Source: Planctomycetota bacterium (GTDB lineage: Bacteria; Planctomycetota; UBA8742; UBA2392). Taken from it: 64,000 bases of DNA. The translations under genes and the position numbers were made by a program. The notes under the pieces were generated by a model, which worked only from the letters and a program-made list of their open reading frames with translations, was not told the DNA's origin and made no database searches. Where the stretch lies: contig JAIOJA010000020.1 of assembly GCA_019912315.1 (NCBI GenBank), forward strand, positions 32,547 through 96,546, given 5' to 3'. Each line of letters begins with the position of its first letter. Position 1 is the first letter of the stretch. Positions 1-64,000 of the stretch are shown piece after piece.

Positions 1-1427
1 AAAGCGAGGTCAGTGACGTCGTCATTCGTTTCGCCGGCAAGGGTGTGGCGCGCATCACCATCACCGAAAACGGCGCGCCGGTACCCGAACTCAAGGTCAG
101 CCTCGCCAAGAACGCCGGGCTTGCCATGGGCGGCAATCACGCGACGTTCACGGATGCCATGGGAGTCGCCGAGATTACAGATATGCCGGCCGGCTCGTGG
201 TACGTCGTCACCGCCCGTGACGAGGGGGCCTGGAGCACCGACACCAACAACCGGCGTCTGACCATCGTGGAAGGGCAGACGGTCGATTTCAGCCTTGAGC
301 TACGCCCCAAGGATGGCGTACACCTGCACGGGCGACTGACGCTGAACGGCAAGGCGGCGTTTCAGGACATCACGCTGATCGGCACCGGCCAGCGTTCTGA
401 CATCATGAAGAACGCGCAGATAGTGGAAGGGGGTTTCTACGAGTTTGTCGGGCTGAAGACCGGCACATACGTTATGCACATGCGCACGTCAGACACCGAC
501 GTCACCGCCAAAGTCACCCTGAACCTGAACAAGGAGGGCGACTTCCCCTTCGACAAAGACTTCATCGGCTACAATGTCCGTGGCGTCGTCACGACGCCGG
601 ACAGCACTCCGGCGCAGCTGGCATCCGTCAGTGTTACTTTGCAGCACGCCGAAAACGAGCGCCCGGAATTCGCCACCTGGCTGCGCGGACGCACGGGTGC
701 CAATGCGGGCGGCGAATTCTCGTTCAGCAGCGTCACCCCCGGCAATTACGTGCTGACGGCCGGGCTGGAAGGCGTGGGCTCGGTTTCGACTACCGTCAGC
801 GTCAGCAGCGGCGACCTGACGGGGCTGAGTCTTGCCATCGCACAGAACAGCGGCGCGATCAAGCTTCAGATCGGCAGCCTGACCGGGACCCCGGTCTCCG
901 GCAACGGCTTCGGGATGGTAACGCTTACGCTGCCCGACGGCACGCCGGTTGATCTCGGGCAGGGCTACCAGGGCTGGTTCATGCTGCGCGACGGCGCCGC
1001 GCAGACGATTCCGACCGTGCCCGCCGGCACTTACACGCTGCGCGTTCAGGGCTCGGGCTACGTGCCTGTCGAGCTGCTGAACGTGGCTGTGGAGAACGGA
1101 AAGACGACCCAGTTGCAGACCGACCTGACAGCAGCCGCCGAGCTGCATTTGACATTCACAAACACGGAAATCACCCAGGCCATACTGGATGACGCCGTAG
1201 TCAGGTACTTCGACGCGGGCGGCGCTGAAGTGCCCATGGAGGCTAATCTGCTGGACTCATTCGGCGCACCTGAGCCCCCTGCGAAGGCGACTGTCATCGC
1301 CCGCTACCTGTCGGACCGGGTAGCAGAAGTTCGGGTAAAGGTTCCCGGCTATGCGGAACTGACGGTTCCCGTTGCATTTGAGCCCGGCAAGAAAATTGAG
1401 AAACAGGAATCGTGCGTCGCCGAATAA
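1..1427 (+). CDS. Carboxypeptidase-regulatory-like repeat protein, 3' part
   Basis: The reading frame is open from the first bases of the window, so the true start lies upstream; the GTG at 45 falls inside a beta-strand-like stretch and is probably internal. About 474 codons are visible, ending in TAA. The protein is a series of beta-sandwich-like repeats with motifs such as PAGTYTLRV, TPGNYVLTAG and LKTGTYVMHM, which are typical of carboxypeptidase regulatory-like or SdrD B-like domains of secreted or surface proteins. No catalytic domain is visible in this part. It is probably extracytoplasmic, but the signal peptide would lie outside the window. Its role is unknown; the family assignment rests on the repeated G-x-Y-x-L pattern. 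Confidence 0.75.
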   Translation, partial: SEVSDVVIRFAGKGVARITITENGAPVPELKVSLAKNAGLAMGGNHATFTDAMGVAEITDMPAGSWYVVTARDEGAWSTDTNNRRLTIVEGQTVDFSLELRPKDGVHLHGRLTLNGKAAFQDITLIGTGQRSDIMKNAQIVEGGFYEFVGLKTGTYVMHMRTSDTDVTAKVTLNLNKEGDFPFDKDFIGYNVRGVVTTPDSTPAQLASVSVTLQHAENERPEFATWLRGRTGANAGGEFSFSSVTPGNYVLTAGLEGVGSVSTTVSVSSGDLTGLSLAIAQNSGAIKLQIGSLTGTPVSGNGFGMVTLTLPDGTPVDLGQGYQGWFMLRDGAAQTIPTVPAGTYTLRVQGSGYVPVELLNVAVENGKTTQLQTDLTAAAELHLTFTNTEITQAILDDAVVRYFDAGGAEVPMEANLLDSFGAPEPPAKATVIARYLSDRVAEVRVKVPGYAELTVPVAFEPGKKIEKQESCVAE

Positions 1428-1569
1428 TTCTCGGCTCCCTTTCGTTATCCCGGGCGGGGCGCTTGCGTCCCGCCTGCCCCATTTATGGTACAAGCTTATG
1501 TTTTCGTCCTGTCAGGGGTTCGCGGACGTACTACAGTGAACGACTGCAACCAGCGGAGAGAGAAGGCGC

Positions 1570-2943
1570 ATGAAGGAACAACTTACCGAGCTCGCCAAGC
1601 GGGCTGAAGCCGACTACTGCGAAATCCGTGTCGAGGACAGCCGCCAGACCAGTATCGCGTTCCGCGGCCAGGATCTCGATAACGTCCAGGAATCCCACAT
1701 GTTCGGCGGCAACGTCCGGGCCTGCGTGAACGGCTGCTGGGGCTTCGTGACGTTCAACGATGTAAGCACCGTTGAGCAGCGCGTCGGCGAGGCTGTCCGC
1801 AACGCCCGCGCCGCCGCGGCCGCGTCGGTCGAGAAAAGCGTACTCGCGCCAGTGGACGCCGTCGAAGACATCGTGAAGCTCGACCTCAAGAGCGACCCCC
1901 GCAAGGTCAAGCTTGAGGACAAGATCAACCTGTTCGGCGCGTACAACCAGCGCATGTTGGACAAAAGCGGCGTTACCAGCACCAGCTTGCGCTATTTCGA
2001 CAAGTACACGCGGCTGTACTTCGCCAACAGCGAAGGCACCTGGCTCGACCGCGAAGCCATGGACATGGGTATGGGCGGCAGCGCGATCGCCCGCGCCAAT
2101 GACACCACCGCGGCCGGCAGTACCAGCGAGGGGGGACGCAACGACTTCGACCGTTTCCGCGGGCTGGACGCCAAGTTCGACGAGGCCGCGAAAAACGCCA
2201 TTGAGGCGGCGCAGTCCGAGGTGGTGGAAGGCGGCAGCTATACGGTTGTCTGCGACCCGCACCTGGCCGGCGTGTTTATTCACGAAGCCTTCGGACACCT
2301 CAGCGAGGGCGACAACGTCGCCGAGGATCCGCGGATGCAGGAAGTGCTGAAACTCGGGCGCAAGTTCGGCGAAAGCTACCTGAACGTGTGGGACACAGGC
2401 CTCGACGTCGGGCTGCGTGGCTACCTGCCCTACGACGACGAGGGCGTACCCACACAGAAAACCATGCTGATCAACGAAGGCGAACTGGTCGGGCGACTCC
2501 ACAGCCGCGAGACGGCCGGGCGCATGGGTGAAAAGCCAACGGGCAACGCCCGCGCGCTGAACTATCGCTTCCCGCCCATTCCGCGTATGCGCAACACCTG
2601 CATTGGCAACGGGCCACATGGCAAGCTGGAAGACCTGATCAAGGACGTAAAGCTGGGCATCTACGCGATCGATTCCGCCGGGGGCCAGACCAATGGCGAG
2701 CTGTTCACGTTCACGGCGGGGCAGGCGTTCATGATTCGCGACGGCAAGCTGGCCGAGCGCGTCCGCGACGTCACCCTCAGCGGAAACGTCTTCGACACCC
2801 TGCGCAACATCACGGGCATCGGCGGTGACTTTTACGTCCAGGATGGCGCCGGGGGCTGCGGCAAGGGCGGGCAGATGCCGTTGCCGGTGAGCCACGGCAG
2901 TCCGCACATCCGCATCAAGGACGTCGTGATCGGCGGGAAGTAG
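1570..2943 (+). CDS. tldD: Metalloprotease TldD
   Basis: 457 residues, the usual TldD length, with a purine-rich ribosome site (ggagagagaagg) just before the ATG. The zinc-protease motif HEAFGH starts at residue 238, followed by the conserved LSEGD. TldD pairs with TldE (PmbA) as a heterodimeric cytoplasmic protease that degrades unfolded peptides, matures microcin B17 and processes CcdA in E. coli. Here tldE follows at 3417, separated only by a small broken gene and repeats, so the two were probably adjacent before an insertion. TldD carries the active-site histidines, and TldE lacks them, as expected for the pair. Confidence 0.95.
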   Translation: MKEQLTELAKRAEADYCEIRVEDSRQTSIAFRGQDLDNVQESHMFGGNVRACVNGCWGFVTFNDVSTVEQRVGEAVRNARAAAAASVEKSVLAPVDAVEDIVKLDLKSDPRKVKLEDKINLFGAYNQRMLDKSGVTSTSLRYFDKYTRLYFANSEGTWLDREAMDMGMGGSAIARANDTTAAGSTSEGGRNDFDRFRGLDAKFDEAAKNAIEAAQSEVVEGGSYTVVCDPHLAGVFIHEAFGHLSEGDNVAEDPRMQEVLKLGRKFGESYLNVWDTGLDVGLRGYLPYDDEGVPTQKTMLINEGELVGRLHSRETAGRMGEKPTGNARALNYRFPPIPRMRNTCIGNGPHGKLEDLIKDVKLGIYAIDSAGGQTNGELFTFTAGQAFMIRDGKLAERVRDVTLSGNVFDTLRNITGIGGDFYVQDGAGGCGKGGQMPLPVSHGSPHIRIKDVVIGGK

Positions 2944-2946
2944 CTT

Positions 2947-2974
2947 TCGTGGGCGGTGGATCGTGGTTCGGGCT
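2947..2974. repeat. Heptamer array, left arm beside four-helix-bundle gene
   Basis: Four 7-bp units are visible: TCGTGGG, CGGTGGA, TCGTGGT, TCGGGCT. They begin 3 bp after the tldD stop codon. The units are the reverse complement of the ACCACGA-type units at 3382-3416, so the two arrays face each other across the four-helix-bundle gene. Confidence 0.65.
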
Positions 2975-2991
2975 TGATATGAGAACGCTGA

Positions 2992-3380
2992 ATGCCGGAG
3001 AAGAGTGTTCGTGATCTGGATGCCTGGAACATCGCCATGGATCTGGTTGCCGCCGTGTACCAGCTGACGAAAGAATGGCCCAGGGAAGAACTGTATGGGC
3101 TGACCAGCCAGATTCTACAAGCGGTGGTTTCAGTGCCATCGAATATCGCAGAGGGCAGGGACGCAACACGACAAAGGACTTCGTGCGCTTTCTCGGTCCA
3201 GGTTACGGTAGCCTGATGGAAGTACACACGCAGTTACTGATCGCGGAGCGCCTGGGCTATCAGGATCGGACACGAACGGGGGAGATAGAACAACTTGCGG
3301 AACGAACAGCAAAGGTCATCAACGGGCTGAAACGAGCCCTGAACAGGAAGCTCAGAGAATCTGGAGAATCGCCCGAGTAA
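2992..3380 (+). pseudogene. Four-helix-bundle protein (23S IVP/S23 family), frameshifted
   Basis: The N-terminal half (ATG at 2992: DLDAWNIAMDLVAAVYQLT, then VVSVPSNIAEG) and the C-terminal half (GRNTTKDFVRFL, then GSLMEVHTQLLIAERLGY) lie in different frames. Joining them at about 3157-3165 gives a normal member of the four-helix-bundle family, encoded in other genomes inside 23S rRNA intervening sequences or as stand-alone genes related to Avd. The join needs one extra base in the run AGGGAC, so a one-base loss in a G run, or an assembly error, explains the break. The function of stand-alone copies is poorly known. The gene separates tldD from tldE and is flanked by facing heptamer arrays. 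Confidence 0.85.
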
Positions 3381-3381
3381 G

Positions 3382-3416
3382 GCGATCCACGAAACACGAA
3401 CCACGGACCACGAACT
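3382..3416. repeat. Heptamer array abutting the tldE start codon
   Basis: Five consecutive 7-bp units: GCGATCC, ACGAAAC, ACGAACC, ACGGACC, ACGAACT. The last unit ends at 3416 and the tldE ATG begins at 3417, so the array occupies the place where a ribosome-binding site would be. The units are complementary to those at 2947-2974. Confidence 0.75.
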
Positions 3417-4724
3417 ATGGTTGGCACATTCACAGCGAAACTCGCGACACAGGCCGAAGCTTTCGAAATGCTGCAAAGCGACGGGCGCTCCCTGCGTGTC
3501 GGATTCGAAAACGACCGCCTGAACGAAATCCGGCAGGGGCAAAGCTCGGGCATTTCGATCCGCGCCGTCAAAGGCGGCAACATCGGCTTCAGCTACAGCA
3601 GCAACCCCGAAGAACTCGATGCCGTTGCCGAATCCGCAATCCGCATGGCGCCCTACGGCAAGAAATACGACTACGAGTTTGCCTCCGAAAGCAAAAGCGC
3701 GCACACCCGTCCCTACGACGAGCGCTGCGGAAATCTCAACCCCGACCAGATGGTCGCCATCTGCAACCACATCAAGGACACCGTCAAGGCCATCGACAGT
3801 GAAGCGCTTGTGGACTGCGGCGTCAGCGGCGGCATCGGGCAGTCCCGCGTCGTAACCAGTAACGGCCAGGATTGCGGCGAAATGGAAAGCAGCTTCTCGT
3901 TCTCCGTGTCCCTGCGCCTCGCCGAGGAAGGCAACTTCGTCCAGGACTACCGCTACGGCATCGCCAACGAAATCATCCCTGAGGAAAAGATCCTCGCCGA
4001 GGCCGAAGAAGTCGCCCGCGAGTTCCAGCTTGCCCGCAAAAACGCGCCATTCAAAAAGGGCAAGTACCCGGTGCTGTTCGCGCCGTCGGCCCTCAGCGAC
4101 ATCCTCATGCCGATCGCCGTCTGCATCAACGGCTCCACCATTGAGAAGAAGGTAAGCCCGTTTGTCGAATCCCTGGGTCAGCAGCTCTTCGACAAACGCA
4201 TCACCATCGTGGACGACCCGTTCATTCAGGAAGGCCCCAGCGGCGGGCTGTATGACGGCGAAGGCGTCCCGACGCAAAAGCGCGGCATCATTGAGAAGGG
4301 CGTGCTGAAGGGCTTCGTTCATACACTCAGCACCGCCAAACGCTGCGGGCATGAGCCCACGGGCAACGCCCAGCGCGGCGTCAGCAGCCTGCCCAACCCC
4401 GGGCTGCACAACATCGTGATGGCCCACGGCGACGATGACCTTGAGGAGATGCTGAAGAAGACCGAAGGCGGGCTGTACATCAGCCAGATGCTAGGGACCT
4501 TTACCAGCAACTTTCTGGCGGGCCAGGTCAGCGGCAACATATCGCTTGGCTTTCTGGTGGACGGCGGGCAGCGCGTCGGGCGTGTAAAGAACTGCGCCCT
4601 GAACGTCAACGCCTTCGATCTACTGAAGTCGGGCGTCATCGGCATCAGCAAGAAGCGTGAGTGGGTCGGTGATCGCTACCTCCCATATGTTCTGGTTGAC
4701 GGCGTACAGATCAGCGCCCGGTAA
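3417..4724 (+). CDS. pmbA: TldE/PmbA, non-catalytic partner of TldD
   Basis: 435 residues, the normal PmbA/TldE length. It contains PmbA family blocks such as GVPTQKRGIIEKGVLKGF and the C-terminal GVIGISKKREWVGDRYLPY, and it lacks the HExxxH zinc motif present in TldD. In the known complex TldE forms a heterodimer with TldD and shapes the peptide tunnel. The start codon directly follows a heptamer repeat array and has no clear Shine-Dalgarno sequence, which suggests that the insertion of the repeat and four-helix-bundle unit replaced the native leader. The gene is followed after 3 bp by a lipoprotein gene. Confidence 0.93.
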   Translation: MVGTFTAKLATQAEAFEMLQSDGRSLRVGFENDRLNEIRQGQSSGISIRAVKGGNIGFSYSSNPEELDAVAESAIRMAPYGKKYDYEFASESKSAHTRPYDERCGNLNPDQMVAICNHIKDTVKAIDSEALVDCGVSGGIGQSRVVTSNGQDCGEMESSFSFSVSLRLAEEGNFVQDYRYGIANEIIPEEKILAEAEEVAREFQLARKNAPFKKGKYPVLFAPSALSDILMPIAVCINGSTIEKKVSPFVESLGQQLFDKRITIVDDPFIQEGPSGGLYDGEGVPTQKRGIIEKGVLKGFVHTLSTAKRCGHEPTGNAQRGVSSLPNPGLHNIVMAHGDDDLEEMLKKTEGGLYISQMLGTFTSNFLAGQVSGNISLGFLVDGGQRVGRVKNCALNVNAFDLLKSGVIGISKKREWVGDRYLPYVLVDGVQISAR

Positions 4725-4727
4725 GCC

Positions 4728-5609
4728 ATGGCCAACAATCACGGAACCAGTCTCCGGCGACCAATCCTCCTGGCAATTGGATATGGGTTGCTGGTTATCT
4801 GCAGCGCCGCGTGCGGCAACCCACGCACAAACCCGCCGCCCGAGAACGCTCTCGACAGCAATGAAACCACGGGGCCGGTTGAGCGCCCGGCGGTCAGCCT
4901 TCGGCCGGGGCACAGCGTGGGGGACAAGTTTCGCACCACGCGCGCGCTGCGTGTCGAAGAGCTGACCGAGACTGAGCGCTACTTCACGGAATCCGAAGAG
5001 GTCACGCTGACGGAGGTCCTGCGCGTTGACGATACCGGGCGTCTGCTTGGTGTGCGCCGCGCCTGGGAACTCAGTGTCACGCGTCTGGTGAAGGGCTACG
5101 GGCGCGGCGAAGAGGCGCGGGGCGAACTTGACGGCTGCACGCTCGAGCTGACCCGGCGCAACAACGGAGTTGAAGCGAAAGTGCTTGCCGGCAATCCCGG
5201 CATTCGCGGCGCGAACTTTCTGATCGAGGGCTTCGATACCGGGCTGCTGCCGCTTGACCCCGTGCGCGAAGGCGAGTTCTGGGTGCTTGAGGGCGGGCGT
5301 CTGGGCGGACTGAATTCGTTCATCGAGGCCATGCAGTTCGAAATCGAGAAGAACAAGCTGACCTGCCAGGCCGTCGAGATTTCCCCCAGTGCGGCGCGCA
5401 TCAGCATGGAATGGCACATTACGGGTAAGTGGCAGGGGGCTGTGGCGGTGCTGGCATTTGATGGCGAGTTCAGGTTTGACCGCAAGTCACGCATGGTTAC
5501 TGGATTAAAACTCAGCGGCGGGCGCCAGGGGCAACGCGGCGCGAAACAGCAGATCGAAATTGAAGTAACTCGACGCTCGGTACAGGGCTGGCTCGATCTT
5601 GACCGATGA
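4728..5609 (+). CDS. Putative lipoprotein, unknown function
   Basis: 293 residues. The N terminus has two Arg, a hydrophobic stretch (PILLAIGYGLLVICSAA) and a cysteine at about residue 29 (CSAAC-GN), consistent with a lipoprotein signal peptide. The rest is rich in beta strands, with many Glu/Arg, and contains patterns such as KSRMVTGLKLSGGRQGQRGAK near the end that resemble secreted planctomycete proteins of unknown function. I do not recognise a domain. It begins 3 bp after pmbA and is probably co-transcribed with it. Start choice: the ATG at 4728 gives the best signal peptide. Confidence 0.75.
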   Translation: MANNHGTSLRRPILLAIGYGLLVICSAACGNPRTNPPPENALDSNETTGPVERPAVSLRPGHSVGDKFRTTRALRVEELTETERYFTESEEVTLTEVLRVDDTGRLLGVRRAWELSVTRLVKGYGRGEEARGELDGCTLELTRRNNGVEAKVLAGNPGIRGANFLIEGFDTGLLPLDPVREGEFWVLEGGRLGGLNSFIEAMQFEIEKNKLTCQAVEISPSAARISMEWHITGKWQGAVAVLAFDGEFRFDRKSRMVTGLKLSGGRQGQRGAKQQIEIEVTRRSVQGWLDLDR

Positions 5610-5703
5610 TCTCGCATAGCGGGCCGTTATCGCGAATCCCGCCGTCCGCTCCCGTTCGGCGGGCTCACGGTAACAGCATGTGCGGACCAATCCCGACAGT
5701 GCT

Positions 5704-7344
5704 CTAAAAGTCGATGTCGATCCCCAACTCGATCGCGATGGCGAAACGGTGCGGAATCACGCGGTTGTCGCCGTCCGTGCCGAACTTCTGGTTATCCAGC
5801 CCGACCTGCAAGCCCGTTTCCAGATGGAAGAACCACAGCTTCAGCCCGGCGCCGGCCGTCAGGGTGAAGGCCTGGCCCGCGTCGGCGATGTTCTTGAATC
5901 CGCCGATGCGCAGCCCGAAGCCGAACCCGCCAAAGCTGGGCTCCCAGCCTATGCCGCCGCGAATGAACTGGGTGTGGTAGCGCGGCAGAACGTCACTGCT
6001 GATGCGGTTCAACTCGCCTTCCACCGCGAACGTCAGGGGCAAGCCGATACTGTCAAACAGGGTGTAGCTGGCGCCCATGGCGAACTGCGGGTCAAAGCGG
6101 ATCAGCTTGGGCTCGTTGCCGTAGGCCGGATCCCAGCGGAATTCCGGGCCGTTGAGATTGCGCCCGACAAGCGTGATGGCCAGTGTGTCGATGATCGGCA
6201 ATTGCGGCGTGAAAGTGATACCGAGATCAACACCGACGTTGAAGCGTGATGCGTCGCCCTTGAGCGTGTATGCGTCGCTGACCTGCTCGCCGAGGTTGGC
6301 AAGTGTGTCCTCCACGCCGTTGCTGTCCATGTCCTCAACGAACAGCGTGTGACTGAATGTGTAGGCTTGAATAAACCGAACGGTCGCGCCGATGCTCAGC
6401 CAGTCGCCGACAACCGGGATAGGCAGGGGCATGCCGTAACTGACGCCGACTTCATAGAAGCTCATGCCACGAATTACGAAACCGGACTGGTTTCCCTCAA
6501 GCGGGTCCGCGCCGCTTTCGAGGCTCTGGCCCGTGCCGTTGCGCGTGTTCACCAGGAAGTCAAACAGGATGCTGGCGCCGACGCCGCCGAAATTGATGCC
6601 CGCGTCTTCGGCCGTTTTGGCCAGGATGTTTGCCTCGCTGACCGGATAGCCGGCGGCCTGCAGGTCGGCGCTGAACTGCTGCCCGCCGGAGCTGCTGGGC
6701 GCGGCGGTGGGTTGCCCCGACAGCGTCGCGGCGGCGGTGATGAAGGTGTCCCAGGTGGCGCCGGATTCGTCGGTGAAGCGGTAGTTGCGCAGGCTGTCCA
6801 GGTCAACCAGCACGGCGGCGCCGCCAATGCCGAAGCCGCCGAACGTAACGCCAAGCCCGTCACCGTCGAAGAACAGGTTGCCGACGCGGGCCGACACGCC
6901 CGCGTAGCTGTTGGCGTAAATGCCGTCGCCGCTCAGGCTGTCCAGCAGATCCAGCTTGTTGAAGATGCCGAACACGTCGCGGTAATCGGACAGGCTCGCC
7001 GTGGTGGGTGTGTCGAACGCGCCATCCTGGAAGCGGTCCTGCACTTCGTTGGCGGCATCCACAATCTCGAACATGGTGTTGAAGTCGTCGCCATGAAACG
7101 CGGCGGACAGGCCCGCCGAGATGCTGAACTCGAAACTGAGGGGCAGAATTTCGACATCCCCGCGCTCCCACGGCCGCGAAGCCGCGTTGGCGGGGTTGTA
7201 GCGAATGCCGGAGGCGCCGCGCCCGAGAATTGCCCCGGCACCGCCCATGCCGACCACGCGAGAGTTGAAGTCAACCCACTCCTCGGCGTGAAGGCTGGAC
7301 GCGATGGCAACAACCGCGACGATCAAGAGTGCAAGGCGAGTCAT
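5704..7344 (-). CDS. Outer-membrane beta-barrel protein, TraF/FadL-like
   Basis: 546 residues with a cleavable signal peptide (hydrophobic core then SSLHA before EEWVDF). The mature N terminus has the block RVVGMGGAGAI...IRYNPANAA, which is characteristic of the conjugal-transfer TraF-like (PF13729) and FadL/OMPP1-like outer-membrane families. Many alternating hydrophobic strands follow, and the chain ends in an aromatic residue (ELGIDIDF), the usual insertion signal for outer-membrane barrels. A role in transport or surface structure is inferred only. It is a lone gene transcribed away from the next block; the convergent gap 5610-5703 holds no obvious gene. Confidence 0.7.
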   Translation of the reverse strand: MTRLALLIVAVVAIASSLHAEEWVDFNSRVVGMGGAGAILGRGASGIRYNPANAASRPWERGDVEILPLSFEFSISAGLSAAFHGDDFNTMFEIVDAANEVQDRFQDGAFDTPTTASLSDYRDVFGIFNKLDLLDSLSGDGIYANSYAGVSARVGNLFFDGDGLGVTFGGFGIGGAAVLVDLDSLRNYRFTDESGATWDTFITAAATLSGQPTAAPSSSGGQQFSADLQAAGYPVSEANILAKTAEDAGINFGGVGASILFDFLVNTRNGTGQSLESGADPLEGNQSGFVIRGMSFYEVGVSYGMPLPIPVVGDWLSIGATVRFIQAYTFSHTLFVEDMDSNGVEDTLANLGEQVSDAYTLKGDASRFNVGVDLGITFTPQLPIIDTLAITLVGRNLNGPEFRWDPAYGNEPKLIRFDPQFAMGASYTLFDSIGLPLTFAVEGELNRISSDVLPRYHTQFIRGGIGWEPSFGGFGFGLRIGGFKNIADAGQAFTLTAGAGLKLWFFHLETGLQVGLDNQKFGTDGDNRVIPHRFAIAIELGIDIDF

Positions 7345-7385
7345 AAATCCTCCGGGCGGCGCCAGATGTTTGAATCGAAGATCAG

Positions 7386-7796
7386 CTATAGCTCTTCGCC
7401 GTACAGGGGGTTCAGGACGCGGTCCTCATCGACGAACAGGTCGATGCTGCCGCCTACCAGCAGCGAGATGGCGTCGCTGGGGCGCGCGTCAACGCGCACT
7501 TCACCGTCAGCCGTCTCAATCACGAGGTTCGCGAAGTAGGTGTGATCTTTCAGGTCCGTGATTTCCACGGATTTCACCGTTCCGCCCATGCCCGCGATGA
7601 CGTTGTCCAGCAGGTCGTGCGTAAGGGGACGCGGGTGGTAGCGCTTCATGGCGCGGCGGTAAATTGCGACGGCCTCGGGCTCACCAATTTCGATGGTGAA
7701 ATGCCGGTCGCCGCCGACTTCACGCAGAATAATGCGCTGCGTCGGGTGCGTGTCCGAAAGGATGATTCGCGCAAGGGAAAACGGCAACATCGCCAT
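7386..7796 (-). CDS. Bifunctional nuclease family protein (DUF151)
   Basis: 136 residues with the whole BFN/DUF151 fold: LREVGGDRHFTIEIGEPEAVAI, a middle block TGDxx-like segment (RPLTHDLLDNVI), then YFANLVIETADGEVRVDARPSDAIS (broken here across lines of the protein) and a C-terminal VDEDRVLNPL. In plants and some bacteria members have nuclease activity, but the bacterial role is mostly undefined. The last block, A(R)PSDAI, is the best-conserved family mark. It lies just upstream of the TraF-like protein gene on the same strand with a 41-bp gap, so co-transcription is possible. Confidence 0.88.
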   Translation of the reverse strand: MAMLPFSLARIILSDTHPTQRIILREVGGDRHFTIEIGEPEAVAIYRRAMKRYHPRPLTHDLLDNVIAGMGGTVKSVEITDLKDHTYFANLVIETADGEVRVDARPSDAISLLVGGSIDLFVDEDRVLNPLYGEEL

Positions 7797-7874
7797 CAGG
7801 TAGAACCCAGTAAGTGAGCGACCAATTCAGTGTATCGGTGTTCCGCGCCGGCACAACGGTTCATAGCAGGTCCG

Positions 7875-8198
7875 CTATTCCGGGCGCGTGACGGTCGCAC
7901 CGGAAATGGACAGTTCGACGGCATGGCCGTTCGTGGGAACCAGCACGATGTCTCCGGTCCACACGCCGCTCATCACACGCTTCACCATGCCGCGCCCGCC
8001 GCTGATTTGGCCTTCGTAGTCGAGATACATGCGCCGATGATCATCGAGCTGAGTGCAGTCACAGGACTCCCCCACCTCCAGCGGCCAGCGCGCGAGCTGA
8101 TACGTGCGCAATTTCTCCTGCCCGGCAACCTCCAGCATCAGGTCGAAGTGGGTCTCACCATTGACGGTGTGGGCGAGGATGACGAATCGATGGATCAT
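7875..8198 (-). CDS. LigD 3'-phosphoesterase-domain protein
   Basis: About 107 residues from the chosen ATG (MIHRFVILAH); a longer start at 8225 would add nine poorly conserved residues. The sequence has the LigD N-terminal phosphoesterase pattern: RFVILAH followed by HFDLMLE, later the W/PLE segment, and LDYEGQISGGRGMVKRV. In LigD this domain trims 3' phosphates and ribonucleotides at DNA ends for non-homologous end joining. Here it stands alone, without ligase or polymerase domains, a common arrangement in planctomycetes and related groups. Histidines in LAH and THFD correspond to the metal site. Confidence 0.82.
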   Translation of the reverse strand: MIHRFVILAHTVNGETHFDLMLEVAGQEKLRTYQLARWPLEVGESCDCTQLDDHRRMYLDYEGQISGGRGMVKRVMSGVWTGDIVLVPTNGHAVELSISGATVTRPE

Positions 8199-8204
8199 TG
8201 GGCT

Positions 8205-8229
8205 CACACGAAGGCACAAAGCCACTAAG
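8205..8229. repeat. Left 25-bp inverted repeat flanking GxxExxY gene
   Basis: The + strand here matches the reverse complement of 8657-8681 at 22 of 25 positions. Both copies are built from short CACGAAG/CCACAAAG-like units. It lies between the stop of the GxxExxY gene and the start of the LigD-domain gene. Confidence 0.75.
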
Positions 8230-8234
8230 TGAAA

Positions 8235-8648
8235 CTACGCGGGATTCCCGTAGTAGTCGTTTGCCACTCTCTCTATGCCATCCTTCATCAGGGCCTGCCC
8301 GAAGTTCAGCACGAACGCCAGTGGGAGTTCCTTCAAACGAGCATAAGTCAGTGCCTGCTTTGCGTGTACTTTGGCGACTGCTTCCGTGGACTTGACTTCC
8401 AGAATCACGATGCCGTCAACAATGACGTCTGCGCGAAATCCGACTCCCAAGTCCTCATCTTCCCAGAAGACGTTGACTGGGACCTCCATCTCAACCCGGA
8501 AACCTCGTTTCACAAGTTCCCTGACCAGAACCTTGACGTACACGGACTCCAGCAGCCCCGGTCCAATCTTCTTGTGGATCTTGATGCACGTGTCCACGAC
8601 CTCTTTCGCGATGCGTTCAACGTGCTCGACGTTCCAGTTGGATTGCAT
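8235..8648 (-). CDS. GxxExxY family protein
   Basis: 137 residues from the ATG at 8648, which is preceded by a GAAGGAA ribosome site. The name-giving motif GPGLLESVY lies at about residues 24-32, followed by a nuclease-like core: FRADVIVDGIVILEVKST, with the D...E-x-K pattern seen in PD-(D/E)XK enzymes, and QALTYARL. The family is widespread in environmental bacteria; activity is unproven. The gene sits between 25-bp inverted repeats (8205-8229 and 8657-8681), suggesting that gene and repeats move or were duplicated together. The 195 bp of open frame upstream of this ATG overlap truA on the other strand and are not conserved. Confidence 0.88.
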   Translation of the reverse strand: MQSNWNVEHVERIAKEVVDTCIKIHKKIGPGLLESVYVKVLVRELVKRGFRVEMEVPVNVFWEDEDLGVGFRADVIVDGIVILEVKSTEAVAKVHAKQALTYARLKELPLAFVLNFGQALMKDGIERVANDYYGNPA

Positions 8649-8656
8649 GGCTGTTC

Positions 8657-8681
8657 CTTCGTGGCTTCGTGGCTTCGTGTG
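8657..8681. repeat. Right 25-bp inverted repeat flanking GxxExxY gene
   Basis: Contains three direct CTTCGTGG/CTTCGTGT units with an 8-bp period. Its reverse complement matches 8205-8229 with three mismatches. It lies upstream of the GxxExxY start and just before truA. Confidence 0.75.
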
Positions 8682-8720
8682 CCACTTGACGGTTTCGGGT
8701 GAATTGATCAGTTTCTCTAG

Positions 8721-9611
8721 ATGCGCAGGATTGTCCTCGATCTGGAGTTCCACGGGAAGGGCTTCTACGGCTGGCAACGGCAGGGGCCTGACCGGTCGGT
8801 TCAGGGCACGGTTGAAGCGGCCGTTGCTGACCTGGTTCGGCACGTGGTAAGCGTGCAGTCGTCAGGGCGCACGGACCGGGGCGTGCATGCGCTGGCCATG
8901 CCCGCGCATGTTGACGTGGACACACGCCTGTCACCCGCCGAGTTGATGCCCGCCCTGAATCACCGACTGCCGCATGACGTGGCAGTGCGGCGCGTGCGCG
9001 ACGTGGACCCGTGCTTTCATGCGCGCTTTGATGCCCGCATGAAACTCTACCGCTACACCCTGCTTCGCCACCGCGCACGCAGCCCCATGCTGGGCGACCG
9101 TGCGCACCTTGTGCCACGCAAGCTGAACCTGGAGGCAATGCAAGCGGCTGCGGCAATCCTCACCGGCGAACACGACTTTGCCAGCTTCCAGACCAATCCG
9201 GATCGAGACCCAATACCCGAAGAAGATCTGCCCGAAACCACCGCCGACACCGTGGGACCGGCCGCGATCGCTTCGGGCGCCACCGAGCCCCCGCCCTGGC
9301 GCAAGCCGCGCCCCAAGGGGACGGTTCGCCGGGTGAACGCCATCACACTTGATGGAGACGGCGACCTGCTGCACATCAACGTCGAGGGCGACGGCTTCCT
9401 GCGCGGCATGGTGCGGGCGCTGGCGGGAACCCTGGTGGACGTCGGGCTCGGCAAGCAGTCTGTGGACTGGGCCGCCGGGCTGATCGATGCCAGGGACCGG
9501 CGCGAGGCCGGGGCCAACCTTCCGCCTCATGCACTGACCCTGGTTTGCGTGGAGTATCCGCCTGAACCTTTTGATGGCTGCGAATCTACGGATGGGCTGA
9601 GCTTGCTGTAA
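8721..9611 (+). CDS. truA: tRNA pseudouridine(38-40) synthase TruA
   Basis: 296 residues. TruA makes pseudouridine at positions 38-40 of the tRNA anticodon stem. The catalytic aspartate is D52 in SSGRTDRGVHA; other marks are FYGWQRQ near the N terminus, FHARFDARMKLYRY, and DGFLRGMVRALAGTLVDVG near the C terminus. Compared with the usual 245-265 residues there is an insertion of about 35 residues after FASFQTNPDRD, rich in Pro, Glu and Ala, probably a surface loop. The ribosome site is weak, and the gene begins 40 bp after the inverted repeat of the GxxExxY unit. Confidence 0.95.
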   Translation: MRRIVLDLEFHGKGFYGWQRQGPDRSVQGTVEAAVADLVRHVVSVQSSGRTDRGVHALAMPAHVDVDTRLSPAELMPALNHRLPHDVAVRRVRDVDPCFHARFDARMKLYRYTLLRHRARSPMLGDRAHLVPRKLNLEAMQAAAAILTGEHDFASFQTNPDRDPIPEEDLPETTADTVGPAAIASGATEPPPWRKPRPKGTVRRVNAITLDGDGDLLHINVEGDGFLRGMVRALAGTLVDVGLGKQSVDWAAGLIDARDRREAGANLPPHALTLVCVEYPPEPFDGCESTDGLSLL

Positions 9612-9693
9612 CAGGCTGCCTTGACCGCTCTTGCGCAGGCGGATACGCTCGCCGGGCCGTAAACGTAAACATTGGCGCATCCTGAGGTTGGGC

Positions 9694-10464
9694 GTGAAGG
9701 CAATCGTCTCGGACATCCATGCCAACGTCGCCGCCTGGGAGGCCGTGAAGAAGGACATTCGCTCCCATAACATCACGGACATCATCAGTCTCGGAGATCT
9801 CGTGGGCTACGGCCCGGAGCCGATTGATGTAATCGACATCGCCATGGACTTCCGCATCAACCTGATGGGCAACCACGACGAGGCGGTGGTCTTCGAGCCT
9901 GTGGGATTCAACTACCGGGCATTGACGGCGATCCGCTGGACCAAGAAGTCGCTTGAGGGCGGGCTGTTCGGCTTCCGCAACAAGAAACGCATGAGCTTCC
10001 TGAAGGGGCTGAAGCTGATGCACCGTGAGGACGGCGCCCTGCTGGTACACGGCAGCCCCCGCGAGCCTACGACCGAGTACATTCTGAAGCACGACGCGCT
10101 CGGTGCGACGCAGGGAGTACCCGAGGCCGCCCGGAAGATGCAGGACATATTCAACCAGTTTGAGGGGCTGTGCATCGTCGGGCACACGCACATACCATGC
10201 GTTATCGACGAGTCCTTCAACTACATGACCGAAAAGTCCCTTGAGTTCGAATTCAAGCCGGAGAAGGGCAAGAAGTATGTGATCAACGTTGGCAGTGTGG
10301 GCCAGCCGCGCGACCGTGACACCCGTGCCTGCTACGTGATCTGGGACGACAAGAAGTTCATCTGGCGCCGCGTTGAGTACGACGTGGCCAGCACGGCCCG
10401 CAAGATTCGCGCCCTCAAGGACCTCGACGACTACAACGCCGACCGTCTTGAACAGGGCATGTAG
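9694..10464 (+). CDS. Metallophosphoesterase (YfcE/diadenosine-tetraphosphatase-like)
   Basis: 257 residues from a GTG start preceded by TGAGG. The calcineurin-like metal motifs are intact: SDIHAN (D-x-H), SLGDLVGYGP (GD), MGNHDEAV (GNHD), HGSPREP and VGHTHIP (GHTH). The C-terminal region contains NVGSVGQPRD, as in the YfcE-like branch. The substrate is unknown: candidates are dinucleoside polyphosphates, phosphodiesters or phosphoproteins. It acts in the cytoplasm because no signal peptide is present. It follows truA by about 80 bp and could share its transcript. Confidence 0.88.
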   Translation: MKAIVSDIHANVAAWEAVKKDIRSHNITDIISLGDLVGYGPEPIDVIDIAMDFRINLMGNHDEAVVFEPVGFNYRALTAIRWTKKSLEGGLFGFRNKKRMSFLKGLKLMHREDGALLVHGSPREPTTEYILKHDALGATQGVPEAARKMQDIFNQFEGLCIVGHTHIPCVIDESFNYMTEKSLEFEFKPEKGKKYVINVGSVGQPRDRDTRACYVIWDDKKFIWRRVEYDVASTARKIRALKDLDDYNADRLEQGM

Positions 10465-10484
10465 CCGTGCACCTCGAAGGACTC

Positions 10485-10649
10485 GCCATCTGCTCGGATG
10501 GCAGGAAGGGGCCGGGAAGCCCCGCAAACGGGCGAGAATGCCTGTTCCACTGCACCGAAACCATCACCCGCCCAGTGGCGTTTGCACTGGACATTAGTAA
10601 GTAGTCCGCGATCATTCACGGGGCGCGCACAAACTGTTAGAGTGCGCGC
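10485..10649 (+). other. Hairpin-rich leader upstream of hpf
   Basis: The 208-bp gap before hpf has no gene but holds four good inverted repeats: 10485-10502 (GCCATC/GATGGC), 10508-10523 (GGGGC/GCCCC), 10547-10578 (CCACTG/CAGTGG) and 10623-10649 (GCGCGCAC/GTGCGCGC), the last just before the AAGGAG ribosome site. This could be a terminator plus a structured 5' leader or a small RNA. I do not recognise it as a known riboswitch. Confidence 0.4.
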
Positions 10650-10672
10650 GAGTCAACACTAAGGAGTCAACC

Positions 10673-11062
10673 TTGCGTATCACCATCACTGCCAAGCACG
10701 TCAAGGTCACCGACAAGATGAAGGACTACGCTCGCGAAAAACTCGCGAAGCTCGAGCGCTACTTCGATCGCATCAACAACATCCAGGTTGTGCTTGACCG
10801 CGACGGGCTCGATAACGTCTGTGAAATCAACATTTCCACGGACACCCACAGCCACCTCACCGCCATCGTCCACAACCCTGAAGACATGCACGCCGCCGTT
10901 GACCTGTGCATCGACAAGGCCCACCGCCAGGTCCGCAAGCTCAAGGAAAAGCTCAAGGGGCACAAGGGCAACGACAAGCGCAAGAAGCTGGGGCGCGACG
11001 TCAAGAAGCTCACAACCCGTATGCCCCGCGAAACGACCTACGAAGAAGCCAAGAACGAATAG
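10673..11062 (+). CDS. hpf: Ribosome hibernation promoting factor, short form
   Basis: 129 residues from a TTG start with a strong AAGGAG site 7 bp upstream. The N-terminal 95 residues match the HPF/RaiA fold: ITAKHVKVTDKMKDYAREKLAKLERYF and later ISTDTHSHLTAIVHNPEDMHAAVDL. HPF binds the 30S decoding region and inactivates ribosomes under starvation or stress. The long form's C-terminal dimerisation domain is missing; instead a short Lys-rich tail ends the chain, so this is a short HPF/YfiA-type protein. A GC-rich hairpin directly upstream of the ribosome site may affect translation. yvcK follows across a repeat element. Confidence 0.92.
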   Translation: MRITITAKHVKVTDKMKDYAREKLAKLERYFDRINNIQVVLDRDGLDNVCEINISTDTHSHLTAIVHNPEDMHAAVDLCIDKAHRQVRKLKEKLKGHKGNDKRKKLGRDVKKLTTRMPRETTYEEAKNE

Positions 11063-11073
11063 GGCTTCCGTCC

Positions 11074-11141
11074 GGTGTCAGGTTTCAGGATTGTCTGCCA
11101 GACGCCTTGAAACCTGACACCCGCAACCCGAAACCTGAACC
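11074..11141. repeat. Foldback heptamer element abutting yvcK start
   Basis: A perfect 14-bp inverted repeat (11074-11087 with 11108-11121) built from 7-bp units: GGTGTCA, GGTTTCA, GGATTGT on the left; GAAACCT, GACACCC, GCAACCC, GAAACCT, GAACC on the right. The core holds a smaller GTCT/AGAC hairpin. The right array ends at 11141, immediately before the yvcK ATG. Confidence 0.75.
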
Positions 11142-12140
11142 ATGGCCCTGTTCCCGCGACTCTTCCGGCGCTCACCGACCGTTGTAGCCATCGGCGGCGG
11201 CACGGGGGCATCCGGGTTGCTGCGCGGGCTCAAGGAACACACCGACAAGCTCACGGCCATTGTCACCGTCGCCGACGACGGCGGCAGCAGCGGGCGCTTC
11301 CGCAAGGAATTCGGCATGTTGCCCCCGGGCGACATCCGCAATTGCCTCGCGGCCCTGGCCGACGGCGGGCCGGTGCTGGAAAAACTGTTTCAGCATCGAT
11401 TCGAGGAGGGTGACCTGAAAGGCCACCCCTTCGGCAACATCTTCCTCGCCGCCATGACCCAGGTGACCGGTGACTTCGAGCTTGCGGTCAAAGAGGCTAA
11501 CCGCGTACTCAACGTGCGCGGGCGCGTCCTGCCGGCGACCACCACCAAAATCAGCCTGGTCGCCGAACACGCCGACGGCAGCAAGACGACCGGCGAATCT
11601 CTCGTCGGCAAGGTCACCAAGCCCGTCAAACGTCTGTCACTGAAGCCCGAAGACGCACCCGCGGGCACGGACGTCGTGGACGCTATCATGCAGGCCGATC
11701 TGGTGCTGCTGGGGCCCGGCAGCGTTTACACAAGTGTCCTGCCCAACCTGCTGATACCGGAAATTCTTGACGCCCTGCTGAAGACGGACGCGGTTGTCGG
11801 CTACATCTGCAATATCATGACCCAGCCCGGTGAGACCCAGGACTTCACGGCAAGCCAGCACGCGCAAACATTGATCGATCACACCAGCGAGGCGCTGATA
11901 GATTTCGTCGTCGTCAACACCGGCAACATCCCGCAGCCACTGGCGGCCGCCTACGCGGCCGAGCACGCCGTGCCCGTCGAAGCGGACATGCCCGGGCTTA
12001 ACACGCTTCCCGGCAACCCGCGTATCGTGACGGGTGACCTGGTGAAGGCTGACCACGTCGTCCGCCACCACCCTGCCCGCCTCGCCGAGCTGTGCCTGAG
12101 CGTACACAAGGACATCACGAAAGAGCGCGCGAGGGCGTAG
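11142..12140 (+). CDS. yvcK: YvcK/CofD-like gluconeogenesis factor
   Basis: 332 residues. The N terminus has the family's nucleotide-sugar binding loop AIGGGTGASGLLRGLK, then VADDGGSSGRFRKEFG and PPGDIRNCLAAL. YvcK proteins bind UDP-GlcNAc and are needed for growth on gluconeogenic carbon sources and for correct cell-wall synthesis in Bacillus subtilis; they resemble the CofD transferase but are not F420 enzymes. Later blocks LLGPGSVYTSVLPNLLIPEI and NIMTQPGETQDF are also characteristic. In many bacteria the gene lies next to rapZ, hprK or an HPr gene; here HPr is at 50.8 kb. The ATG abuts a foldback repeat. The stop is 2 bp from the convergent rhomboid gene. Confidence 0.93.
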   Translation: MALFPRLFRRSPTVVAIGGGTGASGLLRGLKEHTDKLTAIVTVADDGGSSGRFRKEFGMLPPGDIRNCLAALADGGPVLEKLFQHRFEEGDLKGHPFGNIFLAAMTQVTGDFELAVKEANRVLNVRGRVLPATTTKISLVAEHADGSKTTGESLVGKVTKPVKRLSLKPEDAPAGTDVVDAIMQADLVLLGPGSVYTSVLPNLLIPEILDALLKTDAVVGYICNIMTQPGETQDFTASQHAQTLIDHTSEALIDFVVVNTGNIPQPLAAAYAAEHAVPVEADMPGLNTLPGNPRIVTGDLVKADHVVRHHPARLAELCLSVHKDITKERARA

Positions 12141-12142
12141 CG

Positions 12143-12850
12143 TCAGCCCTCATTTTCCGCCGACTTTCGTTTGCCCAGAATCGCCGCGTAGATCATGCCG
12201 ATCGCAAAGCCGCCGATGTGGGCCCACCAGGCGACACCCGCGCTTTCGGTATCCGTAAAGCTCATCTGCATTTCCTTGAGCGCGTTGATCACGTTCATGC
12301 CGATCCAGAACAGCAGGTAGAAGAACGCCGGCACCCGCACGATCAGCGGGATCACGATGATCGGGATAACGCTCACCACCCGCGCCTTCGGGTACATCAC
12401 AAAGAACGCGCCCATCACACCGGCAATCGCGCCGGACGCCCCCACCACCGGCACCATCGCGCCGTCCGGTGTGGAAAAGGCGATCTGCGTAATCCCGGCC
12501 GCGAGCCCGCACGCGACGTACACCACCAGAAATTTGCCATGCCCGAAGCGGTCCTCAACGTTCGGCCCGAACACGAACAGGGACAGCATGTTGCCCAGCA
12601 GGTGCCACAGTCCGCCATGCAGGAACATCGAGGTGATGAACGGCACCAGCGTCCAGAACGAGATATCCGTCGCGGCCGCTGTGCTGAACAGGCGCGGATA
12701 ATTGCCCGGCACCAGCCCCCATGTCATGAAGAACTCGCCCGGATCCGCCACAATCAACTGTTGCGTGAACACGTACACGTTAAACGCGATCAGCAGCCAC
12801 GTGACCACAGGCCAGGTTTCAACCTTCTCGGTTGTCTTGAGCGGAAACAT
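12143..12850 (-). CDS. Rhomboid family intramembrane serine protease
   Basis: 235 residues with six or seven predicted membrane segments. The catalytic serine is in GASGAIAGV and the catalytic histidine in AHIGGFAIG, the two parts of the rhomboid dyad. The family HGGLWHLLGNM motif in an early membrane segment is complete. Rhomboids cut substrate membrane helices inside the bilayer; the substrate here is unknown. The C terminus is a short charged cytoplasmic tail (GKRKSAENEG). It converges on yvcK with a 2-bp gap and no terminator between them. Confidence 0.93.
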   Translation of the reverse strand: MFPLKTTEKVETWPVVTWLLIAFNVYVFTQQLIVADPGEFFMTWGLVPGNYPRLFSTAAATDISFWTLVPFITSMFLHGGLWHLLGNMLSLFVFGPNVEDRFGHGKFLVVYVACGLAAGITQIAFSTPDGAMVPVVGASGAIAGVMGAFFVMYPKARVVSVIPIIVIPLIVRVPAFFYLLFWIGMNVINALKEMQMSFTDTESAGVAWWAHIGGFAIGMIYAAILGKRKSAENEG

Positions 12851-12928
12851 CGGCTCAGGTTACCACGCGTGATGCGGATTGCGGAGACTCTGGATTCCGA
12901 GCGACTCTGGCATAAATGAATGACGGGC

Positions 12929-12986
12929 TTGGGGAACTACCTTCCCCGGGCCCTAAGCCCAAAGGCCCGGGCCCGGGTTCTCCCCA
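12929..12986. repeat. GC-rich nested inverted repeat
   Basis: An outer TTGGGG/CCCCAA pair (12929-12934 with 12981-12986) encloses an inner CCCGGGCC/GGCCCGGG stem (12945-12952 with 12964-12971). It lies in the 192-bp divergent gap between the rhomboid and ATP-cone genes, where no small gene is evident. Confidence 0.45.
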
Positions 12987-13042
12987 ATCCAAAATCCACT
13001 GCCACCCGTTGATTTGTCGCACCCCATGGTAAATCTGCCCCC

Positions 13043-15184
13043 ATGGGACGTGTCACCAAGGTGATCAACCGCAACGGCGAGATCGTGCCGTTCCGCCGCA
13101 ACCGCATCGTGCGGGCGATTCTCGCGTCCGTTCGCGAAGCTGGCAGCAAGGACGAATGGGTCGCCGACAAGCTGGCGGACATGGTGGTCTATTTCCTTGA
13201 TATGCAGCACGGCGACCGCGACCGGCCTCCCGGCGCCGACGACGTGGACGACATGATCGAGCGGGCGTTGCTGTCATCGCCGGACCTGCAGCGGATCGCC
13301 CAGGCTTTCATCGCGGGTCGCCGCCAGCGCAAGGATATTCGAGAGCTCGAGGACAGCGTCGAGCCCGCCGAAGGTCCGCAGGTAGCACAGCCGGACCAGG
13401 GGTTCGGCGGCTGGAACCGCGCGCGCATCGCGGCCGCCCTGATGCGCGAGCACAAACTTGACGCGTCGATCGCCGGCGCCATCGCGGAGAAAATCGAAGG
13501 CAAGGTCATTGAGCTCGACTTGCCGCGCGTCACCACGGGGCTGATCCGCGAGCTTGTGGACGTCGAGTTGCTGTCTCGCGGGCTGATCACCGAGCCCGGC
13601 AGCGTTTCGATACCGCGCTTTGACCTTGAGCAATGGGTTTTCCCCGGCGACGACACCGATGTCCCGCCCGTCAGCGACCAGGGCGAGTTGTCCGGGCGCG
13701 CGGCGCGGCGCGTGCTCAGCCAGTACGCCCTGCACAACATCCTGCCCGCGGCGTCCCGCGAGGCGCACCTCGACGGAAGCCTTCACTTCGACACGCTGCA
13801 CGCGCCGGGCGCGGTTGCGCTGCTTCGTCTTGACGTTCCGGCCTTGTTGTCCGCGGGGGCGGGTTTCGGGCTGCAGCGCATGTTTGCCGAAAGCGCATCC
13901 GGTATCGGTGCGGCGCTTGCGCGTCTGGCGACGATCGTCGGCGCGGCGGCCGGATTTACCAGCGGGCCCATCACGCTGAAAGGTCTTGACCGCGCGCTCG
14001 CCCGACAGGCACGCGAGGACCCGGACGACATCCAGCGCGCAGAGCTGCAGGACGGGCTGCGCCTGCTGGCCGCACAGGCGCCTGACGGGCTGGTAGTGGA
14101 AGTCGGGCCGCCGGGCAGCTCCGCACGGGATCTGGTTGTTCGCAATTTGATCGACGCGCTGGCCGGCGCTGACGGAAGCCTGCGCCGGCGCGTGCGCCTG
14201 GAATTGTCCATTGTTCCGGGTGCGTTTGCCGACCCGCCGCGCAAGTCGCTGCTGGAGAGGGCGGCCTCCGCCGCCAGCTATTGCGGCGTGCCGGTGTTTC
14301 GTTTGCGTGAGCCGGGCATGGAGCGAAACACGGGGCTGTTCGGGGATGTCGGTAACGCCCTTTCCCATGAAGTCGTGATTGCGCGTGCCGGGCTGAACCT
14401 GCTGCGTCCTGGCTTGCGGCTGAATGACGTGAACGCTTACCTTGAGTCGCTTGACGGCAGCATCGACCTGGCCGTTGCGGGTCTCAGCGCCCGCGCGAAG
14501 TACCTTGAACGTGTCGCCATGCGCGATATGCCGGAGCCCGTTCCCGTCAGCGCACGGATGTTGCGCACATTGGTCGGCGCCTCACGCGACGTGGAACTGG
14601 TTCCGCTGGGGCTCGGGCTTGTCGCCGCGAAACTGGCGGGTGTGCGCTCGGCGGTCGAGCCGCCGGCCCAGCGCGTCGCCCAGCAGGTACTGAGTTATCT
14701 CGGCTTCAAGTTCCGCGAACGGACGTCCCGGGAGTCGCTGACCGGGCGCCTCGGCGTTGTCATTGACGCTTCCGCGGGCGCGCGGTTCAGCCGTGAGGAC
14801 GCGGCCCGCTTGGCGCGCCTTGACCCGGAGTCCCCGTTGCGCCTGCAACTCGCCAACCAGGGGCACGCTCCCGGCGCGTCTCTGGATGCCGGGCTCGCCA
14901 TCGGTGAACGCCTTGAACCCGAAAGCGCCCTGCATAGCCTGCTGGGGCGCGACGCCGTTGTGGACTCGGGTGACAACGAAACGCTCACGCCCGCCGACGT
15001 GCTTGAGCTCGTGCGCCGCTGTGTGTCCGAACGGGGGCCGCAGCCATCGCAGGTCGCCATCACGGTCAGCAGCCGGACTTGCCGCGACTGCGGTGCACGT
15101 TATCCGGCCCACCGCGAGGACTGCCCGGTCTGCGGCAGCACCGCCTGGGCGGTGCCCCCCGGGCAGAAATCCATGTTCAGCTAG
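13043..15184 (+). CDS. ATP-cone protein resembling class III ribonucleotide reductase without the radical site
   Basis: 713 residues. The N terminus is an ATP-cone (TKVINRNGEIVPFRRNRIVRAIL, residues about 4-100), and a second cone-like unit follows (NRARIAAALMREHKLDASIA, about 125-190). The middle is roughly NrdD-like in length and hydrophobic pattern, and the C terminus has a zinc ribbon with two CxxC pairs (CRDCG, CPVCG) like that of anaerobic ribonucleotide reductase. However, after the ribbon only WAVPPGQKSMFS remains; the glycyl-radical motif (RVxGY) is absent. It may be a regulatory or degenerate NrdD relative rather than a working enzyme. No nrdG activase gene is nearby. Confidence 0.6.
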   Translation: MGRVTKVINRNGEIVPFRRNRIVRAILASVREAGSKDEWVADKLADMVVYFLDMQHGDRDRPPGADDVDDMIERALLSSPDLQRIAQAFIAGRRQRKDIRELEDSVEPAEGPQVAQPDQGFGGWNRARIAAALMREHKLDASIAGAIAEKIEGKVIELDLPRVTTGLIRELVDVELLSRGLITEPGSVSIPRFDLEQWVFPGDDTDVPPVSDQGELSGRAARRVLSQYALHNILPAASREAHLDGSLHFDTLHAPGAVALLRLDVPALLSAGAGFGLQRMFAESASGIGAALARLATIVGAAAGFTSGPITLKGLDRALARQAREDPDDIQRAELQDGLRLLAAQAPDGLVVEVGPPGSSARDLVVRNLIDALAGADGSLRRRVRLELSIVPGAFADPPRKSLLERAASAASYCGVPVFRLREPGMERNTGLFGDVGNALSHEVVIARAGLNLLRPGLRLNDVNAYLESLDGSIDLAVAGLSARAKYLERVAMRDMPEPVPVSARMLRTLVGASRDVELVPLGLGLVAAKLAGVRSAVEPPAQRVAQQVLSYLGFKFRERTSRESLTGRLGVVIDASAGARFSREDAARLARLDPESPLRLQLANQGHAPGASLDAGLAIGERLEPESALHSLLGRDAVVDSGDNETLTPADVLELVRRCVSERGPQPSQVAITVSSRTCRDCGARYPAHREDCPVCGSTAWAVPPGQKSMFS

Positions 15185-15262
15185 CGGCTTCCTTGCCCCT
15201 GCAATGCCCCGGATTCGCGCTATACTGGGCGGGCCCCGAACGCGACCCCGTAAGTGAAGTCC

Positions 15263-16786
15263 ATGCCCGTGCGCGCCAGCCTTGCCCTGCTTGCCTGTCT
15301 GATTGCACTGACTGCGTGCGCGACCACGCCCGCCGGCAAGCCGGATTCGGACGGCGGCGAAGTCGTCTCGCGCGATCACGCCAAACTCACCCACAGCGCA
15401 CAGGAAGCGGAAAAATTCATCCGTCGCTACGAGGCCCTCAAGGTCGGTTTCGTCAATTATTTCGACCCCGCACACACGGAACTCATCTCGCGCGAGTTTT
15501 CTGCTGAGACTGTCGTCTTTCAACTCGCGGAAACGGGCGACACGGGCATGTTGCTCGACGCCACGGCCGAGCGCGCCGTTGAACTGATGGACAAAAACGG
15601 CTGGAACGAGGGCGAGATTTCCAGCGAGGCTGCCTACGAAGGGCACCTCGCCCTGGCAAAAGTTGAGTCAATCGGGATTCCCGCCGGCGCGCGTACCGGC
15701 GACTACATCCCGGTGCGTATCCGCCTGCTCGGCAACGCGCACGATATCCGCGCGGGGTTCGTGTACCCCACGCCCCTTCGCAACAGCCTGGGGCGCACGG
15801 TCGCCATCATGGAGCGCGGCTACCTGCCCCTGAACGCCGACAAGTACTTTGACGAAAAGGGCGAGTTGATCCCCGACCCGCCCCTCGCCGACGGCGAACA
15901 TCGCCTTACCCGCGAGCAGATCGAGGACGCGAGAAATCTCATCCGTCACGACAACCCCGGCGGCATTACTTTCACGCTGCGCAAGGGCGTGAAGCTCGTG
16001 GCCGACGTGGGCGACGATGAGCTGGTGGCCGACCGGATTATTCTACCCCTGACCCGCGAAGTCGAAGTGGGCGGCTTCGTCCGCGAGGTGCGCACCCTGT
16101 CGCCCGAGTTGGTGCCGGACGCCATCGACAGCATCGTCAAGGGCATGGGCGAGAAGGGGCTGACCGTCAAGGTTGAGGCCCGCGACAAGAAGCTGATCGT
16201 GACCCCCATCGGCGTGCGCGACGAAACCCTGCGCCAGGTGTACGAAGTACTGAAAGGCGTACGGGTCGAGCTGAAGCCACGCAACAACGTAATCGTCGTG
16301 TTCGATGAACAGAACTACCGCGTCGCGGTGTACGGCCCCCTGAAACACCGCTTCATGCTCGATACGGTAACCCTGAACACCGATCCGTTCACCCGCAACA
16401 GCAGCAAGCCCTACATCCTGCCGTTCCGTGTCAGTTGCCGCGTGCTGGAGCGCGCCGAGCCCGGGCGCTCCGGCAAGTTCGGTGTGCCCGATGGCGACGA
16501 CGTGCGGCGCGGCGTTACGCCTGACGGGCACAAGGGGCGCGCGCGCCTGTCCTGGACCACCTACTCCGAGTCAGGCCGCCTCGACGACGAAGGCAGTCTC
16601 GAGCTCGACACAACGGACTTCACCGACATCCTGCGCGTACTTTGGACCAAGGGCATGAAACCCCGTGAAGTGCTTGCCTTCGTCTACGAGGCCGAGCAGA
16701 CCTTCGCCATCACGGCCGAGCTTGGTCTGAACTACCTGAAAGTGGACCTGGATAAGCTGGCCAGGGGTGAAGGGCTTGGCAGATAG
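15263..16786 (+). CDS. Lipoprotein with flagellar P-ring (FlgI)-like segment
   Basis: 507 residues from the ATG at 15263 (a GTG three codons earlier is possible). The signal peptide ends in a lipobox (LIALTAC at about residue 19). The segment [27 protein letters not shown] followed by TPLR resembles FlgI, where P.G..(I/V)DV.V...G.A.SL.GG..LL.TPL is conserved, and two later regions of about 75 residues each, [13 protein letters not shown] and [14 protein letters not shown], look like ring-building secretin/FlgI-type folds. No flagellar genes are near, so it may be an envelope ring component of another system. The assignment is tentative; a family search would settle it. Confidence 0.5.
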
Positions 16787-16796
16787 GGTCCGGGAG

Positions 16797-16828
16797 GTTC
16801 GGCGCACGTCTACTTGGAGGCGCCGAAC
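16797..16828 (+). terminator. Hairpin after the FlgI-like gene
   Basis: A 9-bp perfect stem GTTCGGCGC/GCGCCGAAC with a 14-nt loop, 11 bp after the stop codon. No U-tract follows, so it may act with Rho or as an RNA end stabiliser. The rest of the 196 bp up to smc contains only a small CGGACA/TGTCCG hairpin at 16951-16969. Confidence 0.45.
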
Positions 16829-17024
16829 AATCGAGAACGCGACCCATATCACGTCCACAAAGCCCCCACAGGCGTCCACATTCGCGTAATCGTCCCGATT
16901 CACCTACTTTTTCTTCGGAAAAGGCTTCATTTGGGCGGTTTCGGCAAAGCCGGACAGTGTGTTTGTCCGATGATTCCTTTTAATGCCGGGTATGCCCCGG
17001 GCGCTAAACATCAGCGGTACTCCT

Positions 17025-20000
17025 ATGCGCATCGTGAAGATTGAAATGGACGGCTTTAAGTCCTTCGGGCGTCACACCGTGTTCGAATTCCCGGCGCAGA
17101 TCACCGGCGTGGTCGGGCCCAACGGCTGCGGCAAATCCAATGTCGTGGACGCCACTCGCTGGGTGCTGGGCGAAATGTCCCGCAAGGCCCTGCGCGCCAA
17201 AAGCAGCACCGACGTCATCTTCAGCGGCAGCGCAACCCGCAAGCCCGCACGCTACGCCGAAGTCAGCATCACCTTCGACAACAGTGACAAAGTCCTTCCC
17301 TTCAGCAGCAGATACGTGAAGGTCACACGCCGCCTCGACAAGAACGGCGACAGCAGTTACTCGATCAACGACGACGACGCCAAGATGCGCGACGTGCGCG
17401 GGCTGTTCGAAGGCACCGGCGCCGCCATGAGCGCCTACAGCATCATGGAGCAAGGCAAGATGGACCGCCTGCTCCAGGCCAACCAGGAAGAGCGCCGCAA
17501 GGTATTCGAGGAGGCCGCGGGCATCGGCCAGATGCGCAAGCAGCAGGAACTCGCACAGGGCAAGCTGCTGATCGTCGAGCAGAACCTCGAGCGCCTGAAG
17601 GACATCCTGGCGGAAGTCAAAGGCCAGCTTCGCAAAATCAAGTCGCAGGCAACGCGCGCGCTGAAGTACGCCGAACTGAAGGAGCGCTCCCGCGTGATCC
17701 AGCAGAACCTGGGGCTGATCCAGTTCGCCGCCCTGGACAAAGATCGTGAAACGCTCCTGGCGACGATCAGCGCGGCCGGTCGACGCGAAGGCGCCATTCA
17801 GGCTGAGCTCGCCAAAACCAAAATGGACCTTGAGGACGCCGAAACCAAGCTGGCCGACGCCGAGCACGAGGAACGCCGTCTCAGTGAGCGCATCCACAAG
17901 CTGGACCTTGAAATCAACAACGAGGCCTCACGCCGCGAGCGCGCCCTGGCGCGGATCGAAAGCCTGGGGCAGGCGATCGAGCGCGCCAAGGAACTGTCCG
18001 AGCGCGTACGCACCCAGGTTGCAACGCTGAAGACGCGCCGCGAGGGAATTGCCGCGACGACCGAAGCCGGACGCACCGAGTTGAAAGAACTGGGCGCCCA
18101 GGTTGCCAGACTGGCCGACGAAGAGCGCGCGGCCCGTGCGCAGGCTGAGTCCATGGAAGCGCAACTCAAGGATGTGCGTGCCGGGCTGTTGGACGCCATT
18201 GGCGCCGCCAACCACGGACTGAACGAGCGCATGAGCCTTGACGCCGAAATCCGTGGCGCCCGTCGCCGCCTGGATTCCCTGAACGCCCGCGCCACGGAAG
18301 TGGACCGCGAAGCAGCCGATGTCGGTACGCGTCTCGAAGCGGCCCGCCAGTCCCGTGATGAAGAAGAGGCGCATCTCAAGGCCGTCCGGGAGGAACTGGT
18401 CGAGACGGAAAAGCTGCTTGGCCCGATCGCGGACAAGGGCGGCGAGCTGCGCCAGCGCAAACACGCCCTTGAGCTCAAGCGCGGCGCGAAGCTGGAACGC
18501 AAAGCGATGCTCGAAAGCATGGCCGCCATGCGCGAAGGGCTGGATGACAACGCGCGCGCCTTGCTGGAAGACCACAAGCGGCGGGAGAGCTTCGGCATCC
18601 AGGGTGTCTTCGCCGACGTCGTGCGCATTGATCTTGGTTTCGCCGCGGCCCTTGAGCGCGTGCTGAAGGATGTAGGCAGCTCGATCGTGGTGAATGAGCT
18701 GGAGCAGGCGCACGATCTGTTCGACTGGCTGGCCGGGCGCGGCTCGTGCAATCTGACGATCCTCGCCCGATCCGAGTTCAAGCCGGGCAAGGCCCCGCAG
18801 TTTCCGGGCGGCAAAGGCGTGATGGGGCCGCTGATCGATGAGGTCCGCGTTGAAGAAGGTTTTCGCCCGCTGATGGAAGCCCTGATCGGTGACGTGCTGC
18901 TGGTGGCCGACCGGACGGTCGCGCGGCGCATCATGAGCAAAGCGGCCGAGCGGGGTCCAGGCCCCGCGATCGGGTTCCGGATCGTGACCCCGACGGGCGA
19001 AATGTTCAGTCTGCCGGGCTGCTTCGCGCTTGCCGGCGGCGAGGCCAACACCGGGCTGATCACGCAACAATCCGAGATCGAACGCCTGGCGCACGACCTT
19101 GGCGTACTCGACAACGAAATCGAGGAAACAGCCGCGAGACTTGCCGACGCGCTGCGCGAGCAGGACCGCCTGACCGCCGCAAGCAGCGAGCTTCGGGCGC
19201 GCATCTATGACGCGAGCATGGAGGCGGCGGGCAAGCGCGTCGCGCTGGACTCATTGACGCGCGAGCACAAGCGCCTGTGCGAAGAGCGTACGGTGCTGGG
19301 CGCGGAAATTGCGCAGCTCAGTGACCAGCTCGAGCTCGACCTGACGCGCCACGGCGAGCTGACCGAACGGGTCGCCGAAGCCGAGGAAACCCGCGCGAAG
19401 TGCGAGCGCGAGCTGACCCGCCTCAACGAGGAAGTATCCCAGCGCCGCGAGGCCCTCAACGACGCGCGCAACAACCTGACAGAAGCGCGTGTCACAGAAG
19501 CATCGCGCCGCACGGAGTTGAGCCAGGCGGAAGAATCGCTGAAGGGCATTGATTCCGCCCTGGGTCGCTACGCCGAAGAAATCGCCCGCAGCGCCGGCGA
19601 AGTGGAGGCCCACGCCAAGGAAACCCGCGCGTTGGAACACCAGGCCGGCAGCAGCGTCGAAGTAGAGGCTGAACTGGAACGCGAAAAGCGCGAGCTTGAG
19701 TCGCGTCGCGGGCAGGGTGGCGGGCTGCTGGGCGAGCGGCGCAAGGAAGTTGAAGGCGCGCGAGCCCACGTCGGCGCGCTGCAGGAAAAGCTGTACGAGG
19801 AGCGCGAAAGCGTCCAGCAGGCACGGATCGACGAGAACACGCTGTTCATGAAGATGGATGCCATCCGCCGTCGCCTGGCCGAGAACTACAACGCGGACAT
19901 CGACACCCTGGCACGTGATTATGACCCGGGCACGCAGGCGATTAACGAAGCGGAAGCCCGCATTGAGCTCGACTCACTGGAAGAGCAACTGCGTCGTCTG

Positions 20001-20627
20001 GGCAACGTCAATATGGAAGCCATGGACGAACTCAAGGACGCCGAGGACCGCAACGACTTCTACTCGCGCCAGGAGCACGACCTGCTGAAGGCCAAGCGCA
20101 CCCTGAGCGACGCCATCACGCGCATCGAAAACGAAACGCGCCGCATGTTCATCACCACGTTTGAAGCCGTGCGCACGAACTTCCAGCGCCTCTTCCGTCG
20201 CCTGTTCGGCGGCGGCAGCGCCGACATCATGCTGACCAACCCCGAAGAGCCGCTGAACAGCGGTGTCGAGATCATCTGCAAGCCGCCGGGCAAGGAAGCC
20301 CTGCCGATCGCCATGCGCAGTGGCGGTGAGCGCGCGATGATCAGCGTGGCCATGATGTTCGCGATCTACGAGACCAACCCGGCGCCCTACGCGATCCTCG
20401 ACGAAGTGGACGCGCCGCTGGATGAAGCCAACGTGGACCGCTTCTGCAGCGTGATCGAAGAGTACGCCAAGTACTCACAATTCGTGATCATAACGCACCA
20501 CAAGAAGACCATGGCCGCCTGCGATACGCTGTACGGCGTCACGATGCAGGAGCCGGGCACCAGCACCAAGGTCAGCGTCGACCTGCGCGGTGCCGAGGAA
20601 CCGGAACTTCTGGCAGCCACGGTCTAG
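17025..20627 (+). CDS. smc: Chromosome segregation protein SMC
   Basis: 1200 residues from the ATG that gives the canonical start MRIVKIEMDGFKSFG; an upstream in-frame ATG at 16983 would add 14 unconserved residues. Walker A is GPNGCGKSN (residues 31-39), the hinge lies near the middle (residues about 510-670: GIQGVFADVV...GFRIVTPTGEMFS), long coiled coils flank it, the signature is RSGGERAMI and Walker B is YAILDEVDAPLDEANV. SMC forms a ring ATPase with ScpA/ScpB that loads on DNA near origins and compacts chromosomes. No scpAB genes are in the window. The stop overlaps the convergent RNA-ligase-like gene by 4 bp. Confidence 0.96.
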   Translation: MRIVKIEMDGFKSFGRHTVFEFPAQITGVVGPNGCGKSNVVDATRWVLGEMSRKALRAKSSTDVIFSGSATRKPARYAEVSITFDNSDKVLPFSSRYVKVTRRLDKNGDSSYSINDDDAKMRDVRGLFEGTGAAMSAYSIMEQGKMDRLLQANQEERRKVFEEAAGIGQMRKQQELAQGKLLIVEQNLERLKDILAEVKGQLRKIKSQATRALKYAELKERSRVIQQNLGLIQFAALDKDRETLLATISAAGRREGAIQAELAKTKMDLEDAETKLADAEHEERRLSERIHKLDLEINNEASRRERALARIESLGQAIERAKELSERVRTQVATLKTRREGIAATTEAGRTELKELGAQVARLADEERAARAQAESMEAQLKDVRAGLLDAIGAANHGLNERMSLDAEIRGARRRLDSLNARATEVDREAADVGTRLEAARQSRDEEEAHLKAVREELVETEKLLGPIADKGGELRQRKHALELKRGAKLERKAMLESMAAMREGLDDNARALLEDHKRRESFGIQGVFADVVRIDLGFAAALERVLKDVGSSIVVNELEQAHDLFDWLAGRGSCNLTILARSEFKPGKAPQFPGGKGVMGPLIDEVRVEEGFRPLMEALIGDVLLVADRTVARRIMSKAAERGPGPAIGFRIVTPTGEMFSLPGCFALAGGEANTGLITQQSEIERLAHDLGVLDNEIEETAARLADALREQDRLTAASSELRARIYDASMEAAGKRVALDSLTREHKRLCEERTVLGAEIAQLSDQLELDLTRHGELTERVAEAEETRAKCERELTRLNEEVSQRREALNDARNNLTEARVTEASRRTELSQAEESLKGIDSALGRYAEEIARSAGEVEAHAKETRALEHQAGSSVEVEAELEREKRELESRRGQGGGLLGERRKEVEGARAHVGALQEKLYEERESVQQARIDENTLFMKMDAIRRRLAENYNADIDTLARDYDPGTQAINEAEARIELDSLEEQLRRLGNVNMEAMDELKDAEDRNDFYSRQEHDLLKAKRTLSDAITRIENETRRMFITTFEAVRTNFQRLFRRLFGGGSADIMLTNPEEPLNSGVEIICKPPGKEALPIAMRSGGERAMISVAMMFAIYETNPAPYAILDEVDAPLDEANVDRFCSVIEEYAKYSQFVIITHHKKTMAACDTLYGVTMQEPGTSTKVSVDLRGAEEPELLAATV

Positions 20628-21169
20628 ATCAAGGGGAAGTCGCACACGTAGCGCTTGACGGCGCCGGCCTCGAACTCCGAGACGCCGATATCGATCAGCT
20701 CGCCTGTGATCGGAAACGTGTTTTCCATCAACAGGTCAAGCGCCTTCTGCACCCCTTCGCGCGGGAGTTTCAGCGCGAGCGTGCAATGCGGGACCCAGCG
20801 CCCGGGGCGGTACAACTTCCAGGGAGATTCCGTGAATTCACTCAGCCGGGCGTGCAGGGCGCGATGAACTTCCAGCAATTCCGGGTCCACCACCGGTGCG
20901 AGAAACAGGACTGTCTCCGCGGCGGGAAACATCCCAAGGGATGACAGGATCACCGGCAGCGAGTGGGTAGCTTGGGCGATCTCGCCCAGTACCTTGCGCA
21001 TCACCGGCTCGTTGACGTGGTCACACACGGCCAAAGTGATATGGAAGCGCGCCTTCACGTCTTCGATCAGCACGGTGCCGCCAAGCTGAGTGTCGCGCAG
21101 ACCCTTGATGAGACGACGCAGGCGCGTCTCGCAACCCGGGTCAAAGAACAGTTCGATCGCGAAGGGCAT
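20624..21169 (-). CDS. 2'-5' RNA ligase superfamily (2H phosphoesterase) protein
   Basis: 181 residues. Two H-x-T-hydrophobic motifs define the 2H phosphoesterase fold: FHITLAV at about residue 45 and HCTLAL at about residue 132. The family includes LigT/ThpR RNA 2',3'-cyclic phosphodiesterases and YjcG-like proteins; the exact substrate here is unknown. The protein has no signal peptide and should be cytoplasmic. Its last 4 bp overlap the end of smc on the opposite strand. It lies downstream of a strong hairpin that ends the preceding leftward gene, so it likely has its own promoter in the 44-bp gap or depends on read-through. Confidence 0.85.
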   Translation of the reverse strand: MPFAIELFFDPGCETRLRRLIKGLRDTQLGGTVLIEDVKARFHITLAVCDHVNEPVMRKVLGEIAQATHSLPVILSSLGMFPAAETVLFLAPVVDPELLEVHRALHARLSEFTESPWKLYRPGRWVPHCTLALKLPREGVQKALDLLMENTFPITGELIDIGVSEFEAGAVKRYVCDFPLI

Positions 21170-21173
21170 ACAA

Positions 21174-21201
21174 AACCGGGGTCCCCGTCGGGACCCCGGT
21201 T
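21174..21201 (-). terminator. Strong hairpin between two leftward genes
   Basis: A perfect 12-bp stem AACCGGGGTCCC/GGGACCCCGGTT with loop CGTC. It lies 12 bp past the stop of the basic duplicated-domain gene and just before the start of the RNA-ligase-like gene. No long U-tract follows on either strand (TTTTG on the minus strand). Confidence 0.7.
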
Positions 21202-21213
21202 CATTGCTGATAC

Positions 21214-21927
21214 CTAGATACCGACCGAAATTTCAAGCGGCTGGCGAGTATAGTAGGCGATGTCGGACACAGATACGCCCGAATGAACCTGAGCACGAGC
21301 AAACGTGACGGCCTGGTCGCGGGTGCTGAACTCTGATGTATCCACGGCGCCACCAGCGTGGACGATTACAACGTGCCGGGGCATTCCCTTGAGGGTCGCG
21401 TTGATGCGCGCGGCGCGCTGGTCGCTTTCGCGGCGTCCCATGCGGCGGTCAACGTGCTTGCGTGAACCCTTGCGGCGACCCGGCTTGCCGACTTTTCCGC
21501 CGGCCTTCTTGAACGCTTCTTTCAGCTTGTCAAACGCGAGCTGGGTGCCGAAACGGGTGCGGACGCGTTTGCCGGCCTCATTCATGGTGATGTCCGGACT
21601 GCCGTTGACGAGTTCCGCCACGAACTCCTGCTTCTTGCGCGTTGCCTCCGGTGACCGTGTGCCGTACTTGCGCGGTGTTTTGCGGGCTGAGCTGGCCTTC
21701 TTGCCAGTCTTGCGCTTGCTGCCCTTCTTCGGGCCGCGGCGTGTGTCGATCTTCCCGCCAGCCTTGCTGAAGGCCTCGCGCAGCTTGTCATAGGCGAGCT
21801 GGGTGCCGAACTTCTGGCGCACTTTCTTGCCTGCCTCATTCATTGTAATGGAACCGTCTTCTTTCAAAAGCACGGCAACATAGTCCTGCTTCGCCTTCGT
21901 GTTTTCCTGTGATCGCTTCTTGGCCAC
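21214..21927 (-). CDS. Basic protein with a duplicated ~50-residue domain
   Basis: 237 residues, very rich in Lys and Arg. Residues about 10-60 and 98-148 are near-identical repeats: YVAVLLKEDGSITMNEAGKK and FVAELVNGSPDITMNEAGKR, each continuing with K/TRFGTQLA-F/YDKL(R/K)EAF-KAGGK. A highly basic linker joins them and a different C-terminal part follows (HVVIVHAGGAVDTSEFSTRDQAVTFARAQ). The repeat pattern with basic linkers suggests a DNA- or RNA-binding protein, perhaps nucleoid-associated; this is inference. I do not recognise the family. The ATG has a GGAGAAGGAC site upstream, and a strong terminator follows the gene. Confidence 0.8.
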   Translation of the reverse strand: MAKKRSQENTKAKQDYVAVLLKEDGSITMNEAGKKVRQKFGTQLAYDKLREAFSKAGGKIDTRRGPKKGSKRKTGKKASSARKTPRKYGTRSPEATRKKQEFVAELVNGSPDITMNEAGKRVRTRFGTQLAFDKLKEAFKKAGGKVGKPGRRKGSRKHVDRRMGRRESDQRAARINATLKGMPRHVVIVHAGGAVDTSEFSTRDQAVTFARAQVHSGVSVSDIAYYTRQPLEISVGI

Positions 21928-21999
21928 GTCCTTCTCCTTGTCCGTAAAATCGAATCGGCATGCTTCTAATATTTAGAACGTCGTAACCAACCAGAAAAC

Positions 22000-24531
22000 C
22001 TATTTCCGCTCATCATTATTTTCATTGCGCCAGACGAACTCGCCGCCGTTGACGGACCAGTCCGGGCCCAGAAATCCCGCCGCAACGACGCCGGCAGTAC
22101 CAATTTTCAGCATCTCGGGCGAATACAGGATGACATCCGGAAACGAGGCGCCGGATACGAAATATCCCAGGCGATCTGTGAGTTGTATTCCTTCAACACC
22201 CGTGCCGCCGATGACGCCAACACAGTTATTGTCACTACCGTTTCGGGGATAAGTAAACAGCATGGCAAGATCCTCACCCTCAACGATGCGTCCGCCGATC
22301 AAGGCCTTGCCCTTGCTGACGCGCAGGGGGCAGTCCTTGATCAGCTTGTCCCAGGCGCTGTTGGTGTCCGCGTTGCCGACGAGAATGACGTTGCGGTTCG
22401 GGTGGTCCGCCGGAGCAAAGTCCTTGTCTGCAACAACGTCGAATCCGCCGTTGCCCCGATACCACCAGGTCTCCTGGTCGTATCGGCACTTGGAAATGTA
22501 AGCCGCGGTTTCCTCGGGCGTGCCCTGAGTGCCGTAGACGTACATGAAATCGTGATTGAACGCGTTCTTGAACCAGCCGTAGCGATGCGGGCCCTTGAGG
22601 GACGCATCGGACGCTTCAATGACTTTCCAGGCACCGTCAATCATTTCGAGGTGAACTCTGCCGCTAGCAGGCCATGACGTTTTGATTTCCGTACCGTCGA
22701 GTTGGATGACCACTTCGTCGCGCTCTGAAATGACCCCTGCTACCTGCAACGACAGACGCACGACATTGTCAGTCTCGCCCTGGAAAATTCCCCGGTTGGG
22801 AAACAGTTCAATCTGGACGCGACTCGGCGCGAACTGCTTGCCCTGCATCTCAATGCGCGCCCAATGACAGTCGGCCGAGTGTTCCGGGCAGACAGTCGTA
22901 AAATCGACGTGCTGAACCTCGTTGATGCGCGGCAGGCGGCGGCGCGCGAACATGTCGAACATGGGGCGCCAGTCCACGCAATCCGCCCCGCCGTCATGCC
23001 CGCGATCCCACCAATGACCGGCCCCGGGTTCTTCGTAATAGCCGACGTCCGTGTGGAACTCTCTCAGTACATCGCGCATCTTGCGCGCCTGGGTGACGGG
23101 CACGTTGTCGTCCGCATCGCCGTGCAGGATGTAGACGCCCTGTTGCGAGTAATTGTGTTTGCGAAGCAGCGTGCGGCAGGGGTTGGCAGCACGAGTGAGT
23201 ATTTCCGAAACCGGCAGCTCTTCGGGGTGCGATGCGCCGCCGCCGTAGCTCCAGAAATCTTCCCAGCCTGCGCTAGGGCCGATGGCTGCGAACTTGTCCG
23301 GAAAGTGAGAGCCCACAGTCCAGGCGCCATGCCCACCCATGGAGTGCCCGGTCAGCCAGACCTTGGTCGGATCGTGTTCCAGTGTCGCCTGCGCATGGGC
23401 CAGCACCTCCAACGCATCCAGACGCCCCCAGTCCTCCCAGTCAAACCCAAACGGGCGCCGGTTCGTCGGACAAACAATGTGGCACCAAGACTTCGAGCTG
23501 TAAGCCCCAGCCTGCCCGCGCGCTTCGACAGACGCGCCGTGAAGTGACAGCACAATGCCGGGCTTGTCCTCTACGTAGTGAAACGGATGCGCTGGGCGAA
23601 CTGCGTAGTATTGAATCGAGCCATCTATCGCGCTCTTGAATGTCACCTTGCGAGGCTCGTGTGCTTCAACGACTTTGTACTTCAGAATCTGAAACACTCC
23701 GCCAAGAGATTCATTCTCCGGCGTCCGGGCAGTCTTTACACTGAAATGAACAGTCACGTCGTACTCTCCAGCTTCGAGTTCCTTCTCGACTTCGATTCTG
23801 AACGGAATCTTCCGAACCGACATCGCTGGAATTGCGTAAGTACCCTCTGAGACGTAAGCGCCATTCGGCCGTCTGAAACTTGTTGATGCCCAGACTGGCT
23901 CGGGCATTGGATTCACAGCAGCAACTGAACCCAGATGCGTTCCAATCGTAGTCCCGACAACCAGATCAGGGACCGTAGCATCGCGACCGTTGATATACGG
24001 TGTTTTGTGCGTCCACTTCTGCAAGTTGGCCTTCACTCGCCCGCGGCCGGTGTTGAACAGGAACTCGTTGCTTCCCTTCTTGAGCAGCACCGGCAATTCG
24101 ACGTAACCGTAGTTGTAGGGGTCGCCGGCGCGGGACTCACCGTTTACGTAAACGCTGGAGTGTCCGCGGGCCTTGAGGATGACTACCTGCTCCTTGTCCG
24201 ACTCGACGGCCCAGAACACGTAGGCCATGTTGTCTTCGCTGATCCAGCCTTTGTCGTCGGCGCTGACTTTGCGCCATTCGACCTGCGTGCCGTCTGCGCA
24301 GGCAACTTTGTCGCCGGGCTTGGGCACCTTGAAAGTGCCGTCGACCATGCTGGCGACAACCGTGCTGGAGTAAACAGGACTACGACCAGCGTAGCCCACG
24401 CCCGGCAAGGCCAGTGCTTCCGTCAAAACGAACGGGTCAGGCTCGGGCGCCTCGTCCTGTGCTACGAAATTGTCGGGTTGATAAGGAAGGAAGCACAGCA
24501 GCAGAATCGCCGCCCAGAAGCATCGTGACAT
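22000..24531 (-). CDS. Secreted alpha/beta-hydrolase (prolyl oligopeptidase/esterase type)
   Basis: About 843 residues; the second of two adjacent ATGs has better spacing from GGAG. A signal peptide (AAILLLCFLPYQPDN) is followed by a carbohydrate-binding or beta-sandwich region to about residue 330. The hydrolase core then has GIVLSLHGASVEARGQ, the nucleophile elbow GHSMGGHGAW, the acid region LHGDADDNVPV and the catalytic histidine in GAGHWWDRG. This matches the large secreted S9/esterase D-like hydrolases common in planctomycetes, thought to act on polysaccharide esters or peptides. A C-terminal domain of about 250 residues is of unknown function. It is a single gene with short gaps on both sides. 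Confidence 0.85.
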   Translation of the reverse strand: MSRCFWAAILLLCFLPYQPDNFVAQDEAPEPDPFVLTEALALPGVGYAGRSPVYSSTVVASMVDGTFKVPKPGDKVACADGTQVEWRKVSADDKGWISEDNMAYVFWAVESDKEQVVILKARGHSSVYVNGESRAGDPYNYGYVELPVLLKKGSNEFLFNTGRGRVKANLQKWTHKTPYINGRDATVPDLVVGTTIGTHLGSVAAVNPMPEPVWASTSFRRPNGAYVSEGTYAIPAMSVRKIPFRIEVEKELEAGEYDVTVHFSVKTARTPENESLGGVFQILKYKVVEAHEPRKVTFKSAIDGSIQYYAVRPAHPFHYVEDKPGIVLSLHGASVEARGQAGAYSSKSWCHIVCPTNRRPFGFDWEDWGRLDALEVLAHAQATLEHDPTKVWLTGHSMGGHGAWTVGSHFPDKFAAIGPSAGWEDFWSYGGGASHPEELPVSEILTRAANPCRTLLRKHNYSQQGVYILHGDADDNVPVTQARKMRDVLREFHTDVGYYEEPGAGHWWDRGHDGGADCVDWRPMFDMFARRRLPRINEVQHVDFTTVCPEHSADCHWARIEMQGKQFAPSRVQIELFPNRGIFQGETDNVVRLSLQVAGVISERDEVVIQLDGTEIKTSWPASGRVHLEMIDGAWKVIEASDASLKGPHRYGWFKNAFNHDFMYVYGTQGTPEETAAYISKCRYDQETWWYRGNGGFDVVADKDFAPADHPNRNVILVGNADTNSAWDKLIKDCPLRVSKGKALIGGRIVEGEDLAMLFTYPRNGSDNNCVGVIGGTGVEGIQLTDRLGYFVSGASFPDVILYSPEMLKIGTAGVVAAGFLGPDWSVNGGEFVWRNENNDERK

Positions 24532-24656
24532 CATGAACTCCGTTGCACCGCCCGCAACTTAGCGCCTGGGCGTGCCGGGTGAAACCCGGCAAGAGCGTCG
24601 CGTGCCGGAAAACTCGAATGCTGACCACCCGGGCGCCGGCTGCTACAGTCCGCGCC

Positions 24657-25430
24657 ATGAAGATCCCCTACTTTCAAGTGAACGCGTTCACGCGGCAGCT
24701 TACCGGCGGCAACCCGGCCGGCGTCTGCCTGATTGAAGAATGGCTGCCGGACATGCGCCTGCAAGCGATCGCGGCGTGTCACCTGTTGCCGGAAACGGCG
24801 TTCCTGGTGCCGGGCCAGCCGCTGCTGCGCTGGTTCACCCCGACCACGGAAGTGGACCTGTGCGGGCACGCGACCCTGGCGACTGCTCATGTGCTGTTCG
24901 AGCATCGTGGGCTGGATGCCGCGGAGGTCAAGTTCGACACCCGCAGTGGACCGCTGAGCGTTCGGCGCCTGGGAAACGCTTATGAAATGGACTTCCCGGG
25001 CAAGGACCGCCAGGAAGTACGCTCACCGGTCGGGCTGACTTCCGCCCTGGGAGCGGAGGCCAACATCGTGTTCGACGGGCATTACCTGATGGCGGTCGTC
25101 CACAACGAAGAGACCGTCCAGCGACTGACGCCCGATCTACGTGAAATTGAACTGATGCACGCCCACGCCGTAATGATCACGGCGCCCGGCAACGACGTGG
25201 ACTTTGTGTCGCGGTTTTTCGCGCCGCGCATGGGCGTACCGGAAGACTACGCAACCGGCAGCGCGCACTGCATGATGGCACCCTATTGGGCGGAGGTGCT
25301 GAAAAAGCCCGTGTTGACCGCGCGGCAGTTGTCGTCACGCCTTGGCGAGCTGGAGTGCGAGACAGCGGGTGAGCGCGTACTGCTGCGCGGACACGCGGTC
25401 ACCTTCATTGAGGGCCACGTCAACGCGTAG
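24657..25430 (+). CDS. PhzF family isomerase/epimerase-like protein
   Basis: 257 residues from the ATG at 24657 (MKIPYFQVNAF), the canonical PhzF start; an upstream frame to 24543 is not conserved. Family marks are NAFTRQLTGGNPAGVC, the catalytic glutamate in LLPETAFLV, LCGHATLATAHVLF and a C-terminal GVPEDYATGSAHCMMAPYW. PhzF isomerises trans-2,3-dihydro-3-hydroxyanthranilate in phenazine biosynthesis, but most relatives have unknown substrates and no phenazine genes are here. A TACAGT hexamer lies just 9 bp before the ATG, so the transcript may be nearly leaderless. It is slightly shorter than the usual 280-300 residues. Confidence 0.9.
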   Translation: MKIPYFQVNAFTRQLTGGNPAGVCLIEEWLPDMRLQAIAACHLLPETAFLVPGQPLLRWFTPTTEVDLCGHATLATAHVLFEHRGLDAAEVKFDTRSGPLSVRRLGNAYEMDFPGKDRQEVRSPVGLTSALGAEANIVFDGHYLMAVVHNEETVQRLTPDLREIELMHAHAVMITAPGNDVDFVSRFFAPRMGVPEDYATGSAHCMMAPYWAEVLKKPVLTARQLSSRLGELECETAGERVLLRGHAVTFIEGHVNA

Positions 25431-25440
25431 CGCCGCCGCA

Positions 25441-27795
25441 CTAAAGCATGTTGACGGGATCAACGTCGATGGTGACACGCAGACGCTCGTTGCCCTTCAC
25501 CAGCGGCTTAATTGCCTCCACCACTCCGCGGATTTCACGAAAGCCTCTCGCCTTGATCTGGACCTGTTTGCGATGCCGCCCCCGCAGGCGTGCTATCGGC
25601 GCCTCAAACGGCCCCGCTACCTGGTAGATCGCGCCCTTGTGCCGACGGGCGAAGTCGTCCGCCGTCGCGAAAATTTTTCGGGCCTCCTCTTCGGTTTTGA
25701 CTGCGTCCTTGCCCTCCACGGTGACCAGTACCACGCGTGAAAAGGGCGGGTAGTTGCTCTCGCGCCGGTGCGTCTGCTCGTAGCTGACAAACGCGCGGTA
25801 ATCCTGGCGCGCCCCGGTGACGATGCTGATGTGATCAGGCTGAAAGGTCTGGACGACTACGACTCCCGGCTTGCTTCCACGCCCTGCGCGCCCGGCGACC
25901 TGCGTCAGCAGCTGAAAGCTGCGCTCGAAACTGCGGAAGTCCCCGAGCCCCATGCCGACGTCCGCGCTGACCACGCCGACAACCGTGACGTTCGGAAAGT
26001 CGAGCCCCTTGGCAATCATCTGCGTGCCGACCAGTATCTGTGTTTCACCCGCGCGGAACGCGTCCAGCGTGACTTCGTAGTCCTCGCGGGTCTTCATTAC
26101 GTCGCTGTCCATGCGCGCGATGCTGCGCCCCGCGAAAATCACGCGCAGTTCCTCCTCCAGGCGTTCCGTTCCCATGCCTTGCAGCTTCACGGGCCCGCCC
26201 ATGCAGTACGGGCACTGGCGCGGAATCTCGGCCGTTTCGAGGCAATAGTGGCAGGCCATCTTCTTCAGCCCGCGATGAAAACTCATGGGAATGGCACACT
26301 GGGGGCACATCATGGCCTGCCCGCAATTCTTGCAATTCAGCAGCGTGTGGTAGCCGCGCCGGTTGAGAAAAATGATTACCTGCTCGTCGCGCTCAAGCGC
26401 CGCTGAGCACGCGCCGCGCAGGCGCCGCGAAAAGAACGTCATCTGATGCTGCTCGCGGCACTCCTGGGCCATGTCGACAATCTCGACGCTTGCGAGTCCG
26501 GCGTCCGGCGTCCTGAGTCCCGCATCTGCGGGCTGCTTGCCGCGAACGCGGGTCTTGAGTTCCAGCAGCGTGTACTTGCCGGTCTGCGCGTTGTGCCAGG
26601 ACTCGAGCGACGGTGTGGCGGATCCCAGCAGCGTCACGGCGTGTTCCAGGCTGCAGCGCATGATCGCCGTGTCGCGCGCGTGATAGCGCGGCGTGTTGTC
26701 CTGTTTGTATGTCCCCTCGTGCTCTTCGTCGACGACGATCAGCCCCAGGTCCTTGACCGGGGCGAACAACGCGCTGCGCGGGCCGATGACGACGCGCGAC
26801 TTACCGCTGGAAATCGCCCTCCAGGCATCACGGCGCTCGGTGTCTGTCATGCCGCTGTGAAGCACGCTGACGTCTTCGAAGCGCGCTGCAAAGCGCCTTA
26901 CGGTCTGGGGCGTCAGGCTGATCTCGGGCACCAGAACAATGGCCGACTTGCCGTGGGCGACCGCGCGCTCGATGGCGCGAATGTAGACCTCGGTCTTGCC
27001 GCTGCCGGTTACCCCGAACAGCAGGTAGGTCTTGAACTCGTCGCGGTCCACGGAGTGCCCGATGGCTTCCACGGCTCTCTGCTGGTCGTAGGTCAGCGTA
27101 TCGGGAGTTTCCTCCGGCGAGGCGCCGATGCCGCCGCCCGACACGTGCTCCGGCTCGATCTTCTCAAAGCGCAGCCAGCCCTGTTTCGCCAGCGTGCGTA
27201 TAGGCGACTCGGACACACCCAGCTTCTCGCCCAGTTGCATCGGCGTGAACACATCCTCAAGGTAGGTTCCCATCGCCCGCAGGATGCGTGCATAGTTCAG
27301 GTTGCGCTCGCCACTGCCCTTGCCGGCGTGCGCTTTCTCTTCAAGTTCCGCGGCGCGGGCAAGGGTTTCCGCCGGCGACCTCGCCAGGCGCAGCACGGTC
27401 AGCATCCGCCGCTTCCTCCCGGTGCGCACGACCGCCGGCAGCACCGCCTGCAATGCTTCACCCCAGGAGCACGCGTAGTACTCGGCCATCCAGTGGGTCA
27501 ACTCGTGCATCCCGGCGCCGACCAGCGGCTCTTCGTCGGGGGCTTCCAGAATCTCCTTGACCTGGCGACGCGGCAGTGCGGATTCGGCTTTCTCCGCGAC
27601 CACGAAGCCTTGCAGGCTCCGCTTGCCGAATGGCACGGTAACGCGGTGTCCCACTCTTGCCCGCTCGGCCAGCGGCTCCGGCACGATGTAATCGAATACG
27701 CGGTCAACCGGGGTCGGCAACGCGACTTCCACAAATCGTCCGCGAACGACCGGGTCACGCTTGTCTGATTCAAACAGTCGGCCTCGCGCGTTCAT
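25441..27795 (-). CDS. priA: Primosomal replication protein N' (PriA helicase)
   Basis: 784 residues, full length for PriA. The N-terminal DNA-binding domain (VEVALPTPVDRVFDYIVPE) is followed by a helicase core: Walker A GVTGSGKTEVY, Walker B VDEEHEGTYKQD, motif III GSATPSLES, and motif V/VI ending in QVAGRAGRG. Two zinc sites formed by eight cysteines (CKNCG, CPQC, CHYC, CPYC) are inserted in the helicase core, as in all PriA proteins. PriA reloads DnaB at stalled forks and at recombination D-loops. The chain ends in RVTIDVDPVNML, also typical. The start codon is followed at once by the family N terminus. Confidence 0.97.
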   Translation of the reverse strand: MNARGRLFESDKRDPVVRGRFVEVALPTPVDRVFDYIVPEPLAERARVGHRVTVPFGKRSLQGFVVAEKAESALPRRQVKEILEAPDEEPLVGAGMHELTHWMAEYYACSWGEALQAVLPAVVRTGRKRRMLTVLRLARSPAETLARAAELEEKAHAGKGSGERNLNYARILRAMGTYLEDVFTPMQLGEKLGVSESPIRTLAKQGWLRFEKIEPEHVSGGGIGASPEETPDTLTYDQQRAVEAIGHSVDRDEFKTYLLFGVTGSGKTEVYIRAIERAVAHGKSAIVLVPEISLTPQTVRRFAARFEDVSVLHSGMTDTERRDAWRAISSGKSRVVIGPRSALFAPVKDLGLIVVDEEHEGTYKQDNTPRYHARDTAIMRCSLEHAVTLLGSATPSLESWHNAQTGKYTLLELKTRVRGKQPADAGLRTPDAGLASVEIVDMAQECREQHQMTFFSRRLRGACSAALERDEQVIIFLNRRGYHTLLNCKNCGQAMMCPQCAIPMSFHRGLKKMACHYCLETAEIPRQCPYCMGGPVKLQGMGTERLEEELRVIFAGRSIARMDSDVMKTREDYEVTLDAFRAGETQILVGTQMIAKGLDFPNVTVVGVVSADVGMGLGDFRSFERSFQLLTQVAGRAGRGSKPGVVVVQTFQPDHISIVTGARQDYRAFVSYEQTHRRESNYPPFSRVVLVTVEGKDAVKTEEEARKIFATADDFARRHKGAIYQVAGPFEAPIARLRGRHRKQVQIKARGFREIRGVVEAIKPLVKGNERLRVTIDVDPVNML

Positions 27796-27847
27796 GTTTT
27801 CGACTATAGCCGGGGGCGCGACAAAATCAGGTTCGAGGTTTAGTGCG

Positions 27848-29131
27848 TCAGCCCAGAAGGTACTCGGTGTGAGGCTTCAGGCGCTTCAGCATTGCCTGCA
27901 CCTGCCCGGGAGTGGTCTTGCGAATGTCGCGAAGCTGCTTCTCCAGCGTCTGCCGGAACCCCAGCACGTTCTGGAACACCGCGTCGCCGATTCTGGTGCT
28001 TTGCGAATCCCATGAGGCCTTGCGGTCTTCAATCAGGCTCTCGCGCACCGCGTCGAACTCGGCTTCGGTGAAGCCCTTGGTTTGCAGGTTTGCGAACTCC
28101 CGGCGGATCAGGTTGAGCGCCTGGGTTGTTTTCTTCGGGGATACTGAGGCCTGCGCGACGATGCTGCCGCGTGCGCGGTGGTAACTGCTGCCGATGCTGT
28201 ATGCCAGTCCGTGTTCTTCGCGCACGACCTTGAAAAGCCGGTTCATGCCGTAGCCACCAAGCAGTGCGTCTGCGTACAGCATTGGCGCGTAGCCGGGTGA
28301 GCCGTACACGTCGCCGCCTGACCAGGTGAAAACCAGGTGGGTCTGCCCGCCCTGCCCCTTGTCCGCGCACCGGTGTACCTCGCGGTGATTGCGCAGTTTT
28401 ACGGGGGGCGGGAGTGACACCCTGCGATTGCGGGGGAGTGTCAATTTGTCGGCAAGCACACTGAGAGCGTGTAAGGGTTGCACAGGCCCGGTCACGAAAG
28501 CCATCACTCGCGCGTTACGGATAAGTGACCGTTGACGGGTCAACAGACTTTCGGCGGTGATTTTGTTGAGCTCAGCCGGATCGCCGTGTTCGTAAATCGC
28601 GGCGGGCGTGCCGGCGTAAATCCTTTTGGTGGCCTGCAATGCGGCCCATGACGGCTTGTCGTCCCGCAGCGCGCGCAGGTCATTCTCGAGCTGGTACTTC
28701 TCGCGCTCGAACGAATCGGCACGCAATGCGCTTGCATCATCATTGAGCGCGGGGCGCGTCAGTAGTTCCGTCAATAGCGACAGCGCGTGCTCAAGCTCTT
28801 TGGAACCTTTGGGCAGGAATCGGTCGGCCGGAAAGTCGACGCTGGCCACGACTGACTGCACGTCGGCGTAGCGTGTAACCCCGACAAACATGGCCGCGCC
28901 ATATAGTTCTTCGCAGGCGCGGGCGATGTCCCGGCGCGTGGGGTGGTTTTCGGTGCCTACGCCCATGACCCGCGACAGCAGGGAATTTTCTGTGACGACC
29001 TGGGGTTGAATGGGCTCAAGAAGGTGGACGCGCGCGCGAATGGTTTTGAAGCGCTCGCTTTGATAGGCGAGCAGGCGCACGCCTTGTTGCGGGCTGAAGG
29101 AGTCGAATTCGCGGTAACGCGTGAGTTTCAT
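27848..29131 (-). CDS. M16-family peptidase-like protein, catalytically degenerate
   Basis: 427 residues from the ATG at 29131 (MKLTRYREFDSF). The fold matches M16/YfmF proteins: an N-terminal half with HLLEPIQPQ, then SLLSRVMGVGTENHPTRRDIARACEELYG, and a second half with YADALLGGYGMNRLFKVVREEHGLAYSIGS. The active-site HxxEH motif of processing peptidases is absent (the site has ENSLLSRV). It is probably the inactive partner of a two-subunit M16 peptidase, as YfmF is to YmfH or AlbF partners; a catalytic partner gene is not adjacent. Cytoplasmic by lack of signal peptide. Overlapping starts farther upstream are poorly supported. Confidence 0.85.
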   Translation of the reverse strand: MKLTRYREFDSFSPQQGVRLLAYQSERFKTIRARVHLLEPIQPQVVTENSLLSRVMGVGTENHPTRRDIARACEELYGAAMFVGVTRYADVQSVVASVDFPADRFLPKGSKELEHALSLLTELLTRPALNDDASALRADSFEREKYQLENDLRALRDDKPSWAALQATKRIYAGTPAAIYEHGDPAELNKITAESLLTRQRSLIRNARVMAFVTGPVQPLHALSVLADKLTLPRNRRVSLPPPVKLRNHREVHRCADKGQGGQTHLVFTWSGGDVYGSPGYAPMLYADALLGGYGMNRLFKVVREEHGLAYSIGSSYHRARGSIVAQASVSPKKTTQALNLIRREFANLQTKGFTEAEFDAVRESLIEDRKASWDSQSTRIGDAVFQNVLGFRQTLEKQLRDIRKTTPGQVQAMLKRLKPHTEYLLG

Positions 29132-29470
29132 GGCCCGTACCAGGAGTAGAAATGCGGCGGCGGAGTGTAGCAGACAGCGCGACACGCACGGGCGAAAATG
29201 GATGAAGTGAAATCAGGCGTCAGGAATTACGAAGCAGAGAGACAACAGGAAGACAATGATTGACGCGACGTAAACAAAGTATTGATGACGAGACTCAGGA
29301 TTTTGCCGAAACTTTGGACATGATCGGACGTTTAACGAACTGACAGCAGCAAGGGGCGCAACACTCACCCCCGATCGTCGAAGCACCGCACCCGGCGATC
29401 GACCCCGACAACACCAGGCGCAATGGCGCCAAAAGATGCACGTGCGTAAGCACGGAGGAGATGTATTGCC
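29132..29470. other. Divergent intergenic region without a supported gene
   Basis: A 339-bp gap between the starts of the M16-like gene (leftward) and a small rightward gene. It should carry both promoters. A leftward open frame with a C-terminal membrane-like stretch exists at 29213 but has no convincing start. No repeat or RNA structure stands out. Confidence 0.5.
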
Positions 29471-29713
29471 ATGACAAAAATGATCACACGAACAATGCTG
29501 AAGGACAGTGTCGTTGACGCCTACGAATCGCGCGTTCATCTGGGTGACCGTGCCATCGACCTGAACACCGGAAGCGTCTGCGTCGTTCTGGACCACTGCC
29601 CGGAACTGGGCCCGGAAAGTCTCTATGTACAGCTTGTCGAGCACGACGGGCCGGCCATGACTTACTGGGTTGAGCCGAGCCAGTTGGTCAAGCTCCCGCG
29701 AAACGCGGCGTAA
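29471..29713 (+). CDS. Small hypothetical protein, 80 aa
   Basis: 80 residues with an excellent ribosome site (GGAGGAG, 12 bp before the ATG). The chain has no signal peptide or membrane segment and reads as a small beta-rich protein: VHLGDRAIDLNTGSVCVVLDHCPELGPESLYVQLVEH, ending in WVEPSQLVKLPRNAA. The pattern of alternating hydrophobics suggests a small SH3-like barrel, but I cannot name a family. It is probably a real, well-translated gene because it is followed by a run of strong hairpins. Its neighbours give no hint of function. Confidence 0.75.
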   Translation: MTKMITRTMLKDSVVDAYESRVHLGDRAIDLNTGSVCVVLDHCPELGPESLYVQLVEHDGPAMTYWVEPSQLVKLPRNAA

Positions 29714-29740
29714 GTGGACAGCCCTCCCGTCTACTTCGCC

Positions 29741-29857
29741 CGCCTGCGCGCCGAAGCGCTACAGCGCGCAGGCGCGTCCCCCGGGAATAGCGCACGGACA
29801 ACAGACGTTCAATTGGCGTTCGTGCGCCGGTTCCCGTCCCCCCGACCAACCGGCGCA
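29741..29857 (+). other. Two tandem hairpins after the 80-aa gene
   Basis: Two perfect stems: 29741-29774 (11 bp, CGCCTGCGCGC/GCGCGCAGGCG) and 29823-29857 (10 bp, TGCGCCGGTT/AACCGGCGCA). With the two hairpins that follow, they make a 217-bp run of stable structure. A 55-codon GTG frame starting at 29714 overlaps it; I do not consider it supported. Confidence 0.5.
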
Positions 29858-29864
29858 TGCAAAG

Positions 29865-29890
29865 ACAGGCGGCCCTAACGGGCCGCCTGT
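29865..29890 (+). terminator. Terminator-like hairpin
   Basis: A perfect 11-bp stem ACAGGCGGCCC/GGGCCGCCTGT with loop TAAC, followed by TCGTTT. It best serves the 80-aa gene upstream. Confidence 0.65.
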
Positions 29891-29900
29891 TCGTTTACCC

Positions 29901-29957
29901 AGGACCCCGGCCATTCGCGGCAACGCGGTGCGTTGCCCAGCGAATGGCCGGGGTCCT
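29901..29957. terminator. Very long hairpin at convergent gene ends
   Basis: 26 paired bases in all: an 18-bp outer stem (29901-29918 with 29940-29957), an 8-bp inner stem GGCAACGC/GCGTTGCC, a 3-nt loop and a 2-nt bulge. It overlaps the stop codon of the leftward gene that ends at 29956. It could act in both directions. Confidence 0.65.
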
Positions 29958-30468
29958 ATTTCGCTTGTTCAGTATTCGTCTTGTCGTCCAGACCGGCGCT
30001 GCGTTTGACGTAGACGTAGGCGAAACTGACGCCCGCCATTACCAGGACGAACACCAGTGTCCAGAACATCGCGCGCAGGCGCATCTTCAGCTCGGCGCGC
30101 AGGCGCTTTTCGAGCATGTCCTCGACTTCCACCAGTTTCTCGTCGATGCGCTGCTCGGTTAAATCCAGCAGCGCCATGGCGTGGGCCTGCACTTCGTTGA
30201 GTGTCTCCTGGCGGAATTGCTCGGCGCGACGCGTGGCGTCATCAAGCAAGGAGTCGGCCTTCGAATCCACGTAGCTGTCCACCTTGCGGCGAACCTTGCT
30301 TTCGAACTTGCCGAAGATGCCCTTCTTGCCCGGCTTGGCAGCCACACCATCAGCAAGCGCCGCGGCCTCCGGGTCCGCGGGACTGATGGCGTCGCTGGGC
30401 GACGATTCTTCCTTGTCCGCTTCAGCCACTGCGGATTCCTTCTTGAAGATCTTGTTCCAGAAGGCCAC
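29956..30468 (-). CDS. Coiled-coil protein with one C-terminal membrane segment
   Basis: 170 residues. The N terminus is charged and low in complexity, followed by KKGIFGKFESKVRRKVDSYVDSKAD and a long helical stretch (residues about 70-125) with coiled-coil spacing. One membrane helix, MFWTLVFVLVMAGVSFAYVYV, lies at about residues 134-155, and the C terminus is a short charged tail. The layout suggests a tail-anchored envelope protein or a scaffold. I do not recognise a family. The ATG has the usual AAGGAGAG site upstream. Its 3' end lies inside the long hairpin described separately. Confidence 0.75.
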   Translation of the reverse strand: MAFWNKIFKKESAVAEADKEESSPSDAISPADPEAAALADGVAAKPGKKGIFGKFESKVRRKVDSYVDSKADSLLDDATRRAEQFRQETLNEVQAHAMALLDLTEQRIDEKLVEVEDMLEKRLRAELKMRLRAMFWTLVFVLVMAGVSFAYVYVKRSAGLDDKTNTEQAK

Positions 30469-30564
30469 TACGCTCTCCTTGCCGCCTCCCGCGCATTGAT
30501 TCTACTCAATCATGCCACGCCCGAAAGCGCCCCAGAGGCGGTTTCATGCTCCAGAGCGAGGCGA

Positions 30565-30669
30565 TTTCGGAACGCCAAGCGAGCGATGCAAGGCGCGCGA
30601 CGAGCGCATAGCCCCTGCGCTATTCGCGATGGAGCGCAACGACGCAGCGCGAAGCCTGCCGTCCGAAAG
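30565..30669. repeat. Imperfect palindromic intergenic element
   Basis: The ends TTTCGGA and TCCGAAA are complementary, and further paired segments lead to a central ATAGC/GCTAT hairpin (30608-30623). The region (30483-30735, 253 bp) holds no gene between the start of the coiled-coil gene and the end of nuoN. It resembles dispersed palindromes found between genes in many bacteria. Confidence 0.5.
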
Positions 30670-30740
30670 CGCCCGTGAATGGGGCATGAATCCGCCTCAT
30701 ACGGCGCTACCTGTTCTTCGGCAGATGGTCGTTTGAATTT

Positions 30741-32297
30741 TCAGTCTATGGCGACTGTTTTGTCTGGATTCTCGGTTTCTACGACGGGCTCAACCTTCTC
30801 GTGGCGCAGTTCCTGTACGCTTTGCTGCGCGGCGTCGTAGAAACCCTGCGGGAAGATGCCCAGGAACACCGTGCCAAACACCGTCAGGCTGAGTGCAAAC
30901 TTCAATCCCCAGTCTTCCTTGCCGGCCACCGGCTTGTCGTCCGGGTCGCGGAAGTACGTATAGGCGACAACGCGCAGATAATAGTACGCCCCGATGATGC
31001 TCATGACGATGCCGATCACACCGAGCACCGTGTAGCGCCCGCCAGCCGCGATTGTGTGGGCGAATATGAAGTACTTGCCCATAAAGCCCGCAGTCAGCGG
31101 GATGCCCGCCATGCTGAACATGAAGATGGCCATGCCGATGCCGACCGCCGGCTTTTTCCAGGCCAGCCCGCGCAAATCGTCAATGCTCTCGACATCGCGC
31201 CCGCCGGATGAAGCGTACACCAGCATGGCAAACGCGCCGCTGGTCATCAGCGTATAGGACAACAGGTAGTACAGAACGCCGGCGTAGGCGTCGGCGTTGC
31301 CGCCGGCGCTGGCAAGCCCCATCAGCAGGTAGCCCGAGTGCGCAATACTGCTGTAGGCCAACATGCGCTTGATGTTGCGCTGGCTGATCGCGAACCAGTT
31401 GCCAAGAATCATGCTGAGCGCACTGAGCAACCACAGCGCGTAGCCCGCAAAGCCCAGGTCGCCAAAGAAATCACTCGGTGACGCGCCAAGCGGGAAAGCC
31501 ACGACGGCCACGCGAATCAGGGCGCCGAAAGCGGCGGTCTTGACGGCAACAGCCATGAAGCCGGTGACGGTCGTCGGCGCACCTTCGTAGGCGTCAGGCA
31601 CCCAACTGTGAAACGGCACCGCCCCGACCTTGAAGGCAAAAGCAATCAGGATCATGCCCATGCCGAAGGTCGCCATGTACTGGCTGCCGTCGCGGGCCCT
31701 GAAGACTTCGATCAGTTTTTCGCCGATCGGCCGTAGCTGCAGCTCGCCGGTTACGCCGTACAGGCAGGCCATACCGAGCACCAGGATGCCGGTCGCGAAC
31801 GCGCCCATGACGAAGTACTTCATGGCGCCTTCCGCGCTGCGTGTGCTGCGCCCGTGCATACCGGTCAGGACGTAAACAGAGAAACTGAGCAGCTCAATGC
31901 TCAGGAAAATCATGATCAGGTCGTTGCTGACGGTCAGCAGCACCATGCCCGACGCCGCCAGCAGCACAGTAATAAGAAAGTCGGCCAGATTCACGCCGAT
32001 GCGCCGCACGTAGCTGATACTGGCGAACATGCTGATGGCCGTGCCGGCCAGGATCGCTGTCATCAGGTAGACGCTGAATTGGTCAATCAGCAGCGCGCCA
32101 CGCATGGATAGCTGCCCGGGCGCGTCCCAGTAAGGGTTGAGCGACACAAAGGCCAGCATCACACCGCCAATGGCGGTGAAGAAATTGAACATGCGGGCCT
32201 GTTCCGGGTGCGAGCTGAACATGTCCACGAGCATGATGATCGCGGCGCTGACCAGCAGCCAGACGACAGGCAAAAAGATGTCGAATTCAGCAGGCAT
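30741..32297 (-). CDS. nuoN: NADH-quinone oxidoreductase subunit N
   Basis: 518 residues from the ATG at 32297 (MPAEFDIFLPVVWLLVSAAIIM); a GTG 18 bp upstream is possible. About 14 membrane segments, with the antiporter-like core: SIELLSFSVYVLTGMHGRS, GAVPFHSWVPDAYEGAPT, YSSIAHSGYLLMGLAS and GIPLTAGFMGKYFIF. NuoN is one of three proton-pumping subunits of complex I. The other nuo genes are not in this window; the upstream neighbour on the same strand is moeB. So either the nuo operon is broken up or this gene has been separated. The conserved Lys and Glu in the channel segments (PFHSWVPDAYEG) are present. Confidence 0.94.
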   Translation of the reverse strand: MPAEFDIFLPVVWLLVSAAIIMLVDMFSSHPEQARMFNFFTAIGGVMLAFVSLNPYWDAPGQLSMRGALLIDQFSVYLMTAILAGTAISMFASISYVRRIGVNLADFLITVLLAASGMVLLTVSNDLIMIFLSIELLSFSVYVLTGMHGRSTRSAEGAMKYFVMGAFATGILVLGMACLYGVTGELQLRPIGEKLIEVFRARDGSQYMATFGMGMILIAFAFKVGAVPFHSWVPDAYEGAPTTVTGFMAVAVKTAAFGALIRVAVVAFPLGASPSDFFGDLGFAGYALWLLSALSMILGNWFAISQRNIKRMLAYSSIAHSGYLLMGLASAGGNADAYAGVLYYLLSYTLMTSGAFAMLVYASSGGRDVESIDDLRGLAWKKPAVGIGMAIFMFSMAGIPLTAGFMGKYFIFAHTIAAGGRYTVLGVIGIVMSIIGAYYYLRVVAYTYFRDPDDKPVAGKEDWGLKFALSLTVFGTVFLGIFPQGFYDAAQQSVQELRHEKVEPVVETENPDKTVAID

Positions 32298-32451
32298 GAA
32301 CGTCCAAACAACCACGACTAAAGCGCCGTGAGGGCGGAATCATGCCTTCACGGGCGTAGCAACGCAACCGACTAAGGTGACCATGACGCCTGACACATTC
32401 AGGCGTACCAGACGTCGATTCCTGGGCCGCACAGCCGGCCCCGAAAACGCG

Positions 32452-33627
32452 CTAGTACTTCGCCATGCCGGGGTCGATTTCGTCGGCCCAGCGCAGTACG
32501 CCGCCGACCAGGTCGCGGACCTTTGTAAAACCTTGCTCCTGCAGATATGCCTGGGCCCTCGCCGAGCGCCCGCCGCTGCGTCAGTACAGCACGAACTCTT
32601 TGTCCTTGTAGGGCGCAAGCTCACTGACGCGTTCCGCGAATTCGGGCATCGGGATCCAGGCGTCGTAGTCCAGCTTGCAGATGTCGAGCTCGTTGGCGTT
32701 GCGCAAATCAACCAGATAGGGCTTGTCCCCCTTGTCCATGCGCTCCTTCAACTCCTGCGGCGTGATCTTTTCCGGCGTGCTTTCTTCGGCCTTGGCCTGA
32801 GCTTCCATGGCTTTCAACGCTTCCTCATTGGGAATGCCGCAAAACTGGTTGTAGTCGATCAGTTCATGGATCGTGCGTTTATCGCCGCAGATCGGGCACT
32901 TCGGGTCTTTGCGAATTTTCAGCTCGCGGAACTTAAAGGTCAGGGCGTCGAACACCTGCAGGCGCCCCTTCAGCGGCTCGCCAATACCGGTAAGCACCTT
33001 GATGACTTCCAGGGCCTGCAACGTCCCCATGATACCCGGCAGCACGCCCAGCACACCGCCCTCGGCGCAGCTTGGCACCATTCCTGGCGGCGGCGGGTCC
33101 GGGTACAGGCAACGGTAGCAAGGCCCGTCCTTCATGCCGAACACCGTGGCCTGGCCATCGAAACGGAAGATGCTGGCGTACACGTTGACCTTGCCCTCGA
33201 GCACGCAGGCGTCATTCACCAGGTAGCGAGTAGGAAAGTTGTCCGTGCCGTCGGCGACCACGTCGTACTCGCGGATGATCTCGCGGGCGTTGGCGCTGCT
33301 GATCGCGGCCTCGTGAATCTTCACGTTGACGTGCGGATTCAGGTCCTTAATCCGGTTCGCCGCGCTGACCACTTTGCGCTCGCCCACCGTGCTCTGCCCG
33401 TGAATGATCTGGCGCTGGAGATTTGATACGTCGACGACGTCAAAGTCCATGATGCCCAGCGTGCCGACACCCGCCGCGGCCAGGTACATCGCCATCGGCG
33501 AGCCGAGCCCGCCCGCGCCGACGCACAGGACCTTGCTGGCTTTCAGTTTCTCCTGCCCCGCCTTGCCGAACTCCGGCAGAATCAGGTGTCGCGCGTAACG
33601 CTGGACTTCGTCGCTGGTAAGTGTCAT
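32452..33627 (-). CDS. MoeB/ThiF-type adenylyltransferase fused to a selenocysteine rhodanese
   Basis: 391 residues when the in-frame TGA at 32581-32583 is read as selenocysteine (U349). The N-terminal E1-like domain has YARHLILPEFG, GAGGLGSP (37-44), DFDVVDVSNLQRQI and zinc cysteines in RCLYP and CPICGD. A linker leads to a rhodanese domain (PYLVDLRNANELDICKLDYDAWIPM). Without read-through the protein would stop just before the active loop, at EFVLY; with it the loop is YURSGGRSARA, followed by a normal helix and VRDLVGGVLRWADEIDPGM to a TAG at 32452. Such fusions activate a ThiS/MoaD-type sulfur carrier and pass sulfur to it. Start: the ATG giving MTLTSDEVQRYARHL. Confidence 0.88.
32553..32571 (-). 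promoter_or_regulatory. Candidate SECIS hairpin of moeB-rhodanese
   Basis: In mRNA sense: GGGC, one G-G mismatch, CTC, loop GGC, GAG, GCCC. The loop begins about 17 nt after the UGA, within the usual range for bacterial SECIS elements, and starts with GG. It overlaps the conserved active-loop codons, so sequence alone does not prove function. Confidence 0.5.
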
Positions 33628-33765
33628 CGCCAAGTTCCCATCCCACATCCCGTGCAGCGGCCCATGTCGCGGTAATCCTAGCGCCGACCCATGCACGCGC
33701 AATCCGCCGACTCAGGATTGCCGGTGTCGCCCGTCGGGCTAGACTCGCGGCAAAGGGGGCTTGTC

Positions 33766-34566
33766 ATGTCAAGACTTGCGATCGTAGGCGGTGGCTTCAT
33801 GGGCGGGGCTCTGGCGGAAGGTCTGATCGACTCCGGCTGGAATCGCGACGGCATCATCATCGCCGAGCTGCGCAACGCGCGGCGCGAATTCATCACGAAT
33901 CAACTGCGCGTGCCGGTGACGGACAACGCAGCCGACGCCGTGGCCGAGGCGCATACCGTCATCTTTGCCGTCAAGCCGCAGCAGATTCATGAGACCCTGC
34001 GCAATGTGAAAGAAGCCTTTTTACCGAGCAAGCTGGCGATCAGCGTCTGCGCGGGCGTGCGAATCGCGACCTATGAAAATGAACTCGGCGACGTCCCGGT
34101 CATTCGCACCATGCCCAACACGCCGGCCGCCATCGGTATGGGCGTCACGGCCATCGCGCGCGGACAGTTCGCGCAGGACAAGCACCTGGCGGACGCGCTG
34201 AACATTCTCAGCACGGTCGGCAAAGTCGTCGTCGTGAACGAAGACCAGATGGACACAGTCACCGCGGTCAGCGGCACGGGCCCGGCCTACGTGTTTTATC
34301 TGGCCGAGGGACTGATCGAAGCCGCGCAGGATCTTGGTCTAAGCAAGCAGCAAAGTTTCACACTCGTCTACCAGACACTGCGCGGCGCGGCGGCGCTGCT
34401 GGCCCACGACGGCGCAGGGCCCATGGAGCTGCGCTCACGAGTAACCAGCCCCAACGGCACGACCCACGCGGCGATTACGCATCTGGAAAGCAAAGAGTGG
34501 AAGGAAGTCTTTAAGCAAGCGGTAACCGCAGCCAAGAACCGCGCCGAAGAGTTGGGAAAGGCCTAA
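33766..34566 (+). CDS. proC: Pyrroline-5-carboxylate reductase
   Basis: 266 residues from the ATG at 33766, with AAGGGGG 9 bp upstream. The NAD(P)-binding loop is AIVGGGFMGGALAEGL. Family marks are IRTMPNTPAAIGMGVTAI, the dimerisation and active region TAVSGTGPAYVFYLAEGLIEA, and RVTSPNGTTHAAI near the C terminus (VTSPGGTT in most). The enzyme reduces pyrroline-5-carboxylate to proline in the last step of proline synthesis. It lies divergent from moeB with a 138-bp gap that should hold both promoters. Cytoplasmic, length normal for ProC. A hairpin ends the transcript after the gene. Confidence 0.96.
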   Translation: MSRLAIVGGGFMGGALAEGLIDSGWNRDGIIIAELRNARREFITNQLRVPVTDNAADAVAEAHTVIFAVKPQQIHETLRNVKEAFLPSKLAISVCAGVRIATYENELGDVPVIRTMPNTPAAIGMGVTAIARGQFAQDKHLADALNILSTVGKVVVVNEDQMDTVTAVSGTGPAYVFYLAEGLIEAAQDLGLSKQQSFTLVYQTLRGAAALLAHDGAGPMELRSRVTSPNGTTHAAITHLESKEWKEVFKQAVTAAKNRAEELGKA

Positions 34567-34605
34567 GCCGCAAAGAAGGGCAACGGCCAAAGATGAACCA
34601 TGGGT

Positions 34606-34635
34606 AACCATAGGTGCACATGTTCACCTATGGTT
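34606..34635 (+). terminator. Terminator after proC
   Basis: An 11-bp stem AACCATAGGTG/CACCTATGGTT with an 8-nt loop, followed by TT. It lies 40 bp after the proC stop codon and before the sirtuin gene. Confidence 0.6.
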
Positions 34636-34674
34636 TTAGCAGTTGCCTTCCTTCGCGTACTTCGCGTCAAAATC

Positions 34675-35418
34675 ATGACCATCGACCTTCCATCCGAATT
34701 GATCACTGAGCTGCGCAAGGCCAAGCGTATTGCCGCACTAACCGGTGCGGGGATCAGCGCGGAGTCGAAGATTCCAACGTTTCGTGACGCCATGACCGGG
34801 CTGTGGGCCAGTTTCAGCCCGGAGGAACTTGCGACACCCGAAGCCTTCGCCCGCAACCCGGGCATGGTCTGGGACTGGTACGCCTTCCGCCGCGAGATGT
34901 GCGCGAAAGCCATTCCGAACCCGGGGCACGTCGCCCTGGCTGAGCTGGAAAAACGAGTCGAGCATTTCACACTGACCACCCAGAACGTCGACGGGCTGCA
35001 CCAGCGCGCCGGTAGCCTTCGCGTGTTCGAGCTGCACGGCAGCATCGCCCGCGTCAAGTGCGTCGACACGGGCAGGCTGCTCGACGGCGAAATCCCCGAG
35101 TGCGACGAGCCGCCGCCCCGACACCCGGAAACCGGCGGCTTGCTGCGCCCGGATGTAGTCTGGTTCGGCGAAGCCCTGCCGGTGGAAGCGCTGATGGAAT
35201 CCGCCCAGGCCGCGCGGAACGCCGACGTGTTCTTCACCGTCGGCACCAGCGCGCTCGTCTACCCAGCCGCAGGTTTGCCCATCGAGGCCGTCCGCGCCGG
35301 AGCTACCGTCGTCGAAATCAACCCGCTTGAGACGCCGTTCACGGAACTTGCAACCTTCAGCCTGCGCGGGAAATCCGGCGAGATTCTTCCGGCGATCGTT
35401 GCCGCCCTTGACGTGTAA
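34675..35418 (+). CDS. Sir2-family NAD-dependent deacylase with an incomplete zinc site
   Basis: 247 residues from the ATG at 34675. Sirtuin motifs: ALTGAGISAESKIPTFRD (residues 21 on), TQNVDGLHQRAGS, the catalytic histidine in ELHGS, and RPDVVWFGEALP; C-terminal GTSALVYPAAGLP. In most bacterial sirtuins four cysteines in two CxxC pairs bind zinc. Here the matching positions read KCVDTG and ECDEP, so each pair has lost its second cysteine. The zinc may be held differently or absent. The family removes acyl groups from lysines, using NAD. The start follows a repeat-like 60-bp stretch after proC. Confidence 0.9.
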   Translation: MTIDLPSELITELRKAKRIAALTGAGISAESKIPTFRDAMTGLWASFSPEELATPEAFARNPGMVWDWYAFRREMCAKAIPNPGHVALAELEKRVEHFTLTTQNVDGLHQRAGSLRVFELHGSIARVKCVDTGRLLDGEIPECDEPPPRHPETGGLLRPDVVWFGEALPVEALMESAQAARNADVFFTVGTSALVYPAAGLPIEAVRAGATVVEINPLETPFTELATFSLRGKSGEILPAIVAALDV

Positions 35419-35537
35419 AGTTTGCACGAAGCCGACAATCGTGCGACCATTCCCACAGCAAGAATGCCCGAATTCGGGCGTTGGCACGACTTCTGCAGTG
35501 CTCACATCACCCCGCTGTACGCCCCCGGAGCCTTGCC

Positions 35538-35921
35538 ATGCACACCCGCCTGCCCATCATCATCCTTACCGCGTTGCTGCTGTTTAGTGCCGGCTGCGAC
35601 GAGGAGCGCGCCAGTGGCTCGCCCGCTGCCCTCAAGGTCACCACGACCTTGCTGCCAAACACGTTCAACGGACTGACCTACAACCAGCAACTCGCCGCGA
35701 CGGGCGGGACGCAGCCATACAACTGGTCAATTGTCAGCGGCGCCCTTCCGACCGGGCTGACCTTGGACGCCCCAACCGGCCTGATCTCGGGCGTAGCGAA
35801 TGACGTCGAAGGCTTCTACTACTACTTCACCGTGCAGGCTCAGGATGCGGCCGGGCACACCGCGCAAGCCGACTTGCGCATATTCATTGACGGGACGGTT
35901 GTGCCGCACGAAGAAGGATGA
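35538..35921 (+). CDS. Lipoprotein with one putative Ig (He_PIG) domain
   Basis: 127 residues from the ATG at 35538, preceded by CGGAG. The signal peptide IIILTALLLFSAGC ends in a lipobox cysteine at about residue 18. The mature protein is essentially one He_PIG-type Ig domain: NGLTYNQQLAATGGTQPYNW, then GALPTGLTLDAPTGLISG and a closing strand DAAGHTAQADLRIFI. Such domains bind carbohydrate or form stalks in surface proteins. The domain normally occurs in tandem arrays of long proteins, so a single domain on a lipid anchor is unusual. No partner is evident among its neighbours. Confidence 0.82.
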   Translation: MHTRLPIIILTALLLFSAGCDEERASGSPAALKVTTTLLPNTFNGLTYNQQLAATGGTQPYNWSIVSGALPTGLTLDAPTGLISGVANDVEGFYYYFTVQAQDAAGHTAQADLRIFIDGTVVPHEEG

Positions 35922-35932
35922 GCGGCGCCGAT

Positions 35933-36136
35933 TCAGCGGTCATCGTAGACACCCAGCCAGCGGGGGATCAGGCGCGAGAGCGCAAAGGCGGCGATCAGCA
36001 CAATCAGCGAGTCCACGAGTTGCGCCCACACGTCCCATAGCAGGTCCAGGCGGTCCATGATGAGCCACGACATCGCGCTCAGCAGAACCACGACGCCCCA
36101 GAACACGGCCCGTGTCGTCTTGCGGTACACACTCAT
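35933..36136 (-). CDS. Small membrane protein, two helices
   Basis: 67 residues from the ATG at 36136; a longer frame to 36211 overlaps the next gene's start region and is less likely. Two membrane segments are visible: AVFWGVVVLLSAMSWLIM and LVDSLIVLIAAFALSRLI, joined by a short acidic loop, with a basic C-terminal tail. I cannot assign a family. It converges with the lipoprotein gene and is divergent from the zinc-ribbon protein gene by 54 bp. Coding potential is supported by codon use and hydrophobic pattern only. Confidence 0.55.
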   Translation of the reverse strand: MSVYRKTTRAVFWGVVVLLSAMSWLIMDRLDLLWDVWAQLVDSLIVLIAAFALSRLIPRWLGVYDDR

Positions 36137-36190
36137 GCACACAGCATAGCGTCCCTGCCCAAGCCGTATGCAGGGCGCTAGAATCCCGCC

Positions 36191-38077
36191 ATGCATGAGC
36201 TGCTGCCACACATCCTCGCCCAGGCGCGGCGCGGGCCCTGCCCCACCTGCGGCGCACCATTACAGCTTGCGGAATCAGGACGCGAGGCCCGTTGCAATTT
36301 CTGCGGCGGCGCTTCAACACTGAGTTACACCCTGCGCGCCATCGAGCCCGAGGCCGCGAAACTTGAAAAAGCCCGCATCAAGGGCGCCACACGCTGGATG
36401 AAAAAGCAGGCAGCCTATGAGCCCTGCACCTGCCCCGGCTGCGGCGCGGAATTCAACGCCGACACCAGCCAGAGCATCCAGTCGTGCAAATACTGCGGCG
36501 CCGAGAGCAAGCTGGAAACGCGACTCCTGCCGATCACCACAGACGACGTCGCCGAGCCCCAGGAGCGCACCCGTGCTGATGCCGAAAACCAGCGTCGCGG
36601 CCGCATCGACTACCCCTGGAGTATCAGCGGCGAGCAACTTGTCTGGCGCCTGCTGCATGAGCCCGACGCCGGCACGCGCGTCAACGTCGCGAGCTACTAC
36701 AACAAGTGGATCTACATCGACCACACCGCCGCGCACTTTCTGCCCTGGACCCTGCGCGTGATCCAGCGCGACGTGGATGCCGTCGCCTTCATGGCCGCAG
36801 ACGTGATCGGCAAGCTGCTATGCGAGGGCGACCCGACGCTCTGGCCCGGCGTGATACAGGCCGTGCGTGGCGTCGTGTTCGACGCGAATGTGAAACCTTG
36901 CATCGTCCAGGAATTGGCGCTTGGCGAAGGGGTGTGCGTCAAGACTCTGATCGACGCGGCGGAGTACGCCGCGGGTAACGGTGTGCTTGGGCAGGCCTGG
37001 CCCGCGCTGTGGGGCGTGCAGACCCTGATCGGTCGAAACTTCGACGAGCACCCGGTGATCGCGCAGATCGTCCTGTATCGTCTGTTCTATCTCAACGGCC
37101 CGGTGCTTGGCTGGGCGCTGGATGCCCTGCGCAACAGCTACCTTCGCGGGCGCTACCCGATTGAGTTTCTGCTGCGCGCGATCGACGAGATCGGCGCTGA
37201 ACGCCCGCAAATCGTGCCGCACCTGCTGGAGTGCCTCTACATCGGCCCGGCCGAGAACGCCGACGAATTCCGCAAACGCCTGAGCTGGATTCGCGAGGCC
37301 ATCAGCTGGGGCGGCAAGGCTGCGGCGTTCGAGTTGCTTTACACGCCACCGGTTGATGACCGCGCTTTGTATGAGGAAGCGATTGATCTGGTGGACGAAT
37401 ACCTGGATGACCCGCAGGCCGGCGAATCTGTCGAGACCGCGCTGATGCGCCTGATCACGAACGAGCGTGAGCACACGAACCCGGCCATCGATGCGCTGAT
37501 TGTGAAACGTGGCGAGAGTTTGAATGACCGCGTCAAGCGCGAGTACATCCGGCGCAACCCGCAGACGGCGCTGCTCGACACCAGCAAACCCTACTACTGG
37601 CAAAGCGAACCGAAGCGCGCATTGAGTCCAGAACTGGAAGCCCTGGTCGCGCAATGGAAGCAGGGAATCCGCGACGGAGTGGATGACTACCGGACGCGCA
37701 TGGACGCAGCCCGCAAATTCCGCGACAGCGTACAGGGCGAAGTTGAGCTGTTCCTGCGCGACGGGCCCGCGACGATTCCCCTGACTGAAACCGCCGCCGC
37801 GGAGGTCGAGAAGGATCGCAAGCAGAAGCAACGAAACGCCGAACGCAAGCAGCGACAACCCGAGGTCGACCGCATACAGGCGGAGATGAACCGCGTGCAA
37901 AGCGAGTACAGCCAGAAGCTGATGGACATGTCCGGTAAGATGCAGGACTCCATGCACGACCAGAAAGCCATGCAGGACTACTCCGCGCAAATGATGAAGC
38001 TCGCCGAAGAAATGCAGACCAGAATCGGTGCGCTGCAAAAAGAGTTGCAGCGCCTGCTAAGCCATGAGGCCGAATGA
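36191..38077 (+). CDS. Zinc-ribbon and coiled-coil protein of unknown function
   Basis: 628 residues. Two zinc ribbons open the chain: CPTCGAPLQL with CNFCGG (about residues 17-40), and CPGCGAEFN with CKYCGAE (about 79-105). A long helical middle (residues 150-460) looks like HEAT/ARM-type repeats, including LLRAIDEIGAERPQIVPHLLE and AISWGGKAAAFELL. The last 130 residues are a charged coiled coil with runs such as KDRKQKQRNAERKQRQ. No enzymatic motif is seen. A protein-interaction scaffold is likely. The stop codon overlaps the start of the next gene (ATGA), so the two are translationally coupled. Confidence 0.82.
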   Translation: MHELLPHILAQARRGPCPTCGAPLQLAESGREARCNFCGGASTLSYTLRAIEPEAAKLEKARIKGATRWMKKQAAYEPCTCPGCGAEFNADTSQSIQSCKYCGAESKLETRLLPITTDDVAEPQERTRADAENQRRGRIDYPWSISGEQLVWRLLHEPDAGTRVNVASYYNKWIYIDHTAAHFLPWTLRVIQRDVDAVAFMAADVIGKLLCEGDPTLWPGVIQAVRGVVFDANVKPCIVQELALGEGVCVKTLIDAAEYAAGNGVLGQAWPALWGVQTLIGRNFDEHPVIAQIVLYRLFYLNGPVLGWALDALRNSYLRGRYPIEFLLRAIDEIGAERPQIVPHLLECLYIGPAENADEFRKRLSWIREAISWGGKAAAFELLYTPPVDDRALYEEAIDLVDEYLDDPQAGESVETALMRLITNEREHTNPAIDALIVKRGESLNDRVKREYIRRNPQTALLDTSKPYYWQSEPKRALSPELEALVAQWKQGIRDGVDDYRTRMDAARKFRDSVQGEVELFLRDGPATIPLTETAAAEVEKDRKQKQRNAERKQRQPEVDRIQAEMNRVQSEYSQKLMDMSGKMQDSMHDQKAMQDYSAQMMKLAEEMQTRIGALQKELQRLLSHEAE

Positions 38078-38886
38078 GCGAGTATGACGCCATTGGCAGG
38101 TCCGAGAAGCCGGCGACGGTGGAGTCCCTGGTTGCGGACCTGCGCGCGCTAGGCGTAGACACCGGGCAGGTTCTGCTGGTGCATACTTCTTTGTCCGCGC
38201 TGGGGTGGGTGGCCGGCGGAGCACAGGCAGTGGTGATGGCGTTGCAGTCTGTGGTGACGGACGCAGGCACCCTGGTCATGCCCGCGCACAGCACGGGCAA
38301 CAGCGACCCCCGGCGCTGGGAGAACCCGCCGGTCCCGTATTCATGGCATGACGATGTCCGCGCCCACATGCCCGCCTTCGACCGTAACCTTACGCCTACG
38401 CGCGGCATGGGAGCAGTCGCCGAGCTGTTCCGCCGCGCGCCGGACGTGCGCCGCTCGGGGCACCCGGCCATGAGCTTTGCGGCCTGGGGGCGCTACGCCC
38501 ACGCGATCACGGCCGAGCATCGCCTGAATTCGGGTCTCGGCGAGGATTCGCCGCTGGCGCGCGTGTACGACCTCGAAGGCAAGGTTCTGTTGCTCGGCGT
38601 CGGGCACGACCGAAACACATCGCTGCACCTCTGCGAATACCGAGCAGACTGGCCGGGGCGCAAGGTCATCAAGTACGGCAGCGCGATCCTGATCGGCGAG
38701 GCACGCCAGTGGGTCAACTATGACGACCTCGAGGTCAACTCGGGTGACTTCGCGGAGATCGGGTGGGATTTCATCCAGTCTGGACGCGTCAAGATGGGCA
38801 ACGTGGGCGGCGGCAAATCGCAGCTTATGAGTCAGCGAGATCTCGTGGACTTCGGCGTGGATTGGATCGGGCGTAAGCGCAAATGA
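38074..38886 (+). CDS. Aminoglycoside 3-N-acetyltransferase family (AAC(3)/YokD-like)
   Basis: 270 residues, the family length. Conserved blocks: VLLVHTSLSALGWVAGGAQAVV near residue 33, GTLVMPAHSTGNSDPRRW, RGMGAVAELFRR, HPAMSFAAWGRYA and LLLGVGHDRNTSLHL, which contain the acetyl-CoA and active-site residues (His in GHDRNTSLHL). The fold class includes antibiotic-modifying enzymes and many chromosomal members whose substrate is unknown, so resistance should not be assumed. Coupled by a 4-bp overlap to the zinc-ribbon protein gene. A GC-rich terminator begins at the base after its stop codon. Confidence 0.9.
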   Translation: MSEYDAIGRSEKPATVESLVADLRALGVDTGQVLLVHTSLSALGWVAGGAQAVVMALQSVVTDAGTLVMPAHSTGNSDPRRWENPPVPYSWHDDVRAHMPAFDRNLTPTRGMGAVAELFRRAPDVRRSGHPAMSFAAWGRYAHAITAEHRLNSGLGEDSPLARVYDLEGKVLLLGVGHDRNTSLHLCEYRADWPGRKVIKYGSAILIGEARQWVNYDDLEVNSGDFAEIGWDFIQSGRVKMGNVGGGKSQLMSQRDLVDFGVDWIGRKRK

Positions 38887-38912
38887 ACGACGCCGGGCGA
38901 ACCCGGCGTCGT
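38887..38912. terminator. Bidirectional hairpin between convergent genes
   Basis: A perfect 11-bp stem ACGACGCCGGG/CCCGGCGTCGT with loop CGAA, starting directly after the AAC(3)-like stop codon. It lies 14 bp from the stop of the leftward UGA-containing gene. Its position supports the end of that gene at 38926 rather than at the TGA. Confidence 0.7.
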
Positions 38913-38925
38913 GGAAACACTTCGC

Positions 38926-39825
38926 TTACTTGCTCTTTGCGGTCTTGTCCTGCACTTCCTTGCCGAACTTCTTCCAGAAATTCTTGTACTTCGCGGGCTC
39001 CGGACGCTCGTCGCTGCCTGCGCCGTTGCCGGTTTTCTCACCGGGCTTGTCGCCCTGCCAGTTCTCCTCGTCGGAGCCCCGGGCGTGCTCACCGGCGACG
39101 TTGTCTTTCGGGTCCTCCCCAGGGCCGGGCTGGTAGCCTTCCTCGGCGCCCTTGGACGACTTCGAAGCTTCCTGCTTTTCACCCTTGCCGCGCGGATCGT
39201 TCGATTTCGGCTGACCAGCCGAGCTTACGCCGCCACCCTGTCAGCAGGATCGTGATTTGATCTCGTGCGCGACTTCCAGGCTTTCGTCAATGTTCTCTTC
39301 GGCCTTGGCCGTCGACTCTTCCGCCCGCTTGAGGGCGTCTTCCACACGACGCTCAATCTTCACCTGTCGCGAAAGAATGTCCTCGAAGGCTGACTCGCTG
39401 TCGGCCAGCTTCTTCAGAACATCCGGGCTCTGGCCCAGCAGTTTGCGCAATTCCGCTTCGTCTTCGGCGATCTGTTTGAATTCATCGACGGACTTGCCGG
39501 TCAGCTTTGCGGCCTCCTCCGGGTTGTCGCGCAGGTATTCACGGACGCTCTCCGGCAACTCGTCCACCTCGCCGCTACGCATCTGCTCTCGGAGGCGCTC
39601 CATGCGTTCGGCGACGATGTCCGGCTTGGCTGAGCCCAGCGAAGTTTTGGCGAGCTCATCTTCAAGCCCGTCCATCTCCTTGCTGGCGTCCTTCATCAGC
39701 TTGTGAAGATCCTTCAGCAATTCGTCGCGACTCTTGGAGGCAAGGTCTTTCTCCTTTTCCTCCTGCGCGAAGGTCGGCGCGGCAAGCAGCCCGCAGCACG
39801 CCAGCATCAACAAGACCTTTTTCAC
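38926..39825 (-). CDS. Secreted coiled-coil protein with Ser-Cys-Sec motif; candidate new selenoprotein
   Basis: 299 residues if the TGA at 39241-39243 is selenocysteine (U195); it would be 194 otherwise. The GTG start has CCGGAGG 5 bp upstream. A cleavable signal peptide (VLLMLACCGLLAAPTFA) is followed by a helical, charged domain (residues about 25-185) with coiled-coil spacing. At 192-199 the chain reads RSCUQGGG, then 100 Gly-, Lys- and Glu-rich residues, without another stop, to a TAA at 38926; a convergent terminator lies right after that TAA. Codon use in the extension matches the rest. I do not recognise the family; an adjacent Cys-Sec pair suggests a redox or metal role outside the cytoplasm. 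Confidence 0.75.
39207..39222 (-). promoter_or_regulatory. Candidate SECIS hairpin of the SCU protein gene
   Basis: In mRNA sense TCGGCT, loop GGTC, AGCCGA: a 6-bp perfect stem whose loop begins 24 nt after the UGA. In E. coli fdhF the SelB-binding loop contains GGUC, so the match is notable. Confidence 0.6.
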
Positions 39826-39936
39826 GGAAACCTCCGGTTCAGGGAACGGGGCCTACCCTTATTGTACGTCTATTGAGCCCGCCCGGTTCAGGACTTTTCC
39901 GGGGAATTTCAGTCGCTTGGCGGATCGGCACAGGCC

Positions 39937-40719
39937 CTAGTAACTGTGCGCGTCGCCGGGGTACTGTCCCCCTTCGACCTCTTCCCGGTACTTTCGGAGG
40001 CCTTCCAGAGCAGTTTCATGGAAGTTGCCGTAGCGCTTCAGGAACTTCGGGTTGAAGTCAGGGCTGAAGCCCAGCATGTCGTGGAAGACCAGCACTTGCC
40101 CGCTCGTGCCCGCCCCGGCGCCGATGCCGATGGTCGGAACCTTCAGGGCCTGTGTGATCTCACTCGCGATCTTGCCCGGCACCATCTCCAGCACCAGCGC
40201 GAACACCCCGGCGTCCTGCAGACTCTCCGCATCTTCCATCAACTCGTCGCGCGACTTGTTCACGCGCGGCCCGCTGGTCATGTTCACGCTTTGCGGGGTG
40301 TAGCCAAGATGACCCATCACGGGAATCCCGGCCTCGCACATGCGCTCAATCAGCGGCATGAACGCCGCGCCGCCTTCCAGTTTTACGGCATTGGCGCCGG
40401 CCTTCAGGAATGCCACGGCGTTGCGAAGCGCATCGTCTTCATTCACCTGGTAGCTGCCGAAAGGCATGTCGCCGAGCACCAGCACGCGCTCGGTGCAGCG
40501 GGCGACAATCTCGACGTGATAGAGCATGGCCTCCATGCTCACGCCCAGGGTGTCCTTGCGACCTTGAAGCGTGGTGCCTACGCTGTCGCCCACCAGCGCG
40601 ATGTCGATGCCCGCCTGTTCCACCAGACGCGCGCTGAAGGCATCGTAGGCAGTGATCATGGTGATCTTCTGGTCGTCACCCGCCTTGTTAGCTATGTCTC
40701 GAATCGACGTGCGTTTCAT
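39937..40719 (-). CDS. panB: 3-methyl-2-oxobutanoate hydroxymethyltransferase
   Basis: 260 residues from the ATG at 40719 (MKRTSIRDIANKAGDDQKI); longer frames run into the TPR gene on the other strand. PanB transfers a hydroxymethyl group from methylene-tetrahydrofolate to ketoisovalerate, the first step of pantothenate and CoA synthesis. Marks: TAYDAFSARLVEQAGID, LVGDSVGTTLQGRKDTLGVS, the magnesium-binding GDMPFGSYQ, KLEGG, GHLGYTPQSVN and PTIGIGAGAGTSGQVLVFHD. It is a barrel enzyme of normal length. CoaC, the later CoA-pathway decarboxylase, lies 4 kb away in another cluster. Confidence 0.96.
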   Translation of the reverse strand: MKRTSIRDIANKAGDDQKITMITAYDAFSARLVEQAGIDIALVGDSVGTTLQGRKDTLGVSMEAMLYHVEIVARCTERVLVLGDMPFGSYQVNEDDALRNAVAFLKAGANAVKLEGGAAFMPLIERMCEAGIPVMGHLGYTPQSVNMTSGPRVNKSRDELMEDAESLQDAGVFALVLEMVPGKIASEITQALKVPTIGIGAGAGTSGQVLVFHDMLGFSPDFNPKFLKRYGNFHETALEGLRKYREEVEGGQYPGDAHSY

Positions 40720-40821
40720 GGAATCAGTGTATCCTCGCGTACGGGCTTGGAAACGTCGCGTCAGCTTGGGGATGTTCCACGGCTGTGCGATCAGGTACAT
40801 TATTAGCTCTTTATTCAGCCC

Positions 40822-41766
40822 GTGAACCGGAACGGGGCCGTGGGCGACAACGAAGACCTCATCGTTGAATACGTAAACCAGAGCGGGCGAGCCGTGATGG
40901 TTGGCGATTCCGTCAAGGCCGAGGAGTGGCTTACCAAGGCCCGCAAGCTCGACCCACCCGGCGTTGAGCTGGAACTTGCCCGGCGCGCCTGGGCCAACCA
41001 GTCCGGCACGCCGGCCGATATTAAGCGGCGCCGCGAGTCCGTGGTCGCGCGTCTGGGCGGGGTCGCCGTGGCCGCGCCGGACCGCGTGGATGTTTGGAGA
41101 CAACTGGCGGAATTTCTGCGCCAGCTTGGCAATCTTGAGGGAGTACTTCGCGCGACGGCCAGTGGGCTAAAGCGTGACCCGGTCAACATAGACCTGTGGG
41201 TGCGTCGCACCCGCGCGCAGATTGAGCTCAAGCAGTTGCAGTCGGCCTCGCGCAGTCTGCGCCACTGCACCAAGCTGGCGCCGACGCACGATGGTGTCGA
41301 GGCGTTGATCCGCGTCCACCCCATGTGCGCAGTCTGCGACGCCCTGTTCCCGCACGCCGGCGCCGAGACCTGCGAGGACTGCGGCGCGGACGGGCCCGGT
41401 CGTGGCGCCGCCGTGCGCTCCGTGCGCGCGAAGAACAGCAGCAAGTTCGACGTGTACTTCCCGCGCGTGCGCGACGTGATTTCGAACTCGCTGAACATGC
41501 CCGACCGCATCAAGAAGCAGCTCACGCTGGACACGCTGCTCAAGCGACATCTTAAACGCAGCAACCAGCAGTGCTCGACAGTGCTGCGCGCCATGACCCG
41601 GGAATTCGGCGCCGCCTTCGACGAGCCGCTGTTCAAAAGCGCGGTCGTGGGTTTTCTGGACGTGCTGGTGGCCGACTTGATTCGCGCCATCAACCCCAAG
41701 ACCGACAGCACGATTGACACGGGCATCCGCCAGCGGGCATTGGCCGACCACATCACCCGCTCGTGA
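40822..41766 (+). CDS. TPR-like protein with a small zinc ribbon
   Basis: 314 residues from a GTG at 40822 (weak start, ATG codons inside are possible). The first 160 residues have helical tetratricopeptide-like repeats: AEEWLTKARKLDPPGVELELARRAW, VWRQLAEFLRQLGNLEGVLRA and QIELKQLQSASRSLRHC. Four cysteines in two CxxC pairs (CAVCDALF, CEDCGAD) at about 170-190 form a zinc ribbon. The C-terminal part is helical with no recognised motif. No signal peptide; it is probably a cytoplasmic adaptor. It is divergent from panB with a 102-bp gap that holds both promoters. Confidence 0.72.
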   Translation: MNRNGAVGDNEDLIVEYVNQSGRAVMVGDSVKAEEWLTKARKLDPPGVELELARRAWANQSGTPADIKRRRESVVARLGGVAVAAPDRVDVWRQLAEFLRQLGNLEGVLRATASGLKRDPVNIDLWVRRTRAQIELKQLQSASRSLRHCTKLAPTHDGVEALIRVHPMCAVCDALFPHAGAETCEDCGADGPGRGAAVRSVRAKNSSKFDVYFPRVRDVISNSLNMPDRIKKQLTLDTLLKRHLKRSNQQCSTVLRAMTREFGAAFDEPLFKSAVVGFLDVLVADLIRAINPKTDSTIDTGIRQRALADHITRS

Positions 41767-41851
41767 GCCGTGCTTGCGAGAAGCATCGGCGTTCTAATGG
41801 CTACGCTTCCTCCGTTTGCTATGCTTCGCGCGACCCTGATGGATCAGCGAT

Positions 41852-44473
41852 ATGGCGGACAAGCGCATTTATGCCTTTGGCGCGGGTAAGGCCGACGGCA
41901 ACGCGACGATGAAAGAACTGCTTGGCGGCAAGGGCGCCAACCTGGCCGAGATGGCTGGTCTGGGGCTGCCGGTCCCGCCGGGGTTCACGATTACCACCAC
42001 AACCTGCAAAGCATTTCACGACGCCGGACAGGTCATGCCGGACGGGCTGATGGACGAGGTCCGCGCAGCCGTGGGCGGCGTTGAGAAGCAACTCGGTCGA
42101 GAGTTCGGCAAGGGACTGCTGTTCAGCGTACGCAGCGGCGCGGCGTCCAGTATGCCGGGCATGATGGACACGGTACTGAACCTCGGGCTGAACGACGAGG
42201 TGGTGAAACTGCTGGACAACCCGCGCTTCGCCTGGGACAGCTACCGGCGCTTCATCGCCATGTATGCCGACGTCGTGGATGGCGTTGATCGCAAGCTGTT
42301 CGAGAACGAGCTCAGCGCGGCGAAGCAGCGCACGCGGGTACTCAAGGACTCGGACGTACCGGCCGAGGAGTTGCGCAACGTCGTGGGGCTGTACAAGAAA
42401 GTCTACAAAGAAGCGACCGGCGAAGATTTCCCGCAGGATCCATGGCAGCAGCTGGACCGTTCCGTGTTCGCCGTGTTCCGGAGCTGGAACAACAACCGCG
42501 CCGTCGAGTACCGCCGCATACATCGCATTCGGGGGTTGATCGGCACCGCGGTCAACGTGCAGGCCATGGTGTACGGCAACCTCAACGACAACAGCGCCAC
42601 GGGCGTCGGTTTTACGCGCGACCCGGCCACGGGGGAAAACGAATTCTTCTGTGACGTGTTGTTCAACGCGCAAGGTGAGGACGTGGTGGCGGGCATCCGC
42701 AACCCGGATGATTTCGAGCAGTTCGGGCAGCGTATGCCGGAAGTGGCCAGGCAATTGCTGGACGTGCGCGACACACTTGAAAAGCACTACCGCGACATGC
42801 AGGACATCGAGTTTACCGTTGAAGATGGCAAGCTGTACATCCTGCAAACCCGCAACGGCAAGCGCACAGCCAAGGCCGCCTTGCGCATTGCGCTGAGCCT
42901 GGTTTCGGAAGGGCTGCTGACCGAGCAGCAGGCCCTGCTGAAGATCGAGGCGAGCTCGCTGAACCAGTTGCTGCACCCGACATTCGACCCGGACGCCGAA
43001 GTGCATGTTATTGCCCGCGGCATCCCGGCCAGCCCCGGTGCGGCCAAGGGCAAGGCTGTGTTCAGCCCGGAGGCCGCGGAGACCCTGTCACGCGACGGAC
43101 AGAACGTGATTCTGATCCGGGAGGAAACCAGCCCCGAAGACATCAAGGGCATGGCGGCGGCGCAGGGTATTCTTACGGCACGGGGCGGGCGCACGAGTCA
43201 CGCGGCGGTGGTCGCGCGCCAGATGGGCAAGACCTGCGTCGCGGGCTGCAGCGTGCTTGACATTGACGAGCGTCGCCGACGCATGACCGTGGACGGGCAT
43301 GTGATCAAGGAAGGCGACGTGATCAGCCTGAACGGGACCAGCGGTGAAGTGATGCTGGGCGACGTTCCTACGGTGCCCGCCGAGTTGTCGGGCGACTTTG
43401 CGACTGTCATGGAGTGGGCGGACAGACACCGCAAGCTTGGTGTGCGCGCCAACGCGGACACGCCCGGCGACGCGCGCAAGGCCCGCGAATTCGGAGCGGA
43501 AGGCATCGGGCTGTGCCGAACGGAGCACATGTTCTTTGAGGAAGACCGCATCAACAAGATGCGTGAAGCAATCCTTGCCCGCACGGACGACGAGAAGCAG
43601 CGTTCGCTGGCGAAGCTGCTGCCCATGCAGCGCGCGGACTTTCTGGGACTGTTCAAAGTCATGAACGGGCTTCCGGTTACGATTCGCCTGCTGGACCCGC
43701 CGCTTCACGAGTTTCTGCCGCGCGACCCGGACGTGCAGCGCGCGATCGCAAAAGACACCGGCGTGCCGCTGCTGAACATCCAGGAAGCGGTCGACGCCAT
43801 GCACGAGGTCAACCCAATGCTGGGTCTGCGCGGCTGCCGCCTGGCCGTCGTCGCGCCGCAGATTTACGACATGCAGGTGCGCGCGATCATCGAAGCGATC
43901 TACGACGCGCAGCACATCGACATTCCAGTAGATGCCGAGATCATGATCCCGCTGGTCGGGACGCTGTATGAGCTCACGGCCATCCGCAAGCGCATCGTTG
44001 AGCAGGTCGATACCTTCAACCAGGATTCCAGCGGCAAGGTACAAGTGCGCATCGGGACCATGATCGAAGTGCCCCGCGCGGCCCTGACGGCCGATCGCAT
44101 TGCGGAGCAGGCTGACTTCTTCAGCTTCGGCACGAACGACCTGACGCAAATGACACTCGGCGTGTCACGCGACGACGCAGAGCAGAGCTTTTTGCGCCAG
44201 TACGTGGACCTCGGGATTTACCCGATCGACCCGTTCGCGACGATTGACGTGAAGGGCGTCGGCAAGCTTGTTCAGATGGGCGTGAATCTGGGGCGGGCAA
44301 CCAAGCCGGACCTGAAGTGCGGCATCTGCGGCGAACACGGCGGCGACCCGGAAAGCATCGACTTCTGCCACAAGATCGGGCTGGATTACGTCAGTTGCAG
44401 TCCTTACCGGGTGCCGATTGCCCGGCTGGCCGCAGCCCAGGCGGCGATCAGGGCGGGTCTCGCGAAGGTTTAG
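41852..44473 (+). CDS. ppdK: Pyruvate, phosphate dikinase
   Basis: 873 residues, the size of bacterial PPDK. N-terminal ATP-grasp domain: GGKGANLAEMAGLGLPVPPGF, then ARNGKRTAKAALRIA-like segments; the phosphohistidine site is GRTSHAAVVARQMGKTCVAG at about residue 450; the C-terminal PEP/pyruvate barrel ends with the catalytic cysteine in CGICGEHGGDP. The enzyme interconverts pyruvate, ATP and phosphate with PEP, AMP and pyrophosphate, and works in glycolysis or gluconeogenesis in bacteria that depend on pyrophosphate. With GapA, TpiA and YvcK nearby, the window carries several central-carbon functions. No regulator-type kinase (PDRP) is adjacent. Confidence 0.97.
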   Translation: MADKRIYAFGAGKADGNATMKELLGGKGANLAEMAGLGLPVPPGFTITTTTCKAFHDAGQVMPDGLMDEVRAAVGGVEKQLGREFGKGLLFSVRSGAASSMPGMMDTVLNLGLNDEVVKLLDNPRFAWDSYRRFIAMYADVVDGVDRKLFENELSAAKQRTRVLKDSDVPAEELRNVVGLYKKVYKEATGEDFPQDPWQQLDRSVFAVFRSWNNNRAVEYRRIHRIRGLIGTAVNVQAMVYGNLNDNSATGVGFTRDPATGENEFFCDVLFNAQGEDVVAGIRNPDDFEQFGQRMPEVARQLLDVRDTLEKHYRDMQDIEFTVEDGKLYILQTRNGKRTAKAALRIALSLVSEGLLTEQQALLKIEASSLNQLLHPTFDPDAEVHVIARGIPASPGAAKGKAVFSPEAAETLSRDGQNVILIREETSPEDIKGMAAAQGILTARGGRTSHAAVVARQMGKTCVAGCSVLDIDERRRRMTVDGHVIKEGDVISLNGTSGEVMLGDVPTVPAELSGDFATVMEWADRHRKLGVRANADTPGDARKAREFGAEGIGLCRTEHMFFEEDRINKMREAILARTDDEKQRSLAKLLPMQRADFLGLFKVMNGLPVTIRLLDPPLHEFLPRDPDVQRAIAKDTGVPLLNIQEAVDAMHEVNPMLGLRGCRLAVVAPQIYDMQVRAIIEAIYDAQHIDIPVDAEIMIPLVGTLYELTAIRKRIVEQVDTFNQDSSGKVQVRIGTMIEVPRAALTADRIAEQADFFSFGTNDLTQMTLGVSRDDAEQSFLRQYVDLGIYPIDPFATIDVKGVGKLVQMGVNLGRATKPDLKCGICGEHGGDPESIDFCHKIGLDYVSCSPYRVPIARLAAAQAAIRAGLAKV

Positions 44474-44475
44474 CT

Positions 44476-44880
44476 CTATTCGGTAAAGGTTGCAGTGGTT
44501 GGATCGAAAAGCGTGCCGAAGTGATCGACCGGCTGCTTCAGGGTTTCAATCAGGTCCACGGCCCCGCTGCGCATTTCGTCACGGTGCTTTTGGGCCATCT
44601 CCTCGCCTGCTACGTCGGTGTAAATCAGGTGGGCCGTGACGTAAGCCTTGAAGTCGGACAACTCGATATACAGCCCGTCATAGGTGGTCTCGAAGACGTA
44701 GCTGAAAGTGCTCTGCTTGCCCTCGGGAATCTTGTTGTTTGGATAGCCGAAGTGGTGTAGTGCGGCATACAAGGTCGCCCACGGCGTAAGGTCATATTCC
44801 TCAAGGAGATCGAGCCGCCCGCGGCGATGCTCGTCGATGAACTTAAGTGTGCGTTTTTCGGCTAGCTCCATAACTGACAT
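44476..44880 (-). CDS. Hypothetical protein at the end of the coaC cluster
   Basis: 134 residues from the ATG at 44880 (MSVMELAEKRTLKFIDEHRRG), which overlaps the end of coaC by 1-2 bp in the same operon direction. It is helical at the N terminus, then LYAALHHFGYPNNKIPEGK and TTYDGLYIELSDFKAYVTAHLIYTD, and is probably a small cytoplasmic protein. The family is not recognised. Position directly after coaC and 2 bp from the convergent ppdK stop suggests co-transcription with the housekeeping operon. A longer in-frame start to 44937 would overlap coaC more and is unlikely. Confidence 0.72.
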   Translation of the reverse strand: MSVMELAEKRTLKFIDEHRRGRLDLLEEYDLTPWATLYAALHHFGYPNNKIPEGKQSTFSYVFETTYDGLYIELSDFKAYVTAHLIYTDVAGEEMAQKHRDEMRSGAVDLIETLKQPVDHFGTLFDPTTATFTE

Positions 44881-44881
44881 T

Positions 44882-45451
44882 CTACCCCACAAGTGCGCTT
44901 CCGTCCAATCCGAGCAGCGTAAGCACTGTATCCGCAATCACTTGTGGTTCCGCAAGGCGCCCGTCACCTTTCCAGCCGCAGGCCAGATCGCCCGCCTCGG
45001 GCTCGATAAAGTGGTAGCCGCGGGCTTTCAGTATTTTCACGTTCTCAATGGTCGCCGGGTTCTTCCACATACGGGTGTTCATGGCCGGCGCGAAGACGAT
45101 CGGCTTCTCGTCGGGCAGGCTGGACATGATCAGGGTGCTGACGGGCTCGTCGGCGATGCCGTGGGCGGCCTTGGCCAGGATGTTGGCGGTTGCGGGCGCG
45201 ATCAGCAGCAGGTCCAGCTCGTCGGCCAGATCGATGTGTTTGGGCTTGCTATGTGAGGGTTCCCAAAGGGTTGTGATCACCGGGTTGCCTGTGAGCGCCA
45301 GGAAGGTCTGCGGGCCTACAAATTGCGTCGCGGACGGGGTCATGGCGACCGTCACGTCCGCGTGGTCACGCAAGTACTTGTGCAGCACCGCAATCTTGAA
45401 TGCCGCGATGCTGCCGCATACACCAATCACGATATGCGCCCTGTCGGGCAT
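44882..45451 (-). CDS. coaC: Phosphopantothenoylcysteine decarboxylase (CoaC domain)
   Basis: 189 residues: only the flavoprotein half of the usual CoaBC fusion. The N terminus IVIGVCGSIAAFK binds FMN; SKPKHIDLADELDLLLIAPATANILAK includes the active-site histidine; FAPAMNTRMWKNPATIENV and GDLACGWKGDGRLAEPQ are the PXMNXXMW motif and the substrate flap. It decarboxylates phosphopantothenoylcysteine in CoA synthesis. The synthetase half (CoaB) must be encoded elsewhere, since the chain ends normally after GLDGSALVG. In the order yicC-gmk-rpoZ-coaBC it occupies the conserved position. Confidence 0.93.
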   Translation of the reverse strand: MPDRAHIVIGVCGSIAAFKIAVLHKYLRDHADVTVAMTPSATQFVGPQTFLALTGNPVITTLWEPSHSKPKHIDLADELDLLLIAPATANILAKAAHGIADEPVSTLIMSSLPDEKPIVFAPAMNTRMWKNPATIENVKILKARGYHFIEPEAGDLACGWKGDGRLAEPQVIADTVLTLLGLDGSALVG

Positions 45452-45460
45452 CAGGCTGCC

Positions 45461-45724
45461 TTACTTGGCTTTGCCGGTCTTGTTGGCCTTGGCGGTTTTG
45501 ATGACGGTTTCGTCGTCTTCGCCAAGGGTAATCAGCCCGCGCTTGAGTTCTTCCACGGCAATGTAGATGAAATCCTTCTCGTGGTCGTGTCCGACGCGCA
45601 CGAGGCGGGGCATACCACCCACTAGTTCATTGACGCGGCGCTGCAGCAGCACCGTCAGACGGAACTTGCCGCCCGCGAGCTCGTATAGACCTTCGAGTTC
45701 AGGGTAATCGAGAGCAAAAGCCAT
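45461..45724 (-). CDS. rpoZ: RNA polymerase omega subunit
   Basis: 87 residues. Typical omega features are the N-terminal ELAGGKFRLTVLLQRRVNELVGG, in which RF/LTV...A/QRRxxEL matches the helix that clasps the beta' C terminus, and a later EELKRGLI. Omega aids assembly and stability of RNA polymerase. It lies between gmk and coaC, the conserved bacterial arrangement, and shares a transcript with coaC (9-bp gap). The tail TAKANKTGKAK is Lys-rich. A heptamer repeat element separates it from gmk. Identification rests on both sequence and position. Confidence 0.88.
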   Translation of the reverse strand: MAFALDYPELEGLYELAGGKFRLTVLLQRRVNELVGGMPRLVRVGHDHEKDFIYIAVEELKRGLITLGEDDETVIKTAKANKTGKAK

Positions 45725-45739
45725 TTCGTTCTCCGTGTG

Positions 45740-45802
45740 TCATGCGTCGTGGATCGTGATTCGCGGTACGGGCCACGAACCCCGATTCACAATCCACGAG
45801 TT
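45740..45802. repeat. Foldback heptamer element between gmk and rpoZ
   Basis: Nine degenerate 7-bp units from 45740: left TCGTGGA, TCGTGAT, TCGCGGT; right ACGAACC, CCGATTC, ACAATCC, ACGAGTT. The right part is roughly complementary to the left. The element runs into the last codons of gmk. Confidence 0.65.
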
Positions 45803-46424
45803 ACAATTTCAGTCCGGGATACAACGTATCCCCGGCTAGTTCCTTTTCCTTCAACTTGCGCCTGGCATCCAGTACCAGCGCGTGTACTTCTTCAACGCAG
45901 GTGTCGAGATCTTTGTTAACGACGATGTCGTTATAGATCTCCGAGGCCTTCTCCATCTCCATGTCCGCGCGTTCGAGGCGCAGAGTCTGCTGCTTCATGT
46001 CCTCGGTGCCGCGGGACTTCAGGCGTTCCACCAGCTCTTCTTTGCTTGGCGGGGCCAGGAAGATCAACTCCGCGTTGTAGCCTTTGCCCCGCACCTGGCG
46101 TCCTCCGTCCACGTCAATCACCAGCAGGTACGCCTTGCGCGCCTTCAACGCTTCGCGCAGCGGTTGTTTCGGCGTGCCGTACCAGTTGCTTACGATCTGC
46201 GCGTGTTCGATCAACTCGTTCGCATCGCGCAGTCGCTCGAACTCTTCAACGCTGATGAAGCGATAGTCGACTCCGTCTGCCTCACCCTTCCGCGGCGGTC
46301 TTGTCGTCACGCTGATCGAGCGTCTGTACCCGCCTTTCTCGATGAGCCTGTTGGCAACAGTCGTCTTGCCGACGCCCATGGGGCCAGATAGGACCACCAG
46401 TATCCCCGGAAGCACTTCGGTCAT
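45801..46424 (-). CDS. gmk: Guanylate kinase
   Basis: 207 residues from the ATG at 46424 (MTEVLPGILVVLSGPMGVGK). The upstream frame to 46532 reads through a tandem heptamer array (IENRKSKIE repeated) and is not part of the protein. P-loop SGPMGVGKTT, then the GMP-binding RSISVTTRPPRKGE and VDYRFISVEEFERL, and later IFLAPPSKEELVERLKSRGTE. Gmk converts GMP to GDP, needed for GTP and dGTP pools. Position between yicC and rpoZ is conserved across bacteria. Heptamer repeat elements lie on both sides. Normal length for the family. Confidence 0.96.
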   Translation of the reverse strand: MTEVLPGILVVLSGPMGVGKTTVANRLIEKGGYRRSISVTTRPPRKGEADGVDYRFISVEEFERLRDANELIEHAQIVSNWYGTPKQPLREALKARKAYLLVIDVDGGRQVRGKGYNAELIFLAPPSKEELVERLKSRGTEDMKQQTLRLERADMEMEKASEIYNDIVVNKDLDTCVEEVHALVLDARRKLKEKELAGDTLYPGLKL

Positions 46425-46444
46425 TCCGAAAGCCTCCGCCAGTT

Positions 46445-46553
46445 CGATTTTCGATTTTCGATTTTCGATTTTCGATTGAACGGCAACGGCGCCCTGTTCT
46501 GGGGCGCTCCGCCTGCTGAATCCAAAATCCAAAGTCCCAAATCCAAAATCGCA
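46445..46553. repeat. Foldback heptamer element upstream of gmk
   Basis: Left array 46445-46479: four perfect CGATTTT units and a variant. Right array 46519-46553: AATCCAA, AATCCAA, AGTCCCA, AATCCAA, AATCGCA. A GCGCCC/GGGCGC hairpin lies in the core between them. The right array ends at the last codons of yicC. Confidence 0.8.
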
Positions 46554-47435
46554 TCACTCCAGGTTCTGCACTTGCTCTTTGATCTTTTCGATCTCCGACT
46601 TCATGTTTACGGCGATCGTTGCCAACTCGGCGTCATTGGCTTTGCTGGCGATGGTGTTCGTTTCGCGCAGCATTTCCTGCGCGATGAAATCCAGTCTGCG
46701 CCCGACTTCGCCCTTGCCGCTCATCACCTTGCTGAACTGTTCGCAGTGGTGGGCCAGGCGTGTCGTCTCTTCGGTGATGTCGCACCTGTCCGCAAAGAAA
46801 GCGACTTCCTTGATGATGTCCGCGGGCTCCAGCTTCACACCGCTGTCCTTCAGCAGATTCTCCATGCGGGCCTTCAGCTTGTCGCGGTATTCCTCGACCA
46901 CCTTCGGCGCGTGGACATCCACCTGCTTGCTGTAGCCGGCCACCAGCTCTACGCGGGCGCCCATGTCTTTCTGCAACGCTTCGCCTTCGTTCGCGCGCAT
47001 CTCCAGCATGCCGCCGAGTGCCAGCTCCAGCGCGTCCCTCAGGGCCTGCTTCAGGGCGTCATCCAACTCAAGCTTTTCGGACTCTTCCAGCACCACACCC
47101 GGCATGGCCAGCACATCGGGCAGAGTTGGTGGGGCCTGCTTCAACTCATCGGCCAGTTTGTTCAGCTTTGGCATCCAGTCGCGAATCAGTTGCTCGTTCA
47201 GTGCGTAGCTGGTGCCGCGCTGCTTGCGCTCAAACTGAACGTTACAGTAGACGCTGCCCCGGTTCAGCTTACTGCGAATGCGCGCCTCAAGCTCGGTTTC
47301 GAGCTCGTTGAACAGGTCCGGCAGGCGCATCGATATCTTGAGGAAGCGGTTGTTGACGGATTTCAACTCAACGGTCACGGCGCCCAGCGCGTGCGTCGCA
47401 TTCCCGCGCCCGAAGCCGGTCATTCCGTATGGCAC
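46554..47435 (-). CDS. yicC: YicC family endoribonuclease
   Basis: 293 residues. The N terminus MTGFGRGNATHALGAVTVELKSVNNRFLKISMRLPDLF is near the family consensus (MTGFGR...E.kSvN.Rfle...rlP). The C-terminal domain has RRLDFIAQEMLRETNTIASKAND and ends in EIEKIKEQVQNLE, the other family marks. E. coli YicC is an endoribonuclease that degrades the small RNA RyhB; homologues also help survival in stationary phase. The gene precedes gmk in the housekeeping block as in most bacteria and begins 1 bp after the secG stop. Function in this organism is inferred from family. Confidence 0.95.
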   Translation of the reverse strand: MPYGMTGFGRGNATHALGAVTVELKSVNNRFLKISMRLPDLFNELETELEARIRSKLNRGSVYCNVQFERKQRGTSYALNEQLIRDWMPKLNKLADELKQAPPTLPDVLAMPGVVLEESEKLELDDALKQALRDALELALGGMLEMRANEGEALQKDMGARVELVAGYSKQVDVHAPKVVEEYRDKLKARMENLLKDSGVKLEPADIIKEVAFFADRCDITEETTRLAHHCEQFSKVMSGKGEVGRRLDFIAQEMLRETNTIASKANDAELATIAVNMKSEIEKIKEQVQNLE

Positions 47436-47759
47436 TTACTCGCCCCCGTCCTGGGTGGTTTCCGTCGGCGTCTGGTTCAGGTCGTCCGTATTGGTGCGCG
47501 TACCGCCCGTGCTGAGCAGATTGAACACCAGCGCCAGCACAATGAACGTCGCGCCCATGAACGTAATGACCTTGTCCACGACCGCCTGCCCCTTGGTGCC
47601 GAACGCGCCGCCACCCTCACCGCCGCCGAACGCAGCGCCGATACCGCCAGCCTCGGACTGCCGGAACAGCACGAACACAAGCAACGCCACCGCGTTGATT
47701 ACGAAGATTACACCCAGGGCGATCATCAACCCGTTATTGTCAGAGGCTTGTGCCAGCAT
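47436..47759 (-). CDS. secG: Preprotein translocase subunit SecG
   Basis: 107 residues with two membrane helices: LMIALGVIFVINAVALLVFVLF and a second VITFMGATFIVLALVFNLL. Between them is a Gly-rich loop GGIGAAFGGGEGGGAFGTKG typical of SecG (GGxxGxxFGxxGxxxFL pattern), and the chain ends with a polar tail. SecG helps SecYEG drive protein export. The gene directly follows tpiA (3-bp gap) and runs into yicC, the same order found in many bacteria. The pattern is clear despite the low sequence conservation of the family. Confidence 0.9.
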   Translation of the reverse strand: MLAQASDNNGLMIALGVIFVINAVALLVFVLFRQSEAGGIGAAFGGGEGGGAFGTKGQAVVDKVITFMGATFIVLALVFNLLSTGGTRTNTDDLNQTPTETTQDGGE

Positions 47760-47762
47760 GAA

Positions 47763-48476
47763 TCAACTCTCCAATGCAGCTTCGTCTATCGCCCGCAGGC
47801 TTTCCAATTTCAGGCTCGCGCCGCCGACCAGCACGCCGTCCACGTGTGCCTGCGCCAGCAACTCGCGCGCGTTTCCCGGCTTTACGCTGCCGCCGTACAG
47901 GATCGGCACATCCAGCCCCAGTGTTTTCAACTCGCCCCTGATAAAGGCGTGCATTTCTTCGGCTTGCGCGGGCGTTGCTGTCTCGCCTGTGCCGATCGCC
48001 CAGACCGGCTCGTAGGCCACTGCGGCGACTTTCCGCGCGCCTTGCAGCGTCGAGAGGTGCTCCTTGACCACCTCCCGTGCCTTGCCTGCCTTGCGCTGGT
48101 TCAGAGTCTCGCCGACGCAGTAGACCGTTTCAAGCCCGCCTTCCGCGGCGCGTTTCAACTTCCGCGCCAGCAGGTCACCGAGCTCGCCATGCTGCTTGCG
48201 CCGCTCACTGTGCCCTACCAGCACCAGCTCGCAACCAGCATCGACCAGCATCTCCGCGCTTACGTCGCCCGTGAAGGCGCCGTCGGGCTCGGGGCTGACG
48301 TCCTGCGCACCAAGGCGCAAACCGCCACCGATCAGCGTATCCGCAACCGGTCCCAGCAGCGGGAAAGCAGGGAACAGCCAGCACTTGCGCCCTTCAGCCT
48401 TGAGCGCGGAAACAAGCTCGCAGGCCGACTGCCGCCGCAGATTCATCTTCCAGTTCGCGGCAACGATCTTGGGCAA
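47763..48476 (-). CDS. tpiA: Triosephosphate isomerase
   Basis: 237 residues. Active-site residues are present: NWKMN with the catalytic lysine near the N terminus (NWKMNLR), the electrophilic histidine in VGHSERR, and the catalytic glutamate in AYEPVWAIGTG. Loop 6, VWAIGTGETATPAQ, matches the family. It interconverts dihydroxyacetone phosphate and glyceraldehyde 3-phosphate, feeding GapA, whose gene lies 10 kb away. It is the first gene of the leftward block tpiA-secG-yicC-gmk-rpoZ-coaC. Slightly short (most are 250) because the N terminus has no extension. Confidence 0.97.
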   Translation of the reverse strand: MPKIVAANWKMNLRRQSACELVSALKAEGRKCWLFPAFPLLGPVADTLIGGGLRLGAQDVSPEPDGAFTGDVSAEMLVDAGCELVLVGHSERRKQHGELGDLLARKLKRAAEGGLETVYCVGETLNQRKAGKAREVVKEHLSTLQGARKVAAVAYEPVWAIGTGETATPAQAEEMHAFIRGELKTLGLDVPILYGGSVKPGNARELLAQAHVDGVLVGGASLKLESLRAIDEAALES

Positions 48477-48598
48477 GCCAGTCCCCCTTCACCCAGCCAA
48501 AACGGGCGAGATACGGTAGCACCGCGTCAAGCACTGTAAAGAACAGGCGTGGTGGTGTTTGTGACCAATTTCCAGGTCGAGGTTCAGGCGCATTCGCC

Positions 48599-49675
48599 TT
48601 AGCCGTGGCACTTCTTGAGCTTCTTGCCGCTGCCGCACCAGCAGGGATCGTTGGGCCCCAGGTTGTGTCTCTTCTGCTGCTGCGATGGCGGCACGACCTG
48701 CAGGCGCTCCAGGTGTTGCTCGTATTGACGTTTGCGGTCAGGCCAGTTCTTGGCTTCTCGAATTCCCTGTTTCAGGGCGGCGATGGCGTCTTGCTTGCGC
48801 CCCAGTCCTTCGAAACAGCTGGCCATGAAACTTTGATCGAGGGGCATGGTCTTGCTGAGCTCTAGAATCATCGAGTGGTCCTGCATGGCCCCTTCGAAGT
48901 TGCCAAGCTTGAACTTGATCTGCGAGCGCAGGTTCCAGGCCTCAAGGTGCTGGGCGTCAACATCGAGAATCTTGTCGGCCCACTTCTGCGCCTGGGCGAA
49001 GCTGTTCTTCTCGAACTCGCCGACGGCCATGCGGAACAGCAGGTCCGTGTCGGTCGGCTTCTTCTGGATGGCATCCAACAACATTTTTTCGGATTCGTCC
49101 GCGCGTCCCATCTCGCTGAGCAGGTCCGAAGTATCGATCACTGTCTGCGAGTCATCCGGGCGCTCGGACAGCTGCTCTTTCTGGAACTCAAACGCTTCGT
49201 CAAAGCGTTTCAGGCGCGCCAGGCAGATGCAGTACAGGCGGGCGATGTCCTTGCGGTAATGCGCGGCCTGCCCGGTTGCCCAGGCGCGCCTGGCGTAGTT
49301 GAACGCGTCCTCGAACGCGCCGGTGTACAGCATGAGCTGGCCCAGTGTGAAGTTGGCGAGTGTGTCGTCGGGGTCGTACCCGATTGCGTGTTTCAGGGTG
49401 ACCATTGCCAGCTTGAACTCGCCGAGTCGGTACGAGAGCTGCCCGAGCCAGGCCATCAGGGCCGGGTCGTTGGGGTTGGACTGGAACGCGGGCTCCATCA
49501 CCTGCGCCATTTCCGGCGCGGGCACACCGAGCTGATCCAACACGTTCAGCAGGCGCAGCGCGGCCTCTGCGTTCATTTTGTCCTTGAGGTATTCGGCCTC
49601 AAGGCGCTCACGCATTACCTGCAACGCCAGGCGATCGTCGATCGCCGATTCCGCTTCCAGCCAATCAATGCTCAT
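48599..49675 (-). CDS. TPR protein with a C-terminal SEC-C zinc motif
   Basis: 358 residues from the ATG at 49675 (MSIDWLEAESAIDDR); a start 21 bp upstream is possible. The chain is a series of tetratricopeptide repeats: NPNDPALMAWLGQLSYRLGEFKLA, DDTLANFTLGQLMLYTGAFEDAFNYA and PTDTDLLFRMAVGEF. The last 20 residues form a SEC-C motif, PCWCGSGKKLKKCHG, with the zinc cysteines and histidine, as in SecA. Such proteins act as protein-binding adaptors. The start overlaps the 3' end of the CobW GTPase gene by 11 bp, so the two are translated together and may share a metal-related role. Confidence 0.85.
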   Translation of the reverse strand: MSIDWLEAESAIDDRLALQVMRERLEAEYLKDKMNAEAALRLLNVLDQLGVPAPEMAQVMEPAFQSNPNDPALMAWLGQLSYRLGEFKLAMVTLKHAIGYDPDDTLANFTLGQLMLYTGAFEDAFNYARRAWATGQAAHYRKDIARLYCICLARLKRFDEAFEFQKEQLSERPDDSQTVIDTSDLLSEMGRADESEKMLLDAIQKKPTDTDLLFRMAVGEFEKNSFAQAQKWADKILDVDAQHLEAWNLRSQIKFKLGNFEGAMQDHSMILELSKTMPLDQSFMASCFEGLGRKQDAIAALKQGIREAKNWPDRKRQYEQHLERLQVVPPSQQQKRHNLGPNDPCWCGSGKKLKKCHG

Positions 49676-50711
49676 GGTGGTGATCGTGTCCATCATCGTG
49701 TGAATGGGCGTGGCTGTGTTCGTGGTGCCCTGCGTGCTCAGAGGCGTCGAATTCCAGCCCAGTCGCTTCCAGCTTGTGAATGATCTCGTGACGGTCCAGG
49801 TCCTCGCCGATGAAAACCAGCACGTCCGGCTTGGGCTTCAGCACTTGCGGGCGCGGGATCAGCTCCCAGTGCCCGGCGGTCCATTGCAGGATGGCCTGGG
49901 GCTCGACGCCCTCGACTTGCAGGAAGCCCTTAAGACGCAGCAGACCGGGCATGCCTGCATTCAGGAAGTCGTTGAACTTGGCTTTGTCCGCCTTGCCCTT
50001 CGGCTTGATGGTGAAGCTGAGGTAGTGGTCGTGGCTGTGATCATGCACGTGCCCGTCGTGGGTGTGCTCGCAGTGGTCGTGTGCGTGGTCGCAGTCCGAG
50101 TGGTCCTTCTCGACTTCCGTGCCCGTTGCGCCGATCACCTGCTCCGGGTCGACTTCCGCGCGCACTGTGCGGTGGAGTTTCGCCCGCGTGTTCAGTTCGC
50201 GGACTTCTTTTTCGACTTTGTCTGCTGTCGTCGCGTCCACGACGTCGGTCTTGTTGATCAGCAGGATGTCCGCGAACTTCGCCTGGCGCTTCATCAGCGC
50301 CTCGGCCTGTGCGACTTTGCCCCAGCGGTTTGCGTCTACTACGCTGACGATCGTGCGCAGGCTGATGCGATCAAGCAGGTTCGGCAGGGTGCAGATGTCG
50401 AGAATTTCAACCGGGTCAGCCAGACCGGTTGCTTCCATCAAAATGCTGGAGGGCTTGTCGTTGGTTACGATATCGTAGAGAGTCTTGGTAAGTTCGGTCT
50501 TTGACGTGCAGCAGATGCAACCGTCAATCAGCTCGCGCATCTGGGCCTGTGAGCCTTCCAGCAATTCGTTGTCGATGTTGGATTCACCAAACTCATTCAT
50601 CAGTACCAGCGGTCTTTCACCACGGGCGTTCAGGTGCTCCAGCAGGCGTTTCATCAGGGTCGTCTTGCCCGAACCCAGGAAGCCGGCCACCAAATACACA
50701 GGTACGCTCAT
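49665..50711 (-). CDS. CobW/G3E family metal-chaperone GTPase, histidine-rich
   Basis: 348 residues from the ATG at 50711, chosen because a GAAGGGA site lies at the right distance. P-loop VAGFLGSGKTTLMKRLL, the metal site CICC in DGCICCTSKTELT, switch region LLEATGLADPVEI-like (ILMEATGLADPVE) and NKTD. The C-terminal CobW domain contains two His clusters: DCDHAHDHCEHTH, then DGHVHDHSHDHY, and a terminal HAGHHEHSHAHSHDDGHD run ending in HHHEH. G3E GTPases deliver zinc or cobalt; the His runs point to zinc storage or sensing. Its substrate protein is unknown. Coupled to the SEC-C protein gene. Confidence 0.92.
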   Translation of the reverse strand: MSVPVYLVAGFLGSGKTTLMKRLLEHLNARGERPLVLMNEFGESNIDNELLEGSQAQMRELIDGCICCTSKTELTKTLYDIVTNDKPSSILMEATGLADPVEILDICTLPNLLDRISLRTIVSVVDANRWGKVAQAEALMKRQAKFADILLINKTDVVDATTADKVEKEVRELNTRAKLHRTVRAEVDPEQVIGATGTEVEKDHSDCDHAHDHCEHTHDGHVHDHSHDHYLSFTIKPKGKADKAKFNDFLNAGMPGLLRLKGFLQVEGVEPQAILQWTAGHWELIPRPQVLKPKPDVLVFIGEDLDRHEIIHKLEATGLEFDASEHAGHHEHSHAHSHDDGHDHHHEH

Positions 50712-50827
50712 TGTCATTCCCTTCATCAATGACCGGTCAGGATAGCGCCTCCGTCAACACCGACCATGGGGTGCGCGAATCAACAGCCTTGATTCTCTCT
50801 TGTCGCGAGCCTATGTAGACTCTACGC

Positions 50828-51103
50828 ATGCCCGTTACCGCTGAAGTCGAGCTACTGAACAAATACGGCCTTCACCAGCGCCCCGCAATGAAGGTCATTG
50901 AAACCGCCTCGCGGTTCGGGGCCGACGTGTACCTGGTTCGCGGCCAGCAGCGCTGCAACGCCAAAAGCATCATCGACGTGATTATGCTCGCCGCTGAGAA
51001 AGGCACGAAGCTGGTCGTTGAGGCGGACGGCGCCGACGCCGACGAGGCCGTGACCGCGCTGATCGAGCTGTTCAAGAACAAGTTCTACCTGTCCGAAGAT
51101 TGA
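50828..51103 (+). CDS. Phosphocarrier protein HPr
   Basis: 91 residues. The phosphorylated histidine is H16 in KYGLHQRPAM and the regulatory serine is Ser47 in NAKSIIDVIML, the Gram-positive-type site phosphorylated by HPr kinase in many bacteria. The fold otherwise matches the family. HPr carries phosphate from enzyme I to sugar permeases, or regulates carbon metabolism. No enzyme I, enzyme II or hprK gene is in the window, so it may serve a regulatory PTS like that of planctomycetes and proteobacteria. It lies divergent from the CobW gene with a 116-bp gap for promoters. Confidence 0.95.
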   Translation: MPVTAEVELLNKYGLHQRPAMKVIETASRFGADVYLVRGQQRCNAKSIIDVIMLAAEKGTKLVVEADGADADEAVTALIELFKNKFYLSED

Positions 51104-51109
51104 CGCCTG

Positions 51110-52396
51110 CTACTTGCCGCCTGTTGAAGCACCCGGCTTCTGAATCGCGTACGGGTCGGTCGTGCGCCAGCTTTCGCTTGTGGGCACCTGGTACTTCGGG
51201 GTGGACCGCACAAGCAGGCTGGCGTCGCCCTTTTCAGGCACGGTGAGCGGAATGCCCTGCTGGCGCATGTCGCGCAGCTCATTGCCGTTGGCGTCGTAGT
51301 AGCGCACCTCCACCTTGTGCTCGCCGGGCGGCAACTTCGCCAGCATCAGGTGCGTCTCGCCGGGCAGCAGCACGTTGCCGCGTGTGTCGGCCTCGGCATT
51401 CATAAGCAGGCTGGCGATCAGCACCGCCGCACCCACACCCAGCGCAACGGCGCCGCCAATTTTGACGCCGCTGCTCCCGCCGCTTTGCAGCAGCACACGC
51501 CCCACGTGCATGGCGGCAGCGCCCGTCGCGATGCCGGCTGTCTTGGCAATGGCCTTGCCATTCAGGATGTCATCCATGACGCGCCCGCCGCGAGTGATAG
51601 CCTGGTAGAAGGTGTCGCCAATCTTGTAGGCCTGGCCCAGCGACTCGCCATCCACGAAGACCTCGGCGAAGCTTTCGCGATACTCGCCCTGGTTGATGGC
51701 ACGGGTACTGCCGTGGTGACCCTCGGCGGTGAAGTATGGCCCTTCACCCAGCTCGATCATCATGACCGTGTTGGCTTCCAGTTGCGCTTCCAGGTTCAGC
51801 CATGGGATGTCGGGGTCAAAGTTTGCGGGCTCCTTCTCAAGGCGATTCACCTCTTCCAGCAGCATTTTCACGCCGTCCTTGTCGCCACGGTCAAGATAGC
51901 AGCGCATCCGCATGATGAACGGCGGCAGCCAGTCAGCCGCGTATTCACCCTTTTCGAGATCGCCCGTATCCACAAAAATGGCATTGCGGAAGCTGGCCAT
52001 GGCGTCTTCGACGTTGCCGTTTTCGAAGTACAGCATTCCGAGGTACCAGGAGTTGTAGGCACGCTCGTAGGGGTCGCCCATCCACCACTTCTGGCGCTCG
52101 CTGAAGAATTGTGCTTCGGTTATGCCGCCGCCCTTGCCGTGGTTCATGATATTCCAGGCGCGCAGATAATCGGCGCGGGCGCTGTCCATATAGCCCAGCG
52201 CCATCTTGGCGTGGGCGCGGTAGTTCAGCACCAGGGTCTGGTCGCGTTCCGGGAATTCGTCGAGTCGCTGGGTGTCGGCGAGCACCTGGTTGTAGCCACC
52301 CTTAGCCATGGCGGCCTTGGCGTCATAAACGGACTGGCAGCCGACCACGGCGGTCATGGCCACCAGCAGCAGCACGCATTTCAGGGCTTTGTTCAC
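51110..52396 (-). CDS. Lipoprotein with TPR-like N-terminal domain (COG3014-like)
   Basis: 428 residues from a GTG at 52396 (GAGGAA upstream). The signal peptide CVLLLVAMTAVVGC ends in a lipobox cysteine. The N-terminal half is helical with TPR features (YNQVLADTQRLDEFPERDQTLVLNYRAHAKMAL). A hydrophobic Gly/Ala-rich stretch (GATGAAAMHVGRVLLQSGG and VALGVGAAVLIASLLMN) is followed by a beta-rich C terminus ending in PYAIQKPGAS. This layout matches COG3014 proteins, which in many genomes neighbour LpoB-type genes as here. Function unknown; probably part of an envelope assembly. Confidence 0.75.
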   Translation of the reverse strand: MNKALKCVLLLVAMTAVVGCQSVYDAKAAMAKGGYNQVLADTQRLDEFPERDQTLVLNYRAHAKMALGYMDSARADYLRAWNIMNHGKGGGITEAQFFSERQKWWMGDPYERAYNSWYLGMLYFENGNVEDAMASFRNAIFVDTGDLEKGEYAADWLPPFIMRMRCYLDRGDKDGVKMLLEEVNRLEKEPANFDPDIPWLNLEAQLEANTVMMIELGEGPYFTAEGHHGSTRAINQGEYRESFAEVFVDGESLGQAYKIGDTFYQAITRGGRVMDDILNGKAIAKTAGIATGAAAMHVGRVLLQSGGSSGVKIGGAVALGVGAAVLIASLLMNAEADTRGNVLLPGETHLMLAKLPPGEHKVEVRYYDANGNELRDMRQQGIPLTVPEKGDASLLVRSTPKYQVPTSESWRTTDPYAIQKPGASTGGK

Positions 52397-52418
52397 GGCG
52401 TGTTCCTCGACAGGCCCC

Positions 52419-52488
52419 GTCAAAGGTCAAAGGTTGAAGGTCAAAGGTGGTTACCCTCGACCTTCAACCCTGAACAGTCAACATGTCC
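52419..52488. repeat. Foldback heptamer element between COG3014-like and lpoB-like genes
   Basis: Ten 7-bp units: GTCAAAG, GTCAAAG, GTTGAAG, GTCAAAG, GTGGTTA, CCCTCGA, CCTTCAA, CCCTGAA, CAGTCAA, CATGTCC. GGTTGAAGGTC (52432-52442) pairs with GACCTTCAACC (52459-52469). The element ends at the stop of the lpoB-like gene. Confidence 0.8.
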
Positions 52489-53111
52489 TAGCGGTAGACC
52501 GCGGACTTTTCAGACACGCGGCGGATCTTGTGCCCGCCCTTGAAGATCAGCTCATCGGTTTCCGTGTCAATCAGCTCGAAGGTGTACAGGATCGTGTCGT
52601 CCTCGTACTCGCCGTCAGTCATGGAAAGCGTGCTGAACTTCGCCTTCAGGAAGTAGTCGGCACCCAGCTTGGTGCGGCGTCCCGTACGGTCCGTGCGCTC
52701 GCCGCCCTCTTTGGCTTCCTTTTCCGCGGCCACGGCATCCTGCACATCGCTGTCACGCTGGCTGAAACGCATTTCGTCGCGCGTGTAGCGGTCCATCAGC
52801 TCAACCACCAGGTCTTCCTGGAAGATCTGGCTGACTTCGGGGAAACGAGTGTCGTTCTGTGGACGAATCACCGCGATGATCGGCGCCTCGCCGTACTTGG
52901 CAATGAAACGCTCCGTGATTTTCTGCTTTTCCATCTGGCTGGCAATTTCGTCCGTAACCTCCAGCAGGTCCATCGAGTAAGGCCCCGAGCTTTCCGGGCC
53001 CACTTCGTCGTCATCCAGGTCCTCGCGTGTGGACTGGCGGCAACCGGTACCATAGCCGCTGGCCGCGGCGACAAACCCAAGCATCAACAGAATGATCAAG
53101 AAGTGGCGCAT
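52488..53111 (-). CDS. LpoB-like penicillin-binding-protein activator lipoprotein
   Basis: 207 residues from the ATG at 53111 with AGGAGA upstream. A signal peptide (IILLMLGFVAAASGYGTGC) ends in a lipobox cysteine. The mature domain has LpoB family features: IIAVIRPQNDTRFPEVSQIFQEDL, QRDSDVQDAVAAEKEAKEGG, LGADYFLKAKFSTLSM and the closing YTFELIDTETDELIFKGGHKI. In E. coli LpoB activates PBP1b from the outer membrane. Together with the COG3014-like lipoprotein this pair is found in many diderms. PBP1b is not nearby. Confidence 0.85.
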   Translation of the reverse strand: MRHFLIILLMLGFVAAASGYGTGCRQSTREDLDDDEVGPESSGPYSMDLLEVTDEIASQMEKQKITERFIAKYGEAPIIAVIRPQNDTRFPEVSQIFQEDLVVELMDRYTRDEMRFSQRDSDVQDAVAAEKEAKEGGERTDRTGRRTKLGADYFLKAKFSTLSMTDGEYEDDTILYTFELIDTETDELIFKGGHKIRRVSEKSAVYR

Positions 53112-53190
53112 CGATAAGTCTCCTGTAGTCGGCCCCAAATGAGCGAGTGACAGGGTACCCCCCCGCGTGAATCTGGCAAGCCGTACTGCG

Positions 53191-53285
53191 GGTTGACAGT
53201 TGACGGTTTAGGGTCGACAGTTCCCGCAACCGGCAGTCGTGGCGGCATTTACCGCCAACTGCCGACCGTCGACTGTGAACCTGTC
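53191..53285. repeat. Foldback heptamer element before rluD
   Basis: Left units from 53191: GGTTGAC, AGTTGAC, GGTTTAG, GGTCGAC, AGTTCCC. A central hairpin CGGCAGT-TGGCGG/CCGCCA-ACTGCCG occupies 53231-53264. Right units: ACTGCCG, ACCGTCG, ACTGTGA, ACCTGTC. It ends 2 bp before the rluD ATG, so it also occupies the leader. Confidence 0.8.
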
Positions 53286-53287
53286 CT

Positions 53288-54328
53288 ATGGAACCGAATT
53301 TCAAGAAGCTCGAGACCACCAGCCTGACCGTGCCCGAAAGCGCCGAAGGGCAGCGCCTGGACCGCTATCTGGCGAGCGTCTGGCCTGACTACTCGCGCAC
53401 GCTGCTGGCGAACATGATCCGGGACGGGCTCGTTGAAGTTGCTGGCCTGAAGCCCGCCAAGGTGAAGCCGTCACTGAAGCTCGAAACCGGACAGGCCATC
53501 ACCGTCGAAAAGCCCGTGCTCGAGGAGCCGTCCCTTGAGCCCGAGGACATTCCCCTCAACGTGCTGTACGAGGACGAAAGCATTATCGTCATCAATAAAC
53601 CGGCGGACCTGGCCGTACACCCGCCCACGGCCGGTCGGGGCGGCACACTGGCCAATGCGCTGCTGTTTCACTTCGACCGGTTAAGCCCGGACCCGATCCG
53701 CCCCGGAATCGTGCACCGACTGGACGCCGACACCAGCGGCGTGATCGTGTGCGCAAAGGATGAATCGGCGCACTTCAAGCTGGCCAGACAATTTGAGGCA
53801 CGCAGCGTCCGCAAAGAGTACGTCGCGATCATTCGCGGGCGCATGAAGGAAGAGCGCGGCAGCATTGACAAGCCGATCGCCCGGCACCCCGACCACTACG
53901 AGATGCAGCGTGTTCATCCGGACGGCAAACCCGCGTACACAGCTTTCGAAGTCATGGAGCAGTGGAAGCGCTTCTGCTACGTGCGCCTGATGCCGAAAAG
54001 CGGGCGCACGCACCAGTTGCGAGTACATCTGGCCGCGATCAACCACCCGATCGTGGGGGACCGCCTGTACTCGAAGCGCCCGCCCCTGACCCGCAGTGAA
54101 GTGGAAGGGCGCGTCGCGCCGCCCGGCGAGGAGCCTCTGATCGCGCGCCAGGCCCTTCACGCGGCGCTGCTGGAATTCGACCACCCGCGTACCGGCGAGC
54201 GCGTGAAATTTGAAGCCCCCCTTCCCGAAGACATCCAGCGCGCTCTGGCCGCCCTGCGAGAAAGCGGGAAGGATCACGCTCCGCGGGCTGTTGGGCAGGA
54301 ACCCGAGACCCCGGAGATCTCATCGTGA
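53288..54328 (+). CDS. rluD: Ribosomal large subunit pseudouridine synthase, RluD family
   Basis: 346 residues. The N-terminal S4 domain (SAEGQRLDRYLASVWPDYSRT) is followed by the RluA/RluD catalytic domain with HRLDADTSGVIVCAKDE, in which the aspartate of HRLD is catalytic, then KSGRTHQLRVHLAAI. The family modifies 23S rRNA uridines near the decoding region (RluD: 1911, 1915, 1917) and helps 50S assembly. Its start abuts the foldback repeat and its stop overlaps the next gene's GTG by 4 bp, so the selenoprotein-like gene is coupled to it. Assignment to RluD rather than RluC is tentative. Confidence 0.92.
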   Translation: MEPNFKKLETTSLTVPESAEGQRLDRYLASVWPDYSRTLLANMIRDGLVEVAGLKPAKVKPSLKLETGQAITVEKPVLEEPSLEPEDIPLNVLYEDESIIVINKPADLAVHPPTAGRGGTLANALLFHFDRLSPDPIRPGIVHRLDADTSGVIVCAKDESAHFKLARQFEARSVRKEYVAIIRGRMKEERGSIDKPIARHPDHYEMQRVHPDGKPAYTAFEVMEQWKRFCYVRLMPKSGRTHQLRVHLAAINHPIVGDRLYSKRPPLTRSEVEGRVAPPGEEPLIARQALHAALLEFDHPRTGERVKFEAPLPEDIQRALAALRESGKDHAPRAVGQEPETPEISS

Positions 54329-54843
54329 AATACGCCGTCCTGCTGACACTTGCCCTGCTTGTCACCGCCTGTCCGAAGCCCAGTCCGCCGGTCGTCAGCG
54401 GCGGCAGTGCTTCCGGGTTCGCCATCGGCAACACCTGGGACGACAAGCCCCTGACCGTCGGCAAAGGCGATTTCGCGGGCAAGGGACTGGTGATCACGTA
54501 CTTCGCCACCTGGTGAGGCTACTGCGCGAAAGAAGCGCCCGTGCTGGCGCAACTTCAACAGACTTACGAGTCCCAGGGCGTGAAGTTCGTGTCCCTGACA
54601 ATCGAGGACAAGGACACACCGTCGGCCATCGAAGCGTGGCTGAAGAAGGCCGGGGCGCCGGGGCTGCTGACGGGCAAGGCGTCTCGCAACGCGGCTGCCC
54701 AGTTGCACAAGCTTGGCGGCGAAGATTTCGGCCCGATTCCGTCCACCGTGTTCATCACGCCAAGCGGCACGGTATCACAGGTTATTGTCGGCGCTGTCGG
54801 GCACGGGCAGCTAGAGCAGGCAGTGCTCGCGATCAAACCGTAG
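54325..54843 (+). CDS. Thioredoxin-like (TlpA type) lipoprotein with selenocysteine
   Basis: 172 residues with the TGA at 54514-54516 read as selenocysteine (U64); otherwise 63. GTG start overlaps the rluD stop (GTGA). The signal peptide VLLTLALLVTAC ends in a lipobox cysteine. A thioredoxin fold follows: YFATWUGYCAKEAPVLAQLQ, where WCGYC/WCGPC is the redox motif, so U replaces the first (nucleophilic) cysteine. Then VKFVSLTIEDK, a cis-Pro segment GPIPSTVFITPSG and VIVGAVGHGQLEQAV. The frame is continuous past the TGA to TAG. It should be an envelope disulfide reductase or peroxidase-like protein. Read-through is inferred from the conserved site. Confidence 0.88.
54535..54550 (+). promoter_or_regulatory. 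Candidate SECIS hairpin of the TlpA-like gene
   Basis: A 5-bp GC stem GCGCC/GGCGC with a 6-nt loop CGTGCT; the loop begins 24 nt after the UGA. A competing weaker stem GCGC(54524-54527)/GCGC(54535-54538) lies nearby. Confidence 0.5.
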
Positions 54844-54977
54844 CGTAAAGTTCCATTACACTGAGGAACAAATCTTTGCGGTTCTCCGGAATTAGTGATT
54901 CCCTTGGTTGCGGCGTTAACGCGCTAAGGCCGTACGAACAATGAACTTAGGGAATGCACTTAACGCCCGCGAAAGTT

Positions 54978-54993
54978 TGGCACGGTCTGCGCT
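54978..54993 (+). promoter_or_regulatory. Weak sigma-54-like promoter match
   Basis: The sequence TGGCACGGTCTGCGCT keeps the -24 GG and -12 GC at the correct spacing, but the TT before GC is missing. A start near 55005 would leave a 45-nt leader to the small lipoprotein gene. Speculative. Confidence 0.25.
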
Positions 54994-55050
54994 ATCCCCG
55001 TGCAGTTTGCTCGGAACTTTATAACAAACTTCAAATACAGGAGTTACGAC

Positions 55051-55179
55051 ATGAAGAAGCTCGCTCTCGCGGTCCTGCTGATCGCCTTCGGTGCAGTGAT
55101 GGTTGCAGGTTGCCCGGCCGACAACACCACCAAGACTGGCAACACCCCGGCCCCGGCCAACGCTGACGCCAACAAGTAA
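55051..55179 (+). CDS. Small lipoprotein, 42 aa
   Basis: 42 residues with a strong ribosome site (ACAGGAG) and ATG. A Lys-Lys N terminus, a hydrophobic core (LALAVLLIAFGAVMVAG) and a cysteine at about residue 21 (VAGC) form a complete lipoprotein signal. The mature part is only about 22 residues, rich in Thr, Asn, Pro and Ala (NTTKTGNTPAPANADANK). It resembles Lpp-like or entericidin-like small lipoproteins in design but not in sequence. A textbook terminator follows 35 bp later, so it is a single-gene transcript. Its abundance and role are unknown. Confidence 0.75.
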   Translation: MKKLALAVLLIAFGAVMVAGCPADNTTKTGNTPAPANADANK

Positions 55180-55213
55180 ATTCAACACCCGCTTGTCGGG
55201 CAAAGAAGGAACC

Positions 55214-55248
55214 GTCCCGGGAGAGCGCTCCCGGGACTTTTCTTTTTT
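55214..55248 (+). terminator. Rho-independent terminator
   Basis: A perfect 10-bp stem GTCCCGGGAG/CTCCCGGGAC with loop AGCG, followed by TTTTCTTTTTT. It ends the small lipoprotein transcript. Confidence 0.92.
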
Positions 55249-55308
55249 CCGTGAGAACCGCCTTCACCCCCGCACTATCCCCACTGACCGAATTTTCCGG
55301 AGGATATG

Positions 55309-56307
55309 ATGCGAATGTACAAAGTGCTGGCAGCGGTAGCGGCCCTGGCAATGATCTCACCGTTCGCCCTGGCCCAGGACGCCAAGCCCAAGAAGGACGA
55401 CCGCAAGACTGAAACCAAGCCTGAAGGCGGAGACGCCAAGGACGGCAAGGGCAGCTTTGACCGCGGCGACGAAAAGGCCGAGAAGTTCTTCAAGCGCGCC
55501 TACACCCGCGTCAACAGCGCCGAGGAAAAGGGGCTGCGCAAGCTCAAGGCCGAGGCGGACATCGCCGTTGACGCCAGCGCCATGGGCGCCGGCGAGTTTC
55601 CCTTCGAAGGCAACATCTGGTGGAAGAGCGGCGGCAAAGCCACCTGGGAAGCCGTGAGCGACGAAAACGCCGACAGCAACCCGATGATGGGGCAACTCAC
55701 GAACGTCGCCAAGGAAGTTTTCGAGCCGTACCTCGCCTACGTCACCGGCTTTGAGGCCTGGGACATCCGCTTCAAGGAAGCCAGCTTCAAGTTCGGCGAC
55801 CCTGTCATGGAAGGCGAAGGGGATAAGGCCAAGGAAGTCGCCAAGACCGTCGTCGTCACCTACGCCGATGACAAGCGCCCCGCAGACACCTTCACGGTTG
55901 CCGAAAACAAAGTCACCAGCGTCGAGCACGACGGCGTGATGGGCGGGCAGAAGGCGCGCCTGCTGTACAGCTTTGAGTATGAAGACATGGGCGACAAGCT
56001 GCGACTCAGCAGCATTACCGGCAGCAGCGAGATTGACGTAAGCGGCATGCCCGGCCAGGAGCCCGACCCGAAGAACCCGGTGCCCAAGGGCGCCACCAAG
56101 GAAAAGCTCGAAGGCACCATCAAGGTTGCCAAGTACGGCAAGGCCGGCGAGTACGAAATCGCCCTTGAGCTCGAGGGGAGCGTGAGCCTGATGGGAATGA
56201 AGTTCCCCGCCAGCTTCACCCTGTCGGAAGCGAAAGTGAACGATGAAGTGAAGGACGAGGACTTCCCGGACGGTACCGAAGACGAGCCCTCTGACGACGA
56301 ATTCTAG
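55309..56307 (+). CDS. Secreted protein of unknown function, 332 aa
   Basis: 332 residues from the second of two ATGs (CCGGAGG is 5 bp upstream). Signal peptide VLAAVAALAMISPFALAQ, cleavage likely after ALA. The mature chain starts with a charged low-complexity segment (DAKPKKDDRKTETKPEGGDAK), then a beta-rich domain: GNIWWKSGGKATWEAVSDEN, EAWDIRFKEASFKFGD, VVVTYADDKRPADTFTVAENK and LSSITGSSEIDVSGMPG, with a Glu/Asp-rich C-terminal tail. I do not recognise the family; planctomycete secreted proteins often have this architecture. It forms a single transcript ended by a hairpin at 56335. Confidence 0.78.
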   Translation: MRMYKVLAAVAALAMISPFALAQDAKPKKDDRKTETKPEGGDAKDGKGSFDRGDEKAEKFFKRAYTRVNSAEEKGLRKLKAEADIAVDASAMGAGEFPFEGNIWWKSGGKATWEAVSDENADSNPMMGQLTNVAKEVFEPYLAYVTGFEAWDIRFKEASFKFGDPVMEGEGDKAKEVAKTVVVTYADDKRPADTFTVAENKVTSVEHDGVMGGQKARLLYSFEYEDMGDKLRLSSITGSSEIDVSGMPGQEPDPKNPVPKGATKEKLEGTIKVAKYGKAGEYEIALELEGSVSLMGMKFPASFTLSEAKVNDEVKDEDFPDGTEDEPSDDEF

Positions 56308-56334
56308 TCTGCATCCCCACGTGCGGGCGGAATA

Positions 56335-56362
56335 AACAGGGACCGGCTTGCCGGTCCCTGTT
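56335..56362. terminator. Bidirectional terminator
   Basis: A perfect 12-bp stem AACAGGGACCGG/CCGGTCCCTGTT with loop CTTG, lying between the rightward secreted-protein gene and the leftward rsfS. Confidence 0.8.
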
Positions 56363-56374
56363 GCTGTCGCGCCG

Positions 56375-56755
56375 CTACGCAGCTTCGGATTCTTCGACTA
56401 CCTCGGCATCGGCCCAGGTCTGGTCGATGGCGTAGTACTGCCGCGCGTCCTGCTGGAAGATGTGAACGATCAGGTCCCCGAAATCCACCAGCACCCACCA
56501 GCCCTCGTCGCGACCTTCCGTGCCGATGGGCGATTTGCCGGCTTTGGCCTTCAGCTCTTTGCTCACTTCATCGGCCAAGGCGCGGGCTTGTGTGCTGCTG
56601 CCGGCCGTGCAGATCACAAAGTAGTCGGCGACGATCGTAAGCCCCGATACTTCGAGAAGTCGAATGTCGGTGCCCTTCTTGGATGCGCAGGCCTGATAGG
56701 CGATTCGCGCGGCTTCAAGAGTGTCTATGGCGCGTCTCCGTAAACGATCCTTCAC
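56375..56755 (-). CDS. rsfS: Ribosome silencing factor RsfS
   Basis: About 126 residues from a GTG at 56755; an ATG at 56833 would add 26 residues that run into a palindrome and are less likely. RsfS family marks: AIDTLEAARIAYQACASKKGTDIRLLEVS, then VADYFVICTAGSSTQARALADEV, followed by GWWVLVDFGDLIVHIFQQDARQYY. RsfS binds L14 on the 50S subunit, prevents subunit joining in stationary phase, and is normally next to nadD; here nadD is not adjacent. The cluster with ndk is atypical. Function by homology. Confidence 0.9.
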   Translation of the reverse strand: MKDRLRRRAIDTLEAARIAYQACASKKGTDIRLLEVSGLTIVADYFVICTAGSSTQARALADEVSKELKAKAGKSPIGTEGRDEGWWVLVDFGDLIVHIFQQDARQYYAIDQTWADAEVVEESEAA

Positions 56756-56773
56756 CAATTCTAACGTGAGCTG

Positions 56774-56858
56774 AGGGTCTGGTACAATCGCCGAAGGCGA
56801 TGTTTGGGAATGCAGGCATGCCTGCATTCCCAAGGGTGCCGAAATTGAGCCAGACCCT
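56774..56858. repeat. Nested inverted repeat with a 30-bp perfect palindrome
   Basis: Outer arms AGGGTCTGG (56774-56782) and CCAGACCCT (56850-56858) enclose a perfect 30-bp palindrome at 56804-56833, whose half-site is TTGGGAATGCAGGCA. It lies between ndk and rsfS and runs into the ndk stop codon. Confidence 0.8.
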
Positions 56859-57327
56859 AGCCCTTGTCTTCGTCGTTCCAGGTCCAGGCATCGACGGCGC
56901 GGCTGTACTCGAGCATCTCTTCAGGCTTGAAGAACAGCCCCAGCTCGCGCTTGGCGCTCTCGGCGCTGTCGCTGCCGTGCACCAGGTTCAGCCCTCGGCT
57001 TACGCCAAAGTCGCCACGGATCGTGCCGCCCTGCGCATCCGTGCAGAAGGTCTTGCCCATCAGCTTGCGGCAGTTGTCGACAGCTTTTGGGCCTTCGATA
57101 GCGAGTGCAACCAGAGGGCTGCTGGTCATAAACTTGACCAGGCCTTGGTAGAAGCCTTTGCCTACGTGGGCTTCGTAGTGCTTGGCCGCAAGCTCGGGGC
57201 TCATGGTCATCAGCTTCATGCCGACGATCTTCATGCCCGTGCGCTCAAAGCGCGAGATGATTTCGCCGGCAATGCCGCGCTGTACGCCGTCCGGCTTGAT
57301 CAGAATAAGTGTGCGTTCAATCGACAT
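56857..57327 (-). CDS. ndk: Nucleoside diphosphate kinase
   Basis: 156 residues. The active-site histidine is H117 in GLNLVHGSDS; N-terminal TLILIKPDGVQRGIAGEII and later GPKAVDNCRKLMG and KRELGLFFKPEE match the family. The enzyme swaps phosphate between nucleoside di- and triphosphates through a phosphohistidine, keeping NTP pools balanced. The size is slightly larger than the usual 140-150 because of a C-terminal extension SRAVDAWTWNDEDKG. It ends inside the nested palindrome and is divergent from the peroxiredoxin gene, with which it shares a 225-bp regulatory gap. Confidence 0.97.
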   Translation of the reverse strand: MSIERTLILIKPDGVQRGIAGEIISRFERTGMKIVGMKLMTMSPELAAKHYEAHVGKGFYQGLVKFMTSSPLVALAIEGPKAVDNCRKLMGKTFCTDAQGGTIRGDFGVSRGLNLVHGSDSAESAKRELGLFFKPEEMLEYSRAVDAWTWNDEDKG

Positions 57328-57373
57328 GGCTTCCTCCGGTTTTGGGGCGGGAGCCTACACAACCCCGCCCAAT

Positions 57374-57418
57374 AGTCCAACAGGTGTGCCGATTGTTGGA
57401 CTTCGGGGCAATTGGACT
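57374..57418. promoter_or_regulatory. Inverted-repeat operator candidate upstream of the peroxiredoxin gene
   Basis: A perfect 9-bp inverted repeat AGTCCAACA/TGTTGGACT (57374-57382 with 57394-57402) is followed by a third half-site TTGGACT at 57412-57418. It lies between ndk and the Sec peroxiredoxin gene and could bind a peroxide or metal regulator. No match to a named box was made. Confidence 0.4.
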
Positions 57419-57438
57419 GAACGACTCCAATTTGTTTC

Positions 57439-57466
57439 TTGAGGGCGCGTCGGTCCGGATTATGAT
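57439..57466 (+). promoter_or_regulatory. Sigma-70-like promoter of the peroxiredoxin gene
   Basis: TTGAGG at 57439-57444 and TATGAT at 57461-57466 with a 16-bp spacer. This would put the start near 57473 and give a leader of about 80 nt. Prediction by eye. Confidence 0.4.
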
Positions 57467-57552
57467 TCCCCTCCCCGGCGTTGTGGGCACGGGATTGTCC
57501 GCGCTGCGCCGGTTTGACAATGTTCACTAACTCTGGAACAGAGAGGTTTAAC

Positions 57553-58137
57553 ATGGCTATTCAGGTTGGATCGCCGGCTCCTGACTTCACCGGTCAGGCT
57601 GTCATTGATGGCGGCTTCAAGGAAGTGAAGCTCGCTGATTACAAGGGCAAGTGGCTTGTACTCTATTTCTATCCGCTCGATTTCACGTTTGTCTGACCGA
57701 CCGAAATCGTCGCCTTCTCGGAAAAGATTGAAGAGTTCCGAGGGGCCAACGCCGAAGTTGTCGGCGTTTCCATCGACAGCCAGTTCAGCCACCTGGCCTG
57801 GACCAACGTTCCGCGCAACAAGGGCGGGCTTGGCAAAATCAATTACCCGTTGCTGTCCGACCTGACCAAGAACATCAGTCGCGATTACGGCGTGCTGCTT
57901 GAGCAAAAGGGTATCGCCCTGCGCGGCACGTTCATCATCGACCCGGACGGCATCGTCAAGAACGCCGTGATCCAGGACCTCAACATCGGGCGCAACATCG
58001 ACGAAAGTCTGCGCGTACTGCAGGCCCTCCAGCACAGTGCCAAGAGCGGCGAAGTCTGCCCGGCCAACTGGGGCAAGGACAAGCAAGCCATCAACCCGGC
58101 CAAGGCCGGCGAGTGGTTTGAAAAGAACGCGAAGTAA
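57553..58137 (+). CDS. Peroxiredoxin with selenocysteine at the peroxidatic site
   Basis: 194 residues with the TGA at 57694-57696 read as selenocysteine (U48). The frame continues unbroken to TAA at 58135. The typical 2-Cys peroxiredoxin layout is clear: [32 protein letters not shown] (normally FVCPTE), [25 protein letters not shown] and the resolving cysteine C169 in GEVCPANW. AhpC/Prx1-type peroxiredoxins reduce H2O2 and organic peroxides; Sec makes the peroxidatic centre more reactive. AGAGGTTT lies before the ATG. A terminator follows directly. Confidence 0.92.
57714..57745 (+). promoter_or_regulatory. Candidate SECIS hairpin of the peroxiredoxin gene
   Basis: A 10-bp stem, seven perfect pairs CTCGGAA/TTCCGAG plus two U-G pairs and one C-G pair below, with a 12-nt loop AAGATTGAAGAG that begins 28 nt after the UGA. 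Confidence 0.5.
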
Positions 58138-58154
58138 CGGCCGTCATAACCCAG

Positions 58155-58186
58155 ACAGCTCCCGCCTCGGCGGGAGCTGTTTGTTT
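58155..58186 (+). terminator. Rho-independent terminator after the peroxiredoxin gene
   Basis: A perfect 12-bp stem ACAGCTCCCGCC/GGCGGGAGCTGT closed by TC, followed by TTGTTT. Confidence 0.88.
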
Positions 58187-58263
58187 AATGCAAGTTTCAC
58201 GCATGGCAGCCTTGCGGGTGACTGCACGACAGTAGAATCCGAAGACCAGATACAGGAGAGCAG

Positions 58264-59295
58264 ATGGCGGCGCCAAAGATTGCAATCAACGGTTTCGGAC
58301 GGATCGGGCGGGCGGTGATCCGCATCGCCAAGATGCGCGGGCACTTTGATGTCGTCGCGATCAACGACCTCGCACCCGCGGAGGCGCTGGCCTACAACTT
58401 CAAGTACGACAGCGTGCACGGCAAGTACCCGGGCGAGGTCAAGCTTGAGGGCGACAGCCTGACCATCGACGGCGACCCGTTCAAGGTGCTGAGCGAGAAA
58501 GACCCGAGCAAACTGCCCTGGAAAGAGCTTGGCGTCGACTACGTCATCGAAAGCACCGGCAAGTTCCGCAAGATCGACGAGTTGAACCAGCACATCGACG
58601 CCGGGGCCAAACGCGTGCTGATCACTGTGCCGACCAAGGACTATCTCGAAAGCACGGTTGTGCTTGGCGTGAACGATCACGTCGTCACGCCGGAATCGAA
58701 GCTGATCAGCAACGCGAGCTGCACCACAAACTGCGCCGCGCCACTTGCGAAAGTTCTGCACGAATCTTTCGGCATCAAGCGCGGACTGCTGACCACCGTG
58801 CACGCCTACACGGCCGACCAGCGCCTGGTGGACGCGCCGCACAAGGACTTCCGGCGCTCGCGCCACGCGGCCTTGAACATCATTCCTACCAGCACGGGCG
58901 CGGCCAAGGCGATCGGGCGCGTGATTCCGGAGCTTGGGGGGCGCCTGGATGGCATGGCCCTGCGCGTGCCGGTGCCGGATGGCAGCATTGTTGACCTGAC
59001 CGTCGAACTCGACAAAGGGACCAGTGTCGACGAAATCAACGCCGCCATGAAGGCCGCAGCCGACGGAACCCTGAAGGGGATTCTCGAATACAGCACCGAC
59101 CCGATCGTCAGCAGCGACATCGTCGGCAACTCCGCCAGCAGTATCTTCGACGCGCCGCTTACCCAGGTCATGGACGGCAACTTCGTGAAGGTTGTCAGCT
59201 GGTACGACAACGAATGGGGCTACTCAAACCGCGTGGAAGACCTGATCGTAAAAGTGGCCCATCAGGACGGGCTGAAGGTCGAGTTCAAGGGCTGA
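58264..59295 (+). CDS. gapA: Glyceraldehyde-3-phosphate dehydrogenase, type I
   Basis: 343 residues. NAD-binding INGFGRIGRAVIR at the N terminus and the active-site cysteine C153 in SNASCTTNC, followed by the histidine in HAYTADQRLVDAPH and NIIPTSTGAAKAI. D34 of NDLAPAEALAY is the usual NAD-selective residue. The enzyme converts glyceraldehyde 3-phosphate to 1,3-bisphosphoglycerate in glycolysis. An ACAGGAGAG site precedes the ATG. It is a single transcript bounded by terminators. It works with TpiA and pyruvate phosphate dikinase in this window. Confidence 0.97.
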   Translation: MAAPKIAINGFGRIGRAVIRIAKMRGHFDVVAINDLAPAEALAYNFKYDSVHGKYPGEVKLEGDSLTIDGDPFKVLSEKDPSKLPWKELGVDYVIESTGKFRKIDELNQHIDAGAKRVLITVPTKDYLESTVVLGVNDHVVTPESKLISNASCTTNCAAPLAKVLHESFGIKRGLLTTVHAYTADQRLVDAPHKDFRRSRHAALNIIPTSTGAAKAIGRVIPELGGRLDGMALRVPVPDGSIVDLTVELDKGTSVDEINAAMKAAADGTLKGILEYSTDPIVSSDIVGNSASSIFDAPLTQVMDGNFVKVVSWYDNEWGYSNRVEDLIVKVAHQDGLKVEFKG

Positions 59296-59306
59296 GGCAC
59301 AAAAAA

Positions 59307-59334
59307 CCGCGTTCAGCGAAATGGCTGAACGCGG
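59307..59334 (-). terminator. Terminator for the leftward regulator gene
   Basis: An 11-bp stem CCGCGTTCAGC/GCTGAACGCGG. On the minus strand it is followed by TTTTTT, so it ends the HU-receiver-kinase gene; on the plus strand it also follows gapA. Confidence 0.85.
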
Positions 59335-59358
59335 CATCTGATTGGAGCGGGCAAAATT

Positions 59359-60753
59359 CTACCTGCGCTGGAACGCGGCCTGCGGCTGGGCCACGCCGGC
59401 CTTGGTGCGCTCTTCCTTGAACTTCGTCAGCGTGATCCGGTTACCTTCGTCGTTGTACTCGACCTTATCCACGCACTTGGTCATCAGCATGATGCCCAGG
59501 CCGCCAAGCTTGCCGGCCTTGCGACGCTCGCGCACGCGGTCCACGGCGCCGTCTTCGGGTGCCACGTACAGACGCCAGTCGAAGCCTTTGCCCTGGTCGC
59601 TGACCACGACGGTGAGGCGTTTGGCATCAAGATAATATTCGACGTCCACAAAGCGGTCCTTGCGGTGCCGGTTGCCGTGCTGGGCGGCGTTGCTGCATGA
59701 TTCGCGGAATGCGGTACACATCTGGACCTGCTGCCCTTCGTTCAGGCCGCTATCGCTGAACAGGCGTGCCGCAATCTCGTTGGCCCGGTCGATCCAGCGA
59801 TCGTCCGTCGGGAAGCGGAAATACACTTCCTGCTCAAAGACGGCCTGTTCTTCGGTCGAGCGTTCCAGTTCGCGCTCGCCAAGCTCAAGCATGTCCTTCA
59901 CTTCGAAGGGCTGGGTAAGCTGTTCGTTGCCCAGGAAGCGGAAGGTCTTGAACCAGGCCTTCTCCTTGCCTGCGGGCAGCATTTCGAGAATCGGTACAAG
60001 CGAACTGTTCTTGTGGGTCTTGGCGTACTCAACCACGGCGTCAGCTTCAGGCATCACGCAATCGATGATGATCAGGCTGATCGGGTCTTCAATCAGGTAC
60101 TGCTTGGCCTGCTGCAAGGTCGTCACGACTTCAACGATCCAGCCGGCCTTGCTGAAGTGATATTCGATGGTCTTGATGAACGGGTCTTCGGCGTCCTTGC
60201 ACGCAAGCAGAATCTTGTTCGCGCGGGCCGACTCCAGTTGTTCGTGCAGCTTGCCGGTCGCGCCAAAGGCAATGTCGCCGCCTGCCACGGAATCCAGCAG
60301 TTGCGGCGCCGCCGCAAACTCCACGGCGCGCTTGCTGACGGCGATGGTGCGCACGCCCTCGTGCCCGTCTTCGGCGGGGACGATCTGCGCCTTGCGCTCT
60401 TTCAGTCGGAATTGCCCGAAGCCGCCGAACTCGACAACGTCGTGACGCATCACCTTGCCGATGATGGCCTCACCAAGCCCGGCCGCCACGGAAGCGACAT
60501 CGGACGTGTTCAATCCGTGCTTGCCCTCGATGGCGTCCTGGGTGTCGTCACCAGGTACCACGACCGATCCGCCGCCACCCTTGGCGGGGCAGTGAAGCCG
60601 GCCGAGATCTTTGATCTCAACGGACTTGCCGGCGCCCAGGGATTCGCGGACAAAATCCAGAATCGCGTTCACGACGCTTTTCGTAACAGCGCCGTCAACA
60701 CCGGTCGCACGGGCGACTTCCGGGACAATCTCAGATGCGGTCCATGTTTTCAT
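59359..60753 (-). CDS. Fusion of two HU-like domains, a receiver-like domain and an RsbW-type kinase
   Basis: 464 residues. Residues about 4-58 (ASEIVPEVARATGVDGAVTKS then AGKSVEIKDLGRLHCP) and about 82-160 (SDVASVAAGLGEAIIGKVM then HDVVEFGGFGQFRLKERKA) both follow the HU/IHF DNA-binding pattern. Residues about 178-290 (KILLACKDAEDPFIKTIEYHF... SLIIIDCVMPEADAVVEYAK) resemble a receiver domain with D in IIDC. Residues 330-455 match an anti-sigma-factor type HATPase: FRESCSNAAQHGNRHR (N box), VSDQGKGFDWR (G1) and GGLGIMLMTKCVDKVEYND. I know of no named family with this order. A DNA-tethered partner-switching regulator is a plausible reading. Confidence 0.75.
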   Translation of the reverse strand: MKTWTASEIVPEVARATGVDGAVTKSVVNAILDFVRESLGAGKSVEIKDLGRLHCPAKGGGGSVVVPGDDTQDAIEGKHGLNTSDVASVAAGLGEAIIGKVMRHDVVEFGGFGQFRLKERKAQIVPAEDGHEGVRTIAVSKRAVEFAAAPQLLDSVAGGDIAFGATGKLHEQLESARANKILLACKDAEDPFIKTIEYHFSKAGWIVEVVTTLQQAKQYLIEDPISLIIIDCVMPEADAVVEYAKTHKNSSLVPILEMLPAGKEKAWFKTFRFLGNEQLTQPFEVKDMLELGERELERSTEEQAVFEQEVYFRFPTDDRWIDRANEIAARLFSDSGLNEGQQVQMCTAFRESCSNAAQHGNRHRKDRFVDVEYYLDAKRLTVVVSDQGKGFDWRLYVAPEDGAVDRVRERRKAGKLGGLGIMLMTKCVDKVEYNDEGNRITLTKFKEERTKAGVAQPQAAFQRR

Positions 60754-60827
60754 TGCTAACGCCCCGCTCTCGGACGTGCTCGGAGTGAAACGAACAGTCT
60801 AGCCGAAAAGCTCCCCGAGGGAAATGT

Positions 60828-61598
60828 TCAACGCCCGCCCAATTCCTTGGCGCGGTCCGTCAACTCGCGCTGCTCAATGACGCCCTTGCGCTTCAGCAAC
60901 TCAATCACGCTGTCGTACAACTCCTGCTCACTGATCACGCCCTTCTTGATCAGCAGCGGAACCAGGGCCGCCCGCACTTCGGCGCGGGTGACCATCGACG
61001 TGTTGATCTTGGCGCCTTCGCTGCTTACCCGCTGGCGCACTTCATCTATCATGGATGACTCGGTCGCGTCGCGCAGCGCCGCCAGGCTGCCACGGCTGGC
61101 GGGGCGCAACCTACCCGCGCTCTTGGGCTTCAGTACAGGCTCACTGCGGACGTCATTCTTGTCACGCTCTTCCAGATACTCGGCGATCGCGCGCTTGATG
61201 CTGTCCCGCGTGGCGAGCGTCGTCTCAATTTTCTTGCCCGTCACGAACTGCAACTCGTCCAGTGCCTCGTAGTCCGTCGGGTCGCTCATGGCGACCGTCA
61301 GAACGCTGTTGGTCTGGTGCACCGGGATCAGGTGGTGCTTTTCAATAATGTCCTTGGGCACGGCCTTCAGCAGGTTGACCGGCAAAATCATGTTCGCCAG
61401 GTCGGTCACTTCCATGTTGTAGTGGCGGGCGATCTCGCGGGTCAGGGCTTCATCCGTCATGTAGCCCAGCTTGACGATGATGTTGCCGATCTTGCCGCCG
61501 AGCGATTTCTGATACTCGATCGCGGTGTCCAGCTGCTCTTTGGTGACCAGCTTCTTTTTCAGAAGCATCTCACCAAGTTTCATGCGCTCAAAAGCCAT
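60828..61598 (-). CDS. MshEN (GspE N-terminal) domain protein
   Basis: 256 residues from the ATG at 61598 (MAFERMKLGEMLLKKKLVTKEQ). The first 160 residues are a classical MshEN/GspE_N domain: LGEMLLKKKLVTKEQLDTAIEYQ, LGYMTDEALTREIARHYNME and HHLIPVHQTNSVLTVAMSDPTD, known to bind c-di-GMP or to mediate assembly in type II secretion and type IV pilus ATPases. A linker (LKPKSAGRLRPASRGS) leads to a second helical region KGVISEQELYDSVIELLKRKG, a duplicated half-domain. No ATPase domain is attached, so it is a stand-alone sensor or adaptor. Confidence 0.85.
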   Translation of the reverse strand: MAFERMKLGEMLLKKKLVTKEQLDTAIEYQKSLGGKIGNIIVKLGYMTDEALTREIARHYNMEVTDLANMILPVNLLKAVPKDIIEKHHLIPVHQTNSVLTVAMSDPTDYEALDELQFVTGKKIETTLATRDSIKRAIAEYLEERDKNDVRSEPVLKPKSAGRLRPASRGSLAALRDATESSMIDEVRQRVSSEGAKINTSMVTRAEVRAALVPLLIKKGVISEQELYDSVIELLKRKGVIEQRELTDRAKELGGR

Positions 61599-61834
61599 GC
61601 TCACCCCGCGACCGGCGGCCAGACCGCCCCCGAGGCTGGTCCGTCTCCGGATCTGCTGAGAATTGCCTGAGGGGGTTTGATAAACCGTATCAGCGGCACC
61701 TTTTAGCGTCAACGTGCTTCAACGAAGTGAAAACCCGCCGATCTTTCTGACATACCCGCTATCGGGAACCGCCCCGACGGTTTTCTCGTCAATTACACGG
61801 CGCCGATTCGTTACAATACTTCAGAGAGGGAAGT

Positions 61835-63625
61835 TTGACGGCACTTCAGCAACAGATTGCCAGATTTCGCGTGCGCCTGATGCTCAGGATTGCCGCCTAT
61901 TCCGCCATGATCGGGCTGCTGATCGCCCTCGTCCTGGTAATTGCCGCACCGTGGCTGCGCGATGAGCTGGGGCTGCCCGGATACTGGGCCACCTTGTCTC
62001 TGCCACTGGTCATACCTGCCATCTACGTCGCCCTTGCCATTTTCAAGCGCCCCAGCGAACGGGAGTCCGTACTCGCGGCCGACGCGTGGTCCGGCGGCGA
62101 AGGCTCGATCATCAGCGCCTGGGAACTCGAGAAGGAAAACCCCGACAGCCCTTTCGTACGACCGGTTGCCCTGCACGCGGTCGAGCGCCTGTCCCGCCGC
62201 CGTCTGCCCGAGCCCCGCCTGCTGCGAAAACTGATGGTCGCGCTGGTCGTGCTGTTTCTGTTGGTTCCCTTGTCCCGCTACGTCCACGCCGAGATGCAGA
62301 AGGCCCAACAGGAAGAACAGGCCGAAGAGCAGGCCCGCAAGGTGGATGTTCCGTCCGAAATCGCCGAAGAGCTGGCAAAGGACGCGGGCGCCGCCGCCGA
62401 GAAAGCCAAGGAAAACAAGGCGGAACAGCAGGAGCGCCTTGCCGACGATATTGAACAGGCCGCGCGAAACGCCCAGGCGGGCGGGCAGGACAAAGAACGC
62501 GCCCTGCGCGAAGCCAACAGCCTGGTGGACCGCGCCAGGGCCCAGACCGAATCCAGCGACGCACGCGAAGAGGCGCGCCAGGCCCTGGAAAACAACGAAA
62601 TCACCCGCGACCTTTCCGAGGCCATCGACAACGCCGATGCCGACAAGGTCAACGAAGAAGTCAAAGAACTCGCGGAGCAGGTCTACCGCCCGGACGGCAG
62701 CGTTGACCAGCAGGCTGCGGAACGCCTGAAGCAGGCGATTGAAGAGGCCCAGCGAGCCGCGCCCCAGGACGCGCGCCTGCGTCGTGCGGCGGAAGACCTC
62801 GGGCGGATGCTGGACGAAAAGACACTCGACAACGCGGAAAAGCGCCGCAAGGAAACGCAAAGCCGCCTTGAAGGCGAAGGGCTGGACGCGGAGACCATTG
62901 CCGACGCCCTTGAGAAGCTAGGGCAGATGGACAAGCGCGCCCTGGAACGCGCCCTGGAGGAAATGTCCAAGTCTTCCAGCCCGCTGCGCGACATGGATGT
63001 CTCCGGGCGCGAAATGGAAGAATTGCTGAAGCAGCTGGAGGGCGGGGAGATCAGCCCCGAGGACGCCAGGCGTATGGCCGAAGCCGCCAAGCAGCTAAGT
63101 GAACGCCTGGAGCTCGATGCCGAAACCCTGCGCGAGTTGCTGCAGAGGGGCAAAGATTTTGAAGGGCTCGATGACGCCGCCAAACGCATGGGCGAGGGCG
63201 AAGCTCCCGCAGGCCCCGAGCAGGTACCGGAGTGGGCCAGGGATATGATCCCGCCGGAGTGGGAGCAGGCCTGGAAGGACGCAGCGCAGAGCAAGGGTGG
63301 CGGCGCGCGCGAGGGCGAAGGCAACGGCGAGGGTGAGGGAAGGGGTAAGGGAAAGGGAGAGGGCAACCCGGACAAAGACCTTGGACGCAAGGTCGATGGC
63401 GAAGGCATCAAGGAAGGCGTTGACACCGTTGACACTGGTGAGGGCGAAAAGGACCCGGACAAGGACCCCGAACGCCTGGACACCGACAAAGCCAAAGAAG
63501 AAGAAGCCCGGCGCAACAAGACCGGCCGCGACGGCACCAGCAGCGGCATCAACACCCGCGATGAGGAAGAACGCCTGCCCCGGCGCTATCGCGACGCCGC
63601 CCGCAAATACTTCGAGCGCGACTAA
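61835..63625 (+). CDS. Large membrane protein with long acidic coiled-coil tail (DUF4175-like)
   Basis: 596 residues from a TTG start with GAGAGGGAAG upstream. Three N-terminal membrane helices (AAYSAMIGLLIALVLVIAAP, LSLPLVIPAIYVALAIF, LLRKLMVALVVLFLLVPLS) are followed by about 450 residues of acidic, coiled-coil helices. Near residue 490 a Gly/Glu/Lys-rich run (GEGNGEGEGRGKGKGEGNP) occurs. The chain ends RLPRRYRDAARKYFERD, a signature of proteins found beside BatA/VWA aerotolerance-type genes. Function unknown. A TACAAT hexamer at 61812-61817 could be a -10 box. Confidence 0.75.
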   Translation: MTALQQQIARFRVRLMLRIAAYSAMIGLLIALVLVIAAPWLRDELGLPGYWATLSLPLVIPAIYVALAIFKRPSERESVLAADAWSGGEGSIISAWELEKENPDSPFVRPVALHAVERLSRRRLPEPRLLRKLMVALVVLFLLVPLSRYVHAEMQKAQQEEQAEEQARKVDVPSEIAEELAKDAGAAAEKAKENKAEQQERLADDIEQAARNAQAGGQDKERALREANSLVDRARAQTESSDAREEARQALENNEITRDLSEAIDNADADKVNEEVKELAEQVYRPDGSVDQQAAERLKQAIEEAQRAAPQDARLRRAAEDLGRMLDEKTLDNAEKRRKETQSRLEGEGLDAETIADALEKLGQMDKRALERALEEMSKSSSPLRDMDVSGREMEELLKQLEGGEISPEDARRMAEAAKQLSERLELDAETLRELLQRGKDFEGLDDAAKRMGEGEAPAGPEQVPEWARDMIPPEWEQAWKDAAQSKGGGAREGEGNGEGEGRGKGKGEGNPDKDLGRKVDGEGIKEGVDTVDTGEGEKDPDKDPERLDTDKAKEEEARRNKTGRDGTSSGINTRDEEERLPRRYRDAARKYFERD

Positions 63626-63655
63626 GTTCGCGCGACGGAGCCGCGACCGGACCTG

Positions 63656-63681
63656 TCCGCCAGAGCCTTGGCGAAGGCGGA
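63656..63681. repeat. Dispersed palindromic repeat (AFAKALADRSG type)
   Basis: TCCGCC-aga-GCC-TT-GGC-gaa-GGCGGA forms a near-symmetric hairpin. Its minus-strand translation reads SAFAKALADRSG, a peptide familiar from repeats in many environmental genomes. It lies in the 230-bp gap 63626-63855 after the DUF4175-like gene. Confidence 0.6.
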
Positions 63682-63774
63682 AGGGAGCGGGCATCGGGTT
63701 CCGCGATAACCGCCCCACGCCACGACGCGACGAGCGCCCATCACCTGTTGACGCGTCAATACGCGGACAAGTCG

Positions 63775-63856
63775 GGAGTTTGGAGGCCGGAGTAACTGCG
63801 GGTCTTTAACTCCAAACTCCAAACCAACGGTCAACCGTCAACCGTCAACTACCAAC
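63775..63856. repeat. Foldback heptamer element at the end of the window
   Basis: Seven consecutive 7-bp units from 63808: AACTCCA, AACTCCA, AACCAAC, GGTCAAC, CGTCAAC, CGTCAAC, TACCAAC. GGAGTTTGGAG (63775-63785) is the exact reverse complement of CTCCAAACTCC (63810-63820). It runs into the stop of the leftward gene that leaves the window. Confidence 0.8.
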
Positions 63857-64000
63857 TATCCTCCGGGCGGTGCGCGGGTGCCGCCAAAACGCGTGGTTGG
63901 GTCCCACACTTCATCCGTCAGCCTTTCCTTCAAAATTTTCATGTTCAGGGCGCCGCGGTTGCGCCAGCAGATGCTCCAGTTCTCCGGCGTGTCCCACCAC
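63856..64000 (-). CDS. 3' end of a leftward gene, unknown product
   Basis: A frame open to the right edge of the window, ending in TAG at 63856-63858. The last 47 residues read WWDTPENWSICWRNRGALNM, then KILKERLTDEVWDPTTRFGG and TRAPPGG. The aromatic-rich start of this part looks like real coding sequence. No family can be given from the C terminus alone. Confidence 0.55.
   Translation of the reverse strand, partial: WWDTPENWSICWRNRGALNMKILKERLTDEVWDPTTRFGGTRAPPGG

Follow-up and report, generated by a model that had tools for sequence, protein, structure and literature searches.

The window analysed here is a stretch of 64,000 nucleotides from a Planctomycetota bacterium (assembly GCA_019912315.1, contig JAIOJA010000020.1, forward-strand positions 32,547 to 96,546), and on its reverse strand lies a gene whose reading frame holds a single internal TGA, at codon 195, beyond which 104 further codons lead to a TAA (Table 1). 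A preliminary description of this DNA had drawn attention to a frame that stays open past a TGA following RSC, and this is confirmed in the sequence, the residues ahead of the UGA being ...EVAHEIKSRSC. Were the UGA read as selenocysteine (Sec), the mature protein would contain exactly one Cys and one Sec. By eye, the N terminus comprises KK, a hydrophobic run and an AxA-like end, and the protein is predicted to be exported or secreted; ahead of the gene, the sequence CGGAGGT is present upstream of all five UGA-bearing copies from the same genus. Downstream, the gene converges on an aminoglycoside N3-acetyltransferase-like gene (38074-38886, +; Pfam Antibiotic_NAT, 303.7 bits), and the convergent terminator that had been placed near the TAA was found as an 11-bp hairpin 13 bp beyond it. 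The upstream neighbour on the same strand is panB. An alternative genetic code was considered and rejected, given that the convergent neighbour itself ends in TGA (38884-38886) and that family members lacking the UGA are read normally.

Table 1. The predicted selenoprotein gene and associated features, in window coordinates.
Feature	Position	Strand	Details
Predicted selenoprotein gene	38926..39825	-	299 codons, GTG start to TAA stop; Sec at codon 195
In-frame UGA (predicted selenocysteine; Cys194-Sec195)	39241..39243	-	From the frame and alignments of relatives
bSECIS-type hairpin TCGGCT-GGTC-AGCCGA	39207..39222	-	Loop begins nt 25 past the UGA
Post-Sec tail: probably disordered Gly/Lys/Glu-rich part and C-terminal helix	38929..39240	-	From alignments and structure model
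Signal-peptide-like N terminus, residues 1-21	39763..39825	-	By eye; conserved among aligned relatives
ECF-type promoter motif GAAC-N17-CGT	39866..39889	-	64 nt ahead of the start codon
Shine-Dalgarno GGAGG	39831..39835	-	Read from sequence
Terminator-like 11-bp hairpin between convergent genes	38887..38912	.	Read from sequence

Relatives of the gene are confined to a narrow group. Matches were obtained in 16 of 199 related genomes, the source genome included, all belonging to one family-level group; a profile run against 392 genomes from the phylum gave no full match outside that group, and weak partial matches in G221 (23 bits), G265 (29.3 bits) and, as a second match, G011 (23.9 bits) were left uncounted. 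A contig scan returned 18 loci, all titled as Planctomycetota metagenome assemblies (MAGs). Of the 16 matching genomes, 15 have a UGA-free copy, truncated in G004 where the contig ends, and seven (G000, G001, G002, G003, G005, G007 and G015) have a UGA copy whose tail is conserved. The site reads SC-U-QGG in L015, L017 and L018, GC-U-SGS in L034 and SC-U-SSS in L036, and takes the form SS-U-QGGS-U-QS in L016 and L019, where two in-frame UGAs are separated by four residues. These last two copies have no Cys in the mature part and two predicted Sec; L036 has an additional Cys within the helical part. The UGA occupies a single column in the six copies that were aligned, that is, with L019 left out, which matches L016 around the site; in wider alignments the UGA of L036 lies two columns earlier.

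UGA-free copies have QGQGQG or similar at the matching site. None of 37 UGA-free rows, among which are L030 (cut by a contig end) and P0021 (short), contains a Cys after residue 21. Hence, Sec appears never to have been swapped for Cys and, taken with the site readings, the unit would be either two chalcogens, as Cys-Sec or Sec-x4-Sec, or none at all. Homologues with Cys at the U position, which the preliminary description had proposed to look for, did not appear among these 37 rows. Identical rows were removed for this count and for the tree described below; L019, L037 and P0045, each with a frame break, were omitted from the count.

By contrast with the missing Cys homologues, the other type of relative that had been proposed, with conserved sequence on both sides of the UGA, turned up among the other UGA copies as well as the UGA-free paralogs. 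Alignments of full-length relatives continue through the UGA site, and the tails of six of the seven UGA copies contain no other type of stop and no frame break. Between UGA copies of the same genus, tail differences at codon positions 1, 2 and 3 amount to 0.27-0.42, 0.19-0.29 and 0.40-0.49 respectively, which is the pattern expected of translated sequence. Position 3 changes most in 13 of 15 tail pairs, the exceptions (L016-L036 and L034-L036) falling among the nine between-lineage pairs. The wide alignment excluded L019, L037 and L030, and the tail comparison excluded L019 and L037. The frame break of L019, which is the same place as L053 (G001), occurs late in the tail, where its close relative L016 has an intact frame.

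A database of 5.8 billion proteins contained at least 44 clusters of the family among the 7994 best candidates scored. At least 19 of the 44 are 186-196 residues in length and finish at the UGA position, the final residues being Cys in ten, Ser-Ser in seven and Ser-Pro in two, with the UGA in most of these 19 read from where the protein ends rather than from the codon; for P0002, the window gene's own cluster, the ending was taken from tree labels. Short clusters that carry a name from their source are called 'hypothetical protein'. Pfam gave nothing over cut-off for four family members, NCBIfam gave no family at E 0.01 for three, and Rfam gave nothing for the whole window at the gathering threshold. 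Compared by name and, by eye, by motif, no entry of Table 1 of PMC13188914 (119 families and subfamilies), as far as that source was accessible, fits the gene. The accessible portions of the open-access literature, including PMC12013277 and PMC4807772, make no mention of the family, which may nonetheless be described elsewhere. The earlier remark that its author knew of no described family with SCUQGGG agrees with Pfam, NCBIfam and the accessible part of that Table 1 (PMC13188914). Relative to the lists checked, the family is apparently new, with neither Cys homologues nor a known redox fold, and with Cys-Sec and Sec-Sec that seem to be interchangeable.

Following the UGA, a hairpin of bSECIS type is present in all seven UGA copies and at the matching site in one of 14 UGA-free copies, L037 and L030 being left out of the count. 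The rule for these elements, as quoted from the accessible text of PMC13188914, specifies a loop of 3-9 nt with G in the first two positions, a stem of at least 4 and a loop placed 16-37 nt after the UGA. In the window gene a hairpin had been reported to start 24 nt after the UGA; the hairpin stands and the start does not, since the stem begins at nt 19 and the loop at nt 25, so that the 24 nt describe the interval to the loop. Three stems unrelated in sequence (TCGGCT/AGCCGA, GTCCCA/TGGGAC and GTTCTC/GAGAAC) share the same geometry, all with G in the first two loop positions, and this preservation of one geometry by unrelated stems is in effect covariation, as judged from sequence. L016 and L019 each have a single hairpin, whose loop lies at nt 31 from the first UGA and at nt 16 from the second, the edge of the rule, and one hairpin may thus serve two UGAs.

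The strength of these hairpins is uneven. Short of the energy cut-off of -7.5 kcal/mol quoted in the accessible text of PMC13188914 are the L036 hairpin, taken by itself, at -5.8 kcal/mol, and the L034 hairpin, at -7.4 kcal/mol. Among 5000 synonymous recodings the observed energy was reached by 130 for L015, 107 for L018, 35 for L034 and three for L036, and in these four copies the hairpin is unusual; L017 is mildly unusual (292/5000), and L016 (1368/5000) and L019 (1336/5000) are unexceptional. A hairpin at least as stable as -5.8 kcal/mol, a cut-off chosen after the data were seen, follows 14.6% of the 2069 TGA triplets in the window, and for 4.8% it also has a stem of at least 6 and a GG or GU loop. 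In a window this rich in G+C, a bSECIS-type hairpin is by itself weak evidence.

The preliminary description had allowed that selA, selB, selC or selD might be absent from the genome; all four are present. The source genome encodes SelA (553 bits; cut-off 268), SelB (332 bits; cut-off 242), SelD (396 bits; cut-off 125), which has an in-frame TGA of its own, and a tRNA-Sec with a TCA anticodon (72.9 bits; cut-off 47). The survey of Sec genes covered 17 genomes, namely the 16 family genomes and G016. SelA was over cut-off in all 17, SelB in 16 and SelD in 16, G016 being the one without SelD; G003, itself a genome with a UGA copy, gave no SelB over cut-off. A tRNA-Sec of 69-75 bits occurs in all 16 family genomes, and the match in G016 scores just 47.5 bits, a level also reached by other tRNA-like matches in the surveyed genomes. 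Each of the 16 selD genes has one TGA, owing to which SelD is itself likely to be a selenoprotein in the family genomes, and this TGA may be taken as a sign that the 16 genomes use Sec. Fourteen named control genomes gave matches over cut-off for tRNA-Sec in five, SelB in two, SelA in one and SelD in two. G002 has two equal tRNA-Sec matches of 73.1 bits each (C28:59618-59706 and C48:28-116), one of them at a contig end, representing either a second copy or an assembly repeat.

Two explanations would dispense with selenocysteine. The UGA could be a true stop and the gene a truncated copy followed by a decaying remnant, as public annotation implies in ending proteins there (the short clusters of 186-196 residues), and such a truncation history is conceivable because UGA-free, full-length paralogs exist. 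A decaying tail, however, would not remain under coding constraint or, in six of seven copies, free of other stops and frame breaks; nor would a stop be expected to sit at a helix end in separate lineages, beside a Cys or a second UGA, with a hairpin behind it and with Sec machinery and a TGA-bearing SelD in the genome. The preliminary description had also allowed that homologues might all end at the UGA, but tails are kept in UGA copies and UGA-free paralogs alike. Alternatively, a near-cognate tRNA could read the UGA at low efficiency without Sec and so produce two forms of the protein; readthrough of any kind would keep the tail selected, and the short form would amount to a helical domain of its own. 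It leaves unexplained, however, why Cys-UGA or UGA-x4-UGA pairs stand against Cys-free relatives, and likewise the hairpins and the full Sec machinery. Together, the constrained tail, the paired chalcogens, the hairpins and the Sec machinery led us to reject both the plain stop and Sec-free readthrough, each of which we regard as very improbable. By every feature open to computation the window gene is that of a predicted selenoprotein, and its UGA is almost certainly read as selenocysteine. The original proposal of a candidate new selenoprotein is supported by the conserved tails, the hairpins, the Sec genes and the lack of a family match.

The shape of the protein was modelled with AlphaFold2 on a 20-row alignment (mean pLDDT 62). 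The model has helices up to residue 195, the last spanning residues 144-195, and a C-terminal helix at 283-298; residues 195-238 and 242-273 fall below pLDDT 50. Since helix 144-195 ends there, Sec would stand at the junction between the long helix and a low-confidence tail, which is probably disordered. The model contains no strands and no Trx-like alpha/beta fold, and a search of PDB structures with it gave no match at E 0.001. A coiled coil is predicted, on the strength of this helical model of modest confidence.

Family genes appear to share a promoter element with an operon headed by an ECF sigma gene. Of 21 family genes, 19 have the motif GAAC-N17-CGT 54-100 nt ahead of the start (7/7 UGA copies and 12/14 UGA-free copies, again with L037 and L030 left out), compared with a mean of 0.5-0.9 in base shuffles at spacings 16-18 and 15-19, a count that is biased because the pattern was found by eye on the same sequences. 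In L086 and L087 the UGA-free operon starts with the ECF sigma gene, whose product matches Pfam Sigma70 regions 2 and 4; behind it come a FecR-like gene (26.4 bits in L086, above the cut-off of 24, and 22.3 bits in L087, below it), a gene of 853 residues, a gene of ~1,300 residues and the family gene. In 12 of 14 loci this ~1,300-residue partner lies ahead of the UGA-free copy (the remaining two are interrupted by contig ends), and it has the motif upstream in 11 of 12 cases (shuffles 0.18). Ahead of the sigma gene the motif was found by script in five of six orthologs and by reading in the sixth, L090 of the source genome. In the 250 nt upstream of the FecR-like gene and of the 853-residue gene it was not found, as expected if a single transcript runs from the sigma gene. 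Three of four partner proteins give a weak partial match to DUF4175 (19.6-22.5 bits; cut-off 27.3). Homology between the family and the partner was considered and rejected, the BLASTP score being 23.9 bits (E 0.016) and the matches confined to helical, low-complexity sequence.

AAC and CGT promoter boxes and autoregulation are hallmarks of ECF sigma factors in the accessible text of PMC8103513, and by that rule the Sec copies have the AAC and CGT boxes in common with the sigma gene. We think it probable, from these promoter sequences, that UGA copies are under ECF control, and the window protein is likely to be part of a cell-envelope stress response. The source genome's sigma ortholog (83% identity) is on another contig than the Sec copy, and in five UGA genomes the two lie on different contigs. 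In G007 and G015 the Sec copy is in tandem with a UGA-free copy. Upstream of L034, in G015, a GC-rich, terminator-like hairpin with a T run lies between the tandem UGA-free and Sec copies, and because it separates them the Sec copy there probably has its own promoter.

A stricter form of the motif has two matches in the window, at 39866..39889 and at 23814 (+), the latter antisense within an open frame of 844 residues and probably due to chance. Genome-wide, the strict pattern occurs six times in G000 and 12 times in G003, against four and nine for backwards-pattern controls, and two and three of these matches, respectively, precede the system's own genes. Position within open frames longer than 250 codons separates nothing, because four of five system sites lie inside such frames, as do 12 of 13 other matches. 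We claim no further gene for a wider regulon.

The explanation that best joins these observations, and one that we hold with good confidence, is that Sec is likely inserted at a conserved UGA into a predicted exported helical protein, which would be induced through the ECF factor as a redox module of the envelope-stress response. Translation of the UGA would yield an exported 299-residue helical protein with adjacent Cys and Sec. On ECF activation, the UGA-free paralogs and the ~1,300-residue partner would form a helical scaffold in the envelope, which the Sec copy would join, adding a chalcogen pair at the end of the long helix and the foot of the flexible tail. The pair, Cys-Sec or, in two relatives, Sec-x4-Sec, would have a low redox potential and exchange quickly, cycling between a reduced state and a bond of selenenylsulfide (or diselenide) type. 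In doing so it could reduce oxidised envelope targets or report their oxidation, as a module for reduction, repair or sensing. A redox role for the pair is modestly favoured over its alternatives, the family having no homologue of known function.

On chemistry, the main rival is that the pair captures a soft metal or metalloid, such as mercury, arsenic or copper, in the envelope and has no redox role. Pairs of Cys-Sec or Sec-Sec are suited to binding soft metals, and with a flexible tail behind it the pair would be well placed to capture a metal ion. In the accessible text of PMC13188914, several transport-related selenoproteins, among them SaoB and SaoC with their CU motifs, are tied to mercury or arsenic, which lends this reading some weight. 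Against it, 19 Pfam queries of neighbouring genes, a set that leaves out many open frames, revealed no metal transporter, methyltransferase or mercury or arsenic reductase, and we consider metal capture unlikely, if still a serious competitor. A further proposal is that the Sec copy is a sensor, in which oxidation of the pair alters the helical assembly and signals to the FecR-like protein as anti-sigma factor. The promoter motif common to the Sec copy and the sigma gene is what a feedback component should show, the FecR-like gene directly follows the sigma gene in L086 and L087, and the tandem arrangement of Sec and UGA-free copies in G015 and G007 also speaks for it. However, in the five other UGA genomes the Sec copy and sigma ortholog are on different contigs, and no Sec copy was found in nine of the 16 matching genomes (assemblies 76-94% complete), which makes a sensor the more doubtful of these two proposals.

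A tree of 58 rows, built on the sequence ahead of the UGA, does not unite the rows labelled SEC in one clade and requires at least five changes (p-AU 1e-46), a test that rests on the label, most of the 22 such rows being truncated database proteins labelled by their end; P0045 and P0021 were left out. For both parts of the gene, the closest sequence to L036 is L029, its tandem UGA-free neighbour (76% and 60%); L034 lies closest to UGA-free genes of its own genus. Sec may have been gained several times, tandem copies may exchange sequence, or Sec may be old and often lost. Tentatively, and with the balance of probability leaning slightly the other way, we suggest that Sec is here an added function and never a better Cys: a single planctomycete lineage would repeatedly have equipped a copy of a structural, Cys-free envelope protein with Cys-Sec or Sec-Sec at the same place, together with newly evolved SECIS hairpins, and would have kept that copy under the autoregulated ECF sigma factor that also controls the scaffold, giving a selenium redox switch in the envelope.

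Comparable arrangements are known from other proteins. The eukaryotic SELENOS (VIMP) is a stress-linked membrane-compartment protein of the ER that in mammals consists of a helical coiled coil followed by a disordered, Gly-rich tail with a Cys/Sec redox pair, Sec being near the very end. The window protein resembles it in architecture only, no homology being expected, and unlike SELENOS has ~100 residues and a C-terminal helix after the Sec. Mammalian thioredoxin reductase bears adjacent Cys and Sec (GCUG) on a flexible element and can form a selenenylsulfide; unlike that enzyme, the window protein shows no flavin or Trx-like domain. In the names of selenoproteins, 'star' denotes Sec at the C terminus. 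The CU-motif selenoproteins SaoC, MbdU and KCU-star, as listed in the accessible part of Table 1 of PMC13188914, likewise combine adjacent Cys-Sec with a UGA and a downstream hairpin. Unlike these, the present family has the pair between a long helix and a tail of ~100 residues, matches no NCBIfam profile and includes two relatives with a second Sec instead of the Cys. As for DUF4175/TIGR02302, only the partner gene matches, below cut-off, and the selenoprotein family itself does not. PgpD of Shewanella, in the accessible text of PMC4336711, is an exported glutathione peroxidase under an ECF promoter (CGTAAT at -10, TGATCC at -35); the likeness lies in an exported redox protein under ECF control, whereas the window protein is unrelated, helical and has Sec and a GAAC element.

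According to the accessible text of PMC12013277, the deep-Sep method may miss selenoproteins that lack Cys homologues, and the present family marks a class that finders relying on such homologues could overlook. It would furthermore provide a natural test of the gain of Sec without a Cys ancestor and would link selenium to an ECF envelope regulon.

The immediate surroundings of the Sec copy vary. In three genomes an RDD gene lies ~80 bp before it, beside SpoIIM, DUF58, MoxR-type AAA and DUF4350 genes, as assigned by Pfam for L039 and by clustering for L040 and L053. An operon with panB was rejected, the upstream gene being RDD in L039, L040 and L053. Neither panB nor the RDD neighbourhood defines a function, because the upstream neighbour differs among relatives. 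In the source genome and G002, the RDD gene and the Sec copy are on separate contigs. On the other side of the gene, a neighbour of Antibiotic_NAT type also follows the Sec copy in L038, L039 and L040.
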